Assembly (NCBI RefSeq): GCF_009834025.1
Contig: NZ_CP047156.1
Location: 2,046,001-2,110,000, forward strand
Source: Epidermidibacterium keratini
GTDB taxonomy: Bacteria > Actinomycetota > Actinomycetes > Mycobacteriales > Antricoccaceae
DNA length: 64,000 bases
Reading direction: 5' to 3'
In this document: piece by piece, positions 1-64,000 of the stretch
Numbering within the stretch: the stretch's first letter is position 1
How the letters are laid out: every line of letters starts with the position of its first letter
Program-made: the position numbers and the translations under genes
The notes under the pieces: generated by a model
What the model saw: the letters and a program-made list of their open reading frames with translations, nothing else
What the model was told of the DNA's origin: nothing
Database searches by the model: none

Positions 1-168
1 GTGCCGGAGGCGACCGGTCTGACCTACCAACGACTGGGCGCGCGGGTGGTCGTCACCGCGCGGCAGCCGGTGGTGCAGGTCGTCGCCGGGCACCTGGCAG
101 GTCACCGTCCGCCTGCGATCGAGCGGTTCCTGGACCACGCTCACCGGCACTTCGCGGTCCCGCGATGA
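1..168 (+). CDS. C-terminal fragment of a protein, possibly a LysR-type regulator (truncated by window start)
   Basis: An open frame enters from the left edge and ends in TGA at 166-168, giving 55 visible residues (..GLTYQRLGARVVVTARQ..FLDHAHRHFAVPR). The tail looks like the end of a LysR substrate-binding domain, where a last beta strand is followed by a helix of the type 'AIERFLDHAHRH'. The stop overlaps the ATG of the next LysR gene as ATGA, so the two are probably cotranscribed. Too little is visible to be sure of the family; the real start lies outside the window. Confidence 0.5.
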   Translation: MPEATGLTYQRLGARVVVTARQPVVQVVAGHLAGHRPPAIERFLDHAHRHFAVPR

Positions 169-1103
169 CGACCTCACGGATCGAGCGACGCCATCTCGCC
201 GCGATCGCAGCGCTGCGCGGCGACGGAGGTTTCGCCAGGGCCGCGGAGCGGCTGTTTGTCACGCCGTCGACACTGGCAGCAACCTTGCGTCAGCTAGAGC
301 GGATGATCGGCAGTCGGCTGGTGGAACGCACCAGTGGGGGAATGCGGCTCAATGCGCGGGGCCGGGAGGTCGCCGAGACCGCTGCCGAGGCGCTGCGCGC
401 GATGGACGGCGTCCTGCAGGACGCGCGACGATCCTCGATGTCCGAATCCGGGTCGCTCTTCGTGCAGATGACCCCGATGCTGGCCGAGGGCCTCGGCGCT
501 GACCTGCTGGCTTCCTTGATGGCCGCGCGTCCGCAGCTGCGTCTGGCAGTGCGCGCCCTGCGCCGGCCGATCGTGGCCAACGTCGCGCTCGCGGTAGCGG
601 CTGGTGAGGTGGATGTCGGGCTGACCGAACACCTCGTCCGCCCACCCGACGGGTTGGTGCACGTGCCTCTCGGGACGGTCGAGATGGCATACGTCTTTCC
701 AGCCGCTACCGGTATCCGGCCGCGTCGTACGACGCTGAAGCATCTCGAGCAGTTCGGGCTCATCGTCGCGCCGTACTTCGAGTCCAGTGACGTCTACGCC
801 GAGCTGCGCACCCGCTCGTCGACGATCGACACCGTCGTGCGCGCCCGTGTCGCCGAGCGGCCCGCGTTCGTGGAGCTCGCGCTCGGTGGGATCGGCGGAT
901 TTCTGTCGGAGTTCCCACCGCGTGCCGAGCTGACAGAGCTGGGCCTGCACGTGGCCCGGTTTGCCGAGCCCATCATCCGTCGGTTCGCGACCGTCGCGCG
1001 GGCCGACGACCGCCGCACCATGATCACCGACGTGCTCGCCGCGTCCGAACAGCTGGCCCAGTCGACGGTACGCCGCAGATCCGGCGACGACGCCTCCCTA
1101 TAA
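165..1103 (+). CDS. LysR-family transcriptional regulator
   Basis: 312 residues, the usual LysR length. Residues about 8-65 form the winged helix-turn-helix (FARAAERLFVTPSTLAATLRQ, then LERMIGSRLVERT). The remainder matches the two-lobed effector domain, with ligand unknown. It overlaps the preceding frame by ATGA and lies 113 bp upstream of, and in the same direction as, the MFS / CoA-transferase / MBL operon, which it may control. LysR regulators are more often divergent from their targets, so the link is inference. Family call is firm; the inducer is unknown. Confidence 0.85.
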   Translation: MTTSRIERRHLAAIAALRGDGGFARAAERLFVTPSTLAATLRQLERMIGSRLVERTSGGMRLNARGREVAETAAEALRAMDGVLQDARRSSMSESGSLFVQMTPMLAEGLGADLLASLMAARPQLRLAVRALRRPIVANVALAVAAGEVDVGLTEHLVRPPDGLVHVPLGTVEMAYVFPAATGIRPRRTTLKHLEQFGLIVAPYFESSDVYAELRTRSSTIDTVVRARVAERPAFVELALGGIGGFLSEFPPRAELTELGLHVARFAEPIIRRFATVARADDRRTMITDVLAASEQLAQSTVRRRSGDDASL

Positions 1104-1136
1104 ACAAAGTCTATATCGGGACCGAATAACCATAGA

Positions 1137-1166
1137 TTGACGCTCATTTCGACGGGTGGACATACT
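1137..1166 (+). promoter_or_regulatory. Putative sigma70-type promoter of the MFS/CoA-transferase/MBL operon
   Basis: TTGACG at 1137-1142 and CATACT at 1161-1166 are separated by 18 bp, giving a start site near 1173, about 45 bp before the ATG at 1217. A TCTATA half-site lies at 1110-1115, resembling but not completing the TCTATAGA palindrome found elsewhere in the window. Called by eye from spacing and hexamers only. Confidence 0.4.
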
Positions 1167-1216
1167 CACCGTCCATACCGGGAGGCCCGGCACAGCAGAG
1201 AACCTGGAGCGTCGAT

Positions 1217-2554
1217 ATGGCGACAGCATCCCCCTCGCGCGCAGCGAGCACAGCGAGCCCGCACCTCATCGTGCTGATGCTGTTCGCGTTCATGATGGTC
1301 AACTTCGCCGACAAGGTCGTCGTCGGGCTGGCTGGCCCCGAGATCATGCGCGACATGGGCATCGACGCTGAGCAGTTTGGGCTGGCGCAGGGCAGCTTCT
1401 ACTGGTTGTTCCCGGTGGGCGCGATCCTCGGCGGCTACCTCGTGCGGCGAGTGCACCCACGAGCGCTGCTCAGCGGCGTCGCCTTGCTGTGGATGCTCAG
1501 CCTGGTGCCGATGATGTGGACCAATGACTTCGGGGTGTTGCTGGCGACCCGCCTGCTCCTTGGGTTCTCCGAAGGCCCGGCGATGGCGCTCGCGACCGTC
1601 GTGGTGCACACGTGGTTCACCGCCGAACGTCGCACGGTCCCGACCTCGATCGTGACGGCGGGAGCTGCGGTCGGTCCACTCGTTGCCGCCCCGGTCCTGA
1701 GCTACTTCATCGCCGCCCACCACTGGCACACCGCGTTCGTCGTACTCGGCGTCGTCGGAGCGCTATGGGTCGTTGCCTGGCTGTTCATCGGCGACACCGG
1801 CCCGCACGCTGCGTCCACCCTCGCCACCGCCGGCGCAGCCGAGCTGCCGCCGGACCTTCCGGCGCGGCGCGTGCTCCGCACCGGGACCTACCTCGGTGTG
1901 GTCGTGCTGTTCTTTGCGGCGTACTGCAACGTCTCGGTCAAGACCGGCTGGATGCCGGTGTACCTGCGCGAAGGCCTCGGCTACGGACCGCAGGAGGCAG
2001 CGCGAATCCTTGCGATGTCATACGCGGCCGTCGCGCTCGCCATCGTCGGGCTGGGCTGGTTTTCGCGCCGGATGACCAAGCGCGGCAAGTCCAGCCGAAT
2101 CGCGCGCGGGGTGGTCGCGAGCACGTCGGTCGGCGTGGGTGGTCTGGCCACCCTCGCGCTCCCGCAGCTGCCAACCGGCTGGCTGCAGGTGCTGATGATC
2201 ATGATCGCCGGTGCCGCCGCGAGTGCTGGGTACGGCGTGGCGTATGCGATCGTCTCGGACATCGCGCCGGTGCGGGTGCGCGGGACCGTGCTGGGGATTC
2301 TCGTTGCGGCATACAGCATCGCCGGTGCGCTTGCGCCCACGCTGATGGGTGGAATGGTCGACGGTGCGGCGTCGGTGCTCGCCGGTTTCAACCAGGGCCT
2401 GACGGTCCTTGGCGTCGTACTCCTCGTCGGAAGCATCATCGGGCTGCTGCTGATCAACCCGGAGCGTGACGTGCGGCGGCTGAGCGCTGCACCGGCTCAC
2501 GCTACGGACAGCGCCGCGGCGAGCGCGCCGGCAGCCCCGGTGAGTGGCGCATGA
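1217..2554 (+). CDS. MFS transporter
   Basis: 445 residues with about 12 hydrophobic segments and the MFS loop pattern in the first half (GGYLVRRVHPRALL between helices 2 and 3; RLLLGFSEGP in helix 4). A GGAG ribosome-binding site lies at 1210-1213. It resembles anion:cation or organic-acid symporters of the ACS type and probably imports a carboxylate that the following enzymes process. The stop overlaps the next start as ATGA, so the three genes 1217-5081 are one transcript. The C-terminal 20 residues are Ala/Pro-rich and cytoplasmic. Substrate is inferred only from context. Confidence 0.88.
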   Translation: MATASPSRAASTASPHLIVLMLFAFMMVNFADKVVVGLAGPEIMRDMGIDAEQFGLAQGSFYWLFPVGAILGGYLVRRVHPRALLSGVALLWMLSLVPMMWTNDFGVLLATRLLLGFSEGPAMALATVVVHTWFTAERRTVPTSIVTAGAAVGPLVAAPVLSYFIAAHHWHTAFVVLGVVGALWVVAWLFIGDTGPHAASTLATAGAAELPPDLPARRVLRTGTYLGVVVLFFAAYCNVSVKTGWMPVYLREGLGYGPQEAARILAMSYAAVALAIVGLGWFSRRMTKRGKSSRIARGVVASTSVGVGGLATLALPQLPTGWLQVLMIMIAGAAASAGYGVAYAIVSDIAPVRVRGTVLGILVAAYSIAGALAPTLMGGMVDGAASVLAGFNQGLTVLGVVLLVGSIIGLLLINPERDVRRLSAAPAHATDSAAASAPAAPVSGA

Positions 2555-3759
2555 GCACGGGCGCGCTTCGTGACGGACCGCTGGCCGGGTTCCGGGTCGT
2601 CGAGTTCGGGCAGTACATCGCGGTGCCTGGCGCGGCGCAGATCCTGGCCGACCAAGGAGCGACAGTCATCAAGGTTGAGCCACCAGGAGGCGAGGCGGCT
2701 CGCCATCTCGCCGGGCTCGGCCCGGCGATGCTCAATGCCTACAACCGCGGGAAGCGGATGGTCGAGCTCGATCTCACCTCGGACTCGGGGCAATGCGCAG
2801 CGCTGGAGCTGGTTCGTGACGCCGATGTCGTGTTGAGCAACATGAAGCCGGGCGCTCTGGAGCGCTACGGACTTGCGGTCGCCGTGATTCGCGAGCACAA
2901 CCCCTCGGCGGTGGTGGTGACCGTGACCGGGTTCGGCGAGGACGGCGCGATGCGGACTCGCCCCGGGCTCGACATCGCCGCCCAGGCCGAGTCCGGGATT
3001 ATGTGGGTCACCGGCGCCGCAGACGGCGAACCGCAGCGCGTCGGGTTCACCGTTGTGGACTCCGCCGCCGCGACGACCGTCGCCCAGGCCGCGACCTCCG
3101 CGTTGTTGCAGCGCGTCCGCACCGGCGCCGGCTCGCACATTCGGGTCAGTCTCTGGGATGTCGCGCTGCACCTGCAGGCGACCAACTGGATGGACTGGTT
3201 CCTCACCGGCCAGCCGCAGGTCCGCAGCGGAAACGGTCAGCCGAGTGCTGCCCCGGCGGCGGATGTCATCGAGGTGCGCGATGGCTACATCGTGCTGTCG
3301 GCGTACATGCCGCACCAGTGGCTCGCGCTCTGCACGGCGATTGACCGGCTTGATCTGCTGAAAGACGACCGCTTCAGCGACTCGGCTACTCGCGCGACCA
3401 ACCGCGCGGCGCTCCAGCGGGAGCTGGCTGCTGCCTTCGCGAGCAGGACCCGCGACGCCGTGGTCGAGCAGCTCACAGCCGCCGGTGTCGTCGTGGGGGC
3501 AATCCGGGACTATCCCGACGCTTTTGCCGCGCGCACCAGCCTGCGTGGCGCAGTCTTCGTCGAGGCCGCGCCAGGAGGGCCCGCGCAGCAGTACGTCGGA
3601 ACGCCGCTCGACTGGATTGGCGCGACACCGGTCTCTGACCCACCGCGCGCGGCCGGGGCCGACAACGACCTTGTCGGCCTGTCTGCCGACGAGGTGTGGG
3701 CCCGGGCCGAGTGGCAGCTCAGTGAACAACTATCGGAGATAGCAAAGGAACCTTCATGA
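2551..3759 (+). CDS. CaiB/BaiF family (class III) CoA transferase
   Basis: 402 residues, the normal family length. The N-terminus (LAGFRVVEFGQYIAVPGAAQ, then LADQGATVIKVEPPGGE) is the classic CaiB Rossmann start. The catalytic aspartate that forms the acyl anhydride is expected at Asp141 in the motif PGLDIAAQAESG. It moves CoA from an acyl-CoA donor to a free acid. Start and stop both overlap neighbours by ATGA, so it is translationally coupled to the MFS transporter and the MBL hydrolase. It probably activates the acid imported by the former or released by the latter; the exact acid is unknown. Confidence 0.9.
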   Translation: MSTGALRDGPLAGFRVVEFGQYIAVPGAAQILADQGATVIKVEPPGGEAARHLAGLGPAMLNAYNRGKRMVELDLTSDSGQCAALELVRDADVVLSNMKPGALERYGLAVAVIREHNPSAVVVTVTGFGEDGAMRTRPGLDIAAQAESGIMWVTGAADGEPQRVGFTVVDSAAATTVAQAATSALLQRVRTGAGSHIRVSLWDVALHLQATNWMDWFLTGQPQVRSGNGQPSAAPAADVIEVRDGYIVLSAYMPHQWLALCTAIDRLDLLKDDRFSDSATRATNRAALQRELAAAFASRTRDAVVEQLTAAGVVVGAIRDYPDAFAARTSLRGAVFVEAAPGGPAQQYVGTPLDWIGATPVSDPPRAAGADNDLVGLSADEVWARAEWQLSEQLSEIAKEPS

Positions 3760-5081
3760 CGAGCGAGATCCTCGAGTACGCCGACCAGTACTGGCGCGGC
3801 GAGGCCAGCGCGGCGCCGTACGCCTCCGGCGAGCTGCGGCGCCAGGGACTGCACCGCATCATCGACGGCGTCTGGATGTTCCCGGCAATGGGCAACGTCT
3901 ACGTGTTCGAGACCGGCGACGGTCTGCTGATGTTTGACACCGGCTCGGCCGCAACGGCGACCAAGCTTTACGGCGCCGTCCGTGCAGTCAGCGATGCGGC
4001 ATTGAAGAACGCGATCTACACCCACGGTCACATCGACCACATCTGGGGCACCCGCGACTTCGACGCTGAGGCAGCCACGTCAGGGAGTGCCCGGCCGACG
4101 GTGATCGCACACGACGCGGTGCCCGCGCGGTTTGACCGGTATCGGCGTACTGCGGGCTACAACACGATCATCAACCAGCGGCAGTTCCAGGCACCGGACC
4201 TGCAGTGGCCGACCGAGTACCGCTACCCGGACGTTACGTTTGCCGACCGGATGACGCTCACTCAAGGCGGCCTTCGCGTCGAGCTTGCCCACGGCCGTGG
4301 CGAGACCGACGACGCCATCACTGGATGGTTTCCAGACCTCGGGATCGTCGGTATGGGTGACTTCTTCGTGTGGACGAGTCCGAATGCCGGCAACCCGCAG
4401 AAGGTACAGCGGTATGCGCTCGACTGGGCCAAGAAGCTACGTCAGGTCGCTGCGCTCGAGCCGGAGCTGATGCTGCCGGGACACGGTCTGCCGGTCAGCG
4501 GGACTGCGCGCGTTCGTGAGGCGTTGACCGTCTCGGCCGAATACCTCGAGTTTCTCGACGGCGTGGCAGTCGACGGGCTCAACCGCGGAGCGACCCTCGA
4601 CGAGGTGCTGCACGGGTTCGAGCTGCCGAAGCACTTTCTGGACAAGCCGTTTCTGAAGCCGACGTACGACGAGCCGGAATTCGTCGTACGCAATGCTTGG
4701 CGGCTCTACGGAGGGTGGTACGACGGCGACCCGTCAAACCTCAAGCCGGTGCAACGCAGCGTCCTTGGCTCCTACATTGCCGAGCTCGCAGGCGGTCCGC
4801 AGGCACTAGCCGACCGGGCACAGCGCGAGCTGGAGAGCGGCGATGACCGGCTTGCGGCCAAGCTCATCCAGCTGGCCGTCGACGCCGACCCAGAAAGCGC
4901 AGCGCTGCACGAGGTGCGCGGCCAGATCTTCACCGAGCTCGGCTCGCGGGCCACCTCGACGATGAGTAAGGGCATCTACGCCTGGGCGGCGGCCGAGTCC
5001 TCGGCCGTGTCCGAGGGTGAGGATCCGCTCGACCTGCTGCGCGACGGCTCCAAGCAGGCCTTCAGCGCGCTGCTTCCCTAG
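3756..5081 (+). CDS. MBL-fold hydrolase with alkylsulfatase-type C-terminal dimerisation region
   Basis: 441 residues. The metal-binding motif THGHIDH covers residues 89-95 (His90, His92, Asp94, His95). Later conserved blocks (AHGRGETDDAITGWFPDLGI, GMGDFFVW, LPGHGLPV) match the alkylsulfatase / SdsA branch of the MBL superfamily. Residues about 290-400 match the helical dimerisation domain of that branch (RLYGGWYDGDPSNLKP). No signal peptide is visible, so it is likely cytosolic. It lacks the SCP2-like tail present in the 613-residue relative at 38916-40757. Sulfate-ester or carboxylic-ester hydrolysis is plausible, but activity cannot be assigned from sequence. It is the last gene of the MFS operon. 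Confidence 0.82.
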   Translation: MTSEILEYADQYWRGEASAAPYASGELRRQGLHRIIDGVWMFPAMGNVYVFETGDGLLMFDTGSAATATKLYGAVRAVSDAALKNAIYTHGHIDHIWGTRDFDAEAATSGSARPTVIAHDAVPARFDRYRRTAGYNTIINQRQFQAPDLQWPTEYRYPDVTFADRMTLTQGGLRVELAHGRGETDDAITGWFPDLGIVGMGDFFVWTSPNAGNPQKVQRYALDWAKKLRQVAALEPELMLPGHGLPVSGTARVREALTVSAEYLEFLDGVAVDGLNRGATLDEVLHGFELPKHFLDKPFLKPTYDEPEFVVRNAWRLYGGWYDGDPSNLKPVQRSVLGSYIAELAGGPQALADRAQRELESGDDRLAAKLIQLAVDADPESAALHEVRGQIFTELGSRATSTMSKGIYAWAAAESSAVSEGEDPLDLLRDGSKQAFSALLP

Positions 5082-5105
5082 GTGATCTTCGGTATAGCCG
5101 CCATC

Positions 5106-5188
5106 CGCTGTGCAAAATCGCACCCCACGCGAGGGTCTGCGACGGATATCGACGAGCTCCCCCTCCTGCGGTGCGATTTTGCACAGCG
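5106..5188. repeat. Long inverted repeat between convergent genes, with the GTGCAAAATCGCACC arm
   Basis: Perfect 19-nt arms at 5106-5124 and 5170-5188 (core CTGTGCAAAATCGCACC and its complement) enclose a 45-nt spacer that contains a second GAGGG/CCCTC stem. The element lies just after the MBL stop (5081), before the tail of the convergent GntR gene. It may act as a bidirectional transcription terminator. The same arm motif recurs at 32196-32268. Confidence 0.75.
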
Positions 5189-5225
5189 CGCTGCTCCCGG
5201 GTTTCGACGACGGGCTCGTTCCTCG

Positions 5226-5297
5226 CCCTGCTCAACCACCGGGAGGTGGCCCTGCTCAACCACCGGGAGGTGGCCCTGCTCAACCACCGGGAGGTGG
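5226..5297. repeat. Three perfect tandem 24-bp repeats abutting the GntR stop codon
   Basis: Three identical 24-bp units run 5226-5249, 5250-5273 and 5274-5297; each contains the stem CCACC-ggga-GGTGG. The array touches the stop codon of the GntR gene (5298). It may be a terminator or read-through control for that operon, or neutral slippage of a dispersed CTCAACCACCGG-type intergenic repeat. The rest of the gap 5189-5225 holds nothing I recognise. Confidence 0.8.
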
Positions 5298-6035
5298 TCA
5301 AGCGCCGGCTTGGCTGGTGTCGACGAGTACGCCGCGGCGGCGCAGGTTGGCGATGAGCTGCGCCGACACGTTCAGCCAATGCGCCTGCATCGCTGCGGCC
5401 GTCGCTTGCGGGTCGCGGTTTCCGATCCCTTTCAGAACCATGATGTGATCCTCGATCGCGGCCTCGGCGAATCCCTCGATCTCGCCGAAAAGCCGGTGCG
5501 GGATGAACTTGAACGTCACGCTGTAGAGCCACTTCAGCCGCGGACTCGGCACGACGTGGTTGATCAGGTGATGGAACTGGTCATCGAGCGAGTCGAGCAG
5601 GTGCGGATCGCCGTCGTGCCCTTCACGCACGATCCGACCCTGCAGAGCGCGCAGCTCGCTGACCTGCGCATCGCTGAGCAGCCGGCACGAACGTCGCGCG
5701 AGCTGCGCAGCGAAGTAGGCGTGCGCATCCATCAGGTCGGTGATGTCTTCGCGGGTGAGCGCCTTGACGGTGAAGCCGCGGCCGGGGGTGAAGCTCACCA
5801 GACCTTCGCCGGTGAGCGTCATCAGCGCCTCACGCACAGGGGTCGCGCTTACCCCGACCTGGGTCCCGATCCGCTCGGGCTTGAGACGGTCCGCCGACTC
5901 GAACGCGCCCGAGATGATCTGCTCGCGCAGCCACCGAGCGATCTGCGGGCTGAGCCGCTCGTCGGTGCCCGGCGCGAAGTCCTCCGGCGTACTCGAAGGA
6001 TCTTCGGCCGGGCGTGGACGCGCGTGCACCGACAC
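5298..6035 (-). CDS. GntR-family regulator with FCD effector domain
   Basis: 245 residues. A winged helix-turn-helix at about residues 28-95 (LREQIISGAFESADRLKPE, then IGTQVGVSATPVREAL) is followed by an all-helical FCD domain (about 100-225) carrying the His/Asp metal-site pattern (DQFHHLINH; AHWLNVSAQ). It starts with GTG at 6035, overlapping the stop of the acyl-CoA ligase as TAGTG, so the regulator is cotranscribed with the ligase. FCD regulators usually repress their own operon and are released by organic acids or acyl-CoAs. It is the best candidate reader of the TCTATAGA palindromes at 7719, 7904, 15559 and 40774. Confidence 0.88.
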   Translation of the reverse strand: MSVHARPRPAEDPSSTPEDFAPGTDERLSPQIARWLREQIISGAFESADRLKPERIGTQVGVSATPVREALMTLTGEGLVSFTPGRGFTVKALTREDITDLMDAHAYFAAQLARRSCRLLSDAQVSELRALQGRIVREGHDGDPHLLDSLDDQFHHLINHVVPSPRLKWLYSVTFKFIPHRLFGEIEGFAEAAIEDHIMVLKGIGNRDPQATAAAMQAHWLNVSAQLIANLRRRGVLVDTSQAGA

Positions 6036-7699
6036 TAGCTATCTCGCAGGGAGCGCCGCATGATCTTGCCGTTGGCGTTCTTGGGGATCTCGTCGATGAT
6101 CTGCAGCGTCCGCGGATACTTGTACGCCGCCAGGCGCTCCTTGCAGAAGGCGATGATCTCGTCGGGCTCGGCGCTCTCTCCGGCGCGCAGGCTCACAAAC
6201 GCCGCAACGGTCTCGCCGCGGTACTCATCAGCGACACCGATGACGGCGGCCTCGCGTACGGCGGGGTGCGTGTAGAGCACGTCCTCGACCTCACGCGGCC
6301 AGATCTTGTACCCGGACGCGACGATCATGTCCTTGATCCGGTCAACGATGTAAAACCAGCCGTCCTCATCCATGAAGCCGACGTCGCCGGTGTAAAGCCA
6401 GCCATCGCGGATCGCCTTGGCCGACTCCTCAGGCTTGTTCCAGTATCCGGGTACGACGGAGTCCGAACGCATGACGATCTCGCCAACTTCGCCGACCGGT
6501 AGGTCATTTCCGGTCTCGTCGGCGACGCGGCACTCGAACCCGGGCACCGGCGTACCCACCGCCAGGGCACCGGACTTCGGGTCGACCGGCGCCGTGCGCG
6601 CTGCCGGGACGGCATGCGACTCGCTGGTGCACTCGGTCAGCCCGTAGAGGTTGTGGACGTAGTCGCCGAAGAGCTCCTGCAGCCGCTCGACGGTCGTTGC
6701 GGCCACCGCCTGCCCACCGCTCCACAGCTTGGTCGCCGACGACAGGTCAAAGTCGCGCGCGCTCGGGTCGTTAAGGATCGCGACGTAGGCAGTGATCGCG
6801 CCCATCACCCAGGTGGTCTTGTAGCGCTCGACCAGTCGGCACATCACTACCGGATCAAACCGGAAGCCCAGCGCCATCGGCATCGCGACCTGGATGCTCA
6901 CGCCGATGTGCGCGATCAAGCCAGTGACGTGAAACAGCGGTGCGATCGCCAAACAAACGTCGGCATCGGACAGATCGCACCAGATGCGGTAGTTCTCGGA
7001 GTTAAACAGCACCGCGCGGTGCGTGTTCATCGCGCCCTTGGGCGGGCCGGTCGTTCCCGAGGTGTAGACGAGGTACGCCGTGTCGTCGAGCCCGACCTCG
7101 ATCGGATCCGGACGCTGGCCGGCGTACTCCTCAAGCAGGGCGCGGAAGTCGCCGCCGGCGCCAGGCTCAGCTCGGCCGACCTCGCCGAGCCGGTCGCTGG
7201 GCCATTCATTGGCGAAGTCGAGCGCCGACGCAGTGATGATCGTGGTCCCGAGCTCTTCGATCGGTCCGCGCAGATCGGCATACAGCGAGTCGAGCTGCAC
7301 CAGCACCTTGGGCTCGGAGTCGCTCGCGAGCTTGACCAGCTCGCCGGTCTTGAACATCGGGTTGACCGGTACGACGATCGCACCCAGCTTCCACGCGGCG
7401 TACTGGGCAATGATGAACGCTGGCATGTTTTGCAGCTGCAACATGACCCGATCGCCCGGACCCACCCCGAACTTGTCTTTCAGCGCGACCGCGAACGCGT
7501 CGACATGCGCGCCCAGCTCGGCAAACGTCATCGTCGAGTCGAGGTAGTACAGCGCCGGCTTGTCGCCGTGCGAGGCGACCGAGGCATCGAGCGGTTCGAA
7601 GGCGTTCCCGTAACGGATCTCCGGGGCCTCAGGTACGCCGTCATACAGCGACAGCCAAGGTTTGGCGGCGTACTCGTCTCGAAGCTGTGGCGTGGTCAT
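6035..7699 (-). CDS. AMP-dependent acyl-CoA ligase (fatty/organic acid:CoA ligase)
   Basis: 554 residues of the ANL superfamily. The phosphate-binding loop reads YTSGTTGPPKG, the adenine region YGLTECT, the hinge/core YTGDVGFMDEDG, and the C-terminus carries KNANGKIMRR with the catalytic lysine. It converts a carboxylic acid, ATP and CoA to acyl-CoA through an acyl-AMP; chain length cannot be read from sequence. It is the first gene of a two-gene operon with the FCD regulator and is divergent from the MBL operon across a 307-bp region that carries palindromes. A 12-bp palindrome CTCTATATAGAG at 7719-7730 lies 20 bp before the start. Confidence 0.9.
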   Translation of the reverse strand: MTTPQLRDEYAAKPWLSLYDGVPEAPEIRYGNAFEPLDASVASHGDKPALYYLDSTMTFAELGAHVDAFAVALKDKFGVGPGDRVMLQLQNMPAFIIAQYAAWKLGAIVVPVNPMFKTGELVKLASDSEPKVLVQLDSLYADLRGPIEELGTTIITASALDFANEWPSDRLGEVGRAEPGAGGDFRALLEEYAGQRPDPIEVGLDDTAYLVYTSGTTGPPKGAMNTHRAVLFNSENYRIWCDLSDADVCLAIAPLFHVTGLIAHIGVSIQVAMPMALGFRFDPVVMCRLVERYKTTWVMGAITAYVAILNDPSARDFDLSSATKLWSGGQAVAATTVERLQELFGDYVHNLYGLTECTSESHAVPAARTAPVDPKSGALAVGTPVPGFECRVADETGNDLPVGEVGEIVMRSDSVVPGYWNKPEESAKAIRDGWLYTGDVGFMDEDGWFYIVDRIKDMIVASGYKIWPREVEDVLYTHPAVREAAVIGVADEYRGETVAAFVSLRAGESAEPDEIIAFCKERLAAYKYPRTLQIIDEIPKNANGKIMRRSLRDS

Positions 7700-7718
7700 G
7701 CTGATCCATTTCCGCAGT

Positions 7719-7730
7719 CTCTATATAGAG
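7719..7730. promoter_or_regulatory. Putative operator CTCTATATAGAG before the acyl-CoA ligase/GntR operon
   Basis: A perfect 12-bp palindrome whose TATATA core may also be the -10 hexamer of the leftward promoter, 20 bp before the ligase ATG (7699). Its outer TCTAT/ATAGA bases match the TCTATAGA sites at 7904, 15559 and 40774, with two extra central bases. The regulator gene is in the operon it would control, fitting autoregulation. Confidence 0.5.
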
Positions 7731-7894
7731 CCGCTGTGCACTTGTGGGGACATCGTGGCGGGAACGGGCTGGTGGTCCGGCACTTTTCCGATCGTGCCTG
7801 CTGCGATCGGTCGTGGTTTCCATATATGGCGGCGGAATCGACGCATGGAGCGCGGACAGCCACCGAGTGCGTAAGCCCGATCGTAGCGGAGGCC

Positions 7895-7922
7895 TTGACA
7901 CACTTCTATAGAAAAGTAACAG
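7895..7922 (+). promoter_or_regulatory. Promoter with embedded TTCTATAGAA operator before the MBL/FmdB/ligase operon
   Basis: TTGACA at 7895-7900 and TAACAG at 7917-7922 are 16 bp apart. The perfect palindrome TTCTATAGAA at 7904-7913 sits inside the spacer, the standard position for a repressor that blocks RNA polymerase. The transcript would begin near 7929 and lead to the ATG at 8007. Confidence 0.5.
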
Positions 7923-8006
7923 TGGGCGTTGTACAGATCACACCACGCGAAGCGACCGCAGGCCGGCCCGCCGCCGGGCAGGCCGTCGACCTGTTCTGGA
8001 GGATCT

Positions 8007-8825
8007 ATGGCCGACGAGGGCAAGACCAAACTCACGATGATGACCTCGGGGACGATGCACGCAGACCTGGTCTGGCTGCTGATCGACCCCTCCCGCATGC
8101 TCACCCCGGACAACAAGAATGCCAAGCGCGACTGGGTCGAGGTCCCGACCCACGTCGTACTCATCGAGCATGCCAACGGCGAAAAGCTGTTGTGGGACAC
8201 CGGCGTACCGCGCGACTGGGAGAGCCGCTGGGGCGAGGCCGGACTCGCGCAGTTCTTCCCCTGCGATGCCGTCGATGAGGAGATGTGGCTCGACAGCCGG
8301 CTCAACCAGCTCAAGCTCGAGCCGGGCGACATCGACTATCTCGTGCTCTCGCACCTGCATCTCGATCACGCGGCCAACGCGCAAATGTGGGCCGGCACCG
8401 ACACCAAGATCATCGTCGATGAGAAGGAGAAGGAAGGCGCGCTGAGCTTCGATGGCTACAGCCAGGGGGCGCACATCAAGTCCGACTACGACGGGCTGCC
8501 GCTGACCACCATCAACGAAGACACCGAGATCATGCCCGGGGTGACGATCCTGCAGACACCCGGCCACACCTGGGGAACCCTCTCGCTGCAGGCCGACCTT
8601 CCGGACTCCGGGACGATGCTCTTTACCTCAGACTCGCTGTATCTGAAGGAAAGCTACGGCCCGCCTCCCATCGCCGCCGGCATCGTCTACGACACCGTCC
8701 AGTGGTTCGAGAGCGTCGAGAAGATCCGCGGCATCGAGGAGAAGACCAACGCCAAGGTCATCTTCGGGCACAGTGCCGACCAGCTCGGTGAGCTGAAGAT
8801 CGGGCCGGGCAACTACTACACGTAG
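8007..8825 (+). CDS. MBL-fold hydrolase, N-acyl-homoserine-lactonase-like
   Basis: 272 residues from the ATG at 8007, chosen because GGAGG lies at 7998-8002. The motif SHLHLDH spans residues 115-121 (ligands His116, His118, Asp120, His121), followed by the later ligand region TPGHTWGTLSLQ and a C-terminal FGH. Size and motif spacing match the AiiA-like lactonase branch, whose members open lactone rings but also include other esterases. No signal peptide is seen. In an operon with acyl-CoA ligase and beta-oxidation genes, ring opening or ester cleavage ahead of CoA activation is more likely than quorum quenching; that is inference. Confidence 0.85.
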   Translation: MADEGKTKLTMMTSGTMHADLVWLLIDPSRMLTPDNKNAKRDWVEVPTHVVLIEHANGEKLLWDTGVPRDWESRWGEAGLAQFFPCDAVDEEMWLDSRLNQLKLEPGDIDYLVLSHLHLDHAANAQMWAGTDTKIIVDEKEKEGALSFDGYSQGAHIKSDYDGLPLTTINEDTEIMPGVTILQTPGHTWGTLSLQADLPDSGTMLFTSDSLYLKESYGPPPIAAGIVYDTVQWFESVEKIRGIEEKTNAKVIFGHSADQLGELKIGPGNYYT

Positions 8826-8860
8826 GCCCGCCGCGCTCTCTAGTTATCCACAACCCAGCC

Positions 8861-8921
8861 GACCTGCGGCACGTTTGTGCCCCCTCTATCCCCCGAAGAC
8901 AGCACAAACGTGCCGCAGGTC
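8861..8921. repeat. 20-bp perfect inverted repeat between the MBL and FmdB genes
   Basis: Arms 8861-8880 (GACCTGCGGCACGTTTGTGC) and 8902-8921 are exact complements with a 21-nt loop. It lies 36 bp after the MBL stop and 19 bp before the FmdB start, in the direction of transcription. It may be a terminator or an RNA-stabilising stem that sets the ratio of the two operon halves. No U-tract follows. Confidence 0.75.
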
Positions 8922-8939
8922 AATCAAGGAGTACGCCGG

Positions 8940-9386
8940 ATGCCGCTCTATGACTACCGCTGCGACTGCGGCGTGCAGTTCGAGATCCACGTCCCCAGCT
9001 GGAACACCCCGAACCCACCGTGCCCGCTGTGTGACCGGCAGACTCGCCGCATGCCGGCGGCACCGGCTTTTCACACCGGAGCGAAGCCGCCGCCTGGTCC
9101 GAACGAGGCGCCGGCATCCTACGAAGGCGTCGGGATGGGCGACCGCGAGACGATCACCCGCTGGCGCCGGCAGCTTGACCAGCATGCCAAGCTCGCCGAA
9201 AAACATCCTGAGCTGCAGGTGAAGCGTGAGGCGATCGCCGCGCACGAGGGCGCGTTCGCGAACCGCCCGCTGAGCTATCGCGAGCTCGCACAGCGTGCCG
9301 CTCCGTCCGGTGACGCCGACACGGCGGCCCGCGCCGCGGCCAAGGACCGCGCGAGCGAGACGCCCGCTAAACCGCACCGCCACTGA
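8940..9386 (+). CDS. FmdB-family zinc-ribbon protein
   Basis: 148 residues from the ATG at 8940 (AAGGAG upstream at about 8926-8931). The N-terminus MPLYDYRCDCG, then CPLCDRQTRR, is the FmdB/CxxC regulatory zinc ribbon, though the first knuckle reads CDC rather than the usual CxxC. Residues 60-148 are charged, Ala-rich and probably helical or disordered. FmdB proteins are often encoded beside amidase, CoA-ligase or acyl-CoA genes, but their biochemical role is unclear. It lies 45 bp before an acyl-CoA ligase in the same direction. Confidence 0.8.
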   Translation: MPLYDYRCDCGVQFEIHVPSWNTPNPPCPLCDRQTRRMPAAPAFHTGAKPPPGPNEAPASYEGVGMGDRETITRWRRQLDQHAKLAEKHPELQVKREAIAAHEGAFANRPLSYRELAQRAAPSGDADTAARAAAKDRASETPAKPHRH

Positions 9387-9431
9387 CGAGTACGCCGTGC
9401 GTGGCGCACTCCATCTGAAAGGTAGGCCGCC

Positions 9432-11090
9432 ATGGACGGTCTGATCATGGATGAGCAGCTGCTGCTCAGCTCGCTGCTCTGGCGCACTGAGCGGCTGTTT
9501 GCCGACAAGAAGATCATCACGCGCCTTGAGACCGGCAAGTACCACGAGTACACCTATGGCGACTTCGCCAAGCGGGTGCGCAAGCTGGCCTCGGCGCTGG
9601 AGAAGGCCGGCATCAAGCCCGGCGACCGCGTGGGCACGCTGGCCTGGAACCACTATCGCCACTTCGAGCTCTACTACGCGATCCCCAGCGTTGAGGCGGT
9701 CTGCCACACCATCAACATGCGGCTGTTTCCCGAACAGCAGCGCTACATCGTGAATCATGCCGAAGACGTGATGCTGTTCCTCGACGCCGACCAGGTCCCC
9801 AATGTCGAGGCGATGGCCGCAGACGGCATCGACACCGTGCGCCAGTACGTCGTACTCTGCGACGCCGATGAGATGCCAGAGACGTCGCTGTCGCCGGTGA
9901 TGTCCTACGAGGAGTTCATCGCGACCGGCGACGACGACTTCGAGTTCCGCGAGTTCAGCGAGCGTACGGCGGCCGCAATGTGCTACACCTCGGCGACGAC
10001 CGGCGACCCCAAGGGTGTGCTCTTTACCCACCGCGGCATCGTGTTGCAGACGATGCTCGAGACCTCCCATGACAAGCTCGGGCTCAGTGAGAATCAGGTA
10101 TGGCTTGAGGTCGCGCCGATGTTTCACTGCAACGGCTGGAATCTGCCACACGCCTGTCTCATGCAGGGTGCGACGTTGGTGTTCCTCGGCGTACACCCCA
10201 CGGACATCGACTATGTGCAGACGATTGAGGATCTGAAGGTCACCGGAATCAACGCCGCGGTCACCGTCGGCAACATGATCCGCGACTTCGTGGTCGCCAG
10301 CGACCGCGAGTGGGACCTGAACTCGCTAGAAACGCTGTGGCTGGGCGGATCGGCGCCGCCGCGTGCCGTCATGGACTGGTTTGAGCAGACCTACGGCACC
10401 TGGGTGCTGCAGGGCTACGGCCACACCGAGTCGTCGCCGCAGATCTGCTTCAACTACCTCAAGACCACGCTGCAGGACGAGGATCCCGAGCGAATCTGGC
10501 AGCTGCGACTCACCGGCGGACTGCCCTTCCCGCTGATGAAGGTGCGGATCGTCGACGACGAAGGCAACGAGCTGCCGTGGGACGGCGAGAGCATGGGCAA
10601 CATCCACGTGCGCTCGCCGTACACCGCCTCGGGTTACTACAACGACGAGCGCACCAAGGACGCGATCATCGACGGATGGCTCAACACCGGAGATATAGGT
10701 GCGATCACGCCCGAAGGCTTCGTGATGCTCAAGGACCGCCAGAAGGACCTGATCAAGTCCGGCGGCGAGTGGATCTCCTCGATCGACCTGGAAAACGCAC
10801 TCATGTCACACCCGAAGGTGCGCGAGGCTTCGGTCTTCGCCGTACCCGACGAGAAATGGAACGAGCGGCCGGTTGCGGCGGTCGTGCCGGTCGACTCCGC
10901 CGATGCGCCCGGTGAAGACGAGCTGCGTGAGTTCCTCGGCAAGGACTTCGCGAAGTGGTGGCTTCCCGATCGCTACCTGACCGTCACAGAGGTGCCCAAG
11001 ACGAGCGTCGGCAAGTACGACAAGAAACGCCTCCGCGGGATGGTCGCCGAGGGCGGAATCGACAACGTCACCGCGACGATCGGGGTCTGA
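9432..11090 (+). CDS. AMP-dependent acyl-CoA ligase (medium/long-chain type)
   Basis: 552 residues. The ANL loop reads YTSATTGDPKG (Ala in place of the common Gly, typical of one DmdB/long-chain subfamily). Other motifs are GYGHTESSP, LNTGDIGAITPEG and, at the C-terminus, PKTSVGKYDKK with the adenylation lysine. ATG 9432 has GAAAGG about 9 bp upstream; a second in-frame ATG at 9447 is possible. It differs clearly from the ligase at 6035-7699, so the two probably take different acids or act at different pathway steps. Third gene of the MBL operon. Confidence 0.9.
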   Translation: MDGLIMDEQLLLSSLLWRTERLFADKKIITRLETGKYHEYTYGDFAKRVRKLASALEKAGIKPGDRVGTLAWNHYRHFELYYAIPSVEAVCHTINMRLFPEQQRYIVNHAEDVMLFLDADQVPNVEAMAADGIDTVRQYVVLCDADEMPETSLSPVMSYEEFIATGDDDFEFREFSERTAAAMCYTSATTGDPKGVLFTHRGIVLQTMLETSHDKLGLSENQVWLEVAPMFHCNGWNLPHACLMQGATLVFLGVHPTDIDYVQTIEDLKVTGINAAVTVGNMIRDFVVASDREWDLNSLETLWLGGSAPPRAVMDWFEQTYGTWVLQGYGHTESSPQICFNYLKTTLQDEDPERIWQLRLTGGLPFPLMKVRIVDDEGNELPWDGESMGNIHVRSPYTASGYYNDERTKDAIIDGWLNTGDIGAITPEGFVMLKDRQKDLIKSGGEWISSIDLENALMSHPKVREASVFAVPDEKWNERPVAAVVPVDSADAPGEDELREFLGKDFAKWWLPDRYLTVTEVPKTSVGKYDKKRLRGMVAEGGIDNVTATIGV

Positions 11091-11145
11091 TCCACTTCGC
11101 GCGCGCTGATGGCAGGCGCACGGGGCGGCGGGTAGCGTCGGGCCC

Positions 11146-11508
11146 ATGACTACCCAGGACGCACAGCCCGAGATCGACCCGAGCGTGCCGCCGAGCGGAC
11201 CGGGATGCCAGGAATGTCTGGAGACCTCCGACGGCTGGTGGGTGCACCTGCGACGTTGCGCCGCATGTGGGCACATCGGCTGCTGCGACACGTCACCGTC
11301 GCAGCACTCGACTGCCCACTTCCGGGAGACCCAGCATCCGATCATCCGCAGCTACGAGCCCGGTGAGGACTGGTTCTTCGACTTCCGCAACGGCGACATG
11401 GGCACCGGCCCGGACCTCGCGCCGCCAGAGAGCCACCCGAAAGACCAGCCGGTGCCTGGCCCCGCGGGACGCGTGCCCTCGAACTGGATGGATCTCGTGC
11501 ACCGCTGA
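11146..11508 (+). CDS. Small UBP-type zinc-finger protein
   Basis: 120 residues. The pattern CQEC, then RRCAACGHIGCCD, then HSTAHFRETQHPI matches the ubiquitin-specific-protease-type zinc finger (Zf-UBP), including its paired Cys and spaced His residues. In eukaryotes this fold binds free ubiquitin C-termini; bacterial stand-alone versions are common in actinomycetes and of unknown function. TAGCGT at 11133-11138 lies 7 nt before the ATG and no Shine-Dalgarno is visible, so the mRNA is probably leaderless and independent of the upstream ligase. Convergent with the TRAP permease. Confidence 0.82.
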   Translation: MTTQDAQPEIDPSVPPSGPGCQECLETSDGWWVHLRRCAACGHIGCCDTSPSQHSTAHFRETQHPIIRSYEPGEDWFFDFRNGDMGTGPDLAPPESHPKDQPVPGPAGRVPSNWMDLVHR

Positions 11509-11522
11509 GCCAGCGAGAAGCA

Positions 11523-13574
11523 CTAGCGACCAGCGGTTGTCGAGACCTCCGGCGACGCAGGCGATGCGGCCTCCGGCGTGGACGGCGGACGGAGGCGCAG
11601 CAGGATGGCGAGGGCGACCACGACGCCGAGTCCGACCCACGTGGTGATGGGTTCGGGGAGCAGCATGCAGACGCCGGCGACGCTCACGATGACCCGCTCG
11701 ACGACGTTGAGCTGTCGCTCTACGAACGGCATGTAGCCCTCAAAGCCCGACGCCATCGCAAACACGCCGATGATCGACAGGACCAGCGCGAGCATCACGT
11801 TGCCGAACGAGTCCTGCGCCACGAGCGCGGGGTTGAGCGCGAAGCAGAACGGGATCACGTACTTCACCGCGCCGAGCTTCATGGCCATGAAGCCGGTCTG
11901 CATCGGTGGTGTCTTGGCTATCCCGGCCGCGGCAAACGCGGCGAGCGCCACCGGCGGGGTGATGTAGGACGCCGTGGCCCAGTAGATGACGAACAGGTGC
12001 GCCGCGACCGGGTTGATATCCAACGCGACCAGCGCCGGCGCCATCACGATGCTCAGGAAGACGTAGACCGCCGAGACCGTCATACCCATGCCGAGCACGA
12101 AACTGGTGAGCGCGCCGGCGATCAGGATGAGCAGCACGTTGTCACCGACCGCTGCGACCAGCTCGCGGGCGAGCGAGAGCGAGACGCCGGTCATCGACAG
12201 CCCGCCGATGATCAGGCCGACACCGGCGATGATGCCGACGATCTCGGCGATCGCTCGGCCGGAGGCCAGCACGAGGTCGCGGATGCCGTGCACCGTGAGC
12301 CGATTTGCCTTGCGCAGCAGCGCAATCACGATCAGCAGCGCGACGGTGAGGAACGGCGCCTTCGCCTCGTCGCGCTGCACGACCAGCAGGAAGAGCAGTA
12401 CGCCGATCGCCAGGATGTAGGGCCAGCCCGCCACCAACGTGGCCACCAGCCGTGGCAGGCGATCTTTCGGCTCGCCGCGCAGGCCCTTGCGGGCGGCGTA
12501 CGCGTCGACCTGGAAGAAGATGCCGAGGTAGTACAGCAGCGCGGGGATCGCCGCGGCGAGCGCGACCTCGCTGTAGGGAATCCCGAGGAACGAGACCATC
12601 AGGAACGCTGCGGTGCCCATGATCGGCGGGGTGATCGACCCACCGGTGGCGGCCGTCGCCTCGATGCCGCCGGCGTAGAGCCCGGGGTAGCCGGCCTTCT
12701 TCATCGCCGGGATCGTCATCGGTCCGGTGGTCAGCACGTTGGAGACGGCCGAGCCGGACATCATGCCCATCGCGGCCGACGACCCGACCGCGATCTTGGC
12801 CGAGCCGCCGCGAGCTCGCCCGAACAGCGAGCGCGCCAGGTCGATGAAGAAGTCGGCGCCGCCGGTGCGCTGCAGTGCGACGCCGAAGATCAGGAAGCCG
12901 ACAAGCAGCGCAGCAGCAGTCTGCAGCGGCAGCCCGAGGATCGAGTCCACACCGAGGGCGTGCTGACGGGCCGCGCCGTTGGAGTCGTACTGCACGCCCT
13001 GCAACACCGGCACCGGGATGGACGCAGAGATCATCGGGTAGAGCGAGAAGATCAGCGCGATGATCGTGACGATCAACCCGGCAGTGCGCCGCAGCGCCTC
13101 CAGCACGAGCACCCACAGCACGTAGCTGAGCACGATCGCGAACGGTGGAGCGGCGAAGTCCCAGCCGAAGTTGACGATGTCCTCTGAGTGCAGCCCGAGG
13201 TAGATATTGGTGCCGAACGCGATCGCCGCGATGAGCGCGTCGTACCACGGGACGTTGAAGGTCTTTGCCTCAGTGACCGGATCTGGCCCGTGCTCATGCG
13301 ACTCCAGCGTGGGAGCGCTCTCGGCCTCCTCGGTGGCAGCAGCCGCCTCTTTGGCGGGGTTGACCTTGCGAATGCGGAAGTAGATGAAGACCTGCGGGAG
13401 GAAGAAGGCCAGCGCGAAGTAGAGGAACTGGTTGGTCAGCATCGTGGGCCCGAACGGGTTCCACAGGAAGACCTGGCTGAGCACGACCGCCGTACCGGCG
13501 ATGGTCAGCACGATCGAGACCCACCGCCAGATCCGCGCGTTAGCCGAGGCCCGGAAGCTAGCGGTATCAGTCAA
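11523..13574 (-). CDS. TRAP transporter fused permease subunit (TAXI type)
   Basis: 683 residues with many membrane segments. A short DctQ-like N-terminal part is fused to a DctM-like permease (blocks GSAVSNVLTTGPMTIPAMKKAGY, split by GGIEATAATGGSITPPIMG, and the later repeat YWATASYITPPVALAAFAAA). This fused form pairs with TAXI solute-binding proteins. The start is TTG at 13574, overlapping the end of the binding-protein gene by 8 nt, with GGAAGG and GAGAA upstream in the message. It imports an unknown carboxylate using the ion gradient and is the last gene of the LLM-TAXI-TRAP operon. Confidence 0.92.
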   Translation of the reverse strand: MTDTASFRASANARIWRWVSIVLTIAGTAVVLSQVFLWNPFGPTMLTNQFLYFALAFFLPQVFIYFRIRKVNPAKEAAAATEEAESAPTLESHEHGPDPVTEAKTFNVPWYDALIAAIAFGTNIYLGLHSEDIVNFGWDFAAPPFAIVLSYVLWVLVLEALRRTAGLIVTIIALIFSLYPMISASIPVPVLQGVQYDSNGAARQHALGVDSILGLPLQTAAALLVGFLIFGVALQRTGGADFFIDLARSLFGRARGGSAKIAVGSSAAMGMMSGSAVSNVLTTGPMTIPAMKKAGYPGLYAGGIEATAATGGSITPPIMGTAAFLMVSFLGIPYSEVALAAAIPALLYYLGIFFQVDAYAARKGLRGEPKDRLPRLVATLVAGWPYILAIGVLLFLLVVQRDEAKAPFLTVALLIVIALLRKANRLTVHGIRDLVLASGRAIAEIVGIIAGVGLIIGGLSMTGVSLSLARELVAAVGDNVLLILIAGALTSFVLGMGMTVSAVYVFLSIVMAPALVALDINPVAAHLFVIYWATASYITPPVALAAFAAAGIAKTPPMQTGFMAMKLGAVKYVIPFCFALNPALVAQDSFGNVMLALVLSIIGVFAMASGFEGYMPFVERQLNVVERVIVSVAGVCMLLPEPITTWVGLGVVVALAILLRLRPPSTPEAASPASPEVSTTAGR

Positions 13575-14688
13575 GGTTCTCGTCCTTCCAGGTCAGCCAG
13601 GCTTCGGCGAGCTCGTCACCGGATGCGTTTGCGGTGACCTCTTTCCACCCGGCGTTCAGCTTCTTCTCGCGATCGAGCAGCTCGTCCTGGCGCGCCTGCG
13701 CCTCATCGCTCCAGAGGTCGAGCTTCTTGAGTACGGCGATCGACCCGTCGTGGAACGGCACCTGCTGCGGCGTGGTCACGGCGGTCTCAGCCGACCAGTC
13801 GCCGGTGGTCTTGGTGGCGTCCTTGTACTTCGGGTAGGCATCGACGATGGCCTGCGCGAACTCACTGACCGTCTTGTCGTCGGTCTTGTCGTAGGTCACG
13901 ATCGGGATCGCATAGATGAACCCGATGTCGGTCTGGCCCTCCGGCTGACCGGCCCCACCGCTGAACGGCCCGAGGGTGAGCGAGGGGTTGATCTGCTGGA
14001 TCGCGTTGAGCAGTGTCTGGTCGCCGGCATCCATCTTGATCCACTGGACCGGGGTCGAGCTCTCGAGTTCGTAGAGTGACGAGCCGTAGACCTGCTGGAA
14101 GAGTACGTCGAGCTTGCCGGCCTTCAGGCCCTCGGCTTGCTCTCCGTAGGAGATCGGCACCAGCTCGACGTCATCGAAGGTGAGCCCGGCGCCCTGCAGG
14201 GCCATCTCGATCTTGCCGTTGACCGAGGGGTTGGCGGTCACATCAGGGACCTTGCGTCCGGCGAGGTCGGCGAGCGTCTGGATGCCGGAGTCCTGGCGCA
14301 CCAGTAGTCCGTGGGGTGCGACCGGTGCCCACACAACGCGCACTGCCTGCGGGCCCCACTCTTTGCTGAGGAACTCGTTGGTCGCCTCGAAGGAGAAGAT
14401 GTACTCATCGCCCGTGCGCGAAAACGTGGCGAGGCCGCTGCGCAGCGGCGTCATGCGCCCGATCGCGGTGTCGGAGGTCATGATTCGGGTGCGGATGCCT
14501 GCCTCGTCGGTGATCGAGTTAGCGACCGCGGCGACATCGGCGTACGTCGATGTGCCTGTTCCGTAGGTCGAGATCACCGCCATGGTGAGGCGGCCGTCGA
14601 CGTACGCCGCGCCCTTCGGGGTACCGCATCCAGCGAGCACCGCCACCGATCCGGCGATGCCGAGCTGGAGAAATTCTCTTCTACGCAT
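13567..14688 (-). CDS. TAXI-family TRAP transporter solute-binding lipoprotein
   Basis: 373 residues from the ATG at 14688, which overlaps the TAA of the preceding gene by one base (TAATG); an upstream in-frame start at 14721 would run into that gene and is less likely. The N-terminus MRRREFLQLG, then VAVLAGC, combines a twin-arginine motif (RREFLQ) with a lipobox, so export by Tat and lipid anchoring are likely. The mature protein has the TAXI features (AAVANSITDEAGIRTRIMTS; LADLAGRKVPDV). It captures the substrate for the fused permease. Confidence 0.9.
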   Translation of the reverse strand: MRRREFLQLGIAGSVAVLAGCGTPKGAAYVDGRLTMAVISTYGTGTSTYADVAAVANSITDEAGIRTRIMTSDTAIGRMTPLRSGLATFSRTGDEYIFSFEATNEFLSKEWGPQAVRVVWAPVAPHGLLVRQDSGIQTLADLAGRKVPDVTANPSVNGKIEMALQGAGLTFDDVELVPISYGEQAEGLKAGKLDVLFQQVYGSSLYELESSTPVQWIKMDAGDQTLLNAIQQINPSLTLGPFSGGAGQPEGQTDIGFIYAIPIVTYDKTDDKTVSEFAQAIVDAYPKYKDATKTTGDWSAETAVTTPQQVPFHDGSIAVLKKLDLWSDEAQARQDELLDREKKLNAGWKEVTANASGDELAEAWLTWKDENLD

Positions 14689-15509
14689 TAACGACGGTTC
14701 GCATTCACTTCGTCGCGCCACTTCAGCCAGGGCTCGACATTGGACAGGTCATAGTCGGGTCCGGTCATGCCCATGGTGAAGAGCGTCGCGCCGGCATCGA
14801 GCAGCGGCTGGCCTTCCACCTCCGGGGGTTCTGGGGTGCGGCCGTCGCGGCCACGTCCACCGGCTCCGACCGAGATCTCGATCGCCGAGAAGTCGCGGCT
14901 TTCGTTGTCGCAGTGCCCGCGCAGTACGTCGATCTTGCGGGTGAGCTCGTCGCCGGTGGCAAACGTGTGCCAGATGTCGGCGTGGCGGGCGACGTACTTC
15001 AGGGTCTTCTTCTCTCCACCGCCGCCGATCAGCACAGGGATCTTGCGGATCGGGGAGGGGTTGAGCTCTTCGAAGCGCTTCTCGATGCGCGGCAATGCCT
15101 CGCCGAGCGCGTCGAGGCGCTGCCCGGCGGTGCCGAACTCGTAGCCGTAGTTGTCGTAGTCCTTTTCGAACCAGCCCGAGCCGATGCCCAGGATGAGCCG
15201 GGCGCCGCTGATGTGGTCGACGGTGCGTGCCATGTCGGCGAGCAGGTCAGGGTTGCGGTAGGAGTTGCACGTGACCAGCGCGCCGATCTCGACGTTGCTG
15301 GTCTGCTCGGCCCACGCCGCGAGCATGGTCCAGCACTCAAAGTGCTTGCCTTCCGGCTCGCCATACAGCGGGTAGAAGTGGTCCCAGTTGAAGATGACGT
15401 CGACGCCCATGTCTTCGGCCCGGACGACGGCGTCGCGGATGTTGGCGTAGTCGGCGTGCTGGGGCTGCAGCTGTACGCCGATACGCACCTTGCGCTGAGG
15501 AGTCGTCAT
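14688..15509 (-). CDS. LLM-class (luciferase-like) F420-dependent oxidoreductase
   Basis: 273 residues from the ATG at 15509. Conserved features are GVQLQPQHADYANIRDAV, FNWDHFYPLYG, the GIGSGWFEKDYDNYGYEFGT block and PVLIGGGGEKKTLKYVARHAD, typical of the F420-dependent branch of luciferase-like proteins. CAGGAT at 15516-15521 lies 6 nt before the ATG in the message, suggesting a leaderless mRNA. As first gene of the TAXI-TRAP operon it may reduce or oxidise the imported compound. Cofactor is inferred from family; FMN use is an alternative. Confidence 0.85.
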   Translation of the reverse strand: MTTPQRKVRIGVQLQPQHADYANIRDAVVRAEDMGVDVIFNWDHFYPLYGEPEGKHFECWTMLAAWAEQTSNVEIGALVTCNSYRNPDLLADMARTVDHISGARLILGIGSGWFEKDYDNYGYEFGTAGQRLDALGEALPRIEKRFEELNPSPIRKIPVLIGGGGEKKTLKYVARHADIWHTFATGDELTRKIDVLRGHCDNESRDFSAIEISVGAGGRGRDGRTPEPPEVEGQPLLDAGATLFTMGMTGPDYDLSNVEPWLKWRDEVNANRR

Positions 15510-15558
15510 GGCACCATCCTGCCCCACGTCACTGTGCCCGGCAGCACACCCCCGGCGA

Positions 15559-15570
15559 TTTCTATAGAAA
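15559..15570. promoter_or_regulatory. Palindromic operator TTTCTATAGAAA between the TRAP and acyl-CoA dehydrogenase operons
   Basis: A perfect 12-bp palindrome in the 102-bp divergent gap, about 42 bp before the acyl-CoA dehydrogenase ATG (15612) and 50 bp before the LLM/TRAP start (15509). It could control both. It shares TCTATAGA with the sites at 7904 and 40774. Confidence 0.55.
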
Positions 15571-15611
15571 GCGCGGGTTAGGTTGCTAGGAGACGACGTC
15601 AGGAGGGCCAG

Positions 15612-16742
15612 ATGCGACTACAGCCCACAGAGCTCACCGAATCCGAGCGTGAGCTGCAGCAAGAGGTGCGATCGTGGCTGCGGGAACGGCTGCCGGCCGG
15701 CAGCTACGCGCTCGGTCTCGGAATGTCCGGTGACACCGACCCGCAGTTTTCGAAGGATCTCGGTGCCAAGGGGTGGCTCGGGATGGCGCTGCCGAAGGAG
15801 TACGGCGGTCATAGCCGCACCGCCGTCGAACGGCTTGTCGTGGTCGAGGAGCTGCTCGCCGTCGGTGCGCCGGTCGGCTATCACTGGGTCGGCGATCGCC
15901 AGTCCGGTCCGAGCATTGCCAAGCACGGCAACGAGGAGATGAAGCGCGAGATTCTCCCCGCCATCGCGGCCGGAGAGGTCTCCTTCGCCATCGGCATGTC
16001 CGAGCCCGATAGCGGATCGGACCTCGCTTCGGTGCGCACCCGCGCAGAGCAGGTTGAGGGCGGGTGGAAGGTCAACGGCACCAAGATCTGGACGTCGGGC
16101 GCCTACGAGGCCACCCACCTGCTGGCGCTGTTTCGGACCTCTGAGCACAAACATGAGGGGCTGACGCAGTTCGTCGTACGCCGTGACTCGCCCGGGCTCA
16201 CCGTCAACCGCATCCCCTTCATCGACGGCACCCGGCACTTCTGTGAGCTCTCTTTCGAGGATGTCTTCATCCCCGATGAGATGCGCCTGGGTGAGGTCGG
16301 TGGCGGTTGGGCGCAGAACACCGCCGAGCTGGTGCTGGAGCGTGGCGGCGTCGACCGCTGGATGTCGATTGCTCCGCTGCTGGAGCACTGGGCCACCTCG
16401 GAGCACGTGCGGGAGGACTCGATCGCGCAGGCCGATCTCGGCGCCATCGTGGCGCGCAGCTGGGCGTTCCGCGGCATGTCGCTGTCGGTCGCGCGCATGG
16501 TCGACGCCGGGAAGTCGCCGGTCACCGAGGCCGCGCTCATCAAAGAGATGGCGACGCGTTTCGAGCAGGAGAGCGTCGACGCGCTCGCTCGCCACTACGG
16601 CCGCATGCCCGACCTGAACTCTGACGACCCCCACGAGTCGCTGCTGGCGCGCGCGATCTTGGTGTCGCCGTCGTGGAGCATCCGCGGCGGGACCAACGAG
16701 ATCCTGCGCACCGTCATCGCGAAGGGACTGGCGAAGCAATGA
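15612..16742 (+). CDS. Acyl-CoA dehydrogenase (first of a pair)
   Basis: 376 residues. FAD/substrate motifs IGMSEPDSGSDLASVRTRAE and VNGTKIWTSGA are clear. AGGAGGG precedes the ATG. The C-terminal motif IRGGTNEIL puts Gly where medium-chain enzymes carry the catalytic Glu of YEGT. As in the FadE26-like branch, the base is probably a Glu on helix G; ELVLERGGVDRW is a candidate. It overlaps the next dehydrogenase gene by ATGA, suggesting a heteromeric enzyme such as the alpha2-beta2 ChsE dehydrogenases of steroid side-chain breakdown. Substrate unknown. Confidence 0.92.
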   Translation: MRLQPTELTESERELQQEVRSWLRERLPAGSYALGLGMSGDTDPQFSKDLGAKGWLGMALPKEYGGHSRTAVERLVVVEELLAVGAPVGYHWVGDRQSGPSIAKHGNEEMKREILPAIAAGEVSFAIGMSEPDSGSDLASVRTRAEQVEGGWKVNGTKIWTSGAYEATHLLALFRTSEHKHEGLTQFVVRRDSPGLTVNRIPFIDGTRHFCELSFEDVFIPDEMRLGEVGGGWAQNTAELVLERGGVDRWMSIAPLLEHWATSEHVREDSIAQADLGAIVARSWAFRGMSLSVARMVDAGKSPVTEAALIKEMATRFEQESVDALARHYGRMPDLNSDDPHESLLARAILVSPSWSIRGGTNEILRTVIAKGLAKQ

Positions 16743-17773
16743 GCAACCCTGAAACTTCCGTTACACCGCAGGCAGATCCTGACGTCGTCGCGGCGGTTCG
16801 TGAGCTGTTTCGAGAGCGCAGTACACCCGAGGCGGTCAGTGCCGCCGAGCAAGCCGGGATCGACAGTGGGCTCTGGAGCCAGGTCCGCGAGCTTGGCCTG
16901 CATCTGGTCGGCGTACCCGAGGAGAGCGGTGGCTCGGGCGGCACGTTGCTGGATGCCGTAGCCATCGTGCATGCCGCCGGCGAGTACGCCGCCGCGGTCC
17001 CGGTCGCCGAGTCGATCCACGGCGCGCTGCTACTGGCGGCTGCCGGTGCCGACGTACCCGACGGCACGATCACCGTCGTGCCCGGGCGGGTGGCGATAGG
17101 TGAGGAAGCGCAGCGCGTTCCGTATGGCCGTCATGCCGACCACGTCGTCGGCGTGACCGCTGACGGCGAGGTCGTGCTCTCGCCGGTTGACGTGGTGCGT
17201 GAGGGAGTCGACTCGGCGGGAATGGCCAGCGACACGCTGCGCGTGGGCGGTTCTGTCGTCGGCCGTCTCGATAACTCCGTGGACTACGCCGCGCTGCTGC
17301 GGGCGGCCGCGATGGCCGGAGCTATGGAGGCGACGGCCGAGCTGACCCGTCGCTACACCTCCGAGCGGGAGCAGTTTGGCCGCCCGGTGGGGACTTTTCA
17401 GGCAGTGCAGCAGCACATCGTCACGCTCGCGCAGATGGCCGCGATGTCGACGCTGAATGCCGAACGTGCTGCGATCGCGGCAATGCGTGGCCGCGCATCA
17501 TTTGAGATCGCGGCGGCCAAGCAGGTCATCGACAAGAACGCGACGACCGCTGCGCGCGCCGCTCATCAGGCGCACGGCGCGATCGGCATGACGCAGGAAT
17601 ACCGCCTGCAGCAGCTCACCCGCCGGCTCTACGCCTGGCGCGGCGAATACGGCGACGAGAAGTCACTGTCGCTCGCGATCGGTGCGGCTGTTGCCGAGCA
17701 CGGCGGCGTACACGATGTCGTCACCGGCGGCAGTGAGATCGTTGACGTCAGGTTCGGGACCGGGGAGGTCTGA
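16739..17773 (+). CDS. Acyl-CoA dehydrogenase (second of a pair, divergent subunit)
   Basis: 344 residues from the ATG at 16739 (ATGA overlap with the first subunit). The N-terminal half is weakly conserved and lacks the usual EPDSGSD-type FAD motif; the C-terminal half is typical (YTSEREQFGRPVGTFQAVQQ; AHQAHGAIGMTQEYRLQQ). Such split conservation is known for the small subunits of heterotetrameric actinobacterial dehydrogenases, where FAD sites form at the interface with the partner. It probably works only with the product of 15612-16742. Confidence 0.87.
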   Translation: MSNPETSVTPQADPDVVAAVRELFRERSTPEAVSAAEQAGIDSGLWSQVRELGLHLVGVPEESGGSGGTLLDAVAIVHAAGEYAAAVPVAESIHGALLLAAAGADVPDGTITVVPGRVAIGEEAQRVPYGRHADHVVGVTADGEVVLSPVDVVREGVDSAGMASDTLRVGGSVVGRLDNSVDYAALLRAAAMAGAMEATAELTRRYTSEREQFGRPVGTFQAVQQHIVTLAQMAAMSTLNAERAAIAAMRGRASFEIAAAKQVIDKNATTAARAAHQAHGAIGMTQEYRLQQLTRRLYAWRGEYGDEKSLSLAIGAAVAEHGGVHDVVTGGSEIVDVRFGTGEV

Positions 17774-17777
17774 GTAG

Positions 17778-18542
17778 ATGAGCGATGTAAATGTCAGCCG
17801 TGAGGGCAATGTGACCGTGCTGACGGTCATGCGGCCGCCGCACAACTTCTTTGACCAGGCGCTCGTCGAGGACCTGGCACAGGCCGGATTCGCGGCCGAC
17901 GACGATGCGGATGCCCGCGCGATCGTGCTTCGTTCAGAGGGCAAGAACTTCTGCGCGGGCGCCAACTTCGGCGAGGGCAAGCTCGGCGCCGAACGGGCGG
18001 AGTCGTCCCAGCAGCTCTACCGTGCGGCCGCGCGGCTGTTTGAGGTCAAGACACCGATTGTTGCTGCGGTGCAAGGCGCCGCGGTCGGTGGTGGGCTCGG
18101 ACTGGCCTGCATGGCCGACTTCCGGGTCGCGTCGCCGTCGAGCCGGCTGCATGCCAACTTCGCGCGTCTGGGCTTCCACCAGGGGTTTGGACTGAGCGTC
18201 ACGTTGCCGCGGATCCTCGGTGAGCAGAAGGCCGCCGAGCTGCTGCTGACTGCCGCGCCGGTCAAGGGCGAGCAGGCGCACGCGATCGGTCTGGTCGACC
18301 GGCTCGTCGACGAGGGTCGCGAGTACGACGGCGCGCTGGCGCTTGCACAGCAGATCGCTGCTAACGCGCCGATCGCGGTGCGGTCGATCCGCGAGACACT
18401 GCGCGGTGACCTAGCGCAGCAGGTGCGCGCCGTACTCGAGCGGGAGCTGTCGGAGCAGACCGAGCATTGGCAGACCAGCGACTGTGCCGAAGGTGTCGCG
18501 GCCAACCTCGAGCGCCGCGATCCCACCTTCACCGGCCAGTAG
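17778..18542 (+). CDS. Enoyl-CoA hydratase/isomerase family protein
   Basis: 254 residues, crotonase fold: the first oxyanion-hole block reads RSEGKNFCAGANFGEG, the second VQGAAVGGGLGLACMADFRVAS. The second catalytic Glu of hydratases (E144 in rat) is not clear (NFARLGFHQGFGLSVTLPR), so isomerase or other crotonase chemistry is possible. GGGAGGT lies before the ATG, 4 nt after the dehydrogenase stop; it is the third gene of the beta-oxidation operon and supplies the next step after dehydrogenation. Confidence 0.88.
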   Translation: MSDVNVSREGNVTVLTVMRPPHNFFDQALVEDLAQAGFAADDDADARAIVLRSEGKNFCAGANFGEGKLGAERAESSQQLYRAAARLFEVKTPIVAAVQGAAVGGGLGLACMADFRVASPSSRLHANFARLGFHQGFGLSVTLPRILGEQKAAELLLTAAPVKGEQAHAIGLVDRLVDEGREYDGALALAQQIAANAPIAVRSIRETLRGDLAQQVRAVLERELSEQTEHWQTSDCAEGVAANLERRDPTFTGQ

Positions 18543-18562
18543 CGATTCGGCAGGATGGGGAC

Positions 18563-20344
18563 ATGTTCACCACGAGACCGGAGATCACCGGAACGTTCGG
18601 CACCGTCACCTCCACCCACTGGCTGGCATCCGGGAGCGGCATGGCCGTGCTCGAGCGCGGCGGCAACGCGTTTGACGCCGCCGTTGCGGCAGCTTTCGTG
18701 CTGCAGGTGGTCGAGCCGCACCTGAACGGGCCCGGCGGCGACGTACCGCTGATCTTCTGCAAGCCTGGCGAGGATCCCGTCGTGCTGTGTGGACAGGGTG
18801 TCGCCCCGGCGGGTGCGACGATCGAGCACTACCGTTCGCTGGGTCTCGAGACCGTCCCGGGCACCGGACTGCTTGCTCCGGCGGTGCCGGGATCGGTGCA
18901 CGCGTGGCTCGTCCTGCTGCGCGACCACGGCACGATGCGTCCCCGCGAGGTGCTCGACTACGCGATCGGGTACGCCGCCAACGGCCACCCGGCGCTCGAG
19001 CGAGTGAGCGCCACGATTGCTGGTATGGCTGACTTCTTTGCCGAGCATTGGCCCACGTCGGCGGCCCAGTGGCTGCCCGAGGGGCGCGCGCCGGAGCGCA
19101 ACGAGCTGCTGCGTAACCCCACGTGGGCGCGCACGCTGGAGCGGCTATGCGACGCGGCCGAAGCGGCCGGCGATGACCGCGTCGCGCAGTGCGACGCCTT
19201 CATCGCGGAGTGGACGACAGGGTTTGTCGCCGACGCGATCGCCGAGTTCGTCAAGACACCCGTGCGTGACTCGTCAGGGCGAGACCACGCAGGTGTCATG
19301 ACACGCGAGGACCTCGCGAGCTGGTCACCGACCTACGAGGCACCGGTGAGCCTGGACTGGCGCGGGCTGCGGATCTACAAGTGTGGGCTGTGGACGCAGG
19401 GTCCGGCGCTGCTGCAGCAGCTCGCGCTGCTTGACGGGATGCTGCCCGAGCAGGCCGACGACTGGGACGCGGGCCTCATGCACGCGGCCATCGAGGCGGC
19501 GTCGCTCGCGTTTGCCGATCGCGACGCGTACTACGGCGATAGCGGCGAAGACCGGGCCACCATCGACGAGCTGCTCGATCCGGCGTACACAGAGCAGCGC
19601 CGCACCCTCATCGGCGACGACGCGTCGCATGAGCTGCGACCAGGAAGCCCCGGTGGGCGTACGCCGCGTCTCGCCTCGGCGATCCGGGCACGCGGAGACG
19701 AGGCGGTGCTCGACGGGCTCGGTGAGCCGACGGTCGCCAAGGATGGCAAAACTCGCGGCGATACCTGCCATGTCGACGTCGTCGACCAGTGGGGCAACGT
19801 CGTGTCGGCGACGCCGAGCGGTGGCTGGCTGCAGTCATCGCCGTACATCCCCGAGGTCGGGTTCTGTCTCGGCTCGCGCCTGCAGATGATGTGGGTCGAA
19901 GAGGGGCTGCCGTCGAGCCTGGAGCCGGGGCGCCGTCCGCGCTCGACCCTCTCGCCATCGTTGATGATCGAGCTGGACACGGACGTCACGACCGCGTTTG
20001 GCACCCCTGGCGGCGACCAGCAAGACCAGTGGCAGCTGGTGTTCTTGCTCGCCAACCGCATCCTGGGCCGTGACCTGCAGGCCTCGATCGACGCGCCCAG
20101 CTGGCATGTCGAGAGTCTGGTGTCGTCATTCGAGCCACGCGTCTGGCAGCCGGGCGTCTTTACCGCCGAGTCGCGGATCGACGGCTCGGTCATAAATGCC
20201 CTGCGGGCACGCGGCCACATCGCAAACGAGGCTGGCCCATGGTCGCTGGGCCGCATGAGCGCGGCGAGCTACGAGCCCTCGACCGGGCTGATCCGAGCAG
20301 CGGCCAACCCGCGAGGCATGCAGGGCTACGCCGCCGGCCGCTGA
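18563..20344 (+). CDS. Gamma-glutamyltransferase family protein
   Basis: 593 residues from the ATG at 18563; the frame is open further upstream inside the preceding gene, but MFTTRPEITGTFGTV is the family start. CAGGAT at 18551-18556 is 6 nt before the ATG, so a separate leaderless transcript is possible. N-terminal GGNAFDAAVAAAFVLQVVEPH and GPGGD, and the self-cleavage nucleophile region GDTCHVDVVD (Thr401), followed by SGGWLQSSP, match GGT proteins. No signal peptide is visible, unlike periplasmic GGT. It may be an amide hydrolase/acylase of the Ntn type acting in the same pathway. Confidence 0.87.
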   Translation: MFTTRPEITGTFGTVTSTHWLASGSGMAVLERGGNAFDAAVAAAFVLQVVEPHLNGPGGDVPLIFCKPGEDPVVLCGQGVAPAGATIEHYRSLGLETVPGTGLLAPAVPGSVHAWLVLLRDHGTMRPREVLDYAIGYAANGHPALERVSATIAGMADFFAEHWPTSAAQWLPEGRAPERNELLRNPTWARTLERLCDAAEAAGDDRVAQCDAFIAEWTTGFVADAIAEFVKTPVRDSSGRDHAGVMTREDLASWSPTYEAPVSLDWRGLRIYKCGLWTQGPALLQQLALLDGMLPEQADDWDAGLMHAAIEAASLAFADRDAYYGDSGEDRATIDELLDPAYTEQRRTLIGDDASHELRPGSPGGRTPRLASAIRARGDEAVLDGLGEPTVAKDGKTRGDTCHVDVVDQWGNVVSATPSGGWLQSSPYIPEVGFCLGSRLQMMWVEEGLPSSLEPGRRPRSTLSPSLMIELDTDVTTAFGTPGGDQQDQWQLVFLLANRILGRDLQASIDAPSWHVESLVSSFEPRVWQPGVFTAESRIDGSVINALRARGHIANEAGPWSLGRMSAASYEPSTGLIRAAANPRGMQGYAAGR

Positions 20345-20360
20345 CCGGGCGCGGGGCTCG

Positions 20361-20945
20361 CTACTCGTCGTACTGGTAGAGGTTGTACTCGTCCATGAGG
20401 CCGATGACCTTCGAGGAGTACTCCGGATCCGTGGCATAGCCGGCATTCGCGACCGCGACGGCGAACAACTTCGGATCACCGGTGTGGTCGAACGCGGCCT
20501 TGTAGCGCGACGTACTCGACAGCAGGTAGCCGTAGTCGGCGAAGGAGTCTTCGGGCGAGTCGTAGGTGCGGAACGAGGCGAGCACCTTCTGGCAGCCGGC
20601 GTCATCGCACTCGGTGGTCGGAAGCTCGGTGCATCCGCTGGCGTGCGGGGACTGGCCGTTGCACTTGATGCCGAAGAAGGCGAAGCCCTCTCGCGTCAGC
20701 TTCGAGCTTCCCCAGTCGGACTCGAGGATTGCCTGCGCCATTGCAACGGACGGTGGTACGCCGTACTCGTCCTGGCTGTCCTGGGCCGCTTCGGCTGCGT
20801 AGGCGATGAACTCTTCTTTAGCCGTCGGGATGTCGGCCGGCGACTCGGTATCGCATGAGACGAACCCGATCGTGCTGAACGTGACGATCGCGGCGGCGAT
20901 GGCGAGGGTGCGCCGGCGGCGCATCGCCGTCTTACGGCTGACCAT
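20361..20945 (-). CDS. Exported glucosaminidase (GH73/Bax-like) domain protein
   Basis: About 194 residues. A basic start, hydrophobic segment and cysteine (TLAIAAAIVTFSTIGFVSC) suggest a signal peptide, perhaps a lipoprotein. The catalytic region YGVPPSVAMAQAILESDWG carries the expected Glu, followed by FFGIKCN and YLLSSTSRYKAAF, typical of GH73 peptidoglycan hydrolases. Two pairs of extra Cys (around CTELPTTECDDAGC) may form disulfides. Start is uncertain: 20945 overlaps the adenosine deaminase stop by 14 nt, and 20924 is an alternative. Possible role in wall turnover. Confidence 0.8.
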   Translation of the reverse strand: MVSRKTAMRRRRTLAIAAAIVTFSTIGFVSCDTESPADIPTAKEEFIAYAAEAAQDSQDEYGVPPSVAMAQAILESDWGSSKLTREGFAFFGIKCNGQSPHASGCTELPTTECDDAGCQKVLASFRTYDSPEDSFADYGYLLSSTSRYKAAFDHTGDPKLFAVAVANAGYATDPEYSSKVIGLMDEYNLYQYDE

Positions 20946-21969
20946 CGCGCTCGCCCACGTAGTCATCGATCTGCGCCAGCAGCCGCGTCTTCGTCGCGTC
21001 GGAGGCAAACGAGGCGCAGACGGCCGAGCGAGCGAGGTCGGCGACCCCGGACTCATCGAGACCGAGGAGGTCGGCGGCGACCTCGTACTCGTTGTTCAGC
21101 GTTGTCGCGAACATCGGCGGGTCGTCGCTGTTGATCGTCACCGGCACGCCGGCTTTGACCAACGCCGGCAGCGGATGCTTGTCGATCGAGGCAACGACTC
21201 CGGTGGCGACGTTAGAGGTCGGGCAGACTTCCAGCGTGATGCCCCGCTCGCGCAGCAGGTTCATGAGCTCTGGATCCTCTGCGGAGGCGATCCCGTGCCC
21301 GATGCGTTCGGCGCCGAGCAGCTCGACTGCATCACGGACGGTCTGGGGACCCGTGGACTCGCCGGCGTGCGGCACGCTGTGCAGGCCCGCTGCGCGCGCC
21401 CGATCGAAGTGTGGCTGGAACTGCGCCCGGGGTACGCCGATCTCCGGCCCGCCAAGGCCGAAGCCAATCAGCGACGGCGGACCGTGCTGCAGCGTGATGT
21501 CCAGAGTCTGGTCGGCACCCGCTACGCCGTTCTCGCCGGCGATGTCGAAGATCCACCGCAGTTCGATGCCGAAGTCGCGCTCGGCATCGGTGCGCGCCGC
21601 CTCGATCGCGGCGACGTAATCGCCGGGGTCGATGCCGCGGACGACGGAGGTCTGCGGCGTGCAGGTGAGCTCGGCGTAGCGCACTTGCTGCTGCGCCAGG
21701 TCTTTGGCGACGCCGTAGGTGAGGGACTGGACATCCTGCGGCGTACGGATCAGATCGACGACCGACAGGTACAGCTCGACGAAATGAGCGAAGTCGGTGA
21801 AGACGAAATAGTCGGCGAGCAGCTTCGGATCAGCGGGCACGACACCGGGGTGGCGAGCGGCGAGTTCGGCGACGACCTCGGGGGATGCGGACCCTACGTG
21901 ATGTACGTGCAGTTCAGCCTTGGGCAAGCCAGCGATAAACTCACTGAGCGACGTGCGGGGAACCGTCAT
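20932..21969 (-). CDS. add: Adenosine deaminase
   Basis: 345 residues from the ATG at 21969. Zinc motif HVHHVGSASPEVV (HxH), then HAGEST, the GHGIAS block, EVCPTSNVATGV and NSDDPPMF with the catalytic Asp pair match adenosine/aminodeoxyfutalosine deaminases. It converts (deoxy)adenosine to (deoxy)inosine for purine salvage. CACACT at 21977-21982 (on the minus strand) is 7 nt before the start, suggesting a leaderless mRNA. Futalosine-type deamination remains an alternative because the HVHHVGS loop differs from E. coli Add. Confidence 0.88.
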   Translation of the reverse strand: MTVPRTSLSEFIAGLPKAELHVHHVGSASPEVVAELAARHPGVVPADPKLLADYFVFTDFAHFVELYLSVVDLIRTPQDVQSLTYGVAKDLAQQQVRYAELTCTPQTSVVRGIDPGDYVAAIEAARTDAERDFGIELRWIFDIAGENGVAGADQTLDITLQHGPPSLIGFGLGGPEIGVPRAQFQPHFDRARAAGLHSVPHAGESTGPQTVRDAVELLGAERIGHGIASAEDPELMNLLRERGITLEVCPTSNVATGVVASIDKHPLPALVKAGVPVTINSDDPPMFATTLNNEYEVAADLLGLDESGVADLARSAVCASFASDATKTRLLAQIDDYVGERDGQP

Positions 21970-22138
21970 GACGACCAGTGTGTCCCATTCCGGGCGCTCA
22001 GCGGCGGATGACACCACCGCGGGCACCCGATGACACGAGCACAAACATCGAAATCCACCTGGCGGTGGCAATAAATCGCAGCGTTCACCGGTCGTGAGGT
22101 CGGCGTACACCGCGAAGAAGATCCAAGGTGAAAGCGAC

Positions 22139-23005
22139 ATGACGACGCCCCCGAACAACGGACAGTGGCCGCAGGGCCAGCCCTATGACCCCAACCGGCC
22201 GCAGCAGGGCGGCGAGGTCAACTACAACCCTGATCAGTACGGCGACCAGGGCCAATACGGGCAGGACCAGCAGGGCCAGGGCCAGCAGTACGGCGGATAT
22301 GAGCAGCCCGGCGATCAGTACGGCCAGCAGCAGTACGACCAGTACGGCCAGCCGACTTCGCAGTATGCCCAGGGTGATCAGTACTCCCAGGGTGACCAGT
22401 ACTCCCAGGGCGATCCCTACGCGCAGCAGTACGACGCCTACAACCAGGCCCACGACACCTACCAGCCGCAGCAGCAGCCGTGGCCCTCGCAACAGATGGG
22501 CGGACAGCAGCCGCAAGCTCAGCCCGGCGGGTGGGGCCAGGAGCCGCCGAAGAAGAACAAGACTCCGCTGATCGCCGGCATCGCGATTGCCGTGGTCGGC
22601 GCGATCATCGCGGTCGTGATCCTCGTGGTCAACAGCAACAGCGACGACGACACCTCGGCCGGTGGGTCGACAACGACCTCCGAGCAGTCGCAGTCGTCCG
22701 AGCAGTCGAGCCCAAACGGTGCGACCGGTCTGCCCAGCGATATCCCGGTGCCCTCCGGCGTTCAGCTCGACTCTGCCTACGGCGATGACACCTACGGCTA
22801 CGGCGCGCTTTTCGAAGCTGACGACCCCGAGGCTGCATACGACGACTGGAAGAGCGAGCTCGAAGACGCTGGCTACGACATCACTGATGAGGCCAAGTAC
22901 GGCAGCGGTAGCGACTCGACCTGGTACATCAACGCCGAGAACGACGACTACAAGGTCGACGTCTACTACGCGGCCGGTGGCTCGCTCACGATCACGAAGC
23001 TCTAA
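22139..23005 (+). CDS. Single-pass membrane protein with long Q/Y/G-rich low-complexity N-terminus
   Basis: 288 residues from the ATG at 22139 (AAGGTGAAAG upstream). Residues 5-135 are almost all Gln, Gly, Tyr, Pro and Asp with imperfect repeats of the type GDQYSQ and QYGQ. Residues about 143-165 are one membrane helix after PPKKNK. A Ser/Thr-rich linker is followed by a small extracytoplasmic domain of about 90 residues (DIPVPSGVQLDSAYGDD; YDDWKSELEDAGYDI; YYAAGGSLTITKL). Topology is probably N-in, C-out. The composition resembles prion-like or phase-separating segments. Function unknown. Confidence 0.85.
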   Translation: MTTPPNNGQWPQGQPYDPNRPQQGGEVNYNPDQYGDQGQYGQDQQGQGQQYGGYEQPGDQYGQQQYDQYGQPTSQYAQGDQYSQGDQYSQGDPYAQQYDAYNQAHDTYQPQQQPWPSQQMGGQQPQAQPGGWGQEPPKKNKTPLIAGIAIAVVGAIIAVVILVVNSNSDDDTSAGGSTTTSEQSQSSEQSSPNGATGLPSDIPVPSGVQLDSAYGDDTYGYGALFEADDPEAAYDDWKSELEDAGYDITDEAKYGSGSDSTWYINAENDDYKVDVYYAAGGSLTITKL

Positions 23006-23023
23006 ACACAAGCCGATACTCAG

Positions 23024-23063
23024 GTGAGTGCCCCCTTCGCCGCGCGGCGAAGGGCGCACTCAC
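23024..23063 (+). terminator. Strong stem-loop after the Q/Y/G-rich gene
   Basis: Arms of 19 nt at 23024-23042 and 23045-23063 (GTGAGTGCNCCCTTCGCCG) pair with one mismatch and a 2-nt loop. The stem starts 19 nt after the stop codon and separates this gene from the thiamine riboswitch downstream. No U-tract. Confidence 0.7.
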
Positions 23064-23096
23064 CCAACCGCTCTGCGGACGGTATTGTCATCGGGC

Positions 23097-23188
23097 AACG
23101 ACAGGGGAGCGCCGTACGGCGCTGAGAGTGCGGACCGTCCGCAGACCCTCGAACCTGACCTGGTTAGGACCAGTGGAGGAAGTCGAGC
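23097..23188 (+). promoter_or_regulatory. TPP riboswitch (THI element)
   Basis: The conserved thi-box strings appear in order: GGGGAGC, GCTGAGAGTGCGGA, ACCCTCGAACCTGA, then TGGTTAGGACCAGTGGAGGAA. This is the thiamine pyrophosphate aptamer, and it lies just before the thiamine-type ABC transporter. Downstream, CCCTTC (23190-23195) can pair with GGAGGG (23202-23207), the Shine-Dalgarno of the first gene, across a 6-nt loop, so control is probably at translation initiation. Confidence 0.93.
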
Positions 23189-23213
23189 CCCCTTCATCCG
23201 TGGAGGGACATAC

Positions 23214-24278
23214 ATGTCGCACCGCACCACTCATCGTGTCGCCGTTCTGGGCGTCACCGCGGTCGTCACGTTCGCGCTCAGCGCGTGCGGGATCGACTCG
23301 GTCTCCTCGAGCGACTCAGAGGACACGCTGGTCGTCGTCACCCACGACTCGTGGGCAGCGCCGGACGAGCTGATCGCGCAGTTCGAGAAGGACAGCGGCA
23401 TCACGCTGGACATCCAGACCGGCGGCGATGCCGGCGAGGTGACCAACAAGCTCGTCCTCGGCAAGGACGACCCCATCGGCGACGTCGTCTACGGCATCGA
23501 CAACACCTTCGCCACCCGCGCGATCGACGCCGGCGTACTCGAGCCGTACGCCGCGACACTGCCGCAATCGGCTGCGGCGTACCAGATCGCAGGCGACGGC
23601 AAGGACCAGCTGACGCCGATCGACTACGGCGACGTGTGCATCAACGTCGACAACGCGTGGTTCACCGCCCAAGGCATCACGCCTCCGGTGACGCTGGATG
23701 ACCTGACCAAGCCTGAGTACCAGAACCTGACGGTCGCGCCCGGAGCGGCGACGTCATCGCCGGGGATGGCGTTCTTGCTCGCGACGATCGGCGCCTATGG
23801 CGAAGACGGCTGGCAGGCCTACTGGAGCGCGTTGATGGCCAACGGGCTCAAGCTCGTCAGCGGCTGGTCGGACGCCTACAGCGTCGACTTCTCTGGCGGA
23901 GAAGGCAAAGGCGACCGGCCTATCGTCGTCTCCTACGCGTCGTCGCCGCCGTTCACGATTCCCGAGGGCGGCACTGCACCGACGACGTCCGCCCTGCTGG
24001 ACACCTGCTTCCGACAGGTCGAGTACGCCGGAATCGTCAAGGGAACCGAGAAGTCGGACGCCGCCAAGGAGTTCATCGACTTCCTGGTCTCCAAGGAGTT
24101 TCAGGCCGTCATCCCAGACAACATGTATGTCTATCCGGTCGATGACTCGGTCAGCCTGCCGCAGAGCTGGGCGGAGTATGCCCAGGTCTCGCCCAACCCG
24201 TTCACCGTCGACCCGCAGACGATCGCTGCCAACCGTGACGCATGGTTGAGTGAGTGGTCAGACATCACCTCCGGCTGA
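23214..24278 (+). CDS. thiB: Thiamine ABC transporter substrate-binding lipoprotein
   Basis: 354 residues from the ATG at 23214 (GGAGGG upstream). Signal peptide with lipobox FALSAC; mature protein begins GIDSVSSSDSEDTLVVVTHDSW. Blocks such as IQTGGDAGEVTNKLVLGKDDP, DVVYGIDNTFATRA and PIDYGDVCINVD match the thiamine-binding (TbpA/ThiB) family of type II binding proteins. It binds thiamine or its phosphates outside the membrane and delivers it to the permease that follows. The TPP riboswitch supports thiamine over iron as the substrate. Confidence 0.92.
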   Translation: MSHRTTHRVAVLGVTAVVTFALSACGIDSVSSSDSEDTLVVVTHDSWAAPDELIAQFEKDSGITLDIQTGGDAGEVTNKLVLGKDDPIGDVVYGIDNTFATRAIDAGVLEPYAATLPQSAAAYQIAGDGKDQLTPIDYGDVCINVDNAWFTAQGITPPVTLDDLTKPEYQNLTVAPGAATSSPGMAFLLATIGAYGEDGWQAYWSALMANGLKLVSGWSDAYSVDFSGGEGKGDRPIVVSYASSPPFTIPEGGTAPTTSALLDTCFRQVEYAGIVKGTEKSDAAKEFIDFLVSKEFQAVIPDNMYVYPVDDSVSLPQSWAEYAQVSPNPFTVDPQTIAANRDAWLSEWSDITSG

Positions 24279-24303
24279 CCCGTCCGCATGAAGACGTGAC
24301 CGA

Positions 24304-25959
24304 GTGCCACTGACGATCCGCACCAACCTCCGGCGAGTCGCGTTTGCGGCACTTGCCCTGGTGCCATTGGCGTTCCTAATCATTTTCTTCGTCGTTCCGG
24401 TGGCCGGGATGCTGGTGCGAGGGTTCGTCACCGACGGCGCGCTCGATCTGACTGCGATCGGGCAGACACTGCAGCGCGACCGGATCCAGCGGATCATCTG
24501 GCTCACTATCGCCCAAGCGGTGACCGCCACGGTGATCGCCGTACTCGCCGGGTTGCCGCTGGCATTTGCCTTGTATCGCTTGCAGTTTCCCGGTCGCGGG
24601 TTGCTACGGGCGATCGTCACCGTGCCGTTCGTGCTGCCGACGGTCGTGGTCGGCGTTGCCTTCCGAACTCTGCTGACCGACTCCGGGCCGCTCGGCTTCC
24701 TCCGGCTCGACGGCACCTGGACCGCGATCATCGCCGGACTGGTCTTCTTCAACATCTCGGTCGTGGTGCGGTCGGTGGGGACGATCTGGGCCGGTCTTGA
24801 CCCGCGGCGCGAACAGTCGGCCGCCGCACTCGGCGCGAGCCCACGTCAGGTGTTCTTCACGGTGACCTTGCCGGCGCTCACGCCTGTGCTGCTGTCGGCG
24901 GCCTCGGTCGTGTTTCTCTTCTGTGCCACGGCTTTTGGTGTCGTCCTGACCTTGGGCGGCCTGCGCTTCGGCACCATAGAAACTGAGATCTACCTGCAGA
25001 CAGCCAGCTTCCTCGACCTGAAGACCGCAGCGGTGCTGTCGGTGCTGCAGCTCGTGGTCGTCGTCTTGCTGCTCTGGGTGGTCGGATTCGCGAGGTCGCG
25101 GGCAGAACATCGGCAGCGCCTTGCTGCGCCGTCGTCGCGGCCGGTGCGTGTGGGTGACTGGCCGGTGTTGGTCGCCACCGCCGTGGTGGTCCTCTTCGTG
25201 CTCGCGCCGATCGGCAGCCTGCTGGTGCGCAGCCTGCGCCGGTCCGGTGAGTGGACGCTGACGAACTTCGTCAATCTCGGTTCGACCGGCAACGGCTCGG
25301 CCCTCGCGATCCCGGTGTGGCAGGCCGCGCGCAACTCGCTGGTGATCGCTTTGAACGCGACCGTGATTGCCGTCGTACTAGGGCTTCTCGTCGCGTTCGT
25401 AGCGACCCGCGCGCCGCGGTCGCGTGCGGGGCGGCGTGCCGTGGCGGTGTTCGACGGCGCGTTCATGCTGCCGCTGGGCGTATCGGCCGTCACCGTCGGC
25501 TTCGGCCTGCTGATCACGCTCAACCGGCCGCCGCTCGATCTTCGAAGCTCGGCGATCCTGATTCCGATTGCCCAGGCGATGGTGGCGCTACCGCTCGTCG
25601 TGCGCACGATTACCCCTGCCCTGCGGGCGATCGACGACCGGCTGCGCCAGGCGGCGATGATGCTCGGAGCGCCGTACTGGCGTGCGTTGCTCACCGTCGA
25701 CCTGCCCGCGGTGTGGCGCCCGCTGCTCGCGGCATCCGGCTTTGCGTTGGCTGTGTCGATGGGAGAGTTCGGCGCGACGGCGTTCCTGGCGCGCAGCGAC
25801 TCCGCGACGCTGCCGGTCGTGATCTACCGGCTCATCGGCCGGCCCGGCCCGGATAACTTCGGGATGGCGATGGCCGCGTCCGTCGTACTCGCCGCGATCA
25901 CCGTCGTCATCATGGGACTGGTGGAACGGCTGCGAGTGTCGGCGGTAGGGGCGTTCTGA
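24304..25959 (+). CDS. thiP: Thiamine ABC transporter permease (two-domain)
   Basis: 551 residues from a GTG at 24304. Two homologous permease halves, each with an EAA-type loop: EQSAAALGASPRQVFFTVTLPAL in the first, DDRLRQAAMMLGAPYWRALLTVDLPAV (read in two parts) in the second. This double-length layout is usual for ThiP. The next gene begins within its stop codon (TGATG), so permease and ATPase are translationally coupled. Confidence 0.9.
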   Translation: MPLTIRTNLRRVAFAALALVPLAFLIIFFVVPVAGMLVRGFVTDGALDLTAIGQTLQRDRIQRIIWLTIAQAVTATVIAVLAGLPLAFALYRLQFPGRGLLRAIVTVPFVLPTVVVGVAFRTLLTDSGPLGFLRLDGTWTAIIAGLVFFNISVVVRSVGTIWAGLDPRREQSAAALGASPRQVFFTVTLPALTPVLLSAASVVFLFCATAFGVVLTLGGLRFGTIETEIYLQTASFLDLKTAAVLSVLQLVVVVLLLWVVGFARSRAEHRQRLAAPSSRPVRVGDWPVLVATAVVVLFVLAPIGSLLVRSLRRSGEWTLTNFVNLGSTGNGSALAIPVWQAARNSLVIALNATVIAVVLGLLVAFVATRAPRSRAGRRAVAVFDGAFMLPLGVSAVTVGFGLLITLNRPPLDLRSSAILIPIAQAMVALPLVVRTITPALRAIDDRLRQAAMMLGAPYWRALLTVDLPAVWRPLLAASGFALAVSMGEFGATAFLARSDSATLPVVIYRLIGRPGPDNFGMAMAASVVLAAITVVIMGLVERLRVSAVGAF

Positions 25960-26963
25960 TGAGTGGGTTGCAGCTCGGCCGCGTCGGCATGCGGTACGGC
26001 GACGTCGTGGCTCTCGATGACGTGAGTCTGCGTGTCGACGGCGAGATCGTCGCGATACTAGGGCCATCTGGCAGCGGCAAGTCGAGCCTGCTGCGCGCCG
26101 TCGCCGGCCTGGAACCACTCACCTCAGGAACCGTGCGCTACGACGGCGTCGACCAGGCTCGGGTGCCGGTGCACAAGCGCGGGTTTGGCCTGATGTTCCA
26201 AGATGGGCAGCTCTTCGAGCATCTGAGCGTCGGGCGCAACGTGGCCTATGGCTTGCGTCGCGCCGGTGTCGGTCGGGCCGAGTCGGGGCGGCAGGCCGCC
26301 GAGCTGCTGAGGTCGGTGGGCCTTGACGGGTACGCCGACCGATCACCGGCGACGCTGTCGGGGGGACAGCGACAGCGGGTCGCGTTGGCGAGAGCGTTGG
26401 CTCCGTCGCCGCGCTTGCTGCTGCTTGACGAGCCGTTGTCGGCGCTGGATCGTTCGCTGCGGATGCGCCTCGCCGCCGACGTACGTCGCCTGCTGACCGA
26501 TACGAACACCAACGCCTTGCTCGTCACCCACGATCACGAGGAGGCATTCGCGATCGCCGATCGGGTCGCGATCATGGATGAGGGTCGGATCGTGCAGGCC
26601 GGCACGCCGCGTGAGGTGTGGTCGGCACCGGTCGATGCTCGCACTGCCTTGTTCCTTGGTTTCGAGACGATCCTGGAGCCTGGTGACGGCGGTGCGCTGC
26701 GATCGGCGTACTCGTTAGATCACCGGCAACTTGCCTTGCGCCCCAATGCATTGCGGGTGAGTCCCGAGGGAGCTCTCGCGGGCGAGGTCGTGGTAGTCGC
26801 GCCGACGATCGACGAGCAGCGACTGGTAGTCCGGCTGCCCGATGGCCTGCAGCTCAGTGCGGTCGCCGGTGCCCTCGAGCAGCTGGCGCCCGGGGACGCG
26901 GTGCGGTTGTCACTCGACCCCTCCGCCACCGCCACCCTCACCTCCCGCACATCCGAACGTTAA
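25959..26963 (+). CDS. thiQ: Thiamine ABC transporter ATP-binding protein
   Basis: 334 residues. Walker A GPSGSGKSS, Q-loop FQDGQLFEHL, signature LSGGQRQRVALARAL, Walker B LLLLDEPLSALD and H-loop THDHEEA are all intact. A C-terminal extension of about 100 residues resembles the TOBE-type regulatory domain, longer than E. coli ThiQ. The last codons and the TAA stop are formed by the first copy of a 21-bp tandem repeat, so repeat slippage may have set the C-terminus. Confidence 0.9.
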   Translation: MSGLQLGRVGMRYGDVVALDDVSLRVDGEIVAILGPSGSGKSSLLRAVAGLEPLTSGTVRYDGVDQARVPVHKRGFGLMFQDGQLFEHLSVGRNVAYGLRRAGVGRAESGRQAAELLRSVGLDGYADRSPATLSGGQRQRVALARALAPSPRLLLLDEPLSALDRSLRMRLAADVRRLLTDTNTNALLVTHDHEEAFAIADRVAIMDEGRIVQAGTPREVWSAPVDARTALFLGFETILEPGDGGALRSAYSLDHRQLALRPNALRVSPEGALAGEVVVVAPTIDEQRLVVRLPDGLQLSAVAGALEQLAPGDAVRLSLDPSATATLTSRTSER

Positions 26964-27071
26964 TCCCGTACATCCGAACGTTAATCTCGCACATCCGAAC
27001 GTTAATCTCGCACATCCGAACGTTAATCTCGCACATCCGAACGTTAATCCCGTACATCCGAGCGTTAGTTG
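26949..27071. repeat. Six tandem 21-bp repeats starting inside the thiQ stop
   Basis: Units of the form ACATCCGAACGTTAATCYCG begin at 26949, 26970, 26991, 27012, 27033 and 27054, an exact 21-bp period. The sixth copy is degenerate (GAGCGTTAG). Each has a central AACGTT palindrome. There are no variable spacers, so it is not CRISPR. Confidence 0.9.
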
Positions 27072-27078
27072 GAAGTTT

Positions 27079-27131
27079 CGCTCGGATCACCGGATTTATT
27101 GTTCGGATCACCGGATTTATCGTTCGGATCG
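27079..27131. repeat. Second 21-bp tandem repeat, opposite orientation
   Basis: Units of the form GTTCGGATCACCGGATTTAT recur at 27079, 27100 and (partial) 27121, again with a 21-bp period. GTTCGGAT is the complement of ATCCGAAC in the neighbouring array, so the two arrays are inverted with respect to each other and lie between convergent genes; transcripts could form large stems. Confidence 0.8.
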
Positions 27132-27134
27132 CGG

Positions 27135-27980
27135 TTATTCGTGGGTGGGGATGGGCTCGGTCGGCGGGACGTCGACCACGCCGTGCTGACCGGTATCGCC
27201 CGATCCCACCGAGACCCGACCGTCATCGCTGCCCGCAGGCACGAGCTCGGCAAGTACGACGGTCACGTTGTCCGGAGCGCCGGCTTCGAGCGTCAGCTCG
27301 ATCAACCGGTCGGCCGCCTCGTCTAGAGACTCGATCTCAAGAGCGGTGCGGATGTCGTCGCGCTCGACATAGTCGGTCAGCCCGTCGCTGCACAGTAGGT
27401 AGCGGTCGCCGCTGAGCCCGGTCAAGGTGGTGAAGCGGGCCTCAACCTCGTCGCCGTTCAGCGCCTTGAGCATCACGTTGCGATACGGGTGATGCTGCGC
27501 CTCGTCCTGGGTGATCTCGCCGGTGTCGACCATCAGCTGCACGAACGAGTCGTCCTTCGTCACCTGGACGAGCTCGCGGCGGTCGTGGTGATAGACGTAG
27601 AGCCGCGAGTCACCGATGTTGGCGACCACGATGCGCCGATTGCCAAACAGAACCGCGGTGAGCGTCGTACCCATCCCGGCGAGCTCAGGCTCGTCGGCGA
27701 TACGGGAGGCAATCGCGTGGGTGGCCCGCTCGACCGCATCGCGCAAGGGGACAGTGAGGTCGCTGTCCGGGTCGGTGTCGGCGATCTGCTGGAACGAGGC
27801 GGCGGTCAGCTCCGAGGCGATCTCGCCTGCCTCGTGCCCACCCATCCCATCGGCAACGAGCAACAACGAGCCGCGTACGACGTACGAATCCTCGTTGTTG
27901 TCGCGGACCTTTCCGACATGGGTGCGCGCTGTCGTGTGCAGGTCATACGACATTGGCGGCTCGCTCACTGGTCGGCTCAT
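27135..27980 (-). CDS. PP2C-family serine/threonine protein phosphatase
   Basis: 281 residues. Metal-binding motifs KVRDNNEDS, LLVADGMGGHEAGE, NIGDSRLYVY and LCSDGLTDYV/GAPDNVTVV are complete, so it should be an active Mn/Mg-dependent phosphatase. It has no membrane segment and no FHA or kinase partner next door, unlike the pstP locus of mycobacteria. An alternative start at 27953 would remove nine residues. TATACT lies 10 nt before the first ATG. It probably counteracts Ser/Thr kinases encoded elsewhere. Confidence 0.92.
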   Translation of the reverse strand: MSRPVSEPPMSYDLHTTARTHVGKVRDNNEDSYVVRGSLLLVADGMGGHEAGEIASELTAASFQQIADTDPDSDLTVPLRDAVERATHAIASRIADEPELAGMGTTLTAVLFGNRRIVVANIGDSRLYVYHHDRRELVQVTKDDSFVQLMVDTGEITQDEAQHHPYRNVMLKALNGDEVEARFTTLTGLSGDRYLLCSDGLTDYVERDDIRTALEIESLDEAADRLIELTLEAGAPDNVTVVLAELVPAGSDDGRVSVGSGDTGQHGVVDVPPTEPIPTHE

Positions 27981-28037
27981 GCTCCCGCCAAGTATACGGA
28001 CGGCGAGTCACACGCAGCACGCCTCGCCTAGCTCCGC

Positions 28038-29297
28038 CTAGATCGCGTCGCGACCGATCGAGAACTGCGCGACGCTCAGATAGCGACTGGCGAAGCCGGC
28101 CTCACAGTAGGCGAGGTAGAAGTCCCACATCCGCTTGAAGGTCTCATCGAACCCCGCGGCGCGTACCTGCTCCCAGCGCTCGTCGAACCGCTCGCGCCAC
28201 AGCCGGAGGGTGCGCGCGTAATGCCGGCCGAAGTCGCGGCGCTCGAGGATCTGCAAGCTCGTGTGGCCCTGCAGGGTCTGCTCGATCGCGTACGCCGACG
28301 GGATGATGCCGCCGGGAAAGACGTACTTGTGGATCCAGGTGTAGGACTTGCGAGTCGCCATCATGGCGCGGTGATCCATCAGGATCGACTGCAGCCCAAA
28401 GCGTCCGTCCGGGCGCAGCAGTCGATCGACTGTCTGGAAGTACTCCGGCCAGTAGCGCTCGCCGACCGCTTCGATCATCTCGACGCTGACGATGGCGTCG
28501 TACTGCCCGCCGACTTCGCGGTAGTCGCGAAGCTGGACGTCGACCCGGTCAGCGACCCCGGCCGCGGAGATCCGCTGCAGGGCAAGGTCACGCTGCTCGC
28601 GCGAGAGAGTGACGCTGGTGACCTGGGCGCCGCGCTGTGCCGCCTGGATCGCTAGCTGACCCCAGCCGGTACCGATCTCCAGCACGTCGCTGTCAGCACC
28701 GACCCGCGCGTAGTCCAGCACCGACTCGACCTTGCGGACCTGCGCGGCCTGCAGGTCATCGCCCGGCTCAAAAAGTGCGCTGGAATAAAGCATCCCGGGA
28801 TCGAGGAAGTTCTCGAAAAGCTCGTTGGACAGGTCGTAGTGCCGGGCGATGTTGCGCTCGGCCTGACCGATGCGGTTGTCCTCGTCGTCGGGTTGCATCG
28901 ACTCGACGAGCCCGCGGAGGCGTTGCAGTGGCGCGGGGATCAGCGACTGGAGCCGCTCAGCAAACGCCAGCAGGAGGTCGGCGAGGTCGGTGTCCGGCCC
29001 GGTCGTCCAGTCGCCAACCATGTAGGCCTCGCCGAAGCCGATCTTGATGTCGACCCCGAGCCGGTTGAAGAAGTGCGCGGGTCGGTGCAGCACCATCTGC
29101 GGCGAGTACGCCGTACCGCCGCCCCACCACGTGCCATCGGGAAACATCACGCGGATCGGCAGCTTCGTCACTGCCGCGCGCACCAGCACCTTGGCGATCG
29201 CCGCACGTGGCGCGTTGTGCGGGGCCGACAGCAGTCCCGGCCACACGCCAGCGTTGGGCACCGGGATCGACCGGCGCGTCCCCATGGTCTGGGTCAT
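28038..29297 (-). CDS. cfa: Cyclopropane-fatty-acyl-phospholipid synthase family methyltransferase
   Basis: 419 residues. The N-terminal domain (about 1-125) resembles the Cfa lipid-binding region (FNRLGVDIKIGFGEAYMVGDW); the C-terminal SAM domain has LEIGTGWGQLAIQAAQ, then YDAIVSVEMIEAVGERYWPEYF and YVFPGGIIPS. It methylenates unsaturated acyl chains of membrane phospholipids using SAM. GGGAG lies before the ATG. It is divergent from the psuK gene. Tuberculostearic-type methylation is an alternative product within this family. Confidence 0.9.
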   Translation of the reverse strand: MTQTMGTRRSIPVPNAGVWPGLLSAPHNAPRAAIAKVLVRAAVTKLPIRVMFPDGTWWGGGTAYSPQMVLHRPAHFFNRLGVDIKIGFGEAYMVGDWTTGPDTDLADLLLAFAERLQSLIPAPLQRLRGLVESMQPDDEDNRIGQAERNIARHYDLSNELFENFLDPGMLYSSALFEPGDDLQAAQVRKVESVLDYARVGADSDVLEIGTGWGQLAIQAAQRGAQVTSVTLSREQRDLALQRISAAGVADRVDVQLRDYREVGGQYDAIVSVEMIEAVGERYWPEYFQTVDRLLRPDGRFGLQSILMDHRAMMATRKSYTWIHKYVFPGGIIPSAYAIEQTLQGHTSLQILERRDFGRHYARTLRLWRERFDERWEQVRAAGFDETFKRMWDFYLAYCEAGFASRYLSVAQFSIGRDAI

Positions 29298-29444
29298 CAG
29301 CAGCTCCCATAGCTTGAGCCCACCGTTTGGATTTTCATCGTATTGCGATTCGCTGCGGGCCCGTAAGTGGGATTGGCGATTGTCTAAGAGAGCACAAATC
29401 GAGTGCGGGCCTTAGTTCAGTAAGTGGTGCTTATACTTGTCAAC
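29298..29444. promoter_or_regulatory. Divergent cfa/psuK promoter region
   Basis: TATACT at 29432-29437 is a strong -10 box with 7 nt to the psuK ATG. TAAG-tggtg-CTTA, a short inverted repeat immediately before and overlapping that box (29421-29433), may be an operator. Two similar GCGGGCC stretches lie further upstream. Nothing else is recognised. Confidence 0.45.
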
Positions 29445-30548
29445 ATGTCGCTGACCCCGCGCGAGCGCGAGATCCTGGAGCTGCTGCGCGCCCAGCCGCT
29501 GCTGGACGCGCAGGCGATCGCCGAACGGCTCGGCAGCACGCGCGCATCGGTTGCGATGAGCCTGTCGTCACTGACGCGCAAGGGCGCGATCGCCGGACGC
29601 GGCTACATCGTGCGCGACGAGCCACACATCGCCGTACTCGGCGGCGCCGTGATGGACATCAAGGCCGTCACCATCGACTGTGCCGCGCGAGGGACCAGCA
29701 ACCCGGCGACGATCCGCACCACTCCCGGGGGCGTAGGGCGCAACATCGCCGAGACCCTAGCCAGACTTGGCCGGCGCACCTATCTGATCGCCGCGGTCGG
29801 CGACGACCCGCTGGGCCGGGAGATTCTCGAGCGAACCGCCGATGCCGGCGTCTATGTCGAGTACGTCGTGCGCAGCCGGCTTGGCACCGGGACCTACCTC
29901 GCCACCCTGGACCGCGACGGCGAGCTCGTAATTGGGGCGTCGGATCTGCGCGCCACGGATGCGCTCACCGTCGAGCAGCTTGGCCGCGGCCGCGATGCGC
30001 TGGCGCGCGCCGATCTTGTCGTGATCGACGGCAACATCTCGGCCGAGGTGGTGCGATGGGCGCTCGCTGCCTGTGCCGAGCAGCAGATCCCGGTGCTGCT
30101 CGAACCGGTCAGCGTCGTCAAGGCCGCTCGGCTCGCGCCCCTGCTGGACGGCGTACCGGTCGACACGATCACCCCGAACGTTGATGAGCTCGCCGCCCTC
30201 GTCGACCACCCGGTCGCCGGCAGCCGCGCGGCCATCACCGCAGCCGCTGCCGAGCTGCATGAGCGCGGGGTGCGCCGGGTCTGGGTACGCCGCGGCCGGC
30301 GAGGCAGCGTGCTGAGCGACGGCGGCGAGGTCGTCGCGCTCGACGCCCCTGCCGCCGACGTGGTCGACGTGACCGGCGCCGGTGACGCCATGGCCGCCGC
30401 GTACGCCGACGCCCTTGTGCGCGGTGAGGATCCGGTCACCGCCGCGCAGCTTGGACATGCCGCCGCCGCGCTCACCATCGCCCATCCCGACACTGTCCGA
30501 GACGACCTCAGCGCCGCGTTGATCCGCGACGCCGCAGCAAGGAGCTGA
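29445..30548 (+). CDS. psuK: Pseudouridine kinase (HTH-PfkB fusion)
   Basis: 367 residues from the ATG at 29445. Residues 1-60 form a winged helix-turn-helix (LTPREREILELLRAQPLLDA; AERLGSTRASVAMSLSSL). The rest is a PfkB kinase (GGVGRNIAETLARLGRRTYL; C-terminal DVTGAGDAMAAAYA with the catalytic Asp). The psuG gene follows after 5 nt, which identifies the kinase as pseudouridine 5'-phosphotransferase. The DNA-binding part suggests it may sense its substrate and control its own operon. Likely leaderless. Confidence 0.9.
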   Translation: MSLTPREREILELLRAQPLLDAQAIAERLGSTRASVAMSLSSLTRKGAIAGRGYIVRDEPHIAVLGGAVMDIKAVTIDCAARGTSNPATIRTTPGGVGRNIAETLARLGRRTYLIAAVGDDPLGREILERTADAGVYVEYVVRSRLGTGTYLATLDRDGELVIGASDLRATDALTVEQLGRGRDALARADLVVIDGNISAEVVRWALAACAEQQIPVLLEPVSVVKAARLAPLLDGVPVDTITPNVDELAALVDHPVAGSRAAITAAAAELHERGVRRVWVRRGRRGSVLSDGGEVVALDAPAADVVDVTGAGDAMAAAYADALVRGEDPVTAAQLGHAAAALTIAHPDTVRDDLSAALIRDAAARS

Positions 30549-30553
30549 GCTGT

Positions 30554-31495
30554 ATGCCTCTTCCCCCGATCACTCCGCATCCACGCCTCGCGATCTCGAC
30601 CGAGGTGCGCGACGCGCTCGTTGACGGGCACCCCGTCGTCGCGCTGGAGTCGACGATCATCAGCCACGGGATGCCCTATCCGCGCAACGTGGAGATGGCG
30701 CGGGAGATCGAGCAGATCATCCGCGACGGCGATGCCGTGCCGGCCACCATCGCCGTACTCGACGGGGTTCCGCGCATCGGGCTGTCCGGTGACGAGCTCG
30801 ACGTGCTCGGTTCTGACGAGTCGGTCGGCAAGGTCAGCATCCGCGACCTCGGGTACGTCGCCGCCCTTGGCAGGCACGGTGCGACGACGGTCGCCGCGAC
30901 GATGAGATTGGCTGCGCTGGCGGGGATCTCGGTCTTCGTCACCGGCGGGCTTGGCGGTGTGCATCGCGGCGGAGAGTCCTCGATGGACGTCTCGGCTGAC
31001 CTGACCGAGATGAGCCTGACCGAGGTTGCGATCGTCTCGGCCGGGGTGAAGTCGCTGCTGGACATCGGCCGCACGCTCGAGGTGCTCGAGACCCTCGGCG
31101 TACCTGTGGTTGTCTATGGCAGTGACGAGTTCCCGTCGTTCTACTCGCGCTCCAGTGGCTTTGCTGCGCCGATGCGACTGGATGAGCCGGTGCAGATCGC
31201 CGAGATGATGCTCGCGAAGTGGGAGCTGGGCCTGTCGGGCGCGATCTCCGTCGCTAACCCGGTGCCTGCGGCCGACGAAATCGCGCAAGTCGAGATCGAG
31301 AAGGTCATCGTCGCCGCGCTCGCCGACGCCGACGCGGCCGGAGTGCGCGGCAAGGACATCACGCCGTACCTGCTGGGCCGGATCGTCGAGCTGACTGGCG
31401 GTGCGTCGCTGGAGACCAACATTGCGCTGGTGCGCAACAACGCCAGGCTCGGCGCCCAGATCGCCGTCGAGTACGCCGCCCTCTCCGCCGGCTGA
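30554..31495 (+). CDS. psuG: Pseudouridine-5'-phosphate glycosidase
   Basis: 313 residues, usual family length. Motifs ALESTIISHGMPYPRN, the ATIAVLDGVPRIG block, GATTVAATM with a likely active-site region, and VFVTGGLGGVHRGGE are diagnostic. It splits pseudouridine 5'-phosphate to uracil and ribose 5-phosphate. Together with PsuK it recycles pseudouridine from RNA turnover or the environment. No dedicated transporter is encoded in the pair. Confidence 0.95.
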   Translation: MPLPPITPHPRLAISTEVRDALVDGHPVVALESTIISHGMPYPRNVEMAREIEQIIRDGDAVPATIAVLDGVPRIGLSGDELDVLGSDESVGKVSIRDLGYVAALGRHGATTVAATMRLAALAGISVFVTGGLGGVHRGGESSMDVSADLTEMSLTEVAIVSAGVKSLLDIGRTLEVLETLGVPVVVYGSDEFPSFYSRSSGFAAPMRLDEPVQIAEMMLAKWELGLSGAISVANPVPAADEIAQVEIEKVIVAALADADAAGVRGKDITPYLLGRIVELTGGASLETNIALVRNNARLGAQIAVEYAALSAG

Positions 31496-31548
31496 GCACC
31501 TGCCGCGGCCGGGTATCGCTTGGCGGGATCCACGCTTAGGATCGCGAT

Positions 31549-32181
31549 ATGCGAGTCACCAAAAACGATCATGCGTGCGTGACCATCGAGACCGACCAGA
31601 CCACCGTGGTGATCGATCCGGGCGGCATCGGGCAGCCGCCGGACCTGTCGGATGTGGACGGCGTACTCGTCACCCACGTCCACTTCGATCACTTCGTGCC
31701 GGAGACGCTGACGAAGGCGCTCGCCGAAAACGACAAGCTGCAGATCTGGGCGCCACCGGCGGTTGCGGAGCAGCTCGACGGCAACGACCGGGTGCACGCG
31801 GTCAAGGACGGTGACGAGTTCACCGTCGGCGACCTGCAGGTCGCGGTGCGCGGCGAGAAGCATGCCCGGATGCACCCGGACGCAGAGCCCGATCAGAACG
31901 TCGGCTACCTGATCGACGGGCGGGTCTTCCACCCTGGTGACCAGCTCACGGTGGTCAACGATCTGGAGCTGCTGCTCGCGCCGGTCAACGCGCCGTGGCT
32001 GCGCGCCGTCGACCTGATCGAGTACGTCCGCGAGGCGCGCCCGAAGCGGGTCGTGGCTATTCACGAAGGACTGCTCAACGACGTGGGCCTCAGCGTTGCC
32101 GACAACATCCTGCGCATCATCAGCGAGGATGTCGACGCACCCGCCGAGCGCGTCACGCCCGGGACGACGATCGAGGTCTAG
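31549..32181 (+). CDS. MBL-fold metal-dependent hydrolase
   Basis: 210 residues, UPF0173/YtkL-like. Ligand motif THVHFDH at residues 42-48 and later EKHARMHPDAEPDQNVGYLI and GDQLTVV match small cytosolic MBL proteins of unknown substrate. TAGGAT at 31537-31542 is 6 nt before the ATG, so it has its own leaderless promoter and is not simply part of the psu operon. Confidence 0.85.
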   Translation: MRVTKNDHACVTIETDQTTVVIDPGGIGQPPDLSDVDGVLVTHVHFDHFVPETLTKALAENDKLQIWAPPAVAEQLDGNDRVHAVKDGDEFTVGDLQVAVRGEKHARMHPDAEPDQNVGYLIDGRVFHPGDQLTVVNDLELLLAPVNAPWLRAVDLIEYVREARPKRVVAIHEGLLNDVGLSVADNILRIISEDVDAPAERVTPGTTIEV

Positions 32182-32195
32182 CCAGCCCTGCGCTG

Positions 32196-32268
32196 TGCAG
32201 AATCACACCGAAAACGGGGTACCTCGACAAATATCGTCGAGGTACCCCGTCTCGGGTGTGATTTTGCA
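32196..32268. repeat. Nested inverted repeat between convergent genes, carrying the GTGCARAATCACACC arm
   Basis: Outer arms 32196-32209 and 32255-32268 (TGCARAATCACACC) pair with one G:T, and inner arms 32214-32228 and 32236-32250 (ACGGGGTACCTCGAC) pair perfectly around a 7-nt loop. The outer arm matches the repeat at 5106-5188. Both lie between convergent genes, so a bidirectional terminator is likely. Confidence 0.75.
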
Positions 32269-32280
32269 GGCCGGAGGGCC

Positions 32281-32958
32281 CTAGCTCAGCGGACGCAGCT
32301 CCTTGGCGGCGTATTTGCCGATTCGGCGCGTTGCCCACGCATCGGTGGCGCTGCCCACCGCGCCGCCGAGCAGCGGAACCCGCTTGCCGATGAAGGTGAA
32401 GGTCGACTTGCCGGCCGCGCGGGCGATCAGCTCCGCGGTGACGGCGGCGGCGATCGTGTCGGCACTCTGCTGGTCGAGCGGCTGGCCGGTCGCGATGTCG
32501 TACGGCGCCGCCGGAATCTTCTTGTCGCGCACGAGGTCGCGGACCGCGTCCTTGCCGAGCATGCACGCGAAGACCGCGTTGCGGACCCGGGGATCGGACA
32601 GGTCGTAACCGCGCAGGTGCGCGATCTCGGCGACCATCCGGCAGTGCAGAAGCGCGAGCCCGGCGATGTTGGTCGGCACCAGCACCGCCATCGACACCAG
32701 ACCGCCGAGGTTGGTGGCGAACCCTTCGACGGCGGCGAACTTCACGTGATCGCTGATGATCTCGTCAATCGCCCGCGAGACATTGCCGCCGGCCTTACGC
32801 AGCTGGTTCTCGGCATCGACAGAGGCTGGCTTCAGTGGCCCGATGCCATCGACAGCCTTGTCGAATGCCTGGCGTGCAACGCGGTGGGTGGCCTTTGGCT
32901 GATTGTCGCGCAGAATCGGTTTGATGACCCGTTGGATCGCGACGTCACGGACTCCCAT
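32281..32958 (-). CDS. EcsC-family-like protein
   Basis: 225 residues with AGGAGGAG before the ATG. Central hydrophobic segments (VEGFATNLGGLVSMAVLVPTN; AGLALLHCRMVAEIAHLRGYD) followed by DPRVRNAVFACMLGKDAV and a Gly-rich C-terminal block (VPLLGGAVGSATDAWATRRIGKYA) match EcsC-like proteins. These are peripheral or integral membrane proteins of unknown activity, some linked to stress. Convergent with the MBL gene. Confidence 0.72.
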   Translation of the reverse strand: MGVRDVAIQRVIKPILRDNQPKATHRVARQAFDKAVDGIGPLKPASVDAENQLRKAGGNVSRAIDEIISDHVKFAAVEGFATNLGGLVSMAVLVPTNIAGLALLHCRMVAEIAHLRGYDLSDPRVRNAVFACMLGKDAVRDLVRDKKIPAAPYDIATGQPLDQQSADTIAAAVTAELIARAAGKSTFTFIGKRVPLLGGAVGSATDAWATRRIGKYAAKELRPLS

Positions 32959-33042
32959 GAAGCTCCTCCTGAAATAGATCCTTGGTGCAGGTTACCCAGG
33001 ATCGGTCGCGCTCATCGCGCGATTCGGACATACCCTTGATGC

Positions 33043-33744
33043 ATGGCACTGTGGGGTAAAGCACCGGAAATGGTCACTGCCGGAGACGCGCTCGCCGGAC
33101 GTCAGGCGTACCCGTACGCCGTACCGCATGACAACGTCGTCCTCGGCACGCCGCTGGAAGGACCCTGGCCGGAGGGCATGGAAGTCGCCGTCTTCGGGAT
33201 GGGCTGCTTCTGGGGCGTCGAGCGGATCTACTGGCAGATCCCGGGCGTGTACTCGACGTCTGCCGGGTACGCCGGGGGGTTCACGCCGTACCCGACCTAC
33301 GAGGAGACCTGCACCGGACGCACCGGACAGGCCGAGGTCGTGCGGGTGGTCTACGACCCGAGCAAGGTCTCTTACGAGAAGCTCGTCGCCACCATGTTCG
33401 AGAACCACGACCCGACGACCAAATGGCGCCAGGGCAACGACGTCGGTACCCAGTACCGCTCGATCATCCTGACCACGACTCCCGAGCAGCAGGAGATTGC
33501 CGAGAAGGTGCGCGCGGCGTACCAGAAGGTGCTGACCGAGAAGGGGTACGGCGAGATCTCCACCGAGATCGAGCCGCTCGGTGACTACTACCTCGCCGAG
33601 GACTACCACCAGCAATACCTGCACAAGAACCCCGGCGGCTACTGCAACCACGGCTTCAATGGGGTCAGCTGCCCGGTGGGAATCCTGAAGCAGGACGAGT
33701 ACCCGAGCCAGGAGTCGATCCTGCGCCCCGGCGAGCCGGCCTAG
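33043..33744 (+). CDS. msrA: Peptide-methionine (S)-S-oxide reductase
   Basis: 233 residues. The catalytic GCFWG motif covers residues 54-58 with Cys55 as nucleophile; GYAGG, YEETCTGRTGQAEVV and GTQYRSII follow. A 45-residue N-terminal extension and C-terminal Cys-containing tail (GGYCNHGFNGVSCPVG) may provide resolving cysteines. It repairs oxidised methionine with thioredoxin-type reductant. TACCCT at 33031-33036 lies 6 nt before the ATG, again the leaderless arrangement. Confidence 0.95.
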   Translation: MALWGKAPEMVTAGDALAGRQAYPYAVPHDNVVLGTPLEGPWPEGMEVAVFGMGCFWGVERIYWQIPGVYSTSAGYAGGFTPYPTYEETCTGRTGQAEVVRVVYDPSKVSYEKLVATMFENHDPTTKWRQGNDVGTQYRSIILTTTPEQQEIAEKVRAAYQKVLTEKGYGEISTEIEPLGDYYLAEDYHQQYLHKNPGGYCNHGFNGVSCPVGILKQDEYPSQESILRPGEPA

Positions 33745-34821
33745 CTACTTCAGCGTGATCGGCAGCTCGGCCACCGACATCGGGGTCGAGAGCTGACACC
33801 CCTGCGCGACGGTCAGCTGCGGGCTCAGCGTGAGTACGCCGCTCGCGGTGTCGAGCGGGATGGCAAAAGCGATCGGCCCGTCCAGGGCGTCGCTGACCTC
33901 GCCGGTCTCGGCATCGAAGCCGATGGCCGGCACGGGCTGGCCGCCGTCAGGGGTGAAGGTCAAAGATGACGCGGGATCTAGCTCAGCTGAGCAGCCGGCA
34001 CCGGGGATCTGCTCATTGGTCTGGACGCCGAACAGGAGCACATACCCTTGTCCGTCCGGCGCCCACCCGCTGCTGAGCCACCCGTCAGCGCGCGGCTCAA
34101 CAGCGTCCAGGCTCATCGAGACGGACACGTCGGACGGCCCTCCCGGACTGGCCGACGGGTCGGTCGAGCTGAGTACGCCGGTCGATTCGAGCTTGCCGCT
34201 GATCTGTCCGGACCACCCCGCGTAGTAGGCGCCGGTCGCGCCGGAGTTGGTCTGCTCGCTGCGTTCCCCGGTGCGCACGTCGAGTTCGGCCGTCTTGTCC
34301 TCGTCGGTGATCGACAGGCTCACCGGTGAGTCCGTCGGAACGCTTACCGCCACAACGGCCTGTAGAAGCTGATCGTGAGCGTCGTCGACCGCCGAGGTGA
34401 TGTCGTAGCTCTCTTCCTCGGTGACGAGCTCGACCGTTGCGGACTGGTCGGACTCAAACGGCTTGTCGCCCTGGTCGATGCTGACGACGACGTACTCCTC
34501 GCCTTCGTCGGCGGTGAGCTCGGAGTCGCCGAGGTCGAGCTCCTGCACCTTCGCTTCGTCGACTGTGGTGGACGCTTCGCTCGCGGTTACCTCCAGCGCC
34601 CGGTGCGGCATGACGAGCGTCGCGTCCTCGAACTGGGTGTCGTCGGAGTCGGGGGTCCCCTGCGTCCCGGTGACAAGTGACCCGGACGCACCGGACCCGG
34701 CGTCCGGTGACGATGTGGATCCCGACTCCGATGAGCCACTGCATCCGGCGAGTACGCCGGTCGTCACCAGAAGTCCGCTGACGGCCGTGAGGGCGCGATG
34801 AATCCGCATGTCAATCGACAT
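33745..34821 (-). CDS. Secreted lipoprotein of unknown function
   Basis: 358 residues. Signal peptide and lipobox (VTTGVLAGC) are followed by a Ser/Gly/Asp-rich linker of about 40 residues, then a beta-rich acidic domain (VVVSIDQGDKPFESDQSATVEL; SYDITSAVDDAHDQLLQAVV) and a second one near the C-terminus. No catalytic motif recognised. An alternative start at 34809 leaves the signal intact. The stop abuts the msrA stop (convergent, no gap), so there is no room for an independent terminator between them. Confidence 0.8.
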   Translation of the reverse strand: MSIDMRIHRALTAVSGLLVTTGVLAGCSGSSESGSTSSPDAGSGASGSLVTGTQGTPDSDDTQFEDATLVMPHRALEVTASEASTTVDEAKVQELDLGDSELTADEGEEYVVVSIDQGDKPFESDQSATVELVTEEESYDITSAVDDAHDQLLQAVVAVSVPTDSPVSLSITDEDKTAELDVRTGERSEQTNSGATGAYYAGWSGQISGKLESTGVLSSTDPSASPGGPSDVSVSMSLDAVEPRADGWLSSGWAPDGQGYVLLFGVQTNEQIPGAGCSAELDPASSLTFTPDGGQPVPAIGFDAETGEVSDALDGPIAFAIPLDTASGVLTLSPQLTVAQGCQLSTPMSVAELPITLK

Positions 34822-34867
34822 TAGTGCGCGATCCGCCCCTCGTCACTCGCTCGGGACCCAGCCGGCC

Positions 34868-35071
34868 TCAGTCGTGACCAGCGATTTTGACGAGCTGGCG
34901 ATGCCGGACGGTGTAGCCCTCAGGCAGCGTTCCGGCCTTCAGCGCGACGAGCGGGCAGCGTGAGCACCGCGGCTTGGACATGCAGCACTTGCGTTTGGGC
35001 AGCTTGCCTTTCGCGTGCGCCTTCTTGGCTTTGTCCTTCTTCTTGGACTTGCCGGATTTCTTCTTTCCCAT
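34868..35071 (-). CDS. Small Lys-rich protein with a Cys-rich knuckle
   Basis: 67 residues. Residues 1-27 are nearly half lysine (MGKKKSGKSKKKDKAKK); then RKCCMSKPRCSRCPLVA supplies four cysteines in a CC-x5-C-x2-C arrangement, followed by a short conserved tail. Similar short basic proteins are widespread in actinomycetes, so it is unlikely to be a chance frame. Nucleic-acid binding with a zinc or Fe-S site is a reasonable guess, but no function is established. Confidence 0.75.
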   Translation of the reverse strand: MGKKKSGKSKKKDKAKKAHAKGKLPKRKCCMSKPRCSRCPLVALKAGTLPEGYTVRHRQLVKIAGHD

Positions 35072-35109
35072 TGCGCCGATGAGGGTACGCCGACCTGCCG
35101 ACTACGGAC

Positions 35110-35156
35110 GATGGTGTGGACTTTCAGTCATCAGGTGACTGAAAGTCCACACCATC
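35110..35156. repeat. 21-bp perfect inverted repeat with 5-nt loop
   Basis: Arms 35110-35130 and 35136-35156 (GATGGTGTGGACTTTCAGTCA and complement, shown as core) form one of the strongest stems in the window. It follows the monooxygenase stop (35178, minus strand) by 22 nt and precedes the small Lys-rich gene, so it probably ends the sulfur operon transcript. Confidence 0.8.
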
Positions 35157-35177
35157 TGGCCGACCGCATGCGACACG

Positions 35178-36494
35178 CTAGAAATCGAAGAGGTTCTCCC
35201 GCAGTCCACCGTCGGATAGGTGATCGCGCAGGAGGCCGCGTCGCCGCAGGGTCGGGACGAGTCCGGCAAGCTGCGCGTGTACGCCGACCGGGTGTAGGTC
35301 GCCGTTGAGGATGAAGCCGTCATTGTCCGCCTCGTCGCCGAGCATCTCCACGAAGTCGGCTACTTCCTCTGCGGTACCGACAAACCCGGTGCCGTCGCTG
35401 ATGCGGCCCTTGCGTGCCTTTGCCGCGAGGATGTCGCGCAGCGGCGCGTCGGCAAAGGAGTCAAAGCGGCCGAGCAGGCGCTTGATGCTGCCCTGCGATA
35501 CGTGGTCGGCAAACACGGCCGGATCGAGCGGGCTGTCCAGATCCAGGGTTGTCAGGTCGGTCTCCAGGTCGCTGGACTGCGCCGCGGCGACCTTGCGCAG
35601 TACGTCGTCGCTGGGAGTCCTGGATGCCGCGACGATGCGCTCTGCGTCATCGACGCTCGCGACCACCTCGGGTTGGAAGACAAACAGGATGCGGATGTCG
35701 TCGGGTTTGCGCCCATGCAGCAGTGCTGCGTCGTGCACCTTGGCGCGGTAGGCGCGGATCGACTCGACGGTCAGCGGGGCCGCAGCGAGCTGCACGTCGG
35801 AGTGCGTCCCGGCGTACTCGATGCCCCGCGGAGACGACCCCGGCGAGACGACGACTGGGTCGGTCGGCAGCGGCAGGGCGTTGAGCGGCCCGGTCACGTC
35901 GAAGTAGGCGCCGGAATGGTGGAAGGCGTTCATCAGCTCGCCGTCGGCGAACCGACCGGACTCCGGGTCAGCGATGAGCGCGCCCTCGCCCCAGGAGTGC
36001 CACAGTTGTCGCAGTACGTCGGTCCACTCGCTGGCGCGGTCGTACGCCGCGTCATGGCTGATCGGCTGCTGCCCGAAGTGCCGGCTGCTGCCGACGTCGG
36101 TCACGACGTTGATGCCAAAACGCTGGTCGCTGAGGTGCGCCAGCGAGGCAACCTGGCGGGCTGCGGTGTACGGCGGGGTAGCGATCGGGTTGATCGTCGG
36201 CGTAATACCGATCCGTGACGTCGCGGCAAACAGGTAGGGAGCCAGCAACAGCGGGTCGAGCTTGGGTCCGCCGTACGCCTCCCGGACGCGCAGGTCCAGG
36301 GTGCTCGGGTTCCCTAACGACAGGGCGTCTTCGACGATGACGAGCTCGATGCCGGCTTGCTCCAGTGCTTGCGCGGACTGTTGGTAGAGCCCCGGCGAGG
36401 TCCAGTCGTAGTTCCAGCGCTGGTAGTCCCGACCCCAGCCCTGGGGCCCGAAGCCGCGGGAGAAGAACCAGCCGAAGTGTTGCATCTTGGGCAT
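35178..36494 (-). CDS. FMN-dependent monooxygenase (NtaA/SnaA/DszA/SoxA family)
   Basis: 438 residues. The luciferase-like barrel includes FGWFFSRGFGPQGWGRDY, GITPTINPIATPPYTAARQ, RFGINVVTDVGSSRHFG and VSPGSSPRGIEYA, as in the two-component, FMNH2-using family. It lies 9 bp after the O-acetylhomoserine sulfhydrylase in the same message, under the SAM riboswitch. It therefore probably releases sulfur (sulfite or thiol) from an organosulfur compound for methionine synthesis. A separate flavin reductase would be needed and is not next door. Confidence 0.88.
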   Translation of the reverse strand: MPKMQHFGWFFSRGFGPQGWGRDYQRWNYDWTSPGLYQQSAQALEQAGIELVIVEDALSLGNPSTLDLRVREAYGGPKLDPLLLAPYLFAATSRIGITPTINPIATPPYTAARQVASLAHLSDQRFGINVVTDVGSSRHFGQQPISHDAAYDRASEWTDVLRQLWHSWGEGALIADPESGRFADGELMNAFHHSGAYFDVTGPLNALPLPTDPVVVSPGSSPRGIEYAGTHSDVQLAAAPLTVESIRAYRAKVHDAALLHGRKPDDIRILFVFQPEVVASVDDAERIVAASRTPSDDVLRKVAAAQSSDLETDLTTLDLDSPLDPAVFADHVSQGSIKRLLGRFDSFADAPLRDILAAKARKGRISDGTGFVGTAEEVADFVEMLGDEADNDGFILNGDLHPVGVHAQLAGLVPTLRRRGLLRDHLSDGGLRENLFDF

Positions 36495-36503
36495 CTCGCG
36501 CTC

Positions 36504-37871
36504 CTAGGCGATCTGGACGGCAGGAGCCGACCGAAGTGAGGTGGTGGCGGCCGACGTGTGCAGTGCGTCGAGGCCGCGGTCAAGGTCAGCGATGAGGTCC
36601 GAGACGTCCTCGATCCCCACCGAGAGGCGCACCAGCCCGGGGGTGATCCCTACCGCGTGGCGTTCTGCCTCGCTGCGGGCGACGTGTGATGTCGACTCCG
36701 GATGGAGCACGAGGGAGCGCACATCGCCGAGATGGGACATATGGCTGAAAAGCGTGAGCGAGTGGATGAAGTCTGCAGCCGCGGGTGCGCCGCCGCGCAG
36801 CTCGAAGGAGAAGACCGAGCCGGCGCCGCGCGGCAGATATCGGCGCACGCGCACCGGAGATTGACCGTCGAGCCCGGGATAGCGCACCAGGCTCACCTCG
36901 GGCTGCTTCTGCAGCCAGGTTGCAATCGCCAACGCGTTGGCGCAGTGCCGCTCCATGCGCAACGACAACGTCTCGATGCCCTGCCGCACAAGGAATGCGT
37001 TGAACGGGGACGGGCTCGGACCAAACCGTCCGGCCACCACGCCGCGGGTGTACGCCGTGAACGCCCCGGAGCCGAACCGTTCGACGAAGCTCGCGCCGCC
37101 GAGGGCGCGATCCGGCTCGGTGAGGTGCCGAAAGCGGTCGCCGCGCGACCAGTCGAAGCTCCCGCCATCGACGACCACGCCGCCGAGGGCCTGCCCGTGC
37201 CCGGACAGGAACTTCGAAGCCGAGTGCACGACGATGTGCGCTCCATGCTCCAACGGGCGCAGCAGGTACGGCGTCGCGAGGGTGTTGTCGACGACGAGCG
37301 GGATCGCGTTGCGTTCGGCGATCCTCGCTATAGCGGCGATGTCGAGCACGATTGCGGTGGGGTTGGAGATCGACTCGGCGAAGAGCAGCCGCGTCTCGGG
37401 GCGGATTGCGGCAGCCCAGGCGGTGAGGTCGGTCGGGTCGTCAACGAAGTCGACGCTGACACCGAGCCGTCCGAGGTTGTCTTGGAAGAAGCCACGGGTG
37501 CCTTCGTAGAGGTGTCCGCTCGCGACGATGTGGTCACCCGCGCCGACGATGCCGAGAGTCGCGACGCTCGTCGCGGCCTGCCCGGTGGCGAGCAGGAGGG
37601 CGCTCTTTCCGCCTTCCAGGCCGGCAATCCGCGCCTCGACGTCAGCGTTGGTGGGGTTGCCCATCCGGGTGTAGACGTAACCGTCATCCTCGCCGCGGAA
37701 CCGCGCCTGCGCCTGGTCGACGTCGTCGAAGACGAAGCCGGCAGTCAGGTGGATCGGTGGGATCCGCGAGCCGTGCGGTGTGGGGACGCCCGACGTGGGC
37801 GTCGCTAGCTCTGCGCCGTGAATTTGCTCGGTGGCAAAGCCACGGCGTACGACAGGACCAAGATTGCTCAT
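36504..37871 (-). CDS. metY: O-acetylhomoserine sulfhydrylase-type PLP enzyme
   Basis: 455 residues of the Cys/Met-metabolism PLP family. Characteristic stretches are YTRMGNPTNADVEARIAGLEGG, GTRGFFQDNLGRLGV, ESISNPTAIVLDI and the PLP lysine in HSASKFLSGHG. The N-terminus (FATEQIHGAELATPTSGVPT) and length favour O-acetylhomoserine aminocarboxypropyltransferase over cystathionine synthases. It makes homocysteine from O-acetylhomoserine and sulfide. A SAM-IV-like riboswitch precedes it. Methionine gamma-lyase is a less likely alternative. Confidence 0.88.
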   Translation of the reverse strand: MSNLGPVVRRGFATEQIHGAELATPTSGVPTPHGSRIPPIHLTAGFVFDDVDQAQARFRGEDDGYVYTRMGNPTNADVEARIAGLEGGKSALLLATGQAATSVATLGIVGAGDHIVASGHLYEGTRGFFQDNLGRLGVSVDFVDDPTDLTAWAAAIRPETRLLFAESISNPTAIVLDIAAIARIAERNAIPLVVDNTLATPYLLRPLEHGAHIVVHSASKFLSGHGQALGGVVVDGGSFDWSRGDRFRHLTEPDRALGGASFVERFGSGAFTAYTRGVVAGRFGPSPSPFNAFLVRQGIETLSLRMERHCANALAIATWLQKQPEVSLVRYPGLDGQSPVRVRRYLPRGAGSVFSFELRGGAPAAADFIHSLTLFSHMSHLGDVRSLVLHPESTSHVARSEAERHAVGITPGLVRLSVGIEDVSDLIADLDRGLDALHTSAATTSLRSAPAVQIA

Positions 37872-37914
37872 GGACGTGCTCCGAGATTCCTCGCCCGAAG
37901 GCGAAACGACTGCG

Positions 37915-38019
37915 CTTGCTCGCGATTACGCGAGCCGGGTCGTCACCTGGAGCACCCCACCGCCAGTCTGGAGGGTTGCCGGTCAGCTAGCCAGGGCTTG
38001 TCGCTGACGCTCATGACCC
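37915..38019 (-). promoter_or_regulatory. SAM-IV (SAM-I/IV clan) riboswitch before metY
   Basis: Read on the minus strand from 38019, the RNA has GGGTCATGAGCGTCAGCG, CAAGCCCTGGCTAGCTGACC, GGCAACCCTCC, GCGGTGGGGTGC and GGTGACGACCC, the conserved SAM-IV core seen in actinobacteria. GGGTC (38019-38015) closes P1 with GACCC. A stem GCTCGCG/CGCGAGC follows. It would lower metY and monooxygenase expression when SAM is plentiful. Confidence 0.88.
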
Positions 38020-38068
38020 GCCGCCAGAGTAACCACGAGGCGGGGGCAAAGCAACAGCGCCGTCCGGA

Positions 38069-38803
38069 TTATGAGACGGCGTCGCGGAAGGCGAATGCCA
38101 AGGCAAACTCCTTCTTGGAGTCCAAGATCGCTTGCGCCTCAGGAAGGTTTCGCCACTGGACGTGAAGTCGTTTCTGCTGAGCGAGCACCTCACGTGATGA
38201 CTGCAATGTGCGATTCAAGAACGTCACCGCGAGCTCGTCGGCCGCTTGGGCAGTCTCGGCGACGGCGTTCAAGAAACGATGTTCTTGCACCGTCGGCACG
38301 TCGTACTTCTCACCGGTCAGCAGCATCTCGGTCGCGAGGGTCTGGCCCATGACGCGCCATAGGTTGGCGGCCTCCAGAACGGACGGGATGCCGATGAGTA
38401 CCTCCGGCATCTGGAAGAAGGTGCCGGCAGCCGCGACGCGGTAGTCGCAGGCCGCGGCCAGCTCGAGGGCGCCGCCGATCACGTAGCGGCTCATCGAGCA
38501 GGCGACGGGGACGGCGCAGCGTTTGACGGCGTCGATCGTCTCGCCCAGCGTGGAGATCGTCTGGTACGCCGACTGCGGGGTCGCGTTGTCGAAGAGGGCG
38601 GTGTTCATACCAGCCGAGAAGCCGGCCTTGCTCAACGAAGTGAGCAGCACGCCGCGGACGCTGTCGTCGGATGAGGCGTCGTCAAGAGCTTCACGCATCG
38701 CTACGAGCGACTCGAGATTCATCGCGTTGGCGTGACCTGCGTCGCCAAACGACAGATATAGCAGCGAATCTTCGCGCCTTGTCATGATTGCGCTCGTGCT
38801 CAT
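38069..38803 (-). CDS. Enoyl-CoA hydratase/isomerase family protein
   Basis: 244 residues with GGAGGAG before the ATG. Crotonase fold: SLSKAGFSAGMNTALF in the first oxyanion region, VACSMSRYVIGGALELAAACD in the second. The usual CAGAD and G-x-GGG patterns are altered (SAGMN; VIGGALE), so the substrate may be unusual. It lies downstream of the alkylsulfatase in the same direction but is separated by a strong hairpin, and could act on the fatty acid made from the released alcohol. Confidence 0.82.
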   Translation of the reverse strand: MSTSAIMTRREDSLLYLSFGDAGHANAMNLESLVAMREALDDASSDDSVRGVLLTSLSKAGFSAGMNTALFDNATPQSAYQTISTLGETIDAVKRCAVPVACSMSRYVIGGALELAAACDYRVAAAGTFFQMPEVLIGIPSVLEAANLWRVMGQTLATEMLLTGEKYDVPTVQEHRFLNAVAETAQAADELAVTFLNRTLQSSREVLAQQKRLHVQWRNLPEAQAILDSKKEFALAFAFRDAVS

Positions 38804-38826
38804 GGGACTCCTCCGCGGCGGGACTC

Positions 38827-38875
38827 GGTTGGGGTACGGCGTTGCGCGACCACCGCGCGGCGCCGTACCCCAACC
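38827..38875 (-). terminator. 15-bp perfect stem-loop after the alkylsulfatase
   Basis: Arms 38827-38841 (GGTTGGGGTACGGCG) and 38861-38875 are exact complements with a 19-nt loop, 41 nt past the sulfatase stop and 24 nt before the next start. It probably ends or attenuates the sulfatase transcript. Confidence 0.65.
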
Positions 38876-38915
38876 TAGACCGATGCCGGGCGCTGACCCG
38901 GCAGCGGTCTTTTCG

Positions 38916-40757
38916 CTACGGCGTCGCGACCGGGAAGCCGACCGAAGGTGGCTCGATCACTGAGGCCAGATGATCGAGAACGTCGCGGCCACCGTCTTCG
39001 GTCAGCGACCCGTCTGCGCGTAGCGAGTCCAGCGACGCATCGGAGGCGACGAGCGACTCCAGTGCAGCGCGGGTTCCGACGACCTGAACTGTCGGGGTGA
39101 CGCCGACGGCGTCACCGGCGACGGCCGTCAGCACCCCGTTGGTCAGGGTGATGGTCCAGATGTCATCACCGAGTTGCCAGCGCATCGCAAGGTCGCGGGC
39201 GGCAGCCTTCTCGCCGACGATCCGGATGGCGAGTACGTCGAGCAGCTGGCGGATCGACAGCCCGCTGAGCATGCCGCGGGAGCGACGCGGCTGGTCGTAC
39301 TGCGACACCTTGAGCTCGCCGCGCAGCTCCTTGGCTCCCGTCAGGTAGAAGTTGCGCCACACCCCGTTTTCGGCGCCGTAGGCGAGCTGCTCGAACGCAG
39401 CGGCCTGCAGCTCGCGCGCGCCGGTGTGATCGGGGAACGCGAAGACAACGTGGTTGAGCAGCTCGGCCACCCACCGGTAGTCGTGTTCGTCGAAGCTGAC
39501 CTGTGCCTTGGCTACGACCTCGTCCGGTCCACCCATGAGCTCGACGTAGCGTCGACCTGCCTCGACCGGCGGGTGCGGCCACAAGTGAGCGGGATTGCCG
39601 TCGTACCAGCCCATGTAGCGCTGATAGACGGCTTTGGAGTTGTGGCTGAGCGAGCCGTAGTAGCCGCGCGCGTGCCACGCCTGCCCGAGCGCACCAGGGA
39701 ACTGCGAGAGCTCTTCGGCGATCTCGGCCGATGTGAGGCCGCGGTTCATCAGGCGCACGGTCTGGTCGTGGATGTAGGCGTAGGCATCACGCTGCTGAGA
39801 GAGCATCGTGATGAGCTCGTCGCGGCCCCAAGTCGGCCAGTGATGCGATCCGACGAGCACGTCGGACCGGCCGCCGTAGAGCTGGATCGTCTCGTTCAGG
39901 TAGCTCGCCCAGCGCTTGGCATCACGGATGAGCGCGCCGCGCAGCGTCAGGACGTTGTGCAGCGTGTGGTTGGCGTTCTCGGCGACCAGAAGCACCTTGT
40001 GATCGGGCAGGTACACGTTGAGCTCGGACGGCGCTTCGGTGTCGGGAGTGAGCTGGAACTCCAGCCGCACACCGTCGACCGTCTCTAGCTGTCCAGTTTT
40101 GGTGACCTCACGGTTCGGTGCGACCAGCGTGGTCGAGCCCTGCGAGAGGTCTTGGCCGAGGCCAAATCCAATGCCACCGGTCGGTGATGCGTCGAGCCAT
40201 TTGCCGTACATGTACGTGGCACGCCACAGCATTGCTGGGCCGGCGACCACGTTTTCGGAGACGCTGTGCTCAACGAAACCTTCCGGCGCCATGATGACGA
40301 CATCGCTGTCGGTGCCCTCGGGTACGACGCCGCGGACGCCACCGAAATGGTCGCTGTGCGAGTGCGTGAAGACGACGCCGCGCACGGGCCGGTCGCCGCG
40401 ATGCTTGCGGTATAGGGCAAGGGCGGCCGCCGCGGCCTCGGCGCTGAGGAGTACGTCGATGATGACGATGCCCTCGTCGCCTTCGACGATCGTCATGTTA
40501 GACACGCAGAATCCGCGCACCTGATAGACGCCCGGGGCGATCTCAAACAGTCCATGCGACAGGTTCAGCCGCCCCTGGCGCCACAGGCTCGGGTGGGCGG
40601 TCTCGGGTGCTTCGCCCAGTAGGAATGACCAGCGCTCGTTGTCCCAGACGACGCGTCCGTCAGCGTTGCGGATGATGCACGGGTCGATCGTGTCGATGAA
40701 CCCGCGCCGGGTTGCGTCGGCATCGGTCGGATCAGACCAGTCGAGGGTGTCGGCCAT
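38916..40757 (-). CDS. Alkyl sulfatase (SdsA-type, MBL fold with SCP2-like C-terminus)
   Basis: 613 residues, the typical length of alkyl sulfatases. The N-terminal block HPSLWRQGRLNLSHGLFEI is followed by the zinc motif THSHSDH at residues 131-137, VLVGSHHWPTWG, then the dimerisation domain (MGWYDGNPAHLWPHPP) and a C-terminal SCP2-type domain (about 490-600). No signal peptide, so it is probably cytosolic, unlike SdsA1. It hydrolyses alkyl sulfates to alcohol and sulfate. A promoter with a TCTATAGA site lies upstream. Confidence 0.93.
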   Translation of the reverse strand: MADTLDWSDPTDADATRRGFIDTIDPCIIRNADGRVVWDNERWSFLLGEAPETAHPSLWRQGRLNLSHGLFEIAPGVYQVRGFCVSNMTIVEGDEGIVIIDVLLSAEAAAAALALYRKHRGDRPVRGVVFTHSHSDHFGGVRGVVPEGTDSDVVIMAPEGFVEHSVSENVVAGPAMLWRATYMYGKWLDASPTGGIGFGLGQDLSQGSTTLVAPNREVTKTGQLETVDGVRLEFQLTPDTEAPSELNVYLPDHKVLLVAENANHTLHNVLTLRGALIRDAKRWASYLNETIQLYGGRSDVLVGSHHWPTWGRDELITMLSQQRDAYAYIHDQTVRLMNRGLTSAEIAEELSQFPGALGQAWHARGYYGSLSHNSKAVYQRYMGWYDGNPAHLWPHPPVEAGRRYVELMGGPDEVVAKAQVSFDEHDYRWVAELLNHVVFAFPDHTGARELQAAAFEQLAYGAENGVWRNFYLTGAKELRGELKVSQYDQPRRSRGMLSGLSIRQLLDVLAIRIVGEKAAARDLAMRWQLGDDIWTITLTNGVLTAVAGDAVGVTPTVQVVGTRAALESLVASDASLDSLRADGSLTEDGGRDVLDHLASVIEPPSVGFPVATP

Positions 40758-40773
40758 GAGTTGGTTCTCGCAA

Positions 40774-40820
40774 TCTATAGAATCACTACCATTACTAGTT
40801 CAGGTTTCGCGATCCGTCAA
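40774..40820 (-). promoter_or_regulatory. Alkylsulfatase promoter with downstream TCTATAGA palindrome
   Basis: On the minus strand, TTGACG (40820-40815) and TAGTAA (40797-40792) are separated by exactly 17 bp. TCTATAGA lies at 40774-40781, just past the expected start site, where a bound repressor would block early elongation. The gene start is at 40757. Confidence 0.55.
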
Positions 40821-40870
40821 TGCCAAGTGTCTTGCGAACTTAATGCAGCAACACGATGGAAGACATCGGC

Positions 40871-40890
40871 TAGGATGGATTAACTTAATG
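40871..40890 (+). promoter_or_regulatory. Promoter and palindrome before the double-TetR gene
   Basis: TAGGAT at 40871-40876 is a -10 candidate; the perfect palindrome ATTAACTTAAT at 40879-40889 overlaps the predicted start site. A second ACTTAATG copy is at 40838-40845. Placement fits autorepression by the TetR protein. Confidence 0.45.
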
Positions 40891-40903
40891 GAAGGATCGG
40901 CGG

Positions 40904-42052
40904 GTGAGCGAATCCACCGGGGCCGTGCGGCCGGCGAACCGCAGGGACCTCATCCTGGAGGCGGCGACGGCGCTGTTTCGCGACCGCGGATACGGCGCGG
41001 TCAGCCTCGCGGACGTCGCTGCCGCCGTCGACGTCACACCGCCGGCGCTGTATCGCCACGTCAAGGACAAGCAAGAGCTGCTTGGGCTGTGTCTGGACCG
41101 TGCGGTCAGTGACCTCGTTGCCCGCGTGGCGCAGGCCGACTCCTTCGACGCGCTGGCGGCCAACGTCACCGACATGATCCGGCAGCGCCGCGGTCTGGCT
41201 CCGCTGTGGCGCCGCGAGTCGGTGCACCTCGATGCCGCGGTACGCCGACGCCAAGCGGAGCGCCTGCGCCGGGTGGGCACGGTGATCGACGAGCTGACAG
41301 CGGCCGAGCGTCCCGACCTGCCTGCCGAGCAGGCCAGCTTGCTGGGGACTGCGACGCTCAGTCTCTTCACTGCCATCGCGCTGCACCGACCGTCGTTCGG
41401 TGTCCGTGCCGTCAACACCTGGGCTGGTCAGCTGGCCCGCGCGATCGCCGATGCGCCGGTGGATGCTGCACCGGATACCGTGCCGACGCCCACCGCAATA
41501 CCTGACTCCCTCGTACCGCGCCGGGCCCGGATCCTCGCCGCGGCGAGCGAGCTTTTTGCCGATCGAGGTGTCGACGCGGTCAGCATCGAGGAGATCGGTC
41601 ATCGTGCCGGAATCGCCGGGCCGAGCGTCTACAAGCACTTCGGGGGCAAGCTGCCGATCGTCGATGCGCTCGCCCAGAGGGCCAGCGACGTGTTCCTCGG
41701 CGTCGTCCGCGAGGCCGTCGAGAGCACCGATGCATCGAGTCGGCTGCGTGTCGCGATCGCCGCACACGCGGGCGTCGTACTCGCCGATCCCCAGCTCATC
41801 ACGTTCGTGGGTGCTTACCGGGATGCATCATGGGCTGGACAGCCGAATGCGGTGTATCGCGACTATCGCGGGTTCTTCATCGATCTCATCGCGGCGGCGT
41901 ACCCCGACCGGGGGCGGGCTGTCTGCGTGGCGACCGCGGATGTATTGCTTTTTGTGCTGGGCGACTTGGCGCGTCGCCGGGAGAGCCGGCTGAGCGACCT
42001 GGTGGTGCTCGGCGATGCCCTCATCAGCCCACTTAGCGCGGGTCGACGGTGA
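40904..42052 (+). CDS. Regulator with two TetR DNA-binding domains in one chain
   Basis: 382 residues, twice the usual TetR length, from a GTG at 40904 with GGAAGG upstream. The first TetR domain is at about residues 12-60 (DRGYGAVSLADVAAAVDVTP; LYRHVKDKQELL) and the second at about 205-250 (DRGVDAVSIEEIGHRAGIAG; VYKHFGGKLPIV). The two ligand-type halves are only weakly alike. This mimics a covalent TetR dimer. It is divergent from the alkylsulfatase and may control it or itself. Confidence 0.88.
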   Translation: MSESTGAVRPANRRDLILEAATALFRDRGYGAVSLADVAAAVDVTPPALYRHVKDKQELLGLCLDRAVSDLVARVAQADSFDALAANVTDMIRQRRGLAPLWRRESVHLDAAVRRRQAERLRRVGTVIDELTAAERPDLPAEQASLLGTATLSLFTAIALHRPSFGVRAVNTWAGQLARAIADAPVDAAPDTVPTPTAIPDSLVPRRARILAAASELFADRGVDAVSIEEIGHRAGIAGPSVYKHFGGKLPIVDALAQRASDVFLGVVREAVESTDASSRLRVAIAAHAGVVLADPQLITFVGAYRDASWAGQPNAVYRDYRGFFIDLIAAAYPDRGRAVCVATADVLLFVLGDLARRRESRLSDLVVLGDALISPLSAGRR

Positions 42053-42626
42053 CGCGACGAGCGAGCTGCGGGTAGTCGATGACGAGGCCCTCGTCGTCGA
42101 CGGTGAGCTCGCTGCGGAAGTCCCGCCGCTCGCTCTCATATCTGACGCGGCCTGGACCCGCTGACGCATAGCGCTGCACCGAGGGGATGACCTGCAGCGA
42201 CGGTACGTCGATCCACGCCATCGTCAGCGTCTGCTCGGGGACCTCGCGCTCGATAAGTCCAAGGCGCCGGATCGGCATGAGGTTGGTGAGCGGGCAGAGA
42301 CCGAGGTCGCAGTCGAGTGCATCGGCGTACTCGGAGTCGCCAGATATATCCGCGAACTCGTCGGCACCGTCACCGCGGGTGCTGCTCGCCCAGTGGCCAA
42401 CCCCGTCGTGAGTGAGGTCCAAGGCCCGCTGCCAGCCCGGTCCGTGTGCGCTGACGCGCATCCTTCGGGTGATCCAGCGCTCGTCGCACTGCAGCGACCA
42501 CGCGAGGGCGTAGGCCTCGGTGCGCTGCGTCCCGTGTGCCGTGAGCGTCGTATCGGTGATGTCGACGGTGGCGGTGTCGATGCGGCTCGGGTTGTCCTCG
42601 CCCTGCCAGATCACATTGCGGCGCAT
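42033..42626 (-). CDS. Putative glycolipid-binding family protein
   Basis: 197 residues, beta-rich. RRNVIWQGEDNPSRIDTATV, ITRRMRVSAHG, LDCDLGLCPLTNLMPIRRLGL and TMAWIDVPSLQVIPSVQRY match the 'putative glycolipid-binding' family, which shares a fold with lipoprotein carriers but is cytosolic and of uncertain role. The 3' end overlaps the end of the convergent TetR gene by 20 bp. TAGCCT (minus strand, 42638-42633) lies 6 nt before the ATG, so the mRNA is probably leaderless. Confidence 0.82.
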   Translation of the reverse strand: MRRNVIWQGEDNPSRIDTATVDITDTTLTAHGTQRTEAYALAWSLQCDERWITRRMRVSAHGPGWQRALDLTHDGVGHWASSTRGDGADEFADISGDSEYADALDCDLGLCPLTNLMPIRRLGLIEREVPEQTLTMAWIDVPSLQVIPSVQRYASAGPGRVRYESERRDFRSELTVDDEGLVIDYPQLARRVTVDPR

Positions 42627-42635
42627 GGCATGAGG

Positions 42636-43241
42636 CTAGTCGGCTCGGACATCGAGGCCTAGGTTTGCCGCAAGCACGATCGCCTGTTGTGCGGTGACGA
42701 TCGCGCCACCAAGCAAGGTCTCGGCCGGGTCGATCGAATAAACGATGCTGCCGCGCAGGTCGGCCTCTCGCAGATCGGCATCGGCGAGCACGGCCGAGGT
42801 CAGATCCACATCGCGCAGCTGCACTCCCCGGGCCTTCAGCCCCGTCAGGTCCGACTCCGTCATCCGGACGTCGCGCAGCGAGCAGCCGTCCAACGTGACG
42901 TTATGGAGCGTCATGAAGTCCCACGCGCCGCTGCGGACCTTGACCTGGCGCAGCCTGCTGGACTTGATGCGAGATCCGGTGAGCTTGCATCCGTCGTACG
43001 AGGCAGCGAAAAACCCGCAGCCGGTGAACTGGCAGCCGAGGTAGGCGCTGTTGCGGTGTGTCGAGCCGGCGAACTCGCACCGACGGAACGTGCAGTCGGT
43101 GAAGGTGCAAGCAAGCACCGTCGCGTCGGTGAAGTCGACGTCGATGAAGGTGACGCGTGCGTATTGGACCGACTCGATGCGCTCGGACTGCAGATCAGCA
43201 CCGGTGATCGTCTCGTCGCTGAGCTCGGGGGCTAACTCCAC
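42636..43241 (-). CDS. Pentapeptide-repeat protein
   Basis: 201 residues built from A(D/N)LXX-type repeats, for example ADLQSERIE, YARVTFIDVDFTDATVLACTF, LTGSRIKSSRL and ADADLREADLRGS, which form a right-handed quadrilateral beta-helix. Some members mimic DNA and protect gyrase (Qnr, MfpA), but this chain lacks any feature that allows that call; most such proteins are of unknown role. It lies 9 bp upstream of the glycolipid-binding gene in the same direction. Confidence 0.88.
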   Translation of the reverse strand: MELAPELSDETITGADLQSERIESVQYARVTFIDVDFTDATVLACTFTDCTFRRCEFAGSTHRNSAYLGCQFTGCGFFAASYDGCKLTGSRIKSSRLRQVKVRSGAWDFMTLHNVTLDGCSLRDVRMTESDLTGLKARGVQLRDVDLTSAVLADADLREADLRGSIVYSIDPAETLLGGAIVTAQQAIVLAANLGLDVRAD

Positions 43242-43275
43242 CGCCTCGTCCTACCACAGCATGGCTGAGTCCGTG

Positions 43276-43397
43276 ATCTCGACAACCGCTCGGTCGCTGG
43301 ACGAGCCCGGTTGCTTGGGTCGAGCAGGGGCGAGCCGCTAGGCGAGTCCCGGTTGCTTGGGTCGAGCAGGGGCGAGCCGCTAGGCGAGTCCCGGTTG
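43276..43397. repeat. Dispersed GTCTCGACAACCG element with two 42-bp tandem units
   Basis: ATCTCGACAACCGCTCGGTC at 43276 begins an element whose parts recur near 50 kb. Two identical 42-bp units follow at 43306-43347 and 43348-43389, each containing GCGAGCCGCTAGGCGAG; a third is cut off at 43397 by the 8-bp repeats. The exact 17-mer also occurs inverted at 49977-49993. Confidence 0.85.
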
Positions 43398-43399
43398 TC

Positions 43400-43447
43400 G
43401 AGACCTCGAGACCTCGAGACCTCGAGACCTCGAGACCTCGAGACCTC
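43400..43447. repeat. Six tandem copies of the octamer GAGACCTC
   Basis: Exact 8-bp repeats fill 43400-43447, 14 nt beyond the ferritin stop codon (43462, minus strand). The octamer is self-complementary across copies (CTCGAG), so it can fold. Repeat number is likely to vary between strains by slippage. Confidence 0.92.
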
Positions 43448-43461
43448 GAGGACGGCGCGAG

Positions 43462-43971
43462 TTAGTTCTCGGTAGAGCCCATCGGGCGCGAGCCGAGCTC
43501 CTCGTCCATCCGCAGCAGGCCCGGGCCGTCATCCTTGATGAGCTCGATGCGGCCGACGATCTCCGAGACGGTCGCCTCCTCCTCGACCTGCTCGGTCAGG
43601 AACCAGTTCAGCAGCGGACGGGAGTCGAGGTCACCGGCCTTCTCTGCCTTGCGGTAGAGATCGCGGATCGACTCCGAGACCCGCTGCTCGTGCTTGTACG
43701 CCGTCTGGAAGACCGCGAGCGGGTCGCCGCCCTTGACGGCCGGCGCGGGCACGGCGCCGATCTTGGGGGTGTTGTCCCGGTCGATCAAGTGGTCGATGAA
43801 CTTGTTGGCGTGCACGATCTCTTCGTCGGCCTGGTGGCGCAGCCACGCGGCCATCCCGGGAAGATCGGCCAGATCCATCGCGATGGCGAGCTGCCGGTAG
43901 ACGATCGAAGCTTCGAACTCAAGGGTGATCTGTTCGTTGAAAGACTTTTCAAGCTCTGCTGGAAGTTTCAT
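43462..43971 (-). CDS. Non-heme ferritin
   Basis: 169 residues, the usual length of BfrB/FtnA-type ferritins. Ferroxidase residues are visible in LEFEASIVYRQLAIAMDLAD (Glu and Tyr), WLRHQADEEIVHANKFIDHL (Glu and His) and NWFLTEQVEEEATVSEI (Glu, Gln). No heme-binding Met pattern is evident. It stores iron as ferric mineral in a 24-mer. Its promoter region is shared with two GTPase genes and carries TTTCCT/AGGAAA palindromes. Confidence 0.93.
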   Translation of the reverse strand: MKLPAELEKSFNEQITLEFEASIVYRQLAIAMDLADLPGMAAWLRHQADEEIVHANKFIDHLIDRDNTPKIGAVPAPAVKGGDPLAVFQTAYKHEQRVSESIRDLYRKAEKAGDLDSRPLLNWFLTEQVEEEATVSEIVGRIELIKDDGPGLLRMDEELGSRPMGSTEN

Positions 43972-44000
43972 GCTTCGATTCTAGGTCGTCTCAGCAGGGA

Positions 44001-44049
44001 TTTCCTCCCAGGAAAGGCTAACCACATTCCTTTGAGGAAAGGCTTTCCT
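44001..44049. promoter_or_regulatory. Overlapping TTCCT-N3-AGGAA palindromes between ferritin and GTPase genes
   Basis: TTTCCT-ccc-AGGAAA at 44001-44015, TTCCT-ttg-AGGAA at 44027-44039 and AGGAAAG-g-CTTTCCT at 44035-44049 are each perfect. The 26-bp spacing of the first two (about 2.5 turns) and overlap of the last two suggest cooperative binding of a dimeric regulator. The sequence is not the classic IdeR/DtxR box (TTAGGTTAGSCTAACCTAA). Confidence 0.6.
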
Positions 44050-44092
44050 AAACAATCGTCCGCAGCCTGGGGTGGCCCGGTAGGTTGAAGCG

Positions 44093-45820
44093 GTGACTTC
44101 GCCATTTGCCGCCCCCGCGTTCGACGGCGCGCGACTACAGGAGGCCGTTGCCGGGCTGCGCAGCGCGCTGCAGCAGGTCCGGCTTCCGCTCGACGTCCCC
44201 GGCGTCCGTGATGCGCGGGCCGAGCGCGGCGCGTTGATCGGACAGCTTGACGACTACGTCATCCCACGGGTGGCATCGCTTGATGCGCCGCTGCTCGCGG
44301 TCATCGGAGGATCCACCGGAGCGGGGAAGTCGACCTTGGTCAACTCGATCGTGGGTGCCGTCGTCAGCCGCAGTGGGGTACTCCGGCCGACGACGCGCGC
44401 GTCCGTGCTCGTGCACAACCCCGCCGACGAGCGATGGTTCACCGACCGCCGGATCCTGCCCAACCTCGGACGGCTCAGCGGCGCAACCGGGCCGGACGAC
44501 GACCCCGGCGCCGTCCGGCTGGTGGGCACTTCTGCTGTGCCGCAGGGGATCGCATTGCTCGATGCCCCCGACATCGACTCCGTCGTAGCCGCCAACCGCG
44601 ATCTGGCACGTCAGCTGCTGCTGGCTGCCGACCTGTGGCTCTTCGTCACCACTGCCGCGCGGTACGCCGACGCCGTGCCGTGGGAGGTGCTGCGGCAGGC
44701 CGCGCAGCGCGGAACGTCCGTCGCCATCGTGCTCGACCGCGTGCCGCGCGAGGCAGTGCCGGAGATCCACGCTCACCTGCGCGAGATGCTTCGCCAGCGT
44801 GGACTCGGCGCCGCGCCGATCTTCACGGTGACCGAGACGCAGCTGGGCCCGGACGGCCTCGTGCCGGTCGCTGAGGTCCAACCGCTTCGCGACTGGCTGG
44901 GCGGGTTGGCTAACGACGCTCGCGCCCGCCAGCAGGTGATTCGCCAGACCCTCACCGGCGCGCTCGACTCGCTGTCCGGGCGAATCGGCACCCTCGCGTC
45001 GGCGTCGCTGGAGCAGTACACCGCGTTGAAGAACCTGCACGACACCTCGTGGCGTGCCTACGACGAGGCAATCCAGGGCGTCACCGCCGGCATGGACGAT
45101 GGCACGTTGCTGCGCGGCGAGGTGCTCGCTCGTTGGCATGAGCTCGTCGGCACCGGCGAGCTGTTTCGCCAGATCGAGTCCGGAGTGGGTCGGGTCCGTG
45201 ACCGGATTGCCGGGTTCTTCCGCGGCAAAGGCAATCCCGTGCCGGCCGAGGATCTCGGCGAGGCGCTGCAGACGGGAGTCGCCGCCCTGCTGACTGCGCA
45301 GGCGCAGGGCGCGGCGAGCAACACGACCAGGCAGTGGCGCACGCTGCCCGGCGGGTCGGTCGTGCTCGACGAGCATCCCGAGCTTGCGCGATCGAGTGAG
45401 GATCTGGAGCGTCGCGTCGACAACCTGGTCCGCCAGTGGCAGGGGCAGGTCCTGGAGCTCGTGCGCGCCGAGGCGGGAAGCAAACGTACAACCGCCAGGT
45501 TCCTCGCCTTCGGCGTCAACGGGATCGCCGTCATGCTCATGCTCGTCGTCTTTGCTTCTACCGCAGGACTTTCCGGCGCTGAGGTCGGGATCGCCGGCGG
45601 TTCGGCGGTGCTCGCACAGCGGCTGCTTGAGGCAGTCTTTGGCGACCAGGCGGTGCGCTCGCTCGCAGCCCGAGCACGGGCGTCCCTGCTGGATGAGGCG
45701 CGAGAGCTCTACGCTGCCGAGCAACGTCGCTACGACGACGTACTGCTCGGGTATGGCGTCCAGCCGCAGACCGCACAGGATCTGACTGCCGCGGTGACCG
45801 CAGTGCAGGCGGCGCGATGA
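44093..45820 (+). CDS. Dynamin-like / Era-type large GTPase with C-terminal membrane region
   Basis: 575 residues from a GTG at 44093. The P-loop GGSTGAGKS is at residues 72-80, G2 is TTRAS, G3 is LLDAPDID; the G4 region reads VLDRVP instead of NKxD, so guanine specificity may differ. The long helical middle precedes one or two membrane segments (FGVNGIAVMLMLVVFASTAG; VGIAGGSAVLAQRLLEAVFG). The stop overlaps the next GTPase gene by ATGA. Membrane remodelling or trafficking is plausible; no experimental role is known to me. Confidence 0.85.
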   Translation: MTSPFAAPAFDGARLQEAVAGLRSALQQVRLPLDVPGVRDARAERGALIGQLDDYVIPRVASLDAPLLAVIGGSTGAGKSTLVNSIVGAVVSRSGVLRPTTRASVLVHNPADERWFTDRRILPNLGRLSGATGPDDDPGAVRLVGTSAVPQGIALLDAPDIDSVVAANRDLARQLLLAADLWLFVTTAARYADAVPWEVLRQAAQRGTSVAIVLDRVPREAVPEIHAHLREMLRQRGLGAAPIFTVTETQLGPDGLVPVAEVQPLRDWLGGLANDARARQQVIRQTLTGALDSLSGRIGTLASASLEQYTALKNLHDTSWRAYDEAIQGVTAGMDDGTLLRGEVLARWHELVGTGELFRQIESGVGRVRDRIAGFFRGKGNPVPAEDLGEALQTGVAALLTAQAQGAASNTTRQWRTLPGGSVVLDEHPELARSSEDLERRVDNLVRQWQGQVLELVRAEAGSKRTTARFLAFGVNGIAVMLMLVVFASTAGLSGAEVGIAGGSAVLAQRLLEAVFGDQAVRSLAARARASLLDEARELYAAEQRRYDDVLLGYGVQPQTAQDLTAAVTAVQAAR

Positions 45821-47448
45821 GCATCTTTGGTCGCCGCGAAAAGGAGGTCACCTCGGCAGAGATCGCCCGTCGAGTCCAGGATCTGCGCGATGCACTCGAT
45901 ACTGGCCGCGATCGTCTCGACCCGACGGTGACAGCGCAGGCCCGTGACCTGGTGACCAAGGTCAACGAGCGTAAGGAGATCGGCAGCGGTTACACCGTGG
46001 TCGCTCTTGCCGGTGCCACCGGCAGCGGAAAGTCGTCACTGTTCAACCGGATCGCCGGTGCCGATGTCTCCCAGGTCGGCGTACGCCGACCCACCACATC
46101 TACTGCCACAGCGGCGATCTGGGGTCCGGACTCGGCCGCTCGGTTACTCGACTGGCTCGGCGTCGGGGCGCGACATCAGGTCGGCGAGGGTGCCCTCGAC
46201 GGTCTTGTGCTGCTCGACCTTCCTGACTTCGACTCTCACGAGGCCGGCAACCGGGCCGAGGCAGACCGCGTGCTCGCGCTCGCGGACGTCTTCATCTGGG
46301 TCACCGATCCACAGAAGTACGCCGACGCCGTCTTGCACAACGACTACATCCGAGCGCTGTCGACGAAGGACACCAAAACCGTCGTCCTGCTCAACCAAGC
46401 GGACCGGTTGACGGTCGCAGAGGTAGAGCAGTGCATCGCCGACCTCACGAGGATCCTCGACAACGAGGGAGTGAAGGACGCGACGATCCTGCCGACCTCA
46501 GCGGTCACCGGCGCGGGGCTCGATGAGCTGATGAGCTCGCTCGCCGAGGTCGTCGCAGCGCAGAACGCCGCGCATCGCCGTCTGCACAGCGACCTTCGGT
46601 CCATGGCCGAACGGTTGCGCACCGGGGTCGCCGACAAGGAGTCGGCGATCGACGACGTCCAGCCGCGACGGCTGGTCGACGCGCTGGCTCAGGCGGCCGG
46701 CGTACCCGTTGTCCTCGGCGCAGTGCAGCGCGACTACACCGCGCAGGCGACACGACATGCGGGATGGCCGTTCACCAAGTGGCTGCGGCGGCTGCGCCCC
46801 GACCCGCTGCGCCGGCTTGGACTGGGTCGTGGAGAGCGCGAGGACGGACCGGTCTCGATCGAGCTCGGCCGCTCGTCGCTGCCGTCAGCGACCCCGGCCC
46901 AACGATCGGCCGTCGACCTCGCGAGCCGCGATGTCGCCGATCGCGCGGCCGCGGGACTGCCGCTTCGATGGGCACAGGCAGTCGAGCGGGCGGCATCGCC
47001 GCAACCGCAGGACTCGCGCTCCGACGAGCTCTCGGACGCGCTCGATCAGGCCGTGCTCTCGACCCCGCTCAGTGGGCGCACGCCAATCTGGTGGCGGGTG
47101 GTCGGCGTACTGCAGTGGCTGTTTGCGCTAACCGCGGTAGCTGGCCTCGGCTGGCTGCTGGTGCTCGTGGTGCTGGGCTGGCTTCAGCTCAACGTCGACA
47201 CGCCCGCCTGGGGACCGATTCCCATCCCGACGCTGCTGTTGGCTGGGGGACTGGTGTTGGGCCTGGTCACGACCGCACTGATGAAGATCGCCGCTCGCAT
47301 CGGAGCGCGGCGACGACGCGAGCGGGTGCGTGATCGGCTCTATCGCGCGATCGGCGACGTCGCCGACAAACAGATCATCGAGCCGGTCGCCGCCGTCCTT
47401 GCGGCGCACCGGCGCACCCGCGAGCTGCTCGATGCCGCGCTGCGTTGA
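45817..47448 (+). CDS. GTPase with C-terminal membrane helices (YfjP/dynamin-like partner)
   Basis: 543 residues. P-loop GATGSGKSS at 66-74, G3 LLDLPDFDS and G4 LLNQADRLT are better preserved than in the partner. Residues about 435-495 contain two membrane segments (LQWLFALTAVAGLGWLLVLV; PTLLLAGGLVLGLVTTALMK). It starts inside the stop of the first GTPase (ATGA). Paired, coupled GTPases of this type are typical of bacterial dynamin-like proteins that act as hetero-oligomers on membranes. Confidence 0.86.
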   Translation: MSIFGRREKEVTSAEIARRVQDLRDALDTGRDRLDPTVTAQARDLVTKVNERKEIGSGYTVVALAGATGSGKSSLFNRIAGADVSQVGVRRPTTSTATAAIWGPDSAARLLDWLGVGARHQVGEGALDGLVLLDLPDFDSHEAGNRAEADRVLALADVFIWVTDPQKYADAVLHNDYIRALSTKDTKTVVLLNQADRLTVAEVEQCIADLTRILDNEGVKDATILPTSAVTGAGLDELMSSLAEVVAAQNAAHRRLHSDLRSMAERLRTGVADKESAIDDVQPRRLVDALAQAAGVPVVLGAVQRDYTAQATRHAGWPFTKWLRRLRPDPLRRLGLGRGEREDGPVSIELGRSSLPSATPAQRSAVDLASRDVADRAAAGLPLRWAQAVERAASPQPQDSRSDELSDALDQAVLSTPLSGRTPIWWRVVGVLQWLFALTAVAGLGWLLVLVVLGWLQLNVDTPAWGPIPIPTLLLAGGLVLGLVTTALMKIAARIGARRRRERVRDRLYRAIGDVADKQIIEPVAAVLAAHRRTRELLDAALR

Positions 47449-47514
47449 CGACCCGTCGGCGTAGTGAGTTCGACGTAGCGTGGGTACTGACAGCCCTAAC
47501 CTCTGGAGTGAGTG

Positions 47515-48897
47515 ATGGCCCGATACACCCACCGCACAGTCCTGCCCTACGACCGGCAGACCGTCTTTGACTGGCATGAGCGGCCGGGTGCGCTGGTGCG
47601 GCTCACTCCGCCAGGACTTGCGAAGGTCGAAAGCGAGCCAAGTGACGGCGTGCGCAACGGATCGCGCGCGACCGTCAAGGCCCTCGCGCCGATGACGATG
47701 GGGGCGGCTGGGCTACGGATGGTGGCCGAGCACGTGGGCTACAACCCACCCGACGCCTTCGAGGACGTCCAGGCCAAGGGGCCGTTGCAATCGTGGCATC
47801 ACCGTCGCCGGTTCCTGGAGATCGACGAAGGCACGGCGATCGAGGAGCAGATCGACTTCCAGGCACCGGGCCCGCGCGTGGCGCGCGCCGTGCCCGAGGC
47901 AGTCATCAAGCGCGGGATACGACGTGGGTTCGACTACCGCGAGCGGCAGCTGCTCGATGACCTGCGGTTCCACGCCGAGCACCAAGGACGCCGACTGCGC
48001 ATTGTCGTCGCAGGCTCCACCGGCCTGGTGGGGACTCAGCTCGTCGCGCTGCTCGGCGGCGGTGGACATGAGGTGGTGCGCCTCGTCCGCAGCGACCCCG
48101 GGCCCGGTGAGATCGGGTGGGACGTGAAGGCCGGCCAGATCGACGTTGCGGGAATCCGCGCCGCCGATGTCGTCATCCACCTCGGTGGTACGCCGATCGC
48201 TGGCCGCTTCACCGACAAGCACAAGCGCGACGTGCTGGACAGTCGGGTCGACTCGACCTTGCTGCTCGCGCGCACCCTCGCCGATCTTGCGTCGGACGGC
48301 AAGAAACGGACATTCATCTGCGCGAGCGCGGTCGGCTACTACGGTGCCGATCGCGGCGATGAGATCCTCACCGAAGACTCCGCGCCCGGCAGTGACTTCC
48401 TCGCTGAGGTGTGCCAGAAATGGGAGGCAGCGTGCGAGCCGGCCCGGCAGGCCGGCGTACGCGTGGTCAATGTGCGCACCGGGATCGTGCAGTCCGGTGG
48501 CGGGGGCCAGCTGGCGCTGCAGCAGCCGCTGTTCGAGCTCGGACTCGGTGGGCGTCTCGGTGACGGTCAGCAGTGGATGCCGTGGATCACCGTCGACGAC
48601 CTGGCCGGCCTCTACGCACATATTGCACTCACCGACGGGCTCAGCGGCCCGGTCAACGCATCGGCGCCCGAGCCGGTCCGAAATGCCGACTACACGCGTG
48701 CGCTGGCCGGCGTACTGCGCCGACCGGCCCTGCTGCCGGTACCGTCCTTCGGTCCGAAGCTGCTGCTCGGTGACGAGGGCGCACGTGAGTTTGCCCTTGC
48801 GGGGCAACGGATCTCGGCGCAGCGAGCGTTGGACTGGGGTTACCGCTTCCGGCACGAGGATCTGCGCGCCGGACTCTCGCACGTCCTCGCCCTGTAG
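47515..48897 (+). CDS. TIGR01777-family epimerase with N-terminal SRPBCC domain
   Basis: 460 residues from the ATG at 47515. Residues 1-150 are a START/SRPBCC lipid- or ligand-binding domain (THRTVLPYDRQTVFDWHERP). Residues about 160-460 are an SDR-like epimerase: VVAGSTGLVGTQLVALLGGGG for NAD(P), INLGG-like VIHLGGTPIAGRF, SAVGYYGADRGDE with the YxxxD region, and MPWITVDDLAGL. The fusion is common in actinomycetes; the reaction is unknown. Related to cell-division-inhibitor-like SulA annotations, which are misnomers. Confidence 0.86.
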   Translation: MARYTHRTVLPYDRQTVFDWHERPGALVRLTPPGLAKVESEPSDGVRNGSRATVKALAPMTMGAAGLRMVAEHVGYNPPDAFEDVQAKGPLQSWHHRRRFLEIDEGTAIEEQIDFQAPGPRVARAVPEAVIKRGIRRGFDYRERQLLDDLRFHAEHQGRRLRIVVAGSTGLVGTQLVALLGGGGHEVVRLVRSDPGPGEIGWDVKAGQIDVAGIRAADVVIHLGGTPIAGRFTDKHKRDVLDSRVDSTLLLARTLADLASDGKKRTFICASAVGYYGADRGDEILTEDSAPGSDFLAEVCQKWEAACEPARQAGVRVVNVRTGIVQSGGGGQLALQQPLFELGLGGRLGDGQQWMPWITVDDLAGLYAHIALTDGLSGPVNASAPEPVRNADYTRALAGVLRRPALLPVPSFGPKLLLGDEGAREFALAGQRISAQRALDWGYRFRHEDLRAGLSHVLAL

Positions 48898-48953
48898 CAG
48901 CGGCCCGACTTCAGGCGCGGCAGTCGATATCGGCCGTTTAGTAATGTCGAGGA

Positions 48954-49919
48954 ATGGCCCAACTCGCAACCCGGACGTTTGGAAGCTCTAGCCTCGCGGT
49001 AACCACGGTCGGATTGGGGTGCAACAACTTCGGCCGCGCTGGGACCGCGACGCAGAGCCTCGACGGGACCCGCGCCGTACTCGATCGAGCCATCGACGCT
49101 GGTGTCACCTTCCTGGATACGGCCGACATCTACGGCGCTCATCCTGGCGACTCCGAGCTGCTCATGGGCGAGGTGCTACATGGACGCCGCGACGAGGTGG
49201 TCATCGCCACGAAGTTCGGCCACCAGCAGGTCGACATCGAGGGCACCGAGTCGTGGGGGATGAAGGGTACGGCGTCGTACGTCCGCAACGCGCTTGATGC
49301 ATCACTGCGACGACTGCAGACCGACCACGTCGATCTATACCAGATGCACACTCCGGACCCGTATGTGCCGATCGGTGAGACCCTAGAAGCCCTCGACGAG
49401 CAGGTCAAGGCCGGAAAAGCCTTACATATCGGCCATTCCAACTTCTCACCCGAGCAGGTCGCCGAAGCCCAGCAGGTCGCAGAAGAGAACGGGTTCACCG
49501 CGTTCATCTCGGCGCAGAACAACTACTCGCTCGCCCATCGCGAGCCCGAGGACGGGCTCCTGGAGGCCTGCGAAGCGGCGGGCCTCGGGTTCTTGCCGTT
49601 TTACCCGCTGGCCAACGGACTGCTCACCGGCAAGTACACCCGCTCGGACCGGCCCTCGGGGACCCGGTTGAGCGAGCTCAAGCCAGAGCTGCTCGACCAT
49701 GTCGACTGGGACCAGCTCGAGGCGCTGCAGAAGATCTGCGACGACGCGGGCGTCTCGATGCTGCAGGGGGCAATCGGCTGGCTGCTGTCACGCCCGGTCG
49801 TCACCAGCGTGATCGCCGGCGCTACCAAGCCTGAGCAGGTCGTGCAGAACGCCAAAGCAGCCGACGTCGAGCTAGGCCCCGATGTCGTGAAGGCCATGGA
49901 CACGCTCTTTCCACGGTAG
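48954..49919 (+). CDS. Aldo/keto reductase
   Basis: 321 residues, GAGGA before the ATG. TIM-barrel motifs of the AKR family are complete: FLDTADIYG with catalytic Asp and Tyr, VVIATKFGHQ with catalytic Lys, YQMHTPDP with His, and the C-terminal SVIAGATKPEQVVQN coenzyme block. It reduces aldehydes or ketones with NADPH. It ends in a hairpin overlapping the stop, so it is a single-gene unit. Confidence 0.92.
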   Translation: MAQLATRTFGSSSLAVTTVGLGCNNFGRAGTATQSLDGTRAVLDRAIDAGVTFLDTADIYGAHPGDSELLMGEVLHGRRDEVVIATKFGHQQVDIEGTESWGMKGTASYVRNALDASLRRLQTDHVDLYQMHTPDPYVPIGETLEALDEQVKAGKALHIGHSNFSPEQVAEAQQVAEENGFTAFISAQNNYSLAHREPEDGLLEACEAAGLGFLPFYPLANGLLTGKYTRSDRPSGTRLSELKPELLDHVDWDQLEALQKICDDAGVSMLQGAIGWLLSRPVVTSVIAGATKPEQVVQNAKAADVELGPDVVKAMDTLFPR

Positions 49920-49938
49920 GCCCCGAGTTTCGGGGCCT
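49918..49938 (+). terminator. GC-rich hairpin terminator of the aldo/keto reductase gene
   Basis: AGGCCCCGA (49918-49926) pairs perfectly with TCGGGGCCT (49930-49938) across a 3-nt loop. The stem begins within the TAG stop codon. Confidence 0.75.
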
Positions 49939-49956
49939 CCGCGGGCGTTGGGGTTC

Positions 49957-50081
49957 CGGGGTCTCGACAACCGGCGCTCGCCTAGCGGCTCGCGCCGGCT
50001 CGACCGCGGGCCCTCGCGCTGACCTTCTCGGTGGTCGAGCAGTGAGGGAGCGCTAGCGACCGAGCGGTTGTCGAGACCCCG
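49957..50081. repeat. Large inverted repeat of the dispersed GTCTCGACAACCG family
   Basis: CGGGGTCTCGACAACCG (49957-49973) and its exact complement (50065-50081) flank 91 bp that also contain CTCGCCTAGCGGCTCGC (49977-49993, shared with 43330-43346) and CGGTGGTCGAGCAGTGAGGG, which resembles the 24-bp repeat at 5226. It lies between convergent genes. It carries no gene and looks like a small miniature element or folded terminator. Confidence 0.8.
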
Positions 50082-50106
50082 AGACTCGCGCCGAGATGGC
50101 CCTACT

Positions 50107-50793
50107 TCAGTGATCCGCGGGGTAGGGGCCGAGCGTGATCTCGTCACTCAAGGACGGTCCGCGGTCGGACAAGAACCCAGCAATATCGGCGATATCCGCC
50201 TCGATATTCACGAGTGCGCCGGTTCCTGTCGTGATGTCGAAGTCGCAGTTAGTGGCTCGTAGCCGTACTGTGCGATCTGCTGGGAGCCGCTCGAGGACAT
50301 AGTCGATCAGCACCCGGCAAAACGGCTCGTCCCACGAGCGCCAGGTGTACTGCGGCTGCCCGAGGTCCACCGCGTGCACGAGCGACTCCATCCAGCGGCC
50401 GTTGACGACGTCGGCGACGGTGCCACTGCGGTACTCCACCGGGGCGATCGCCAAGCTTTCGTCGATCCCTTGCGTCGCAGCGGAAAACCGCTCGTGCTGC
50501 GCTGCCAGCTCCGCGCGCAGCTGGGCTGGTGCGAGCACCGCCCGGCGCTGGATCTCGGCTTCGCGAAACTCCTGCCCGCCGGTATAGACCTCGATCGCCT
50601 CGCCACGTGCGGCGTACTCGATCTGGCGGGCCTGCGCCTCGCAGTTGCCGATGAGGTGAGCGACGACATGCCCGACCGTCCACGATGGCAGGGCCGACGG
50701 TGCGGCGTACTCGGCATCGGGGATCGACGAGACGACCGCGAGCGCTTCGTCTTGCGCGGCGGTGGTGTGCGCGACGCGTTCGGTGATGTCCAT
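50107..50793 (-). CDS. Maleylpyruvate isomerase-fold (mycothiol-dependent-like) protein
   Basis: 228 residues from the ATG at 50793, within the stop of the upstream gene (TGATG). The N-terminal DinB-like four-helix part has the typical PSWTVGHVVAHLIGN with its metal His, then RGEAIEVYTGG and VDLGQPQYTW with the third His. The C-terminal 70 residues form a small alpha/beta domain. The family uses mycothiol or acts as a metal-dependent transferase; the substrate is unknown. Confidence 0.84.
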   Translation of the reverse strand: MDITERVAHTTAAQDEALAVVSSIPDAEYAAPSALPSWTVGHVVAHLIGNCEAQARQIEYAARGEAIEVYTGGQEFREAEIQRRAVLAPAQLRAELAAQHERFSAATQGIDESLAIAPVEYRSGTVADVVNGRWMESLVHAVDLGQPQYTWRSWDEPFCRVLIDYVLERLPADRTVRLRATNCDFDITTGTGALVNIEADIADIAGFLSDRGPSLSDEITLGPYPADH

Positions 50794-51494
50794 CAGGACC
50801 CTTCCCACGAAAGACGCTCCCGCGCGGTGGGGATGACACTGGGATTCCACTGCTCAAAGGGTTCGGCGAGGCGGTAGCTCTGGTCAGGCTGCTTGACGAG
50901 TACGACGAAATGTCCGTTGGGTGGGTTGGAGATGGACTCGAAATACTCGACGCTCCAGTAGAACCACCGCATGCAAAACAGCCGCATCGTCAGGCCGTGG
51001 GTGACGAGTACGACGTTGCGGGCCATACGCGGGTCATAGAAGTTGCGGTGCAGCGACTCCAGGAAGGTCGAGACTCGGTCGTAGACGTCGGCACCGGACT
51101 CGCCGTCTGTGAAGCGATACCAGAAATGCCCGTAGTCGTTGCGAAGTTTCTTCTCGCGGGCGACCTTCACCGGGTCCTGGAAATTGGCCCAGTCCTGCTC
51201 ACGCAACCGGGGCTCAAGACGCACATCCTCCATCGGTACGCCGAGATCGAGCAGCTCGGCGGTCTGTCTGGTGCGCACATACGGCGAGGCCCAGATGCGG
51301 ACAGACTCATCGCCGAGCAGCTCGCGCAGCTTGCGTCCAGTCTCGATGACCTGCTCCCGGCCGCGTGCGGTCATCTTCAGCCGGTGGTCCGGGACGGTCT
51401 CGTAGATGCCGTCGTCGATGTTGCCTTCGGATTCGCCATGGCGCACCAGAATGATGCGGTCTGGCCGGTACGCCGCCTCCGTGGTCATCGACAT
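50793..51494 (-). CDS. Histidine phosphatase family protein
   Basis: 233 residues from the ATG at 51494. The catalytic motif ILVRHGESEGNID, then ASPYVRTRQTAELL with the second Arg and VLVTHGLTMRLF with the second His, match the phosphoglycerate-mutase-like clan. The long insert (REQDWANFQDPVKVAREKKL) resembles fungal and actinobacterial broad-specificity phosphatases. TAGGCT (51507-51502 on the minus strand) is 7 nt before the ATG, fitting a leaderless mRNA. It is translationally coupled to the isomerase-fold gene. Confidence 0.9.
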   Translation of the reverse strand: MSMTTEAAYRPDRIILVRHGESEGNIDDGIYETVPDHRLKMTARGREQVIETGRKLRELLGDESVRIWASPYVRTRQTAELLDLGVPMEDVRLEPRLREQDWANFQDPVKVAREKKLRNDYGHFWYRFTDGESGADVYDRVSTFLESLHRNFYDPRMARNVVLVTHGLTMRLFCMRWFYWSVEYFESISNPPNGHFVVLVKQPDQSYRLAEPFEQWNPSVIPTARERLSWEGS

Positions 51495-51556
51495 GCGTGC
51501 GAGCCTATCGAGCGCGGCCCCTCGCATTCGCACACGATCCGGGCCAAGGTAGAGGA

Positions 51557-52810
51557 ATGTCCTCGCCTGCATCGCTCTCGCCGACACTTGCCATCAACGA
51601 GGAGATCGCGCGCCGACGTGCGTCCGGGTTGCCGGTGATCGCCTTGGGTTTCGGTGAAGCGAGCGTGCCGGTGTTACCCGAGCTCGTCGACCGACTGCGT
51701 GAGCACGCGTGGCGGGCGGCGTACGGCCCGGTCGCAGGCGTCGACGAGCTGCGCGAGTCCATCGCCGGCTACCTCAAACGACGCGATATCGCTGCCGATC
51801 CGCAGACCGTTGTCGCCGCGCCGGGCAGCAAGCCGATCCTGTTTGCCATCATCCGGGCGCTGGCCGGGCCCATCGGGCTCCCACGGCCGAGCTGGGTCAG
51901 CTACGCGGCGCATGTCGAGCTGGCCGGCTTCGATGCCCCTCGGGTGCCGGCCCTCGCCGGTGAGGGCGGGCTGCCCGATCCGGATGAGCTAGACACGCTG
52001 GCCGCAGCGCGTCGCGCCGAAGGACGGCCGCTGGTCGGCGTACTCATCACGCTGGTCGACAACCCGACCGGCACCTGCGCCTCCCCGGAGGCAGTACGCC
52101 GGCTGTGCGACGTCGCCGAACGCCACGGTCTGGCCATCGTCAGTGACGAGATCTACCGCGATGTCGTGCATCCGGGGCAGCCACCGGTAGTGAGCCCGGC
52201 GGCGATCGCGCCCGACATCTCCTACGTGACAGGCGGTCTGAGCAAAAGTCTGGCCGTCGGCGGCTGGCGGCTGGGTTTCGCGCGGTTCCCGTCGACCGCC
52301 GACGGGCAGCGCGTCCAGCGCGAGGCGACCCGAGCGGCCAGCGAGATCTGGTCCGCGGCCGCGATGCCCGTGCAGTACGCCGCCGCGTGGGCGCTCGAGG
52401 ACCCGCCGCAGGTGCAGGCGCGCATCGCTGATGCCAACCGGTTGCACGGCGTCGTCGCCAACGAGGTCACGCGACGGTTCGTCGACGCCGGCGCCGAGGT
52501 CACTGCGCCGACGGGAGCCTTCTATCTCTATCCACGCTTTGAATCCGGCACCGGCGGTGCGCAGACAAGTGAGCAGCTGGCCGGCGTACTGCTCGACGAG
52601 CACGGCGTCGCCACCTTGCCGGGTACGGCGTTCGGCGACCTGCCCGAGCGGCTGACCCTGCGGATCGCCACCCCGATGCTCTACGGGCAGGACCTCGACC
52701 AGCGCCAGGCCGCGCTCGATGCCGATGACCCGCTGAGCCTGCCGTGGATAGCTGCGGACCTGGACGCGATCTCGATCGCTCTCGCGGCGGTCACCGCCGG
52801 GAATCGGTGA
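51557..52810 (+). CDS. Class I/II aminotransferase (PLP)
   Basis: 417 residues from the ATG at 51557 (AAGG 8 nt upstream). LGFGEASVPV, YGPVAGVDELRESIAGYL, LVDNPTGTCASPEAV with the conserved Asn-Pro-Thr-Gly and SGGL-like VTGGLSKSLAVGGWRLGF with the PLP lysine fit aspartate/aromatic aminotransferases. Donor and acceptor cannot be assigned. It lies 1 nt before the nei gene in one transcript and is divergent from the phosphatase. Confidence 0.9.
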   Translation: MSSPASLSPTLAINEEIARRRASGLPVIALGFGEASVPVLPELVDRLREHAWRAAYGPVAGVDELRESIAGYLKRRDIAADPQTVVAAPGSKPILFAIIRALAGPIGLPRPSWVSYAAHVELAGFDAPRVPALAGEGGLPDPDELDTLAAARRAEGRPLVGVLITLVDNPTGTCASPEAVRRLCDVAERHGLAIVSDEIYRDVVHPGQPPVVSPAAIAPDISYVTGGLSKSLAVGGWRLGFARFPSTADGQRVQREATRAASEIWSAAAMPVQYAAAWALEDPPQVQARIADANRLHGVVANEVTRRFVDAGAEVTAPTGAFYLYPRFESGTGGAQTSEQLAGVLLDEHGVATLPGTAFGDLPERLTLRIATPMLYGQDLDQRQAALDADDPLSLPWIAADLDAISIALAAVTAGNR

Positions 52811-52811
52811 C

Positions 52812-53672
52812 ATGCCCGAGGGCGACACCGTCTTTCGCGCTGCCGCGCGGCTGCACCGCGCGCTCGCCGGAGTGCCGCTGACCCGCGCCGAGATCCGGTG
52901 GGGTGAGCGTTCGCTGCCGGACGTCATTGGCCGTCAGACGCTCGAAGTGGTGGCTCGCGGCAAGCACATCCTGCATCGCATCGAGGGTGGCATCACGGTG
53001 CATAGCCACCTGCGGATGGAGGGCACCTGGCGCGTGGTTGCAGACGACCGCCTACGGCCGGGGGAGCTGCGAGGGCACGCGGTCCGCGCGATCTTCGGCG
53101 CCGCAGGGTATATCGCCATCGGGCGCAAGCTTGGCATGCTCGATGTGGTGCGCACCGCGCGCGAGCAGGCGCTCGTCGGTCATCTCGGTCCCGACATTCT
53201 CGGCGACGACTGGGATCCGGAGATTGCGACCGCAACGATCGCCGCTGACCCCCGACCGATCGGCGAGGTACTCCTTGATCAACGGGTGCTCGCCGGCATC
53301 GGCACGATGTACGACGCCGAGACCTTGTTCCTTGAGCGGATCCCTCCGTGGTCAGCGGCCGACGGCCTCGGCGAACAGACGATCCGGCGCGTCGTCGACC
53401 GAGCGCACCGGCTGTTGATGATCGGCAAGGAACATGACATCCCGACCACCACCGGCAGCCGGAGGCGTGGCGAGGAGGTCTACGTGCACGCCCGTTCAGG
53501 CCTGGAATGCCGGCGGTGCGGTACGCCGGTGCGGGTCGCGATGATCGGGCGCGCCCCGCAGGACCGCACCATGTTCTACTGCCCGAGCTGCCAGGGCGGG
53601 CTCGCGCCGCACGACAACGGGGAGCAGCAGACGCCGCTCGGCCATCGCCGCACCCGCAAGCCCTACCGATAG
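52812..53672 (+). CDS. nei: Fpg/Nei-family DNA glycosylase (Nei2-like endonuclease VIII)
   Basis: 286 residues. The mature N-terminus is P-E-G-D (Pro2 as Schiff-base nucleophile, Glu3), then GKHILHRIEGGITVHSHLRM with the catalytic Lys. The zinc finger uses Cys233, Cys236, Cys257 and Cys260, followed by CQGG. DTVFRAA at the start is typical of Nei rather than Fpg. It excises oxidised pyrimidines and cuts the strand. Confidence 0.92.
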   Translation: MPEGDTVFRAAARLHRALAGVPLTRAEIRWGERSLPDVIGRQTLEVVARGKHILHRIEGGITVHSHLRMEGTWRVVADDRLRPGELRGHAVRAIFGAAGYIAIGRKLGMLDVVRTAREQALVGHLGPDILGDDWDPEIATATIAADPRPIGEVLLDQRVLAGIGTMYDAETLFLERIPPWSAADGLGEQTIRRVVDRAHRLLMIGKEHDIPTTTGSRRRGEEVYVHARSGLECRRCGTPVRVAMIGRAPQDRTMFYCPSCQGGLAPHDNGEQQTPLGHRRTRKPYR

Positions 53673-53712
53673 TCGCCGGGCTGCTCGGAGTGGCCCGCGC
53701 CACAGTGCCTTG

Positions 53713-53732
53713 ACCTCAAGTGCAGTTGAGGT
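53713..53732. promoter_or_regulatory. MerR/SoxR-like palindromic operator
   Basis: ACCTCAA-gtgcag-TTGAGGT is a 20-bp perfect palindrome (7-bp arms) that overlaps a TTGACC -35 box at 53710-53715. CCTCAA-N6-TTGAGG resembles the sites of SoxR-type MerR activators, which lie in stretched 19-20-bp spacers. No MerR gene is present in the window. The downstream leader (53750-53817) can fold through AGTCCACCC/GGGTGGACT. Confidence 0.45.
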
Positions 53733-53869
53733 TGTCTGCTAGGACGTGCAGTCCACCCCGGATGTGCATCGCGGTGAACCAAGGGCCTATGCCGCGCGGT
53801 GCGTCCGCGGGTGGACTTGTGCGTGCCAAGGGCCTGCGAGCGCACCGCCACGGGCATAGGCTGGAACGC

Positions 53870-54298
53870 ATGATTCAGCGCGGTTTCGTCGACTACACCT
53901 TGCGGCGTCGCGCGCTCCTTCGCGAGTTCGCCGAGGGGCGCGTGAGCCGTGATGAGGTATGCGATGCGCAGTCCTACCTCAAGCAGGCCGCCCGCTTCCA
54001 CGGCGAGCCGGCTGGTCAGTCGTGCCCGGTATGCGGCGACGCCGGGCTGGCGCTCGTGCACTACGTGTACGGCGACCGGTGGAAAGTCGGTTCTGGACAG
54101 GCGAAGGCGGCCCGCGAGATCGCGCAGATGTCCGAGACGATGAGTGACTTCAATGTGTACGTCGTCGAGGTGTGCCAGCAGTGCGGTTGGAACCACCTAC
54201 GCGAGTCGTTCAGCACCGGCATCGAGCAGGCCCCGCGGCGCAGCCGCCGGCGTACCCCGGCAAAACCTAACGTCGCGGTCGACCTCAACGACCTTTAG
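53870..54298 (+). CDS. DUF5318 protein with zinc-ribbon-like cysteines
   Basis: 142 residues from the ATG at 53870. CPVCGDAG and EVCQQCGWNH supply two CxxC pairs, so a zinc ribbon is likely; the C-terminus is basic (RRSRRRTPAKP). The family is found beside ponA in mycobacteria (Rv0049-Rv0050 order), as here. TAGGCT at 53857-53862 is 7 nt before the ATG, fitting a leaderless mRNA. Function unknown; a link to wall synthesis is only from context. Confidence 0.82.
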   Translation: MIQRGFVDYTLRRRALLREFAEGRVSRDEVCDAQSYLKQAARFHGEPAGQSCPVCGDAGLALVHYVYGDRWKVGSGQAKAAREIAQMSETMSDFNVYVVEVCQQCGWNHLRESFSTGIEQAPRRSRRRTPAKPNVAVDLNDL

Positions 54299-54528
54299 GG
54301 CAGTCTCGTGCCGACGCACGCGGACGCGCCGTGCACAGTGCAAATGCGGTGTGGCTCACGGTGGGATGGCGCTCGCTTCATGCGCGTAAAGCGCTTCATC
54401 CGGCACACTAGTACGGATGGTCTGCGACCGTAGGTGCGCTCTGAGCGTTGCCGCGCCGCCGAGAGGCAAGCCCACCGACGGACGTCCGGCCATCATGCTC
54501 ACCATTCTTCCCACCACTGGAGCTGCTC

Positions 54529-56826
54529 GTGCGAGACGGATCGAACTCTGATCCCGGCGACGACAAATCAGCCCTGCCCCGCGCCGCGGCGGCACATCCG
54601 GCGTTGGTCCCGATCCGGTCGCGTCGTGGGCGCAGCGGCTCGGGCGCCGGCAAGTCTCGCGCCTCGCGTGGCCGTGGCCGGAAGATCTTCACGTGGGTTG
54701 CTGTCGCCGCGGTCGTGTCGGTCTTCTTGGGCTCGGGCGTCCTCGGTTACGCGTTCCAGACCACAAACGTTCCGCGCCCCGAAGACGTCAAGATCAGCCA
54801 GTACTCCACGATCTACTACGCATCGGGCGAAGAGATGGCTCGCGTCGGCGTCGAGAACCGCACGCTCGTGAGCCTGGATCGCGTGCCGAAGCAAGTGCAG
54901 CAGGCCGTGCTCGCGGCCGAGAACCGCTCGTTCTACAGCGACCCCGGGTTCTCCCCGAGCGGCATCGCCCGCGCCGCGTGGACAAACTTCACCGAGGGTA
55001 CGACGCAGGGCGGCTCGACGATCACCCAGCAGTACGTCAAGAAGGCTTATCTGACCGACGATCAGACCATCTCGCGCAAGTTCAAAGAGCTCATCATCGC
55101 CCTGAAGCTTGAGCGCGACTACTCCAAGGACGAGATCCTCGAGTTCTACCTCAACACGATCTACTTCGGCCGCGGCGCTTACGGCATCGAGGCCGCCTCG
55201 GAGGTCTACTTCGGCAAGCCGGTCGAGCAGCTCACCGTCGAGGAGGGCGCCGTACTCGCCTCCAGCATCCGCAGCCCAGCCGGCTACGACCCGCAGAACC
55301 ACCCGGAGAAGGCGGCCGACCGCTGGACGTACGTGCTCGACGGAATGCTGGAAAGCGACTGGATCACCCAAGAGCAGCGCGATGCGGCGCAGTACCCGCA
55401 GGTGCTGCCGATCGGTCCGGGCACGCTCAACAAGGCGACCGGCTCCGACGGCATTATCGTCACCCGCGTCAAGGATGAGCTCGCCGCGCTGGGCTATGAC
55501 GAGGACCGGATCAACCGCGAGGGGCTGCAGGTCACCACCACGATCCCGAAGTCCTCGCAGGACGCGGCGGTCGCGGCAGTGCAGCAGCAGCTCGAGGGGG
55601 AGCCGGCAAACCTGATCCCCGGCCTGGTCTCGGTCGAGCCGACCACCGGCGCCATTCGCGCCTACTACGGCAACTCCGAGGGCACCGGATTTGACTACGC
55701 CGGACGTGGCTATCGCCAGCCCGGCTCGTCGTTCAAGCCGTTCGTGCTCGCCGCCGCCCTGGAAAACGGGTACGCCGACAACAGCGTGATGGACGGCTCG
55801 TCGCCGCAGACCTTCCCCGACCGCAAGCAGCCGGTGCGCAACTCCGGCGGGGCATCGTGCGGTTCGTGCACGCTGAAGGAAGCGATCACCAAGTCGCTCA
55901 ACACGACCTTCTACGGACTGTCGTACGCGATCGGCGGCGACAAGGTCGCCGAGATGGCCCACCGGGTCGGCATCGGCGAGAAGCGCCTCGATACCGGAGC
56001 TCCCACCCTGCAGGAAGACAACGGCGCGGTCGCGTCGGCGATCGGGATCGGGCTGTACGAAGTCACCGTGAGGGACATGGCCTCGGCGTTCGCGACGTAC
56101 GCCGCCGGCGGAGTCAAGCGCACGCCGTACATGGTGCAGAAGGTGACCGACTCGGCCGGAAACGTGCTCTACGAGCACCAGGACGACGGCGAGCAGGTGG
56201 TCTCGTCAGAGGTCGCCAACGATGTCTCCTACGCACTGGAGGGCGTCGCGTCGTACTCCAACGACCCGCTGGCTGACGGCCGTCCGAGCGCGGCGAAGAC
56301 CGGCACCGTGCAGCTAGGCGATGAGAACAACAAGGACGCCTGGATGGTCGGCTACACGCCGCAGCTGTCGACGGCCGTCTGGATCGGCTCGCAGGGCTCG
56401 GACCCGATCGTCACCTCGACCGGCAAGATCATCTACGGCGCAGGCATTCCCGGCAAGATCTGGCAGCAGTACATGAATACCGTCCTCGACGGTGCGGAAA
56501 TCATGGACATGCCGGACAAGGCGCTGATCAAGGCGTCCAAGAAGGGCACGAGCGGCGGCGGTTCGGGCAACTCGAGCAAGAAGTCATCGAGCGCTCCTGC
56601 GCCGACCACTGAAGCGCCCGCGCCGACCACCGAGGCGCCGACCTCGCAGGCGCCGGAGCCAACTGTCGAGGCGCCGCAGACCACGGAGGCGCCCGCGCCC
56701 ACCACGCAGGCCCCGCCGCCCACCACCGCGCCTCCCGCGCCGACCACCCAGGCTCCGCCGCCGACGCAGCAACCCAACGCGCCTTCACCCGGCGGCACCG
56801 ACCGCACCGGAGCCCCGCCCACGTAG
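54529..56826 (+). CDS. ponA: Bifunctional class A penicillin-binding protein (transglycosylase/transpeptidase)
   Basis: 765 residues from a GTG at 54529 with GGAG at 54518-54521; a TTG at 54448 is in frame but has no ribosome-binding site. A basic cytoplasmic tail is followed by one membrane helix (FTWVAVAAVVSVFLGSGVLG). The GT51 domain has VLAAENRSFYSD and TQGGSTITQQYVKKAY. The transpeptidase has the active-site SSFK (Ser400, Lys403), SLN and KTGT. The C-terminus is a long Pro/Thr/Ala-rich tail of about 110 residues. It polymerises and cross-links peptidoglycan outside the membrane. Confidence 0.95.
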   Translation: MRDGSNSDPGDDKSALPRAAAAHPALVPIRSRRGRSGSGAGKSRASRGRGRKIFTWVAVAAVVSVFLGSGVLGYAFQTTNVPRPEDVKISQYSTIYYASGEEMARVGVENRTLVSLDRVPKQVQQAVLAAENRSFYSDPGFSPSGIARAAWTNFTEGTTQGGSTITQQYVKKAYLTDDQTISRKFKELIIALKLERDYSKDEILEFYLNTIYFGRGAYGIEAASEVYFGKPVEQLTVEEGAVLASSIRSPAGYDPQNHPEKAADRWTYVLDGMLESDWITQEQRDAAQYPQVLPIGPGTLNKATGSDGIIVTRVKDELAALGYDEDRINREGLQVTTTIPKSSQDAAVAAVQQQLEGEPANLIPGLVSVEPTTGAIRAYYGNSEGTGFDYAGRGYRQPGSSFKPFVLAAALENGYADNSVMDGSSPQTFPDRKQPVRNSGGASCGSCTLKEAITKSLNTTFYGLSYAIGGDKVAEMAHRVGIGEKRLDTGAPTLQEDNGAVASAIGIGLYEVTVRDMASAFATYAAGGVKRTPYMVQKVTDSAGNVLYEHQDDGEQVVSSEVANDVSYALEGVASYSNDPLADGRPSAAKTGTVQLGDENNKDAWMVGYTPQLSTAVWIGSQGSDPIVTSTGKIIYGAGIPGKIWQQYMNTVLDGAEIMDMPDKALIKASKKGTSGGGSGNSSKKSSSAPAPTTEAPAPTTEAPTSQAPEPTVEAPQTTEAPAPTTQAPPPTTAPPAPTTQAPPPTQQPNAPSPGGTDRTGAPPT

Positions 56827-56876
56827 TCGGTAGCCTGGCCTGAGGTGTTCGGGACTCGATCGACGGGGGAGCGCGC

Positions 56877-58442
56877 GTGGGCAGACGAGCGGCGTACCGC
56901 TACGACGACCCGCGCCACCGCGTCATCGCGTCGTGGACCGACCCGGTCGCGCGCGCTGCCACAACCCTGCTGGGCGGGCCGTGGGGCAGGCACGCCGCGC
57001 CCGGCCGACAGCGCTGGTGGACCCCGATGCGGGTGCTGTTTGCGATGGCCACCGTCACGCTGATGGTGGCTTGGTACAAGCAGTCGCCGTGCGCCTACAA
57101 CCCGTGGGAGAACGGCTACCAGTACACCCACATGTGCTACGCCGACTCGATCCCGCTGTGGGGTATCGAGGGCATCTCCAAAGGCGCCGTCCCCTACTTC
57201 GACATGAACCCGGTCCTGCTGCCGGGCGATCCGAACTACTCGTTCGGACGCGTGGAGTATCCGGTGCTGACCGGGTTCTTCATGTACGTCGCCGACAAGC
57301 TGCAGGCGCCCGCCGACGCGATCATCTCTGCCGGGCTGGCCGACGGCGAGACGGTCAACGGCTGGGCGGCGTACTACGCGACGACCTGCGTGCTGCTCGC
57401 ACTGTGCTTCTACGCGCTGGTCTACTTCAGCGCGCGTACGGCGGGGCGGCGCATCTGGGACGTCGCGATGATTGCCGCCGCGCCGATCGTGGTCGTCTAC
57501 GGGTTCACCAACTGGGACCTCTGCGCGATGATGTTCCTCGCCGCCGCGATGTACGCCTGGTCGCGTCAACAGCCGTTGCTGTGCGGCGTTCTGCTCGGGC
57601 TCGGGACGGCGGCGAAGCTCTATCCGGTGCTGATGCTCGGCGCGCTGCTCGTGCTCGCGGTGCGCACCGGGAAGTTCCGCGGTTTCGCGCTGGCCACGCT
57701 CGGCACGGTCGGCGGCTGGCTCGCGGTCAACCTGCCGGTGATGCTGGGGGCGTGGGCCGGCTGGAAGGTGTTCCTAGACCTCAACCGTGAGCGACCGGCC
57801 GACTACGCCTCGCTGTGGAACGTGGTCGAGCGGCTCGCCTCCGACCAGCAGCAGTTCGAGTTCACCTCGGGGCTCTCAACCGGCACGGTGAACTTCCTCG
57901 TCTTCGTGGCGATGGCACTGGCGTGCGCGGGGATCGCGTGGGTCGCGCTCGCGGCACCGGAGCGCCCCCGCGTCGCACAGCTGGTGTTCTTGATCGTCGC
58001 GGCGTTCTTGCTGACCAACAAGGTGTGGAGCGCGCAGTACTCGATCTGGCTGCTACCGCTGGCGGTGCTGGCCTTGCCGCGCTGGCGGCTGATCGTGGCG
58101 TGGCAGCTCGTCGAGGGCGCGGTCTGGGTGTGCTCGTCGCTGTGGTTCCTGCAGCGCGACATCTACCTGGCCAACCAGCAGCGCGAGCTCTCTGGCGACG
58201 ACCCCAAGCTGCTGTCGGGCGTCGACTACGAGTGGGTCGCGCTGTTTGTGCTGATCCGCTGCGCGCTGATCATCGCGATGATGGCGCTTGTGGTGCGTGA
58301 CATCCTGCGCCCGCAGTACGACGCCGTACGCCGGGTCGGGCAGGACGACCCCTCCGGCGGTGAGTTCGACACCGCTCCCGACCGTTTCACCCTGCGCCGC
58401 GAGCGTCGTGCGGTGGAACCGGACACGCTAGCGGCGCCGTAG
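56877..58442 (+). CDS. GT87-like (DUF2029) polytopic membrane protein
   Basis: 521 residues from a GTG at 56877 (GGGGGAG upstream), with about ten membrane segments. The first extracytoplasmic loop (FDMNPVLLPGDPNYSFGRVEYPVL) carries acidic residues as in polyprenol-phosphate-mannose-dependent mannosyltransferases (GT-C fold). It lies 50 bp after ponA, as the Rv0051 homologue does after ponA1. It may glycosylate an envelope lipid or protein; the activity is not known from sequence. Confidence 0.85.
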   Translation: MGRRAAYRYDDPRHRVIASWTDPVARAATTLLGGPWGRHAAPGRQRWWTPMRVLFAMATVTLMVAWYKQSPCAYNPWENGYQYTHMCYADSIPLWGIEGISKGAVPYFDMNPVLLPGDPNYSFGRVEYPVLTGFFMYVADKLQAPADAIISAGLADGETVNGWAAYYATTCVLLALCFYALVYFSARTAGRRIWDVAMIAAAPIVVVYGFTNWDLCAMMFLAAAMYAWSRQQPLLCGVLLGLGTAAKLYPVLMLGALLVLAVRTGKFRGFALATLGTVGGWLAVNLPVMLGAWAGWKVFLDLNRERPADYASLWNVVERLASDQQQFEFTSGLSTGTVNFLVFVAMALACAGIAWVALAAPERPRVAQLVFLIVAAFLLTNKVWSAQYSIWLLPLAVLALPRWRLIVAWQLVEGAVWVCSSLWFLQRDIYLANQQRELSGDDPKLLSGVDYEWVALFVLIRCALIIAMMALVVRDILRPQYDAVRRVGQDDPSGGEFDTAPDRFTLRRERRAVEPDTLAAP

Positions 58443-58466
58443 GGTGTCGGGCTCCACCGCAGGTGG

Positions 58467-59207
58467 CTACTTGTTGAGGCTGGCGAGGACCTCGGCGCGG
58501 GACTGCTCGATGATCTGGGTTGCGATCGCCGCGGCGCGCTGCTCGTCGCGCGCGGCGATCGCGTCGGCGAGGTCGCGGTGCTCCTGCAAGGTCGGGTCAT
58601 CGACGTGGTCGGGCAGCGTCGCGAGCTCTTCGCGGGCGACGAGTACGGCGGCGAAGGACTCACTGAAGCGCGAGAACACCAGGTTTGCCGAGGCGGTCAG
58701 CAGCCGGTTGTGAAACCGGATGTCGGCCTCGGTGAAGGCCGCGTGGTCACCGGAGGCGCCGGCGGCAAACAGGTCGTCGCAGTCGGCTTGCAGCGCCGCG
58801 ATGTCATCGTCGGAGGCGTTGCGGCAGGCTGAGCGTACGGCGGAGACCTCCACCGCCAGGCGCAGATCAAGCAGCTCAGAGAGCTGGCGAGCCCGATCCG
58901 GGCCTCGCACCCGCCACCCGATCACGTCCTTATCGAGCAGGTCCCACTCCGCGGGGCCCAGCACCCGCGTGCCGGTCTTCGGGCGCGGGCGGACCAGCCC
59001 TTTGGCCTGCAGCACTCGCAGTGCTTCGCGGACGACGGTGCGCGAGACGCCGAGGCTGGCACCGACGTCGTCCGGGGCGATCTTGGCACCGGTCGCGAGC
59101 TCGCCGGACGTGATCATCATGCCGAGCCGGTTGACCACGAGCTGGTGCAGGCCGCGGCCGTCGGCCGGTGCGCTGCCAAAGGAGACGACGTTCGGCTCGG
59201 TGCTCAC
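58467..59207 (-). CDS. FadR-subfamily GntR regulator (FCD domain)
   Basis: 246 residues from a GTG at 59207 that overlaps the aldolase stop (GTGA). wHTH at about residues 15-85 (VNRLGMMITSGELATGAKIA; LGVSRTVVREALRVLQAKGL) then FCD domain with His residues FTEADIRFHNRLL and EHRDLADAI. Last gene of the KDG-kinase/KDPG-aldolase operon, so it probably represses that operon and the divergent transporter until a sugar acid is present. TGATCGATCA at 60830 is a candidate site. Confidence 0.9.
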   Translation of the reverse strand: MSTEPNVVSFGSAPADGRGLHQLVVNRLGMMITSGELATGAKIAPDDVGASLGVSRTVVREALRVLQAKGLVRPRPKTGTRVLGPAEWDLLDKDVIGWRVRGPDRARQLSELLDLRLAVEVSAVRSACRNASDDDIAALQADCDDLFAAGASGDHAAFTEADIRFHNRLLTASANLVFSRFSESFAAVLVAREELATLPDHVDDPTLQEHRDLADAIAARDEQRAAAIATQIIEQSRAEVLASLNK

Positions 59208-59824
59208 TGATCGCCTCGCGCCTGCGCGATGCTCGCCAGGAGCGCTCGCGCCTGGGCAGCTGGGTCGTCGACCCGGGTCAGCGCCGCGCCGACGCCGACC
59301 GCGACGGCGCCCGCCCCGATCCAGTCCGGCGCACTGCCCGGCGAGACGCCTCCGGTGGGAACGCACCGCAGGTCCGGCAGCGCCTGCAGCATCCCCGACA
59401 GGGCCCCGGGAGTCCAGATATGGGCCGGGAAGATCTTGACTGCGGTGGCCCCGGCACGCGTGGCACGCATCATCTCGGTCGGGGTGAGACACCCTGGCAG
59501 AGAGGCGATGTCACGGTCCGCCGCGAGTCGCACGACGTCCTCGTTGAAGTCGGGGCTGACGATGATCTGCGCCCCGGCGTCGATCACGTTCTGCGCGGCG
59601 GTGGTGTCGAGCACCGTGCCGGCGCCGATGACCGCGTCGGGGGTGTCGGCGTACTCGGCGATGACCTCGATCGCCCCCGGGGTCGTCAGCGACACCTCGA
59701 CAACCCGAAGGCCGGCATCGAGCAGCGTCGCGACCTGCGCGCGAGCGTCGTCGGTGCTGGTGGTGCGCACAATGGCGACGACCCCGCTATCGCGGACCCG
59801 GTCTAATGTCTGCTTGGCCGTCAT
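59204..59824 (-). CDS. eda: KDPG/KHG-type aldolase
   Basis: 206 residues from the ATG at 59824 (GAGGAG upstream). VVAIVRT, VVEVSLTTPGAIEVI with the conserved Glu and ATAVKIFPAHIW with the Schiff-base Lys are diagnostic; PTGGVSP follows. It cleaves 2-keto-3-deoxy-6-phospho-sugar acids to pyruvate and an aldehyde. Next to a 2-keto-3-deoxy-gluconate-type kinase, it completes an Entner-Doudoroff-like branch; the 6-phospho-galactonate version is an alternative. Confidence 0.9.
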   Translation of the reverse strand: MTAKQTLDRVRDSGVVAIVRTTSTDDARAQVATLLDAGLRVVEVSLTTPGAIEVIAEYADTPDAVIGAGTVLDTTAAQNVIDAGAQIIVSPDFNEDVVRLAADRDIASLPGCLTPTEMMRATRAGATAVKIFPAHIWTPGALSGMLQALPDLRCVPTGGVSPGSAPDWIGAGAVAVGVGAALTRVDDPAAQARALLASIAQARGDQ

Positions 59825-59826
59825 CG

Positions 59827-60792
59827 CTATCTCCTCACATCGCCATTGTTGCCGAGTATCGCCTCGAGCGTCGCCCGGTCGGGCAGTCCGGCGACATCTC
59901 CGCGAACCGCGACCGAGCAGGCCGCGACCGCCGCCCCGCGCCGCAGCCGTTCGGCCGACGAGGCGTCCTCCAGCCACGCCGCAAGCCACCCGGCGGCAAA
60001 CGCATCACCTGCGCCGACCGGGTCGACGAGCGGTACGCCGAACACGCCTTGCTCGATGCGCTGTCCGTCGATGATCTCGTAAGCGCCGCGCTCTCCATCT
60101 TTCACTACGACGGTGCTCGCGCCGCGCGCTGCAAACCAGGTATGTGCCGCGGAGCTCGACAGGTGCGCGGCCTCGTCGGCACCGACCAGCACGATGTCGG
60201 CGTACCCAGCGAGCTCGTCGATCACTGCTCGCCACTGCTCGGGGGTGCCCAGTCGCAGTCGCACGTTCGGGTCAAGGCAGATCGTGACGCCCGCGTCACG
60301 GGCGAGGCGGGCCGCGTGCACGACGGCGTCGTGGGCCGAGGACGACAGCATCGAGGTGATGCCGGTCAGGTGCAGCACCCGAGCGCTGCTGATGAGGGAC
60401 TCGGATACGTCTGCCGGGCTCAGCGCGCTCGCGGCGCTCCCACTGCGTCGGTACTCCACGGTGATCGGTCGGCCTGCGGGAGCATCGCGCACGAGCAGCC
60501 CGGTCGGTCGCTGCTCATCGCGCAGTACGCCGCTGAGCTCGACCTGCTCGGCGCGTAGCTCGCGGGCGATGTGATCGCCGAAGCTGTCGGCGCCCAGCCC
60601 AGTGATGAGCGCGCTGGGATGCCCGAGCCGGCGAACGCCGACCGCGACGGTGCACTCGGCGCCGGCAAATCCGAGGTCAAACGACCTAGCGGCCGGCAGC
60701 GGCACGCCGGCGGGCGCCAGCAGCAAGCCCATCACCTCGCCCATCGTGACGAGCTCTGGACCGGTCGGCGTTGGCTCTGGTGGTGGCGACAT
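59827..60792 (-). CDS. kdgK: PfkB sugar kinase, 2-dehydro-3-deoxygluconokinase type
   Basis: 321 residues from the ATG at 60792 (AAGGAG upstream). TMGEVMGLLLAP, FAGAECTVAVGVRRLG and the C-terminal DPVGAGDAFAAGWLAAW with the catalytic Asp are typical; STVVVKDGERGAYE precedes it. Two nt separate its stop from the aldolase start. Substrate is inferred from that neighbour. Confidence 0.86.
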   Translation of the reverse strand: MSPPPEPTPTGPELVTMGEVMGLLLAPAGVPLPAARSFDLGFAGAECTVAVGVRRLGHPSALITGLGADSFGDHIARELRAEQVELSGVLRDEQRPTGLLVRDAPAGRPITVEYRRSGSAASALSPADVSESLISSARVLHLTGITSMLSSSAHDAVVHAARLARDAGVTICLDPNVRLRLGTPEQWRAVIDELAGYADIVLVGADEAAHLSSSAAHTWFAARGASTVVVKDGERGAYEIIDGQRIEQGVFGVPLVDPVGAGDAFAAGWLAAWLEDASSAERLRRGAAVAACSVAVRGDVAGLPDRATLEAILGNNGDVRR

Positions 60793-60816
60793 CTGCGGCT
60801 CCTTGCGAGAAAAGTC

Positions 60817-60845
60817 TTGACACCGATCGTGATCGATCATACTTT
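60817..60845 (+). promoter_or_regulatory. Promoter of the sugar ABC operon with TGATCGATCA operator
   Basis: TTGACA at 60817-60822 and TACTTT at 60840-60845 are 17 bp apart. The perfect 10-bp palindrome TGATCGATCA at 60830-60839 fills the spacer. It lies between the kinase start (60792, minus) and the binding-protein ATG (60882, plus), so one regulator could control both sides. Confidence 0.55.
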
Positions 60846-60881
60846 ACATTTGAAAATACAGTAGTACTAATGGAGGTCATC

Positions 60882-61907
60882 ATGGTGCGGTCGATCCGCA
60901 GTCGCGCGGCCGGTGCCGCGTTGCTCGCCACCGTCCTGGTCACGTCGGGGTGCATCAAGAGCGGAATGGAGACCAACGATGCCGGCGCCGCCGAGGCGAA
61001 GTCCGGCGAGATCACCGTCGCGGTGCTGCAGAAGCAGGGCGACCAGCAGTACTTCGTCGATGAGGCACAGGGCGCGCAGGAGAAGGCCGACGAGCTCGGC
61101 GACATCGACGTCAACGTGATCAACCTCGGCACCGACTCCAACAAGGCCATCAACGAGGTCGACAACGTCATCGCCCAGGGCGTCGACGGCATCATCATCG
61201 TCGTCCCGGACACCCAGATCGGCCCGCAGGTGATCGATGCGGCGCGCAATGCCGGCATCCCGCTGCTGGCCGCCGACGACGCCATCAAGGGCGGCGACGG
61301 TAAGGCCGCGCCCTTCGTCGGATTCGACGGCACGGCGATGGGCGAGGAGGTCGGGACCGAGGCCGCGAAGCTCTACACCGAGGCCGGCTGGACTCCGGAG
61401 AACACCAAGATCATCGCCGCGTGGAAGCAGGACCTGCAAACCTGCAACGACCGGGTCGCCGGCGCTCAGGCAGCGTTCTCCGAGGCGACCGGCGGCGCCA
61501 TGCCGGAGATCATCGAGATCGGCACCGACAACTCCGCGACCGACGCCCAGAACAAGGCCGGCGCCGTACTCACCTCAAACTCCGACGTGCAGAACTGGGT
61601 GGTGTGGGGCTGCAACGACGAAAACCAGACCGGCGTCGTCACCGCGCTGCAGAACGGCGGGATCTCCGCACAGAACATCATCGGCGTCGGGCTCGGCGGC
61701 TACCTGACGTGCAAGGACTGGCAGGCCGGTCAGGAAAGCGGCAACAAGGCGGCGCTGTTCATCAGCGGATACGAGGTCGGCTCGTCAGCCATGGACGTCA
61801 TGAACACCGCGATCCGCGAGGGCGAGGCGTTGCCGGCCGAGACGATCGCCAACACCAACATCGTCGATCCGACCAACTGGGAAGAGTCCGGGCTGGTCTG
61901 CACCTAG
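60882..61907 (+). CDS. Sugar ABC transporter substrate-binding lipoprotein (arabinose-binding-like)
   Basis: 341 residues from the ATG at 60882 (GGAGG at 60872-60876). Lipobox LVTSGC; mature chain has the type I periplasmic-binding fold: VIAQGVDGIIIVVPDTQIGP, LAADDAIKGGDG, WVVWGCNDENQTGVV and GVGLGGY. It resembles AraF-type L-arabinose binders more than RbsB. First gene of an operon with a two-domain ATPase and a permease; pairing with KDG-type enzymes suggests a sugar or aldonate substrate. Confidence 0.88.
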   Translation: MVRSIRSRAAGAALLATVLVTSGCIKSGMETNDAGAAEAKSGEITVAVLQKQGDQQYFVDEAQGAQEKADELGDIDVNVINLGTDSNKAINEVDNVIAQGVDGIIIVVPDTQIGPQVIDAARNAGIPLLAADDAIKGGDGKAAPFVGFDGTAMGEEVGTEAAKLYTEAGWTPENTKIIAAWKQDLQTCNDRVAGAQAAFSEATGGAMPEIIEIGTDNSATDAQNKAGAVLTSNSDVQNWVVWGCNDENQTGVVTALQNGGISAQNIIGVGLGGYLTCKDWQAGQESGNKAALFISGYEVGSSAMDVMNTAIREGEALPAETIANTNIVDPTNWEESGLVCT

Positions 61908-61938
61908 TCGGTGCTGATCGCGACGGACGGGAGACATC

Positions 61939-63486
61939 ATGACTGCACCTAGTGGCGAGCTGGTCCTCGAGGCCAGCGGACTGACCAAGAACTTCAGCGG
62001 CGTACGCGCCCTCAAGGGCGTCGACCTGCAGGTCCGCGCCGGCGAGGTCCTCGCGCTGATGGGCGAAAACGGGGCCGGAAAGTCGACCCTGCTGCGGATC
62101 CTCAACGGCGATCACCAACCCGACGGCGGCTCGCTCGTGCTCGATGGCAAGCCGGTCACCTTCGCGACTCCGCACGCGGCGCACACCGCCGGCGTCCGGA
62201 TCATCGCGCAGGAGCCGGAGATCATCCCGCACGTCGACGTGGCCGAGAACGTGTACGCCGGACGACTCCCGCGCCAGGGGCGTCGCTTCAGCCGCTCGCG
62301 CGCCCTCGCTCAGGCAAAGGAAGACCTGCGGCGTTGGGGTTTCGACGGTCTCATCGACCCGAAGCAGATCGGCAGCCGGCTGTCACCGGCGCAACGCCAG
62401 CTGGTCGAGATCATGCGGGGGCTGTCGGGCGACGTACGGGTGGTCGCCTTCGACGAACCCACCTCGTCGCTGTCCGACCACGAGGTCGACATCCTGTTTC
62501 GGCTGATCGATCAGCTGCGCTCAGAGGGCGTCGCGATCATCTACGTCTCGCACCGGATGAAGGAGATCTTCCGCATCTCCGACCGCATCGCCGTCCTACG
62601 CGATGGCCAGCTCGTCGGCACCAGGCCGTCCGCGGAGACCGACGAGGACGAGCTCGTGCGGATGATGGTCGGGCGCGACCTCGACGCGTTCTTCCGTAGC
62701 CGCGACCACGAACAGGGTGAGGTCGTCCTCGATGTCAGCAACGTCAGCTCCGACGACGTACAAGACGTCTCACTGAGCGTCCGGGCCGGTGAGATTGTCG
62801 CCATCGCAGGCCTTGTCGGCGCCGGACGCTCCGAGCTCGCTAAGGCGATCGTCGGCGACCTGCCCATCACGTCTGGGCAGGTCAGCATCGACGGCAAGCG
62901 GCTTCGGTTGCGCAGCCCGCGCGACGCGATCCGGGCGGGGCTGGGCTTTGCTCCCGAGGAGCGCAAGGCAGAAGCGCTCATCATGGGCCGCGGCGTACGC
63001 GACAACATCTCGCTGGCCAGCCTGCACCAGCTCAGCCGCGGCCGTTTCGTGCGGTCGGCGGAGGAACGGTCGATGACCACCGACCTGATCTCCTCGCTGC
63101 GGATCAAGACGCCGTCGGCGGAACAGCTGGTGCGCAACCTATCCGGCGGCAACCAGCAGAAGGTCGTCTTGGCGCGCTGGCTGGCTCGCAAGCCGAAGAT
63201 TCTGATCCTCGACGAACCCACGCGCGGCGTCGACGTCGGCGCGAAGTCGGAGATCTACGGGATCATCAACAACCTCGCGGCGAGCGGGACGGCGCTGCTG
63301 ATCATCTCCTCCGAACTGCCCGAGGTTATCGGGCTTGCCGACCGCATCTTGGTGATGCGCGACGGCCAGATCTCCGGCGAGCTGCCGGGCGGCGCGAGCG
63401 AGGAAGAGATCCTCGCGCTCGCCATGACGCACGACGTACCCACCGAGGACACACAGCCCCACGAGAGCAACGAGGCAACATCATGA
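61939..63486 (+). CDS. Sugar ABC transporter ATP-binding protein (two nucleotide-binding domains)
   Basis: 515 residues. The first domain has Walker A GENGAGKST, signature LSPAQRQLVEIMRGL and Walker B VVAFDEPTSSLSD. The second has the degenerate GLVGAGRSE loop, typical of this family, with LSGGNQQKVVLARWL and LILDEPTRGVDVG. Its length and layout match RbsA/AraG/XylG. It powers import of the sugar bound by the preceding lipoprotein and overlaps the permease gene by ATGA. Confidence 0.94.
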   Translation: MTAPSGELVLEASGLTKNFSGVRALKGVDLQVRAGEVLALMGENGAGKSTLLRILNGDHQPDGGSLVLDGKPVTFATPHAAHTAGVRIIAQEPEIIPHVDVAENVYAGRLPRQGRRFSRSRALAQAKEDLRRWGFDGLIDPKQIGSRLSPAQRQLVEIMRGLSGDVRVVAFDEPTSSLSDHEVDILFRLIDQLRSEGVAIIYVSHRMKEIFRISDRIAVLRDGQLVGTRPSAETDEDELVRMMVGRDLDAFFRSRDHEQGEVVLDVSNVSSDDVQDVSLSVRAGEIVAIAGLVGAGRSELAKAIVGDLPITSGQVSIDGKRLRLRSPRDAIRAGLGFAPEERKAEALIMGRGVRDNISLASLHQLSRGRFVRSAEERSMTTDLISSLRIKTPSAEQLVRNLSGGNQQKVVLARWLARKPKILILDEPTRGVDVGAKSEIYGIINNLAASGTALLIISSELPEVIGLADRILVMRDGQISGELPGGASEEEILALAMTHDVPTEDTQPHESNEATS

Positions 63487-64000
63487 GCCAGTCCACCATC
63501 GAACCGACGCCCACCGCCGAGGTCGCCGACAAGCCGGAACGCCCAAGCGGTGTACGGCGGGTCATCGACCTGATCGGCGTACAAAACGTCAGCCTGCTGA
63601 TCGCGCTGGCCGTGCTCGTCGCGATCATCGGCAGTCAGCACCCACAGTTCTTCCAGCTGTCGAACTTCCGCGTCATCGGCCAAGCCGTCGCCGTGGTCGG
63701 CATCCTCGCCGTCGCACAGACCATCGTGATCATCCTCGGCGGACTGGACATCTCGGTCGGATCCGCTGCCGGCCTGGGGTCGGTCGTCTCGGCGATGGTG
63801 TTAATGAGCTGGGGCGGAAGCGCGGGACTCGGGATCCTCGTCGCGCTGCTCGTCGGCATCGCCGCCGGCCTGCTCAACGGCGCCATCATCGTCTACGGCC
63901 GGGTCAACCCTGTCATCGCGACCCTGGCAACATTCGCGGCATACAAGGGAATCGCGCAGCTGCTCTCCGATGGACGGTCCCAGGGCTACACCGGAACGGA
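63483..64000 (+). CDS. Sugar ABC transporter permease, N-terminal part (truncated by window end)
   Basis: The first 172 residues of an RbsC/AraH-like permease are present. A 25-residue cytoplasmic tail is followed by membrane segments; the conserved TIVIILGGLDISVGSAAGLGS block and GRVNPVIATLATFAAYKGIAQL are clear. It starts within the ATPase stop (ATGA). The rest lies beyond position 64000. Confidence 0.92.
   Translation, partial: MSQSTIEPTPTAEVADKPERPSGVRRVIDLIGVQNVSLLIALAVLVAIIGSQHPQFFQLSNFRVIGQAVAVVGILAVAQTIVIILGGLDISVGSAAGLGSVVSAMVLMSWGGSAGLGILVALLVGIAAGLLNGAIIVYGRVNPVIATLATFAAYKGIAQLLSDGRSQGYTGT

Follow-up and report, generated by a model that had tools for sequence, protein, structure and literature searches.

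A SAM-IV riboswitch aptamer precedes a metY-type gene and a luciferase-like monooxygenase gene in Epidermidibacterium keratini: a probable sulfur-salvage operon

INTRODUCTION

SAM-IV riboswitches ahead of metY are already known. In Mycobacterium avium, such an element precedes the O-acetylhomoserine sulfhydrylase gene MAV_4315, and the passages of that report on this gene name no monooxygenase gene with it (PMC3774663). In Pelagibacter, metY is controlled by a riboswitch of the SAM-V class and rises under sulfur limitation, and here, too, the passages concerned describe no such monooxygenase (PMC5069961). Organosulfur compounds can also feed methionine synthesis by other means, as in Rhodospirillum, where a methylthio-alkane reductase cleaves a C-S bond when sulfate is lacking and the resulting methanethiol is carried on to methionine by an anaerobic route with a nitrogenase-like enzyme (PMC12552129). 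The organosulfur monooxygenases SfnG, MsuD, and SsuD belong to the luciferase-like, FMN-dependent family, and the SfnG-MsuC-MsuD route of Pseudomonas is described as ending in sulfite (PMC13352529).

Here we analyze a locus in a window of 64,000 nucleotides from Epidermidibacterium keratini (contig NZ_CP047156.1, positions 2,046,001 to 2,110,000). Like MAV_4315 it has a SAM-IV aptamer before a gene for an O-acetylhomoserine sulfhydrylase-like enzyme, and it would share control of metY by a SAM riboswitch with Pelagibacter, which provides a precedent for such control under sulfur limitation. In the E. keratini locus, however, the metY-type gene is followed by a gene for a flavin-dependent monooxygenase, so that the pair, unlike the Rhodospirillum enzyme, would depend on O2 and flavin. 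What is new is the context, namely the SAM-IV monooxygenase operons of this genome, the conserved gene pair, and the local switch. A full-text literature search for SAM-IV riboswitches together with monooxygenases found no paper, and among the matches listed by further searches there was none on a SAM-IV-monooxygenase link or on the gene pair. We read the locus as a SAM-controlled sulfur-salvage operon, with a probability of roughly 0.66.

RESULTS AND DISCUSSION

Layout of the locus

The features on which the argument rests are as follows (window positions).

38058 to 38081, minus strand: terminator-like hairpin at the end of the upstream crotonase gene, ahead of the aptamer (consensus scan match only)
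37907 to 38018, minus strand: SAM-IV riboswitch aptamer, RF00634 (covariance-model search and covariation)
37872 to 37906, minus strand: leader between aptamer and metY-type gene, presumed expression platform (GGAG ribosome-binding site and small UUCG hairpin, read from the sequence)
36504 to 37871, minus strand: metY-type gene, 455 aa, ATG start, O-acetylhomoserine sulfhydrylase-like PLP enzyme (PF01053, TIGR01326, nearest solved relative)
35178 to 36494, minus strand: flavin-dependent monooxygenase gene, 438 aa, luciferase-like family, distant NtaA/DmoA relative (PF00296, TIGR03860, structure model)
35110 to 35156, no strand assigned: perfect 21-bp inverted repeat with a 5-nt loop, just beyond the monooxygenase stop

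The two open reading frames (37871 to 36504 and 36494 to 35178) are separated by 9 nt, exactly as the original prediction of a two-gene operon had it, and they are probably cotranscribed. That prediction had set the limits of the unit at 35178, the monooxygenase stop, and at 38019, one base past the aptamer.

The aptamer and its leader

The aptamer, which had been proposed from the sequence with a covariance search as its check, was borne out by that search: Rfam cmscan matches RF00634 at 38018 to 37907 (minus strand) over its full length (model positions 1 to 116 of 116) with 97.4 bits (gathering score, 38; E 1.5e-16), and a whole-genome SAM-IV search again gave 97.4 bits. In an alignment of 28 aptamers, the one in the window included, covariation supports all seven SAM-IV helices, two pseudoknots among them. 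Of its 924 cells, 99.0% are paired, both sides change in 20 of 33 pairs (both pseudoknots included), none of 500 shuffles reached this level, and sliding the partner positions lowers pairing to 29 to 46%. The window's own row has 5/5 pairs in the loop-2 pseudoknot and 4/5 in the second pseudoknot in the register used. Given this membership in the SAM-IV family, the operon would be expected to respond to SAM.

The 35 nt between the end of the aptamer and the metY-type gene are the presumed expression platform. A consensus scan saw no terminator-like site in this leader, and the fold of its 3' part is not more stable than shuffles (z 1.21). The ribosome site and the aptamer core do share a perfect 7-nt complement (GGAGCAC/GUGCUCC), but we do not count it as evidence for masking of the ribosome site, because the longest complement averages 5.5 over 112 leaders and the same average is obtained with shuffled sites or other aptamers.

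Identity of the two enzymes

The metY product scores 394 bits against PF01053 (Cys_Met_Meta_PP; cut-off, 27) and 488.3 bits against TIGR01326 (MetY), just below the curated cut-off of 495.1, and we call it MetY-type. Its nearest solved relative is the O-acetylhomoserine sulfhydrylase 4kam, and Lys220, which we take to be the PLP cofactor lysine, is invariant in an alignment of nine sequences. FUB7, a MetY relative that acts in a biosynthetic pathway, is also among its solved matches.

The monooxygenase belongs to the luciferase-like family (PF00296, Bac_luciferase, 106.5 bits; cut-off, 27.9). With 252.8 bits it lies below the cut-off of TIGR03860 (NtaA/DmoA, 279.7), as a close relative that is not filed as a member, and with only 45.8 bits it is far from SfnG (TIGR04021; cut-off, 382.95). 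Since both proteins fall below curated cut-offs, their activities may have drifted from those of the named families. The structure model of the monooxygenase (pLDDT 88.5) reaches Z scores of 35 to 39 with NtaA/DmoA/LadA-type structures, compared with 29 for solved SfnG: LadA 38.8, HcbA1 38.5, BdsA 37.9, RcaE 37.8, NtaA-type 37.5, CmoJ 36.5, EmoA 36.2, and DmoA 35.6. These values are too close together to choose a substrate from the fold. In structural alignments BdsA, CmoJ (YtnJ), DmoA, NtaA, RcaE, LadA, and HcbA1 share the fold and a similar length with the window enzyme at 23 to 32% identity, and none is clearly closest.

By profile match to solved sequences, BdsA, a homologue of DszA, comes first (218.6 bits), followed by CmoJ/YtnJ (207.8) and DmoA (179.9). 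As a functional label, the original NtaA/DszA-type may or may not apply: BdsA is ahead by sequence, but by fold it is level with LadA, HcbA1, RcaE, and NtaA. As oxygenases of alkane, hexachlorobenzene, riboflavin, nitrilotriacetate, and EDTA fit about equally well by fold, some of them with substrates that contain no sulfur, the range of candidate substrates extends beyond sulfones and sulfonates, and neither sequence nor fold indicates a single reaction. In G006, a relative with 42% identity is followed by a HAL-family lyase gene and a cystathionine/cysteine-synthase-like gene; a link to ergothioneine found no support from any named model.

Monooxygenases behind SAM-IV leaders

Six SAM-IV leaders occur in the E. 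keratini genome, and four of the six head operons with luciferase-like monooxygenases. These operons hold 5 of the 29 PF00296 places of the genome, the other 24 lying outside. In 200,000 random draws, 4/6 leaders with a luciferase-like gene within 6 kb never occurred (binomial 3.1e-6), the 6-kb span having been picked after the operons had been seen. With the window monooxygenase as protein query, five places match (E up to 0.001, itself included), all of them in SAM-IV operons. One sister operon (L019) has the order SAM-IV, SfnG (dimethylsulfone monooxygenase), metY, and both products exceed their cut-offs (SfnG, 617 bits versus 383 for TIGR04021; MetY, 593.5 versus 495.1). SAM-IV thus stands ahead of genes for C-S cleaving oxygenases, SfnG included.

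In the bacterial family, 7 of 18 leaders have luciferase-like monooxygenase genes, whereas among 113 other leaders of the class only 3 do; a tblastn recheck left the total unchanged at 10/131. From the wider search, 119 SAM-IV places were used, 113 plus the 6 of the genome itself. Elsewhere, a TauD gene (L141) stands behind SAM-IV in one genome, and CysQ-CysD-CysN-like genes follow it at four leaders of other genomes (gene clusters named by eye).

One special form of the salvage reading takes its cue from these operons. The monooxygenase would desulfurize a sulfone or a sulfonate, and its product would enter the common sulfide pool via sulfite and sulfite reductase; MetY would be cotranscribed only to enlarge the sink for sulfide, with no intermediate shared between the two enzymes. 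The SfnG sister operon, the TauD and CysQ-CysD-CysN-like genes behind SAM-IV, the nearness of BdsA, and the Pseudomonas route to sulfite all speak for it, and we entertain it tentatively, at somewhat less than an even chance. What it leaves unexplained is why a separate group of MetY proteins goes with this one monooxygenase, when the E. keratini genome also has a canonical metY-metX operon led by SAM-IV.

That group emerges from a mixture-model tree (quick search, with SH-aLRT as the measure of support), which separates 33 paired MetYs, the window protein included, from 29 other MetY/MetZ proteins led by SAM-IV, with an SH-aLRT of 100. The tree took in 33 of 76 paired MetYs and 29 of 30 others, fragment L146 being dropped. 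In an earlier FastTree with midpoint root, the position of the window MetY was ambiguous, which the mixture-model tree resolved. The MetY next to SfnG in the same genome (L019) falls outside the paired group.

A conserved gene pair with a local switch

From one scan we kept 80 relatives of the monooxygenase at 60 to 68% identity, of 279 found at any distance. metY adjoins the monooxygenase gene in 79 of these 80 loci, upstream and codirectional in 69 and divergent in 10; it is absent in one (L258). The 69 comprise 64 by gene calls and 5 by tblastn: gene calling had missed metY in 8 of the 80 loci, and tblastn recovered 7 of the 8, codirectional in L203 (in two reading frames), L205, L208, L210, and L216 and divergent in L228 and L237. 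No other called neighbor family occurs in more than 14 of the 80 loci, a tally that is a lower bound since it depends on the same gene caller. In 11/80 loci, FMN reductase-like genes lie no more than five genes away from the pair; three representatives were searched, and one exceeds a named cut-off (MsuE, 219.4 versus 212.5). The pair is widespread in Microbacteriaceae and also occurs in a small number of further actinomycete families. Together with relatives that are 59 to 69% identical, the window enzyme forms a group separate from the characterized oxygenases. Four relatives of the same bacterial family as E. keratini have no ortholog of the window monooxygenase above 33% identity. A mirror-tree correlation over 76 pairs (r 0.80) is discounted as evidence, as it does not control for shared descent.

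The switch does not travel with the pair. Our own SAM-IV model detected no SAM-IV at the 80 ortholog loci; the two weak matches there, with 18.8 and 18.7 bits at E about 0.3, look like chance. Over 80 + 6 loci it found only L185, besides three matches of 17.8 to 18.8 bits (E 0.3 to 0.5). At Rfam gathering scores, the one match in L181 to L190 was the leader of the divergent MetZ gene in L185, and L169 matched no Rfam family at E up to 1. Five codirectional loci have less than 250 bp before metY, their leaders being only partly covered. Across 59 upstream regions no universal word was shared, the most repeated 12-mers occurring in 7 to 8 of 59 loci. SAM control is thus no general feature of the pair: the switch is local to the window lineage, while the gene pair is general and recurs without the switch in many other bacteria of soil and plants.

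The near-fixed adjacency of just metY and the monooxygenase gene, together with the paired MetYs forming a group of their own, suggests a second special form of the salvage reading, one of direct capture. A C-S cleavage like that of DmoA or CmoJ, which are homologues of the right size, would yield a thiol that the paired MetY joins to O-acetylhomoserine; with methanethiol, named as a methionine precursor in the MetY reaction (PMC7279501), methionine would form in one step, as an aerobic equivalent of what the methylthio-alkane reductase route achieves. BdsA is closer than DmoA, however (218.6 versus 179.9 bits), and metF- and metE-like genes, which follow the pair at L198 and L202 (2/80 loci) and lie nearby at a third locus (L250), suggest homocysteine as the product. 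We give direct capture a slightly lower chance than the sulfite route.

It is also conceivable that the pair makes or detoxifies a compound, the MetY-type enzyme first building a substituted homoserine that the monooxygenase then oxidizes, for a purpose other than sulfur supply. The position of metY as first gene in the codirectional pairs and the match to FUB7 would fit such a pathway. Against it, the 80 loci show no other biosynthetic gene family at any notable frequency, and both SAM-IV control and the sister operon of SfnG and metY speak for a role in sulfur supply. We regard this reading as very improbable.

A model for sulfur salvage

The adjacency to metY in 79/80 loci, the separate MetY group, and the other SAM-IV monooxygenase operons of the genome (4/6, with the SfnG-metY operon among them) make the monooxygenase very likely the sulfur-scavenging partner of a dedicated MetY, and they uphold the tie to sulfur supply that had been proposed for it. 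In the salvage reading, plentiful S-adenosylmethionine would be bound by the SAM-IV aptamer and the mRNA kept off, a direction taken from the known class; when methionine or sulfur is short, the leader would open and both proteins would be made. The monooxygenase would receive FMNH2 from a reductase encoded elsewhere (the open reading frames of the window place no flavin reductase or transporter gene inside the operon) and would use O2 to break the C-S bond of an organosulfur compound. The sulfur would come free as a thiol, as sulfide, or as sulfite that is subsequently reduced, and the dedicated MetY paralogue would join it to O-acetylhomoserine; the product would be homocysteine or, with methanethiol as the thiol, methionine. 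The conserved unit is the pair of metY and monooxygenase genes, to which the window lineage would have added SAM-IV control. The enzyme activities, the substrate, and the order of steps in this scheme are predictions.

A bolder proposal is that the pair constitutes an undescribed two-enzyme aerobic route for methionine sulfur, in which the flavoenzyme hands a thiol or sulfide to MetY and which, in the window lineage, lies under SAM-IV in a regulon of several C-S cleaving monooxygenases; we see this as possible, if short of even odds. If the partner MetY does use that product directly, bacteria of soil and plants would have an aerobic methionine-salvage route missed by annotation, as in the one annotated record examined (L169) both genes carry no more than generic names. 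The riboswitch acts as a label that places an unassigned monooxygenase in sulfur supply and thereby opens an uncharacterized enzyme group to a small substrate screen.

Edges of the operon

A nearby alkylsulfatase gene had been grouped with the operon, as its product would also release sulfate. It lies at 40757 to 38916, upstream of the aptamer and separated from it by a crotonase gene and the terminator-like hairpin (38081 to 38058, a consensus match), and we do not regard it as a member. The hairpin is presumed, from its sequence, to be the upstream edge of the unit, and the inverted repeat at 35110 to 35156 is a possible end of the transcript. One other copy of this repeat, slightly different, occurs in the genome.

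The SAM-IV riboswitch and its operon

The original prediction placed a SAM-IV aptamer before metY with a monooxygenase gene next in line, and this arrangement was confirmed, as the covariance-model search that it had proposed returned a full-length match well over the gathering score, the gene order held, and the helices covary across 28 aptamers.

38018-37907, minus strand: SAM-IV element, the only one in the window, complete from model position 1 to 116 (97.4 bits; gathering score 38)
37871-36504, minus strand: MetY-type gene, starting 35 nt past the aptamer
36494-35178, minus strand: flavin monooxygenase gene, 9 nt past the MetY-type gene

In the alignment of these 28 aptamers from the same genome, its relatives, and the class, 99.0% of the helix cells are paired and 20 of 33 pairs, both pseudoknots included, changed on both sides, while none of 500 shuffles scored as high and slid versions dropped to 29-46%. 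The stop codon of the metY-type gene, read from the sequence, overlaps the AGGAG ahead of the monooxygenase gene. Since a scan of this leader from the aptamer to the metY-type gene gave no terminator-like site, control at the level of translation is the likelier mode. SAM-IV ahead of metY is already known (PMC3774663), and we rate the riboswitch as a further member of its class and the SAM-IV-led metY-oxygenase unit as a variant of a known arrangement. None of the literature matches listed, from a search whose coverage excludes most subscription journals, linked SAM-IV with luciferase-like monooxygenases or described a metY-monooxygenase pair.

Other features were seen in the window. Just past the monooxygenase stop lies a perfect 21-bp inverted repeat (35110-35156), whose sole other copy genome-wide at up to 2 mismatches has arms with 1 and 2 mismatches (G000:C1:3677499-3677545, in the same genome). 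The alkylsulfatase-type gene (38916-40757, minus strand; metallo-beta-lactamase, dimerisation, and C-terminal domains) lies outside the SAM-IV unit and is divergent from a gene with two TetR-type domains (40904-42052). A TPP riboswitch at 23093-23198 (plus strand) scores 56.4 bits, barely above its gathering score of 54.3.

The two proteins and their proposed action

A PLP enzyme of Cys/Met metabolism (PF01053, 394 bits), the first protein is closest to O-acetylhomoserine sulfhydrylases: it falls just short of the TIGR01326 cut-off (488.3 against 495.1 bits), and its nearest solved relative is 4kam, an O-acetylhomoserine sulfhydrylase. The second protein belongs to the luciferase-like monooxygenases (PF00296, 106.5 bits); it resembles the NtaA/DmoA model yet stays below its cut-off (252.8 against 279.7 bits). 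With a 27-sequence profile, its top solved match is the DszA homologue BdsA (218.6 bits), followed by CmoJ/YtnJ (207.8), a nitrilotriacetate-type enzyme (186.7), HcbA1 (185.6), riboflavin lyase (182.1), LadA (182.0), and DmoA (179.9), and its AlphaFold2 model (pLDDT 88.5) gives Z of 35-39 to all of them. Because both measures spread over several enzymes, we would call it a putative two-component FMN oxygenase, sequence and modelled fold singling out no substrate. Flavoenzymes that cut C-S bonds include DmoA (dimethyl sulfide), SfnG (dimethyl sulfone), DszA (dibenzothiophene sulfone), and CmoJ (alkylated cysteines) (PMC10863075). Their substrates are the obvious candidates.

SAM-IV switches permit expression when SAM is low. 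Low SAM would thus free the leader and allow both genes to be expressed, the oxygenase would cleave a C-S bond using FMNH2 and O2, and MetY would attach the freed sulfur to O-acetylhomoserine. This sulfur may travel by way of sulfite and the shared sulfide pool, or it may be handed over directly as a thiol. In Pelagibacter, a SAM-riboswitch metY rises under sulfur limitation (PMC5069961).

SAM-IV leaders in the genome and across the class

The genome (4.02 Mb, one contig) holds six SAM-IV elements, all above cut-off. Genes behind them were called with a simple codon-model script and named partly via families, otherwise by eye.

Operons behind the five other SAM-IV leaders (L-numbers denote loci cut out for comparison)
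L019 (2157-5223): SfnG, metY, CoA-binding protein
L020: metY, metX
L021: amino-acid-type ABC transporter, two NtaA/DmoA-like monooxygenases, FAD-NAD(P)-binding protein, transporter
L022: MetQ-type ABC transporter, 2OG-oxygenase-like gene
L023: MFS-like transporter, NtaA/DmoA monooxygenase (529 bits, above cut-off), MFS-like transporter

Four of the six leaders, the one studied here included, head operons with luciferase-like monooxygenases, and these hold 5 of the 29 PF00296 places genome-wide. A monooxygenase within 6 kb of four of six leaders arose in 0 of 200,000 random draws of position and strand (binomial 3.1e-6), the 6-kb span having been picked after the operons were known. Used as a protein query, the window monooxygenase matched five places in its own genome, itself included, all in SAM-IV operons. 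The strongest single piece of support for a monooxygenase-sulfur link is L019, because its SfnG matches at equivalog level (617 bits; cut-off 383) and is encoded immediately ahead of MetY (593.5 bits; cut-off 495.1). Dimethylsulfone use is apparently wired to methionine synthesis here, and SfnG adjoining metY favours the sulfide route.

SAM-IV occurs in 81 of 148 genomes drawn from the class. We examined 131 leaders (113 outside the genome, 12 in three same-family relatives, and its own 6), 14 of which had no gene called behind them; the commonest first genes were a SufS-like aminotransferase (44), metY/metZ (26), and metX (10). Ten leaders, in agreement with a tblastn recheck, carry a Bac_luciferase-superfamily monooxygenase in their operon: 7 among the 18 leaders of the window's family against 3 among the 113 elsewhere, one of the latter (L150) placed solely by BLAST clustering. 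This habit is thus strong in the family and thin in the rest of the class. TauD (L141) and CysQ-CysD-CysN-like genes (four leaders; clusters named by eye) also follow SAM-IV, so in these bacteria the element more broadly precedes genes for sulfur acquisition.

The aminotransferase (class V, SufS/cysteine-desulfurase-like; L056-L168 and family loci) fell, in one representative, below every matched NCBIfam cut-off. A second module that recurs behind SAM-IV consists of two tandem NtaA/DmoA-like monooxygenases of 376-411 and 451-467 aa (L021 at 3-10 kb, L029, L030, L106, and L140). Four of these five loci also carry ABC transporter genes, and L106 has a confirmed flavin reductase domain; the module is a further candidate for organosulfur uptake.

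The metY-monooxygenase pair beyond the switch

In 9 of 296 class genomes the window monooxygenase has a relative at E <=1e-60, four besides the window's at 59-63% identity; the four related genomes of the window's own family have none above 33% identity. A named-genome scan gave 279 relatives at E <=1e-3, and the top 80 went into locus analysis; judged by title, most of these belong to Microbacteriaceae, and the set also includes Kineococcus, Cellulosimicrobium, Tersicoccus, and a record labelled Streptomyces. In 64 of the 80, gene calling placed a metY-type gene immediately upstream in the same orientation (4-bp overlap in 41), and in 8 an adjoining divergent one. Among the remaining 8, tblastn recovered a metY missed by gene calling in seven, upstream and co-directional in L203, L205, L208, L210, and L216 and divergent in L228 and L237; only L258 has none. 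Adjacency thereby rose from 72 to 79 of 80 (69 co-directional, 10 divergent), a rise that does not bear on substrate. No third called neighbour family exceeds 14 of the 80 loci, which leaves a conserved unit of two genes. Genes resembling FMN reductases lie near 11 of the 80 pairs (one of three representatives above a named cut-off), and metF- and metE-like genes follow the pair in L198 and L202, which favours the sulfide route. The paired metY of L203 (4614-5974, from Clavibacter) is spread over two overlapping reading frames and may be frameshifted there.

Over these 80 loci and six more, the SAM-IV model gave a real score only at a divergent MetZ leader in L185, the remainder staying below 19 bits, with incomplete coverage of the leaders of five co-directional loci that have <250 bp before metY. 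The gene pair is more widespread than the switch. When 62 MetY-type proteins were placed in a mixture-model tree, the 33 paired MetYs, the window's included, split from 29 other SAM-IV-led MetY/MetZ proteins (SH-aLRT 100), among them the genome's own canonical MetY; the L019 MetY also falls outside the paired group. Such a dedicated MetY group favours handover of a special thiol, and methanethiol is described as the methionine precursor in the reaction of MetY (PMC7279501). In the simplest history, the pair travels as one unit and a single lineage presumably placed it behind the switch native to that lineage.

In L185 (8001-12089, genome G006), a 42% identical monooxygenase relative is divergent from a SAM-IV rhodanese-metZ operon. 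Behind this relative come a gene of the histidine-ammonia-lyase family and one resembling cystathionine/cysteine synthase genes.
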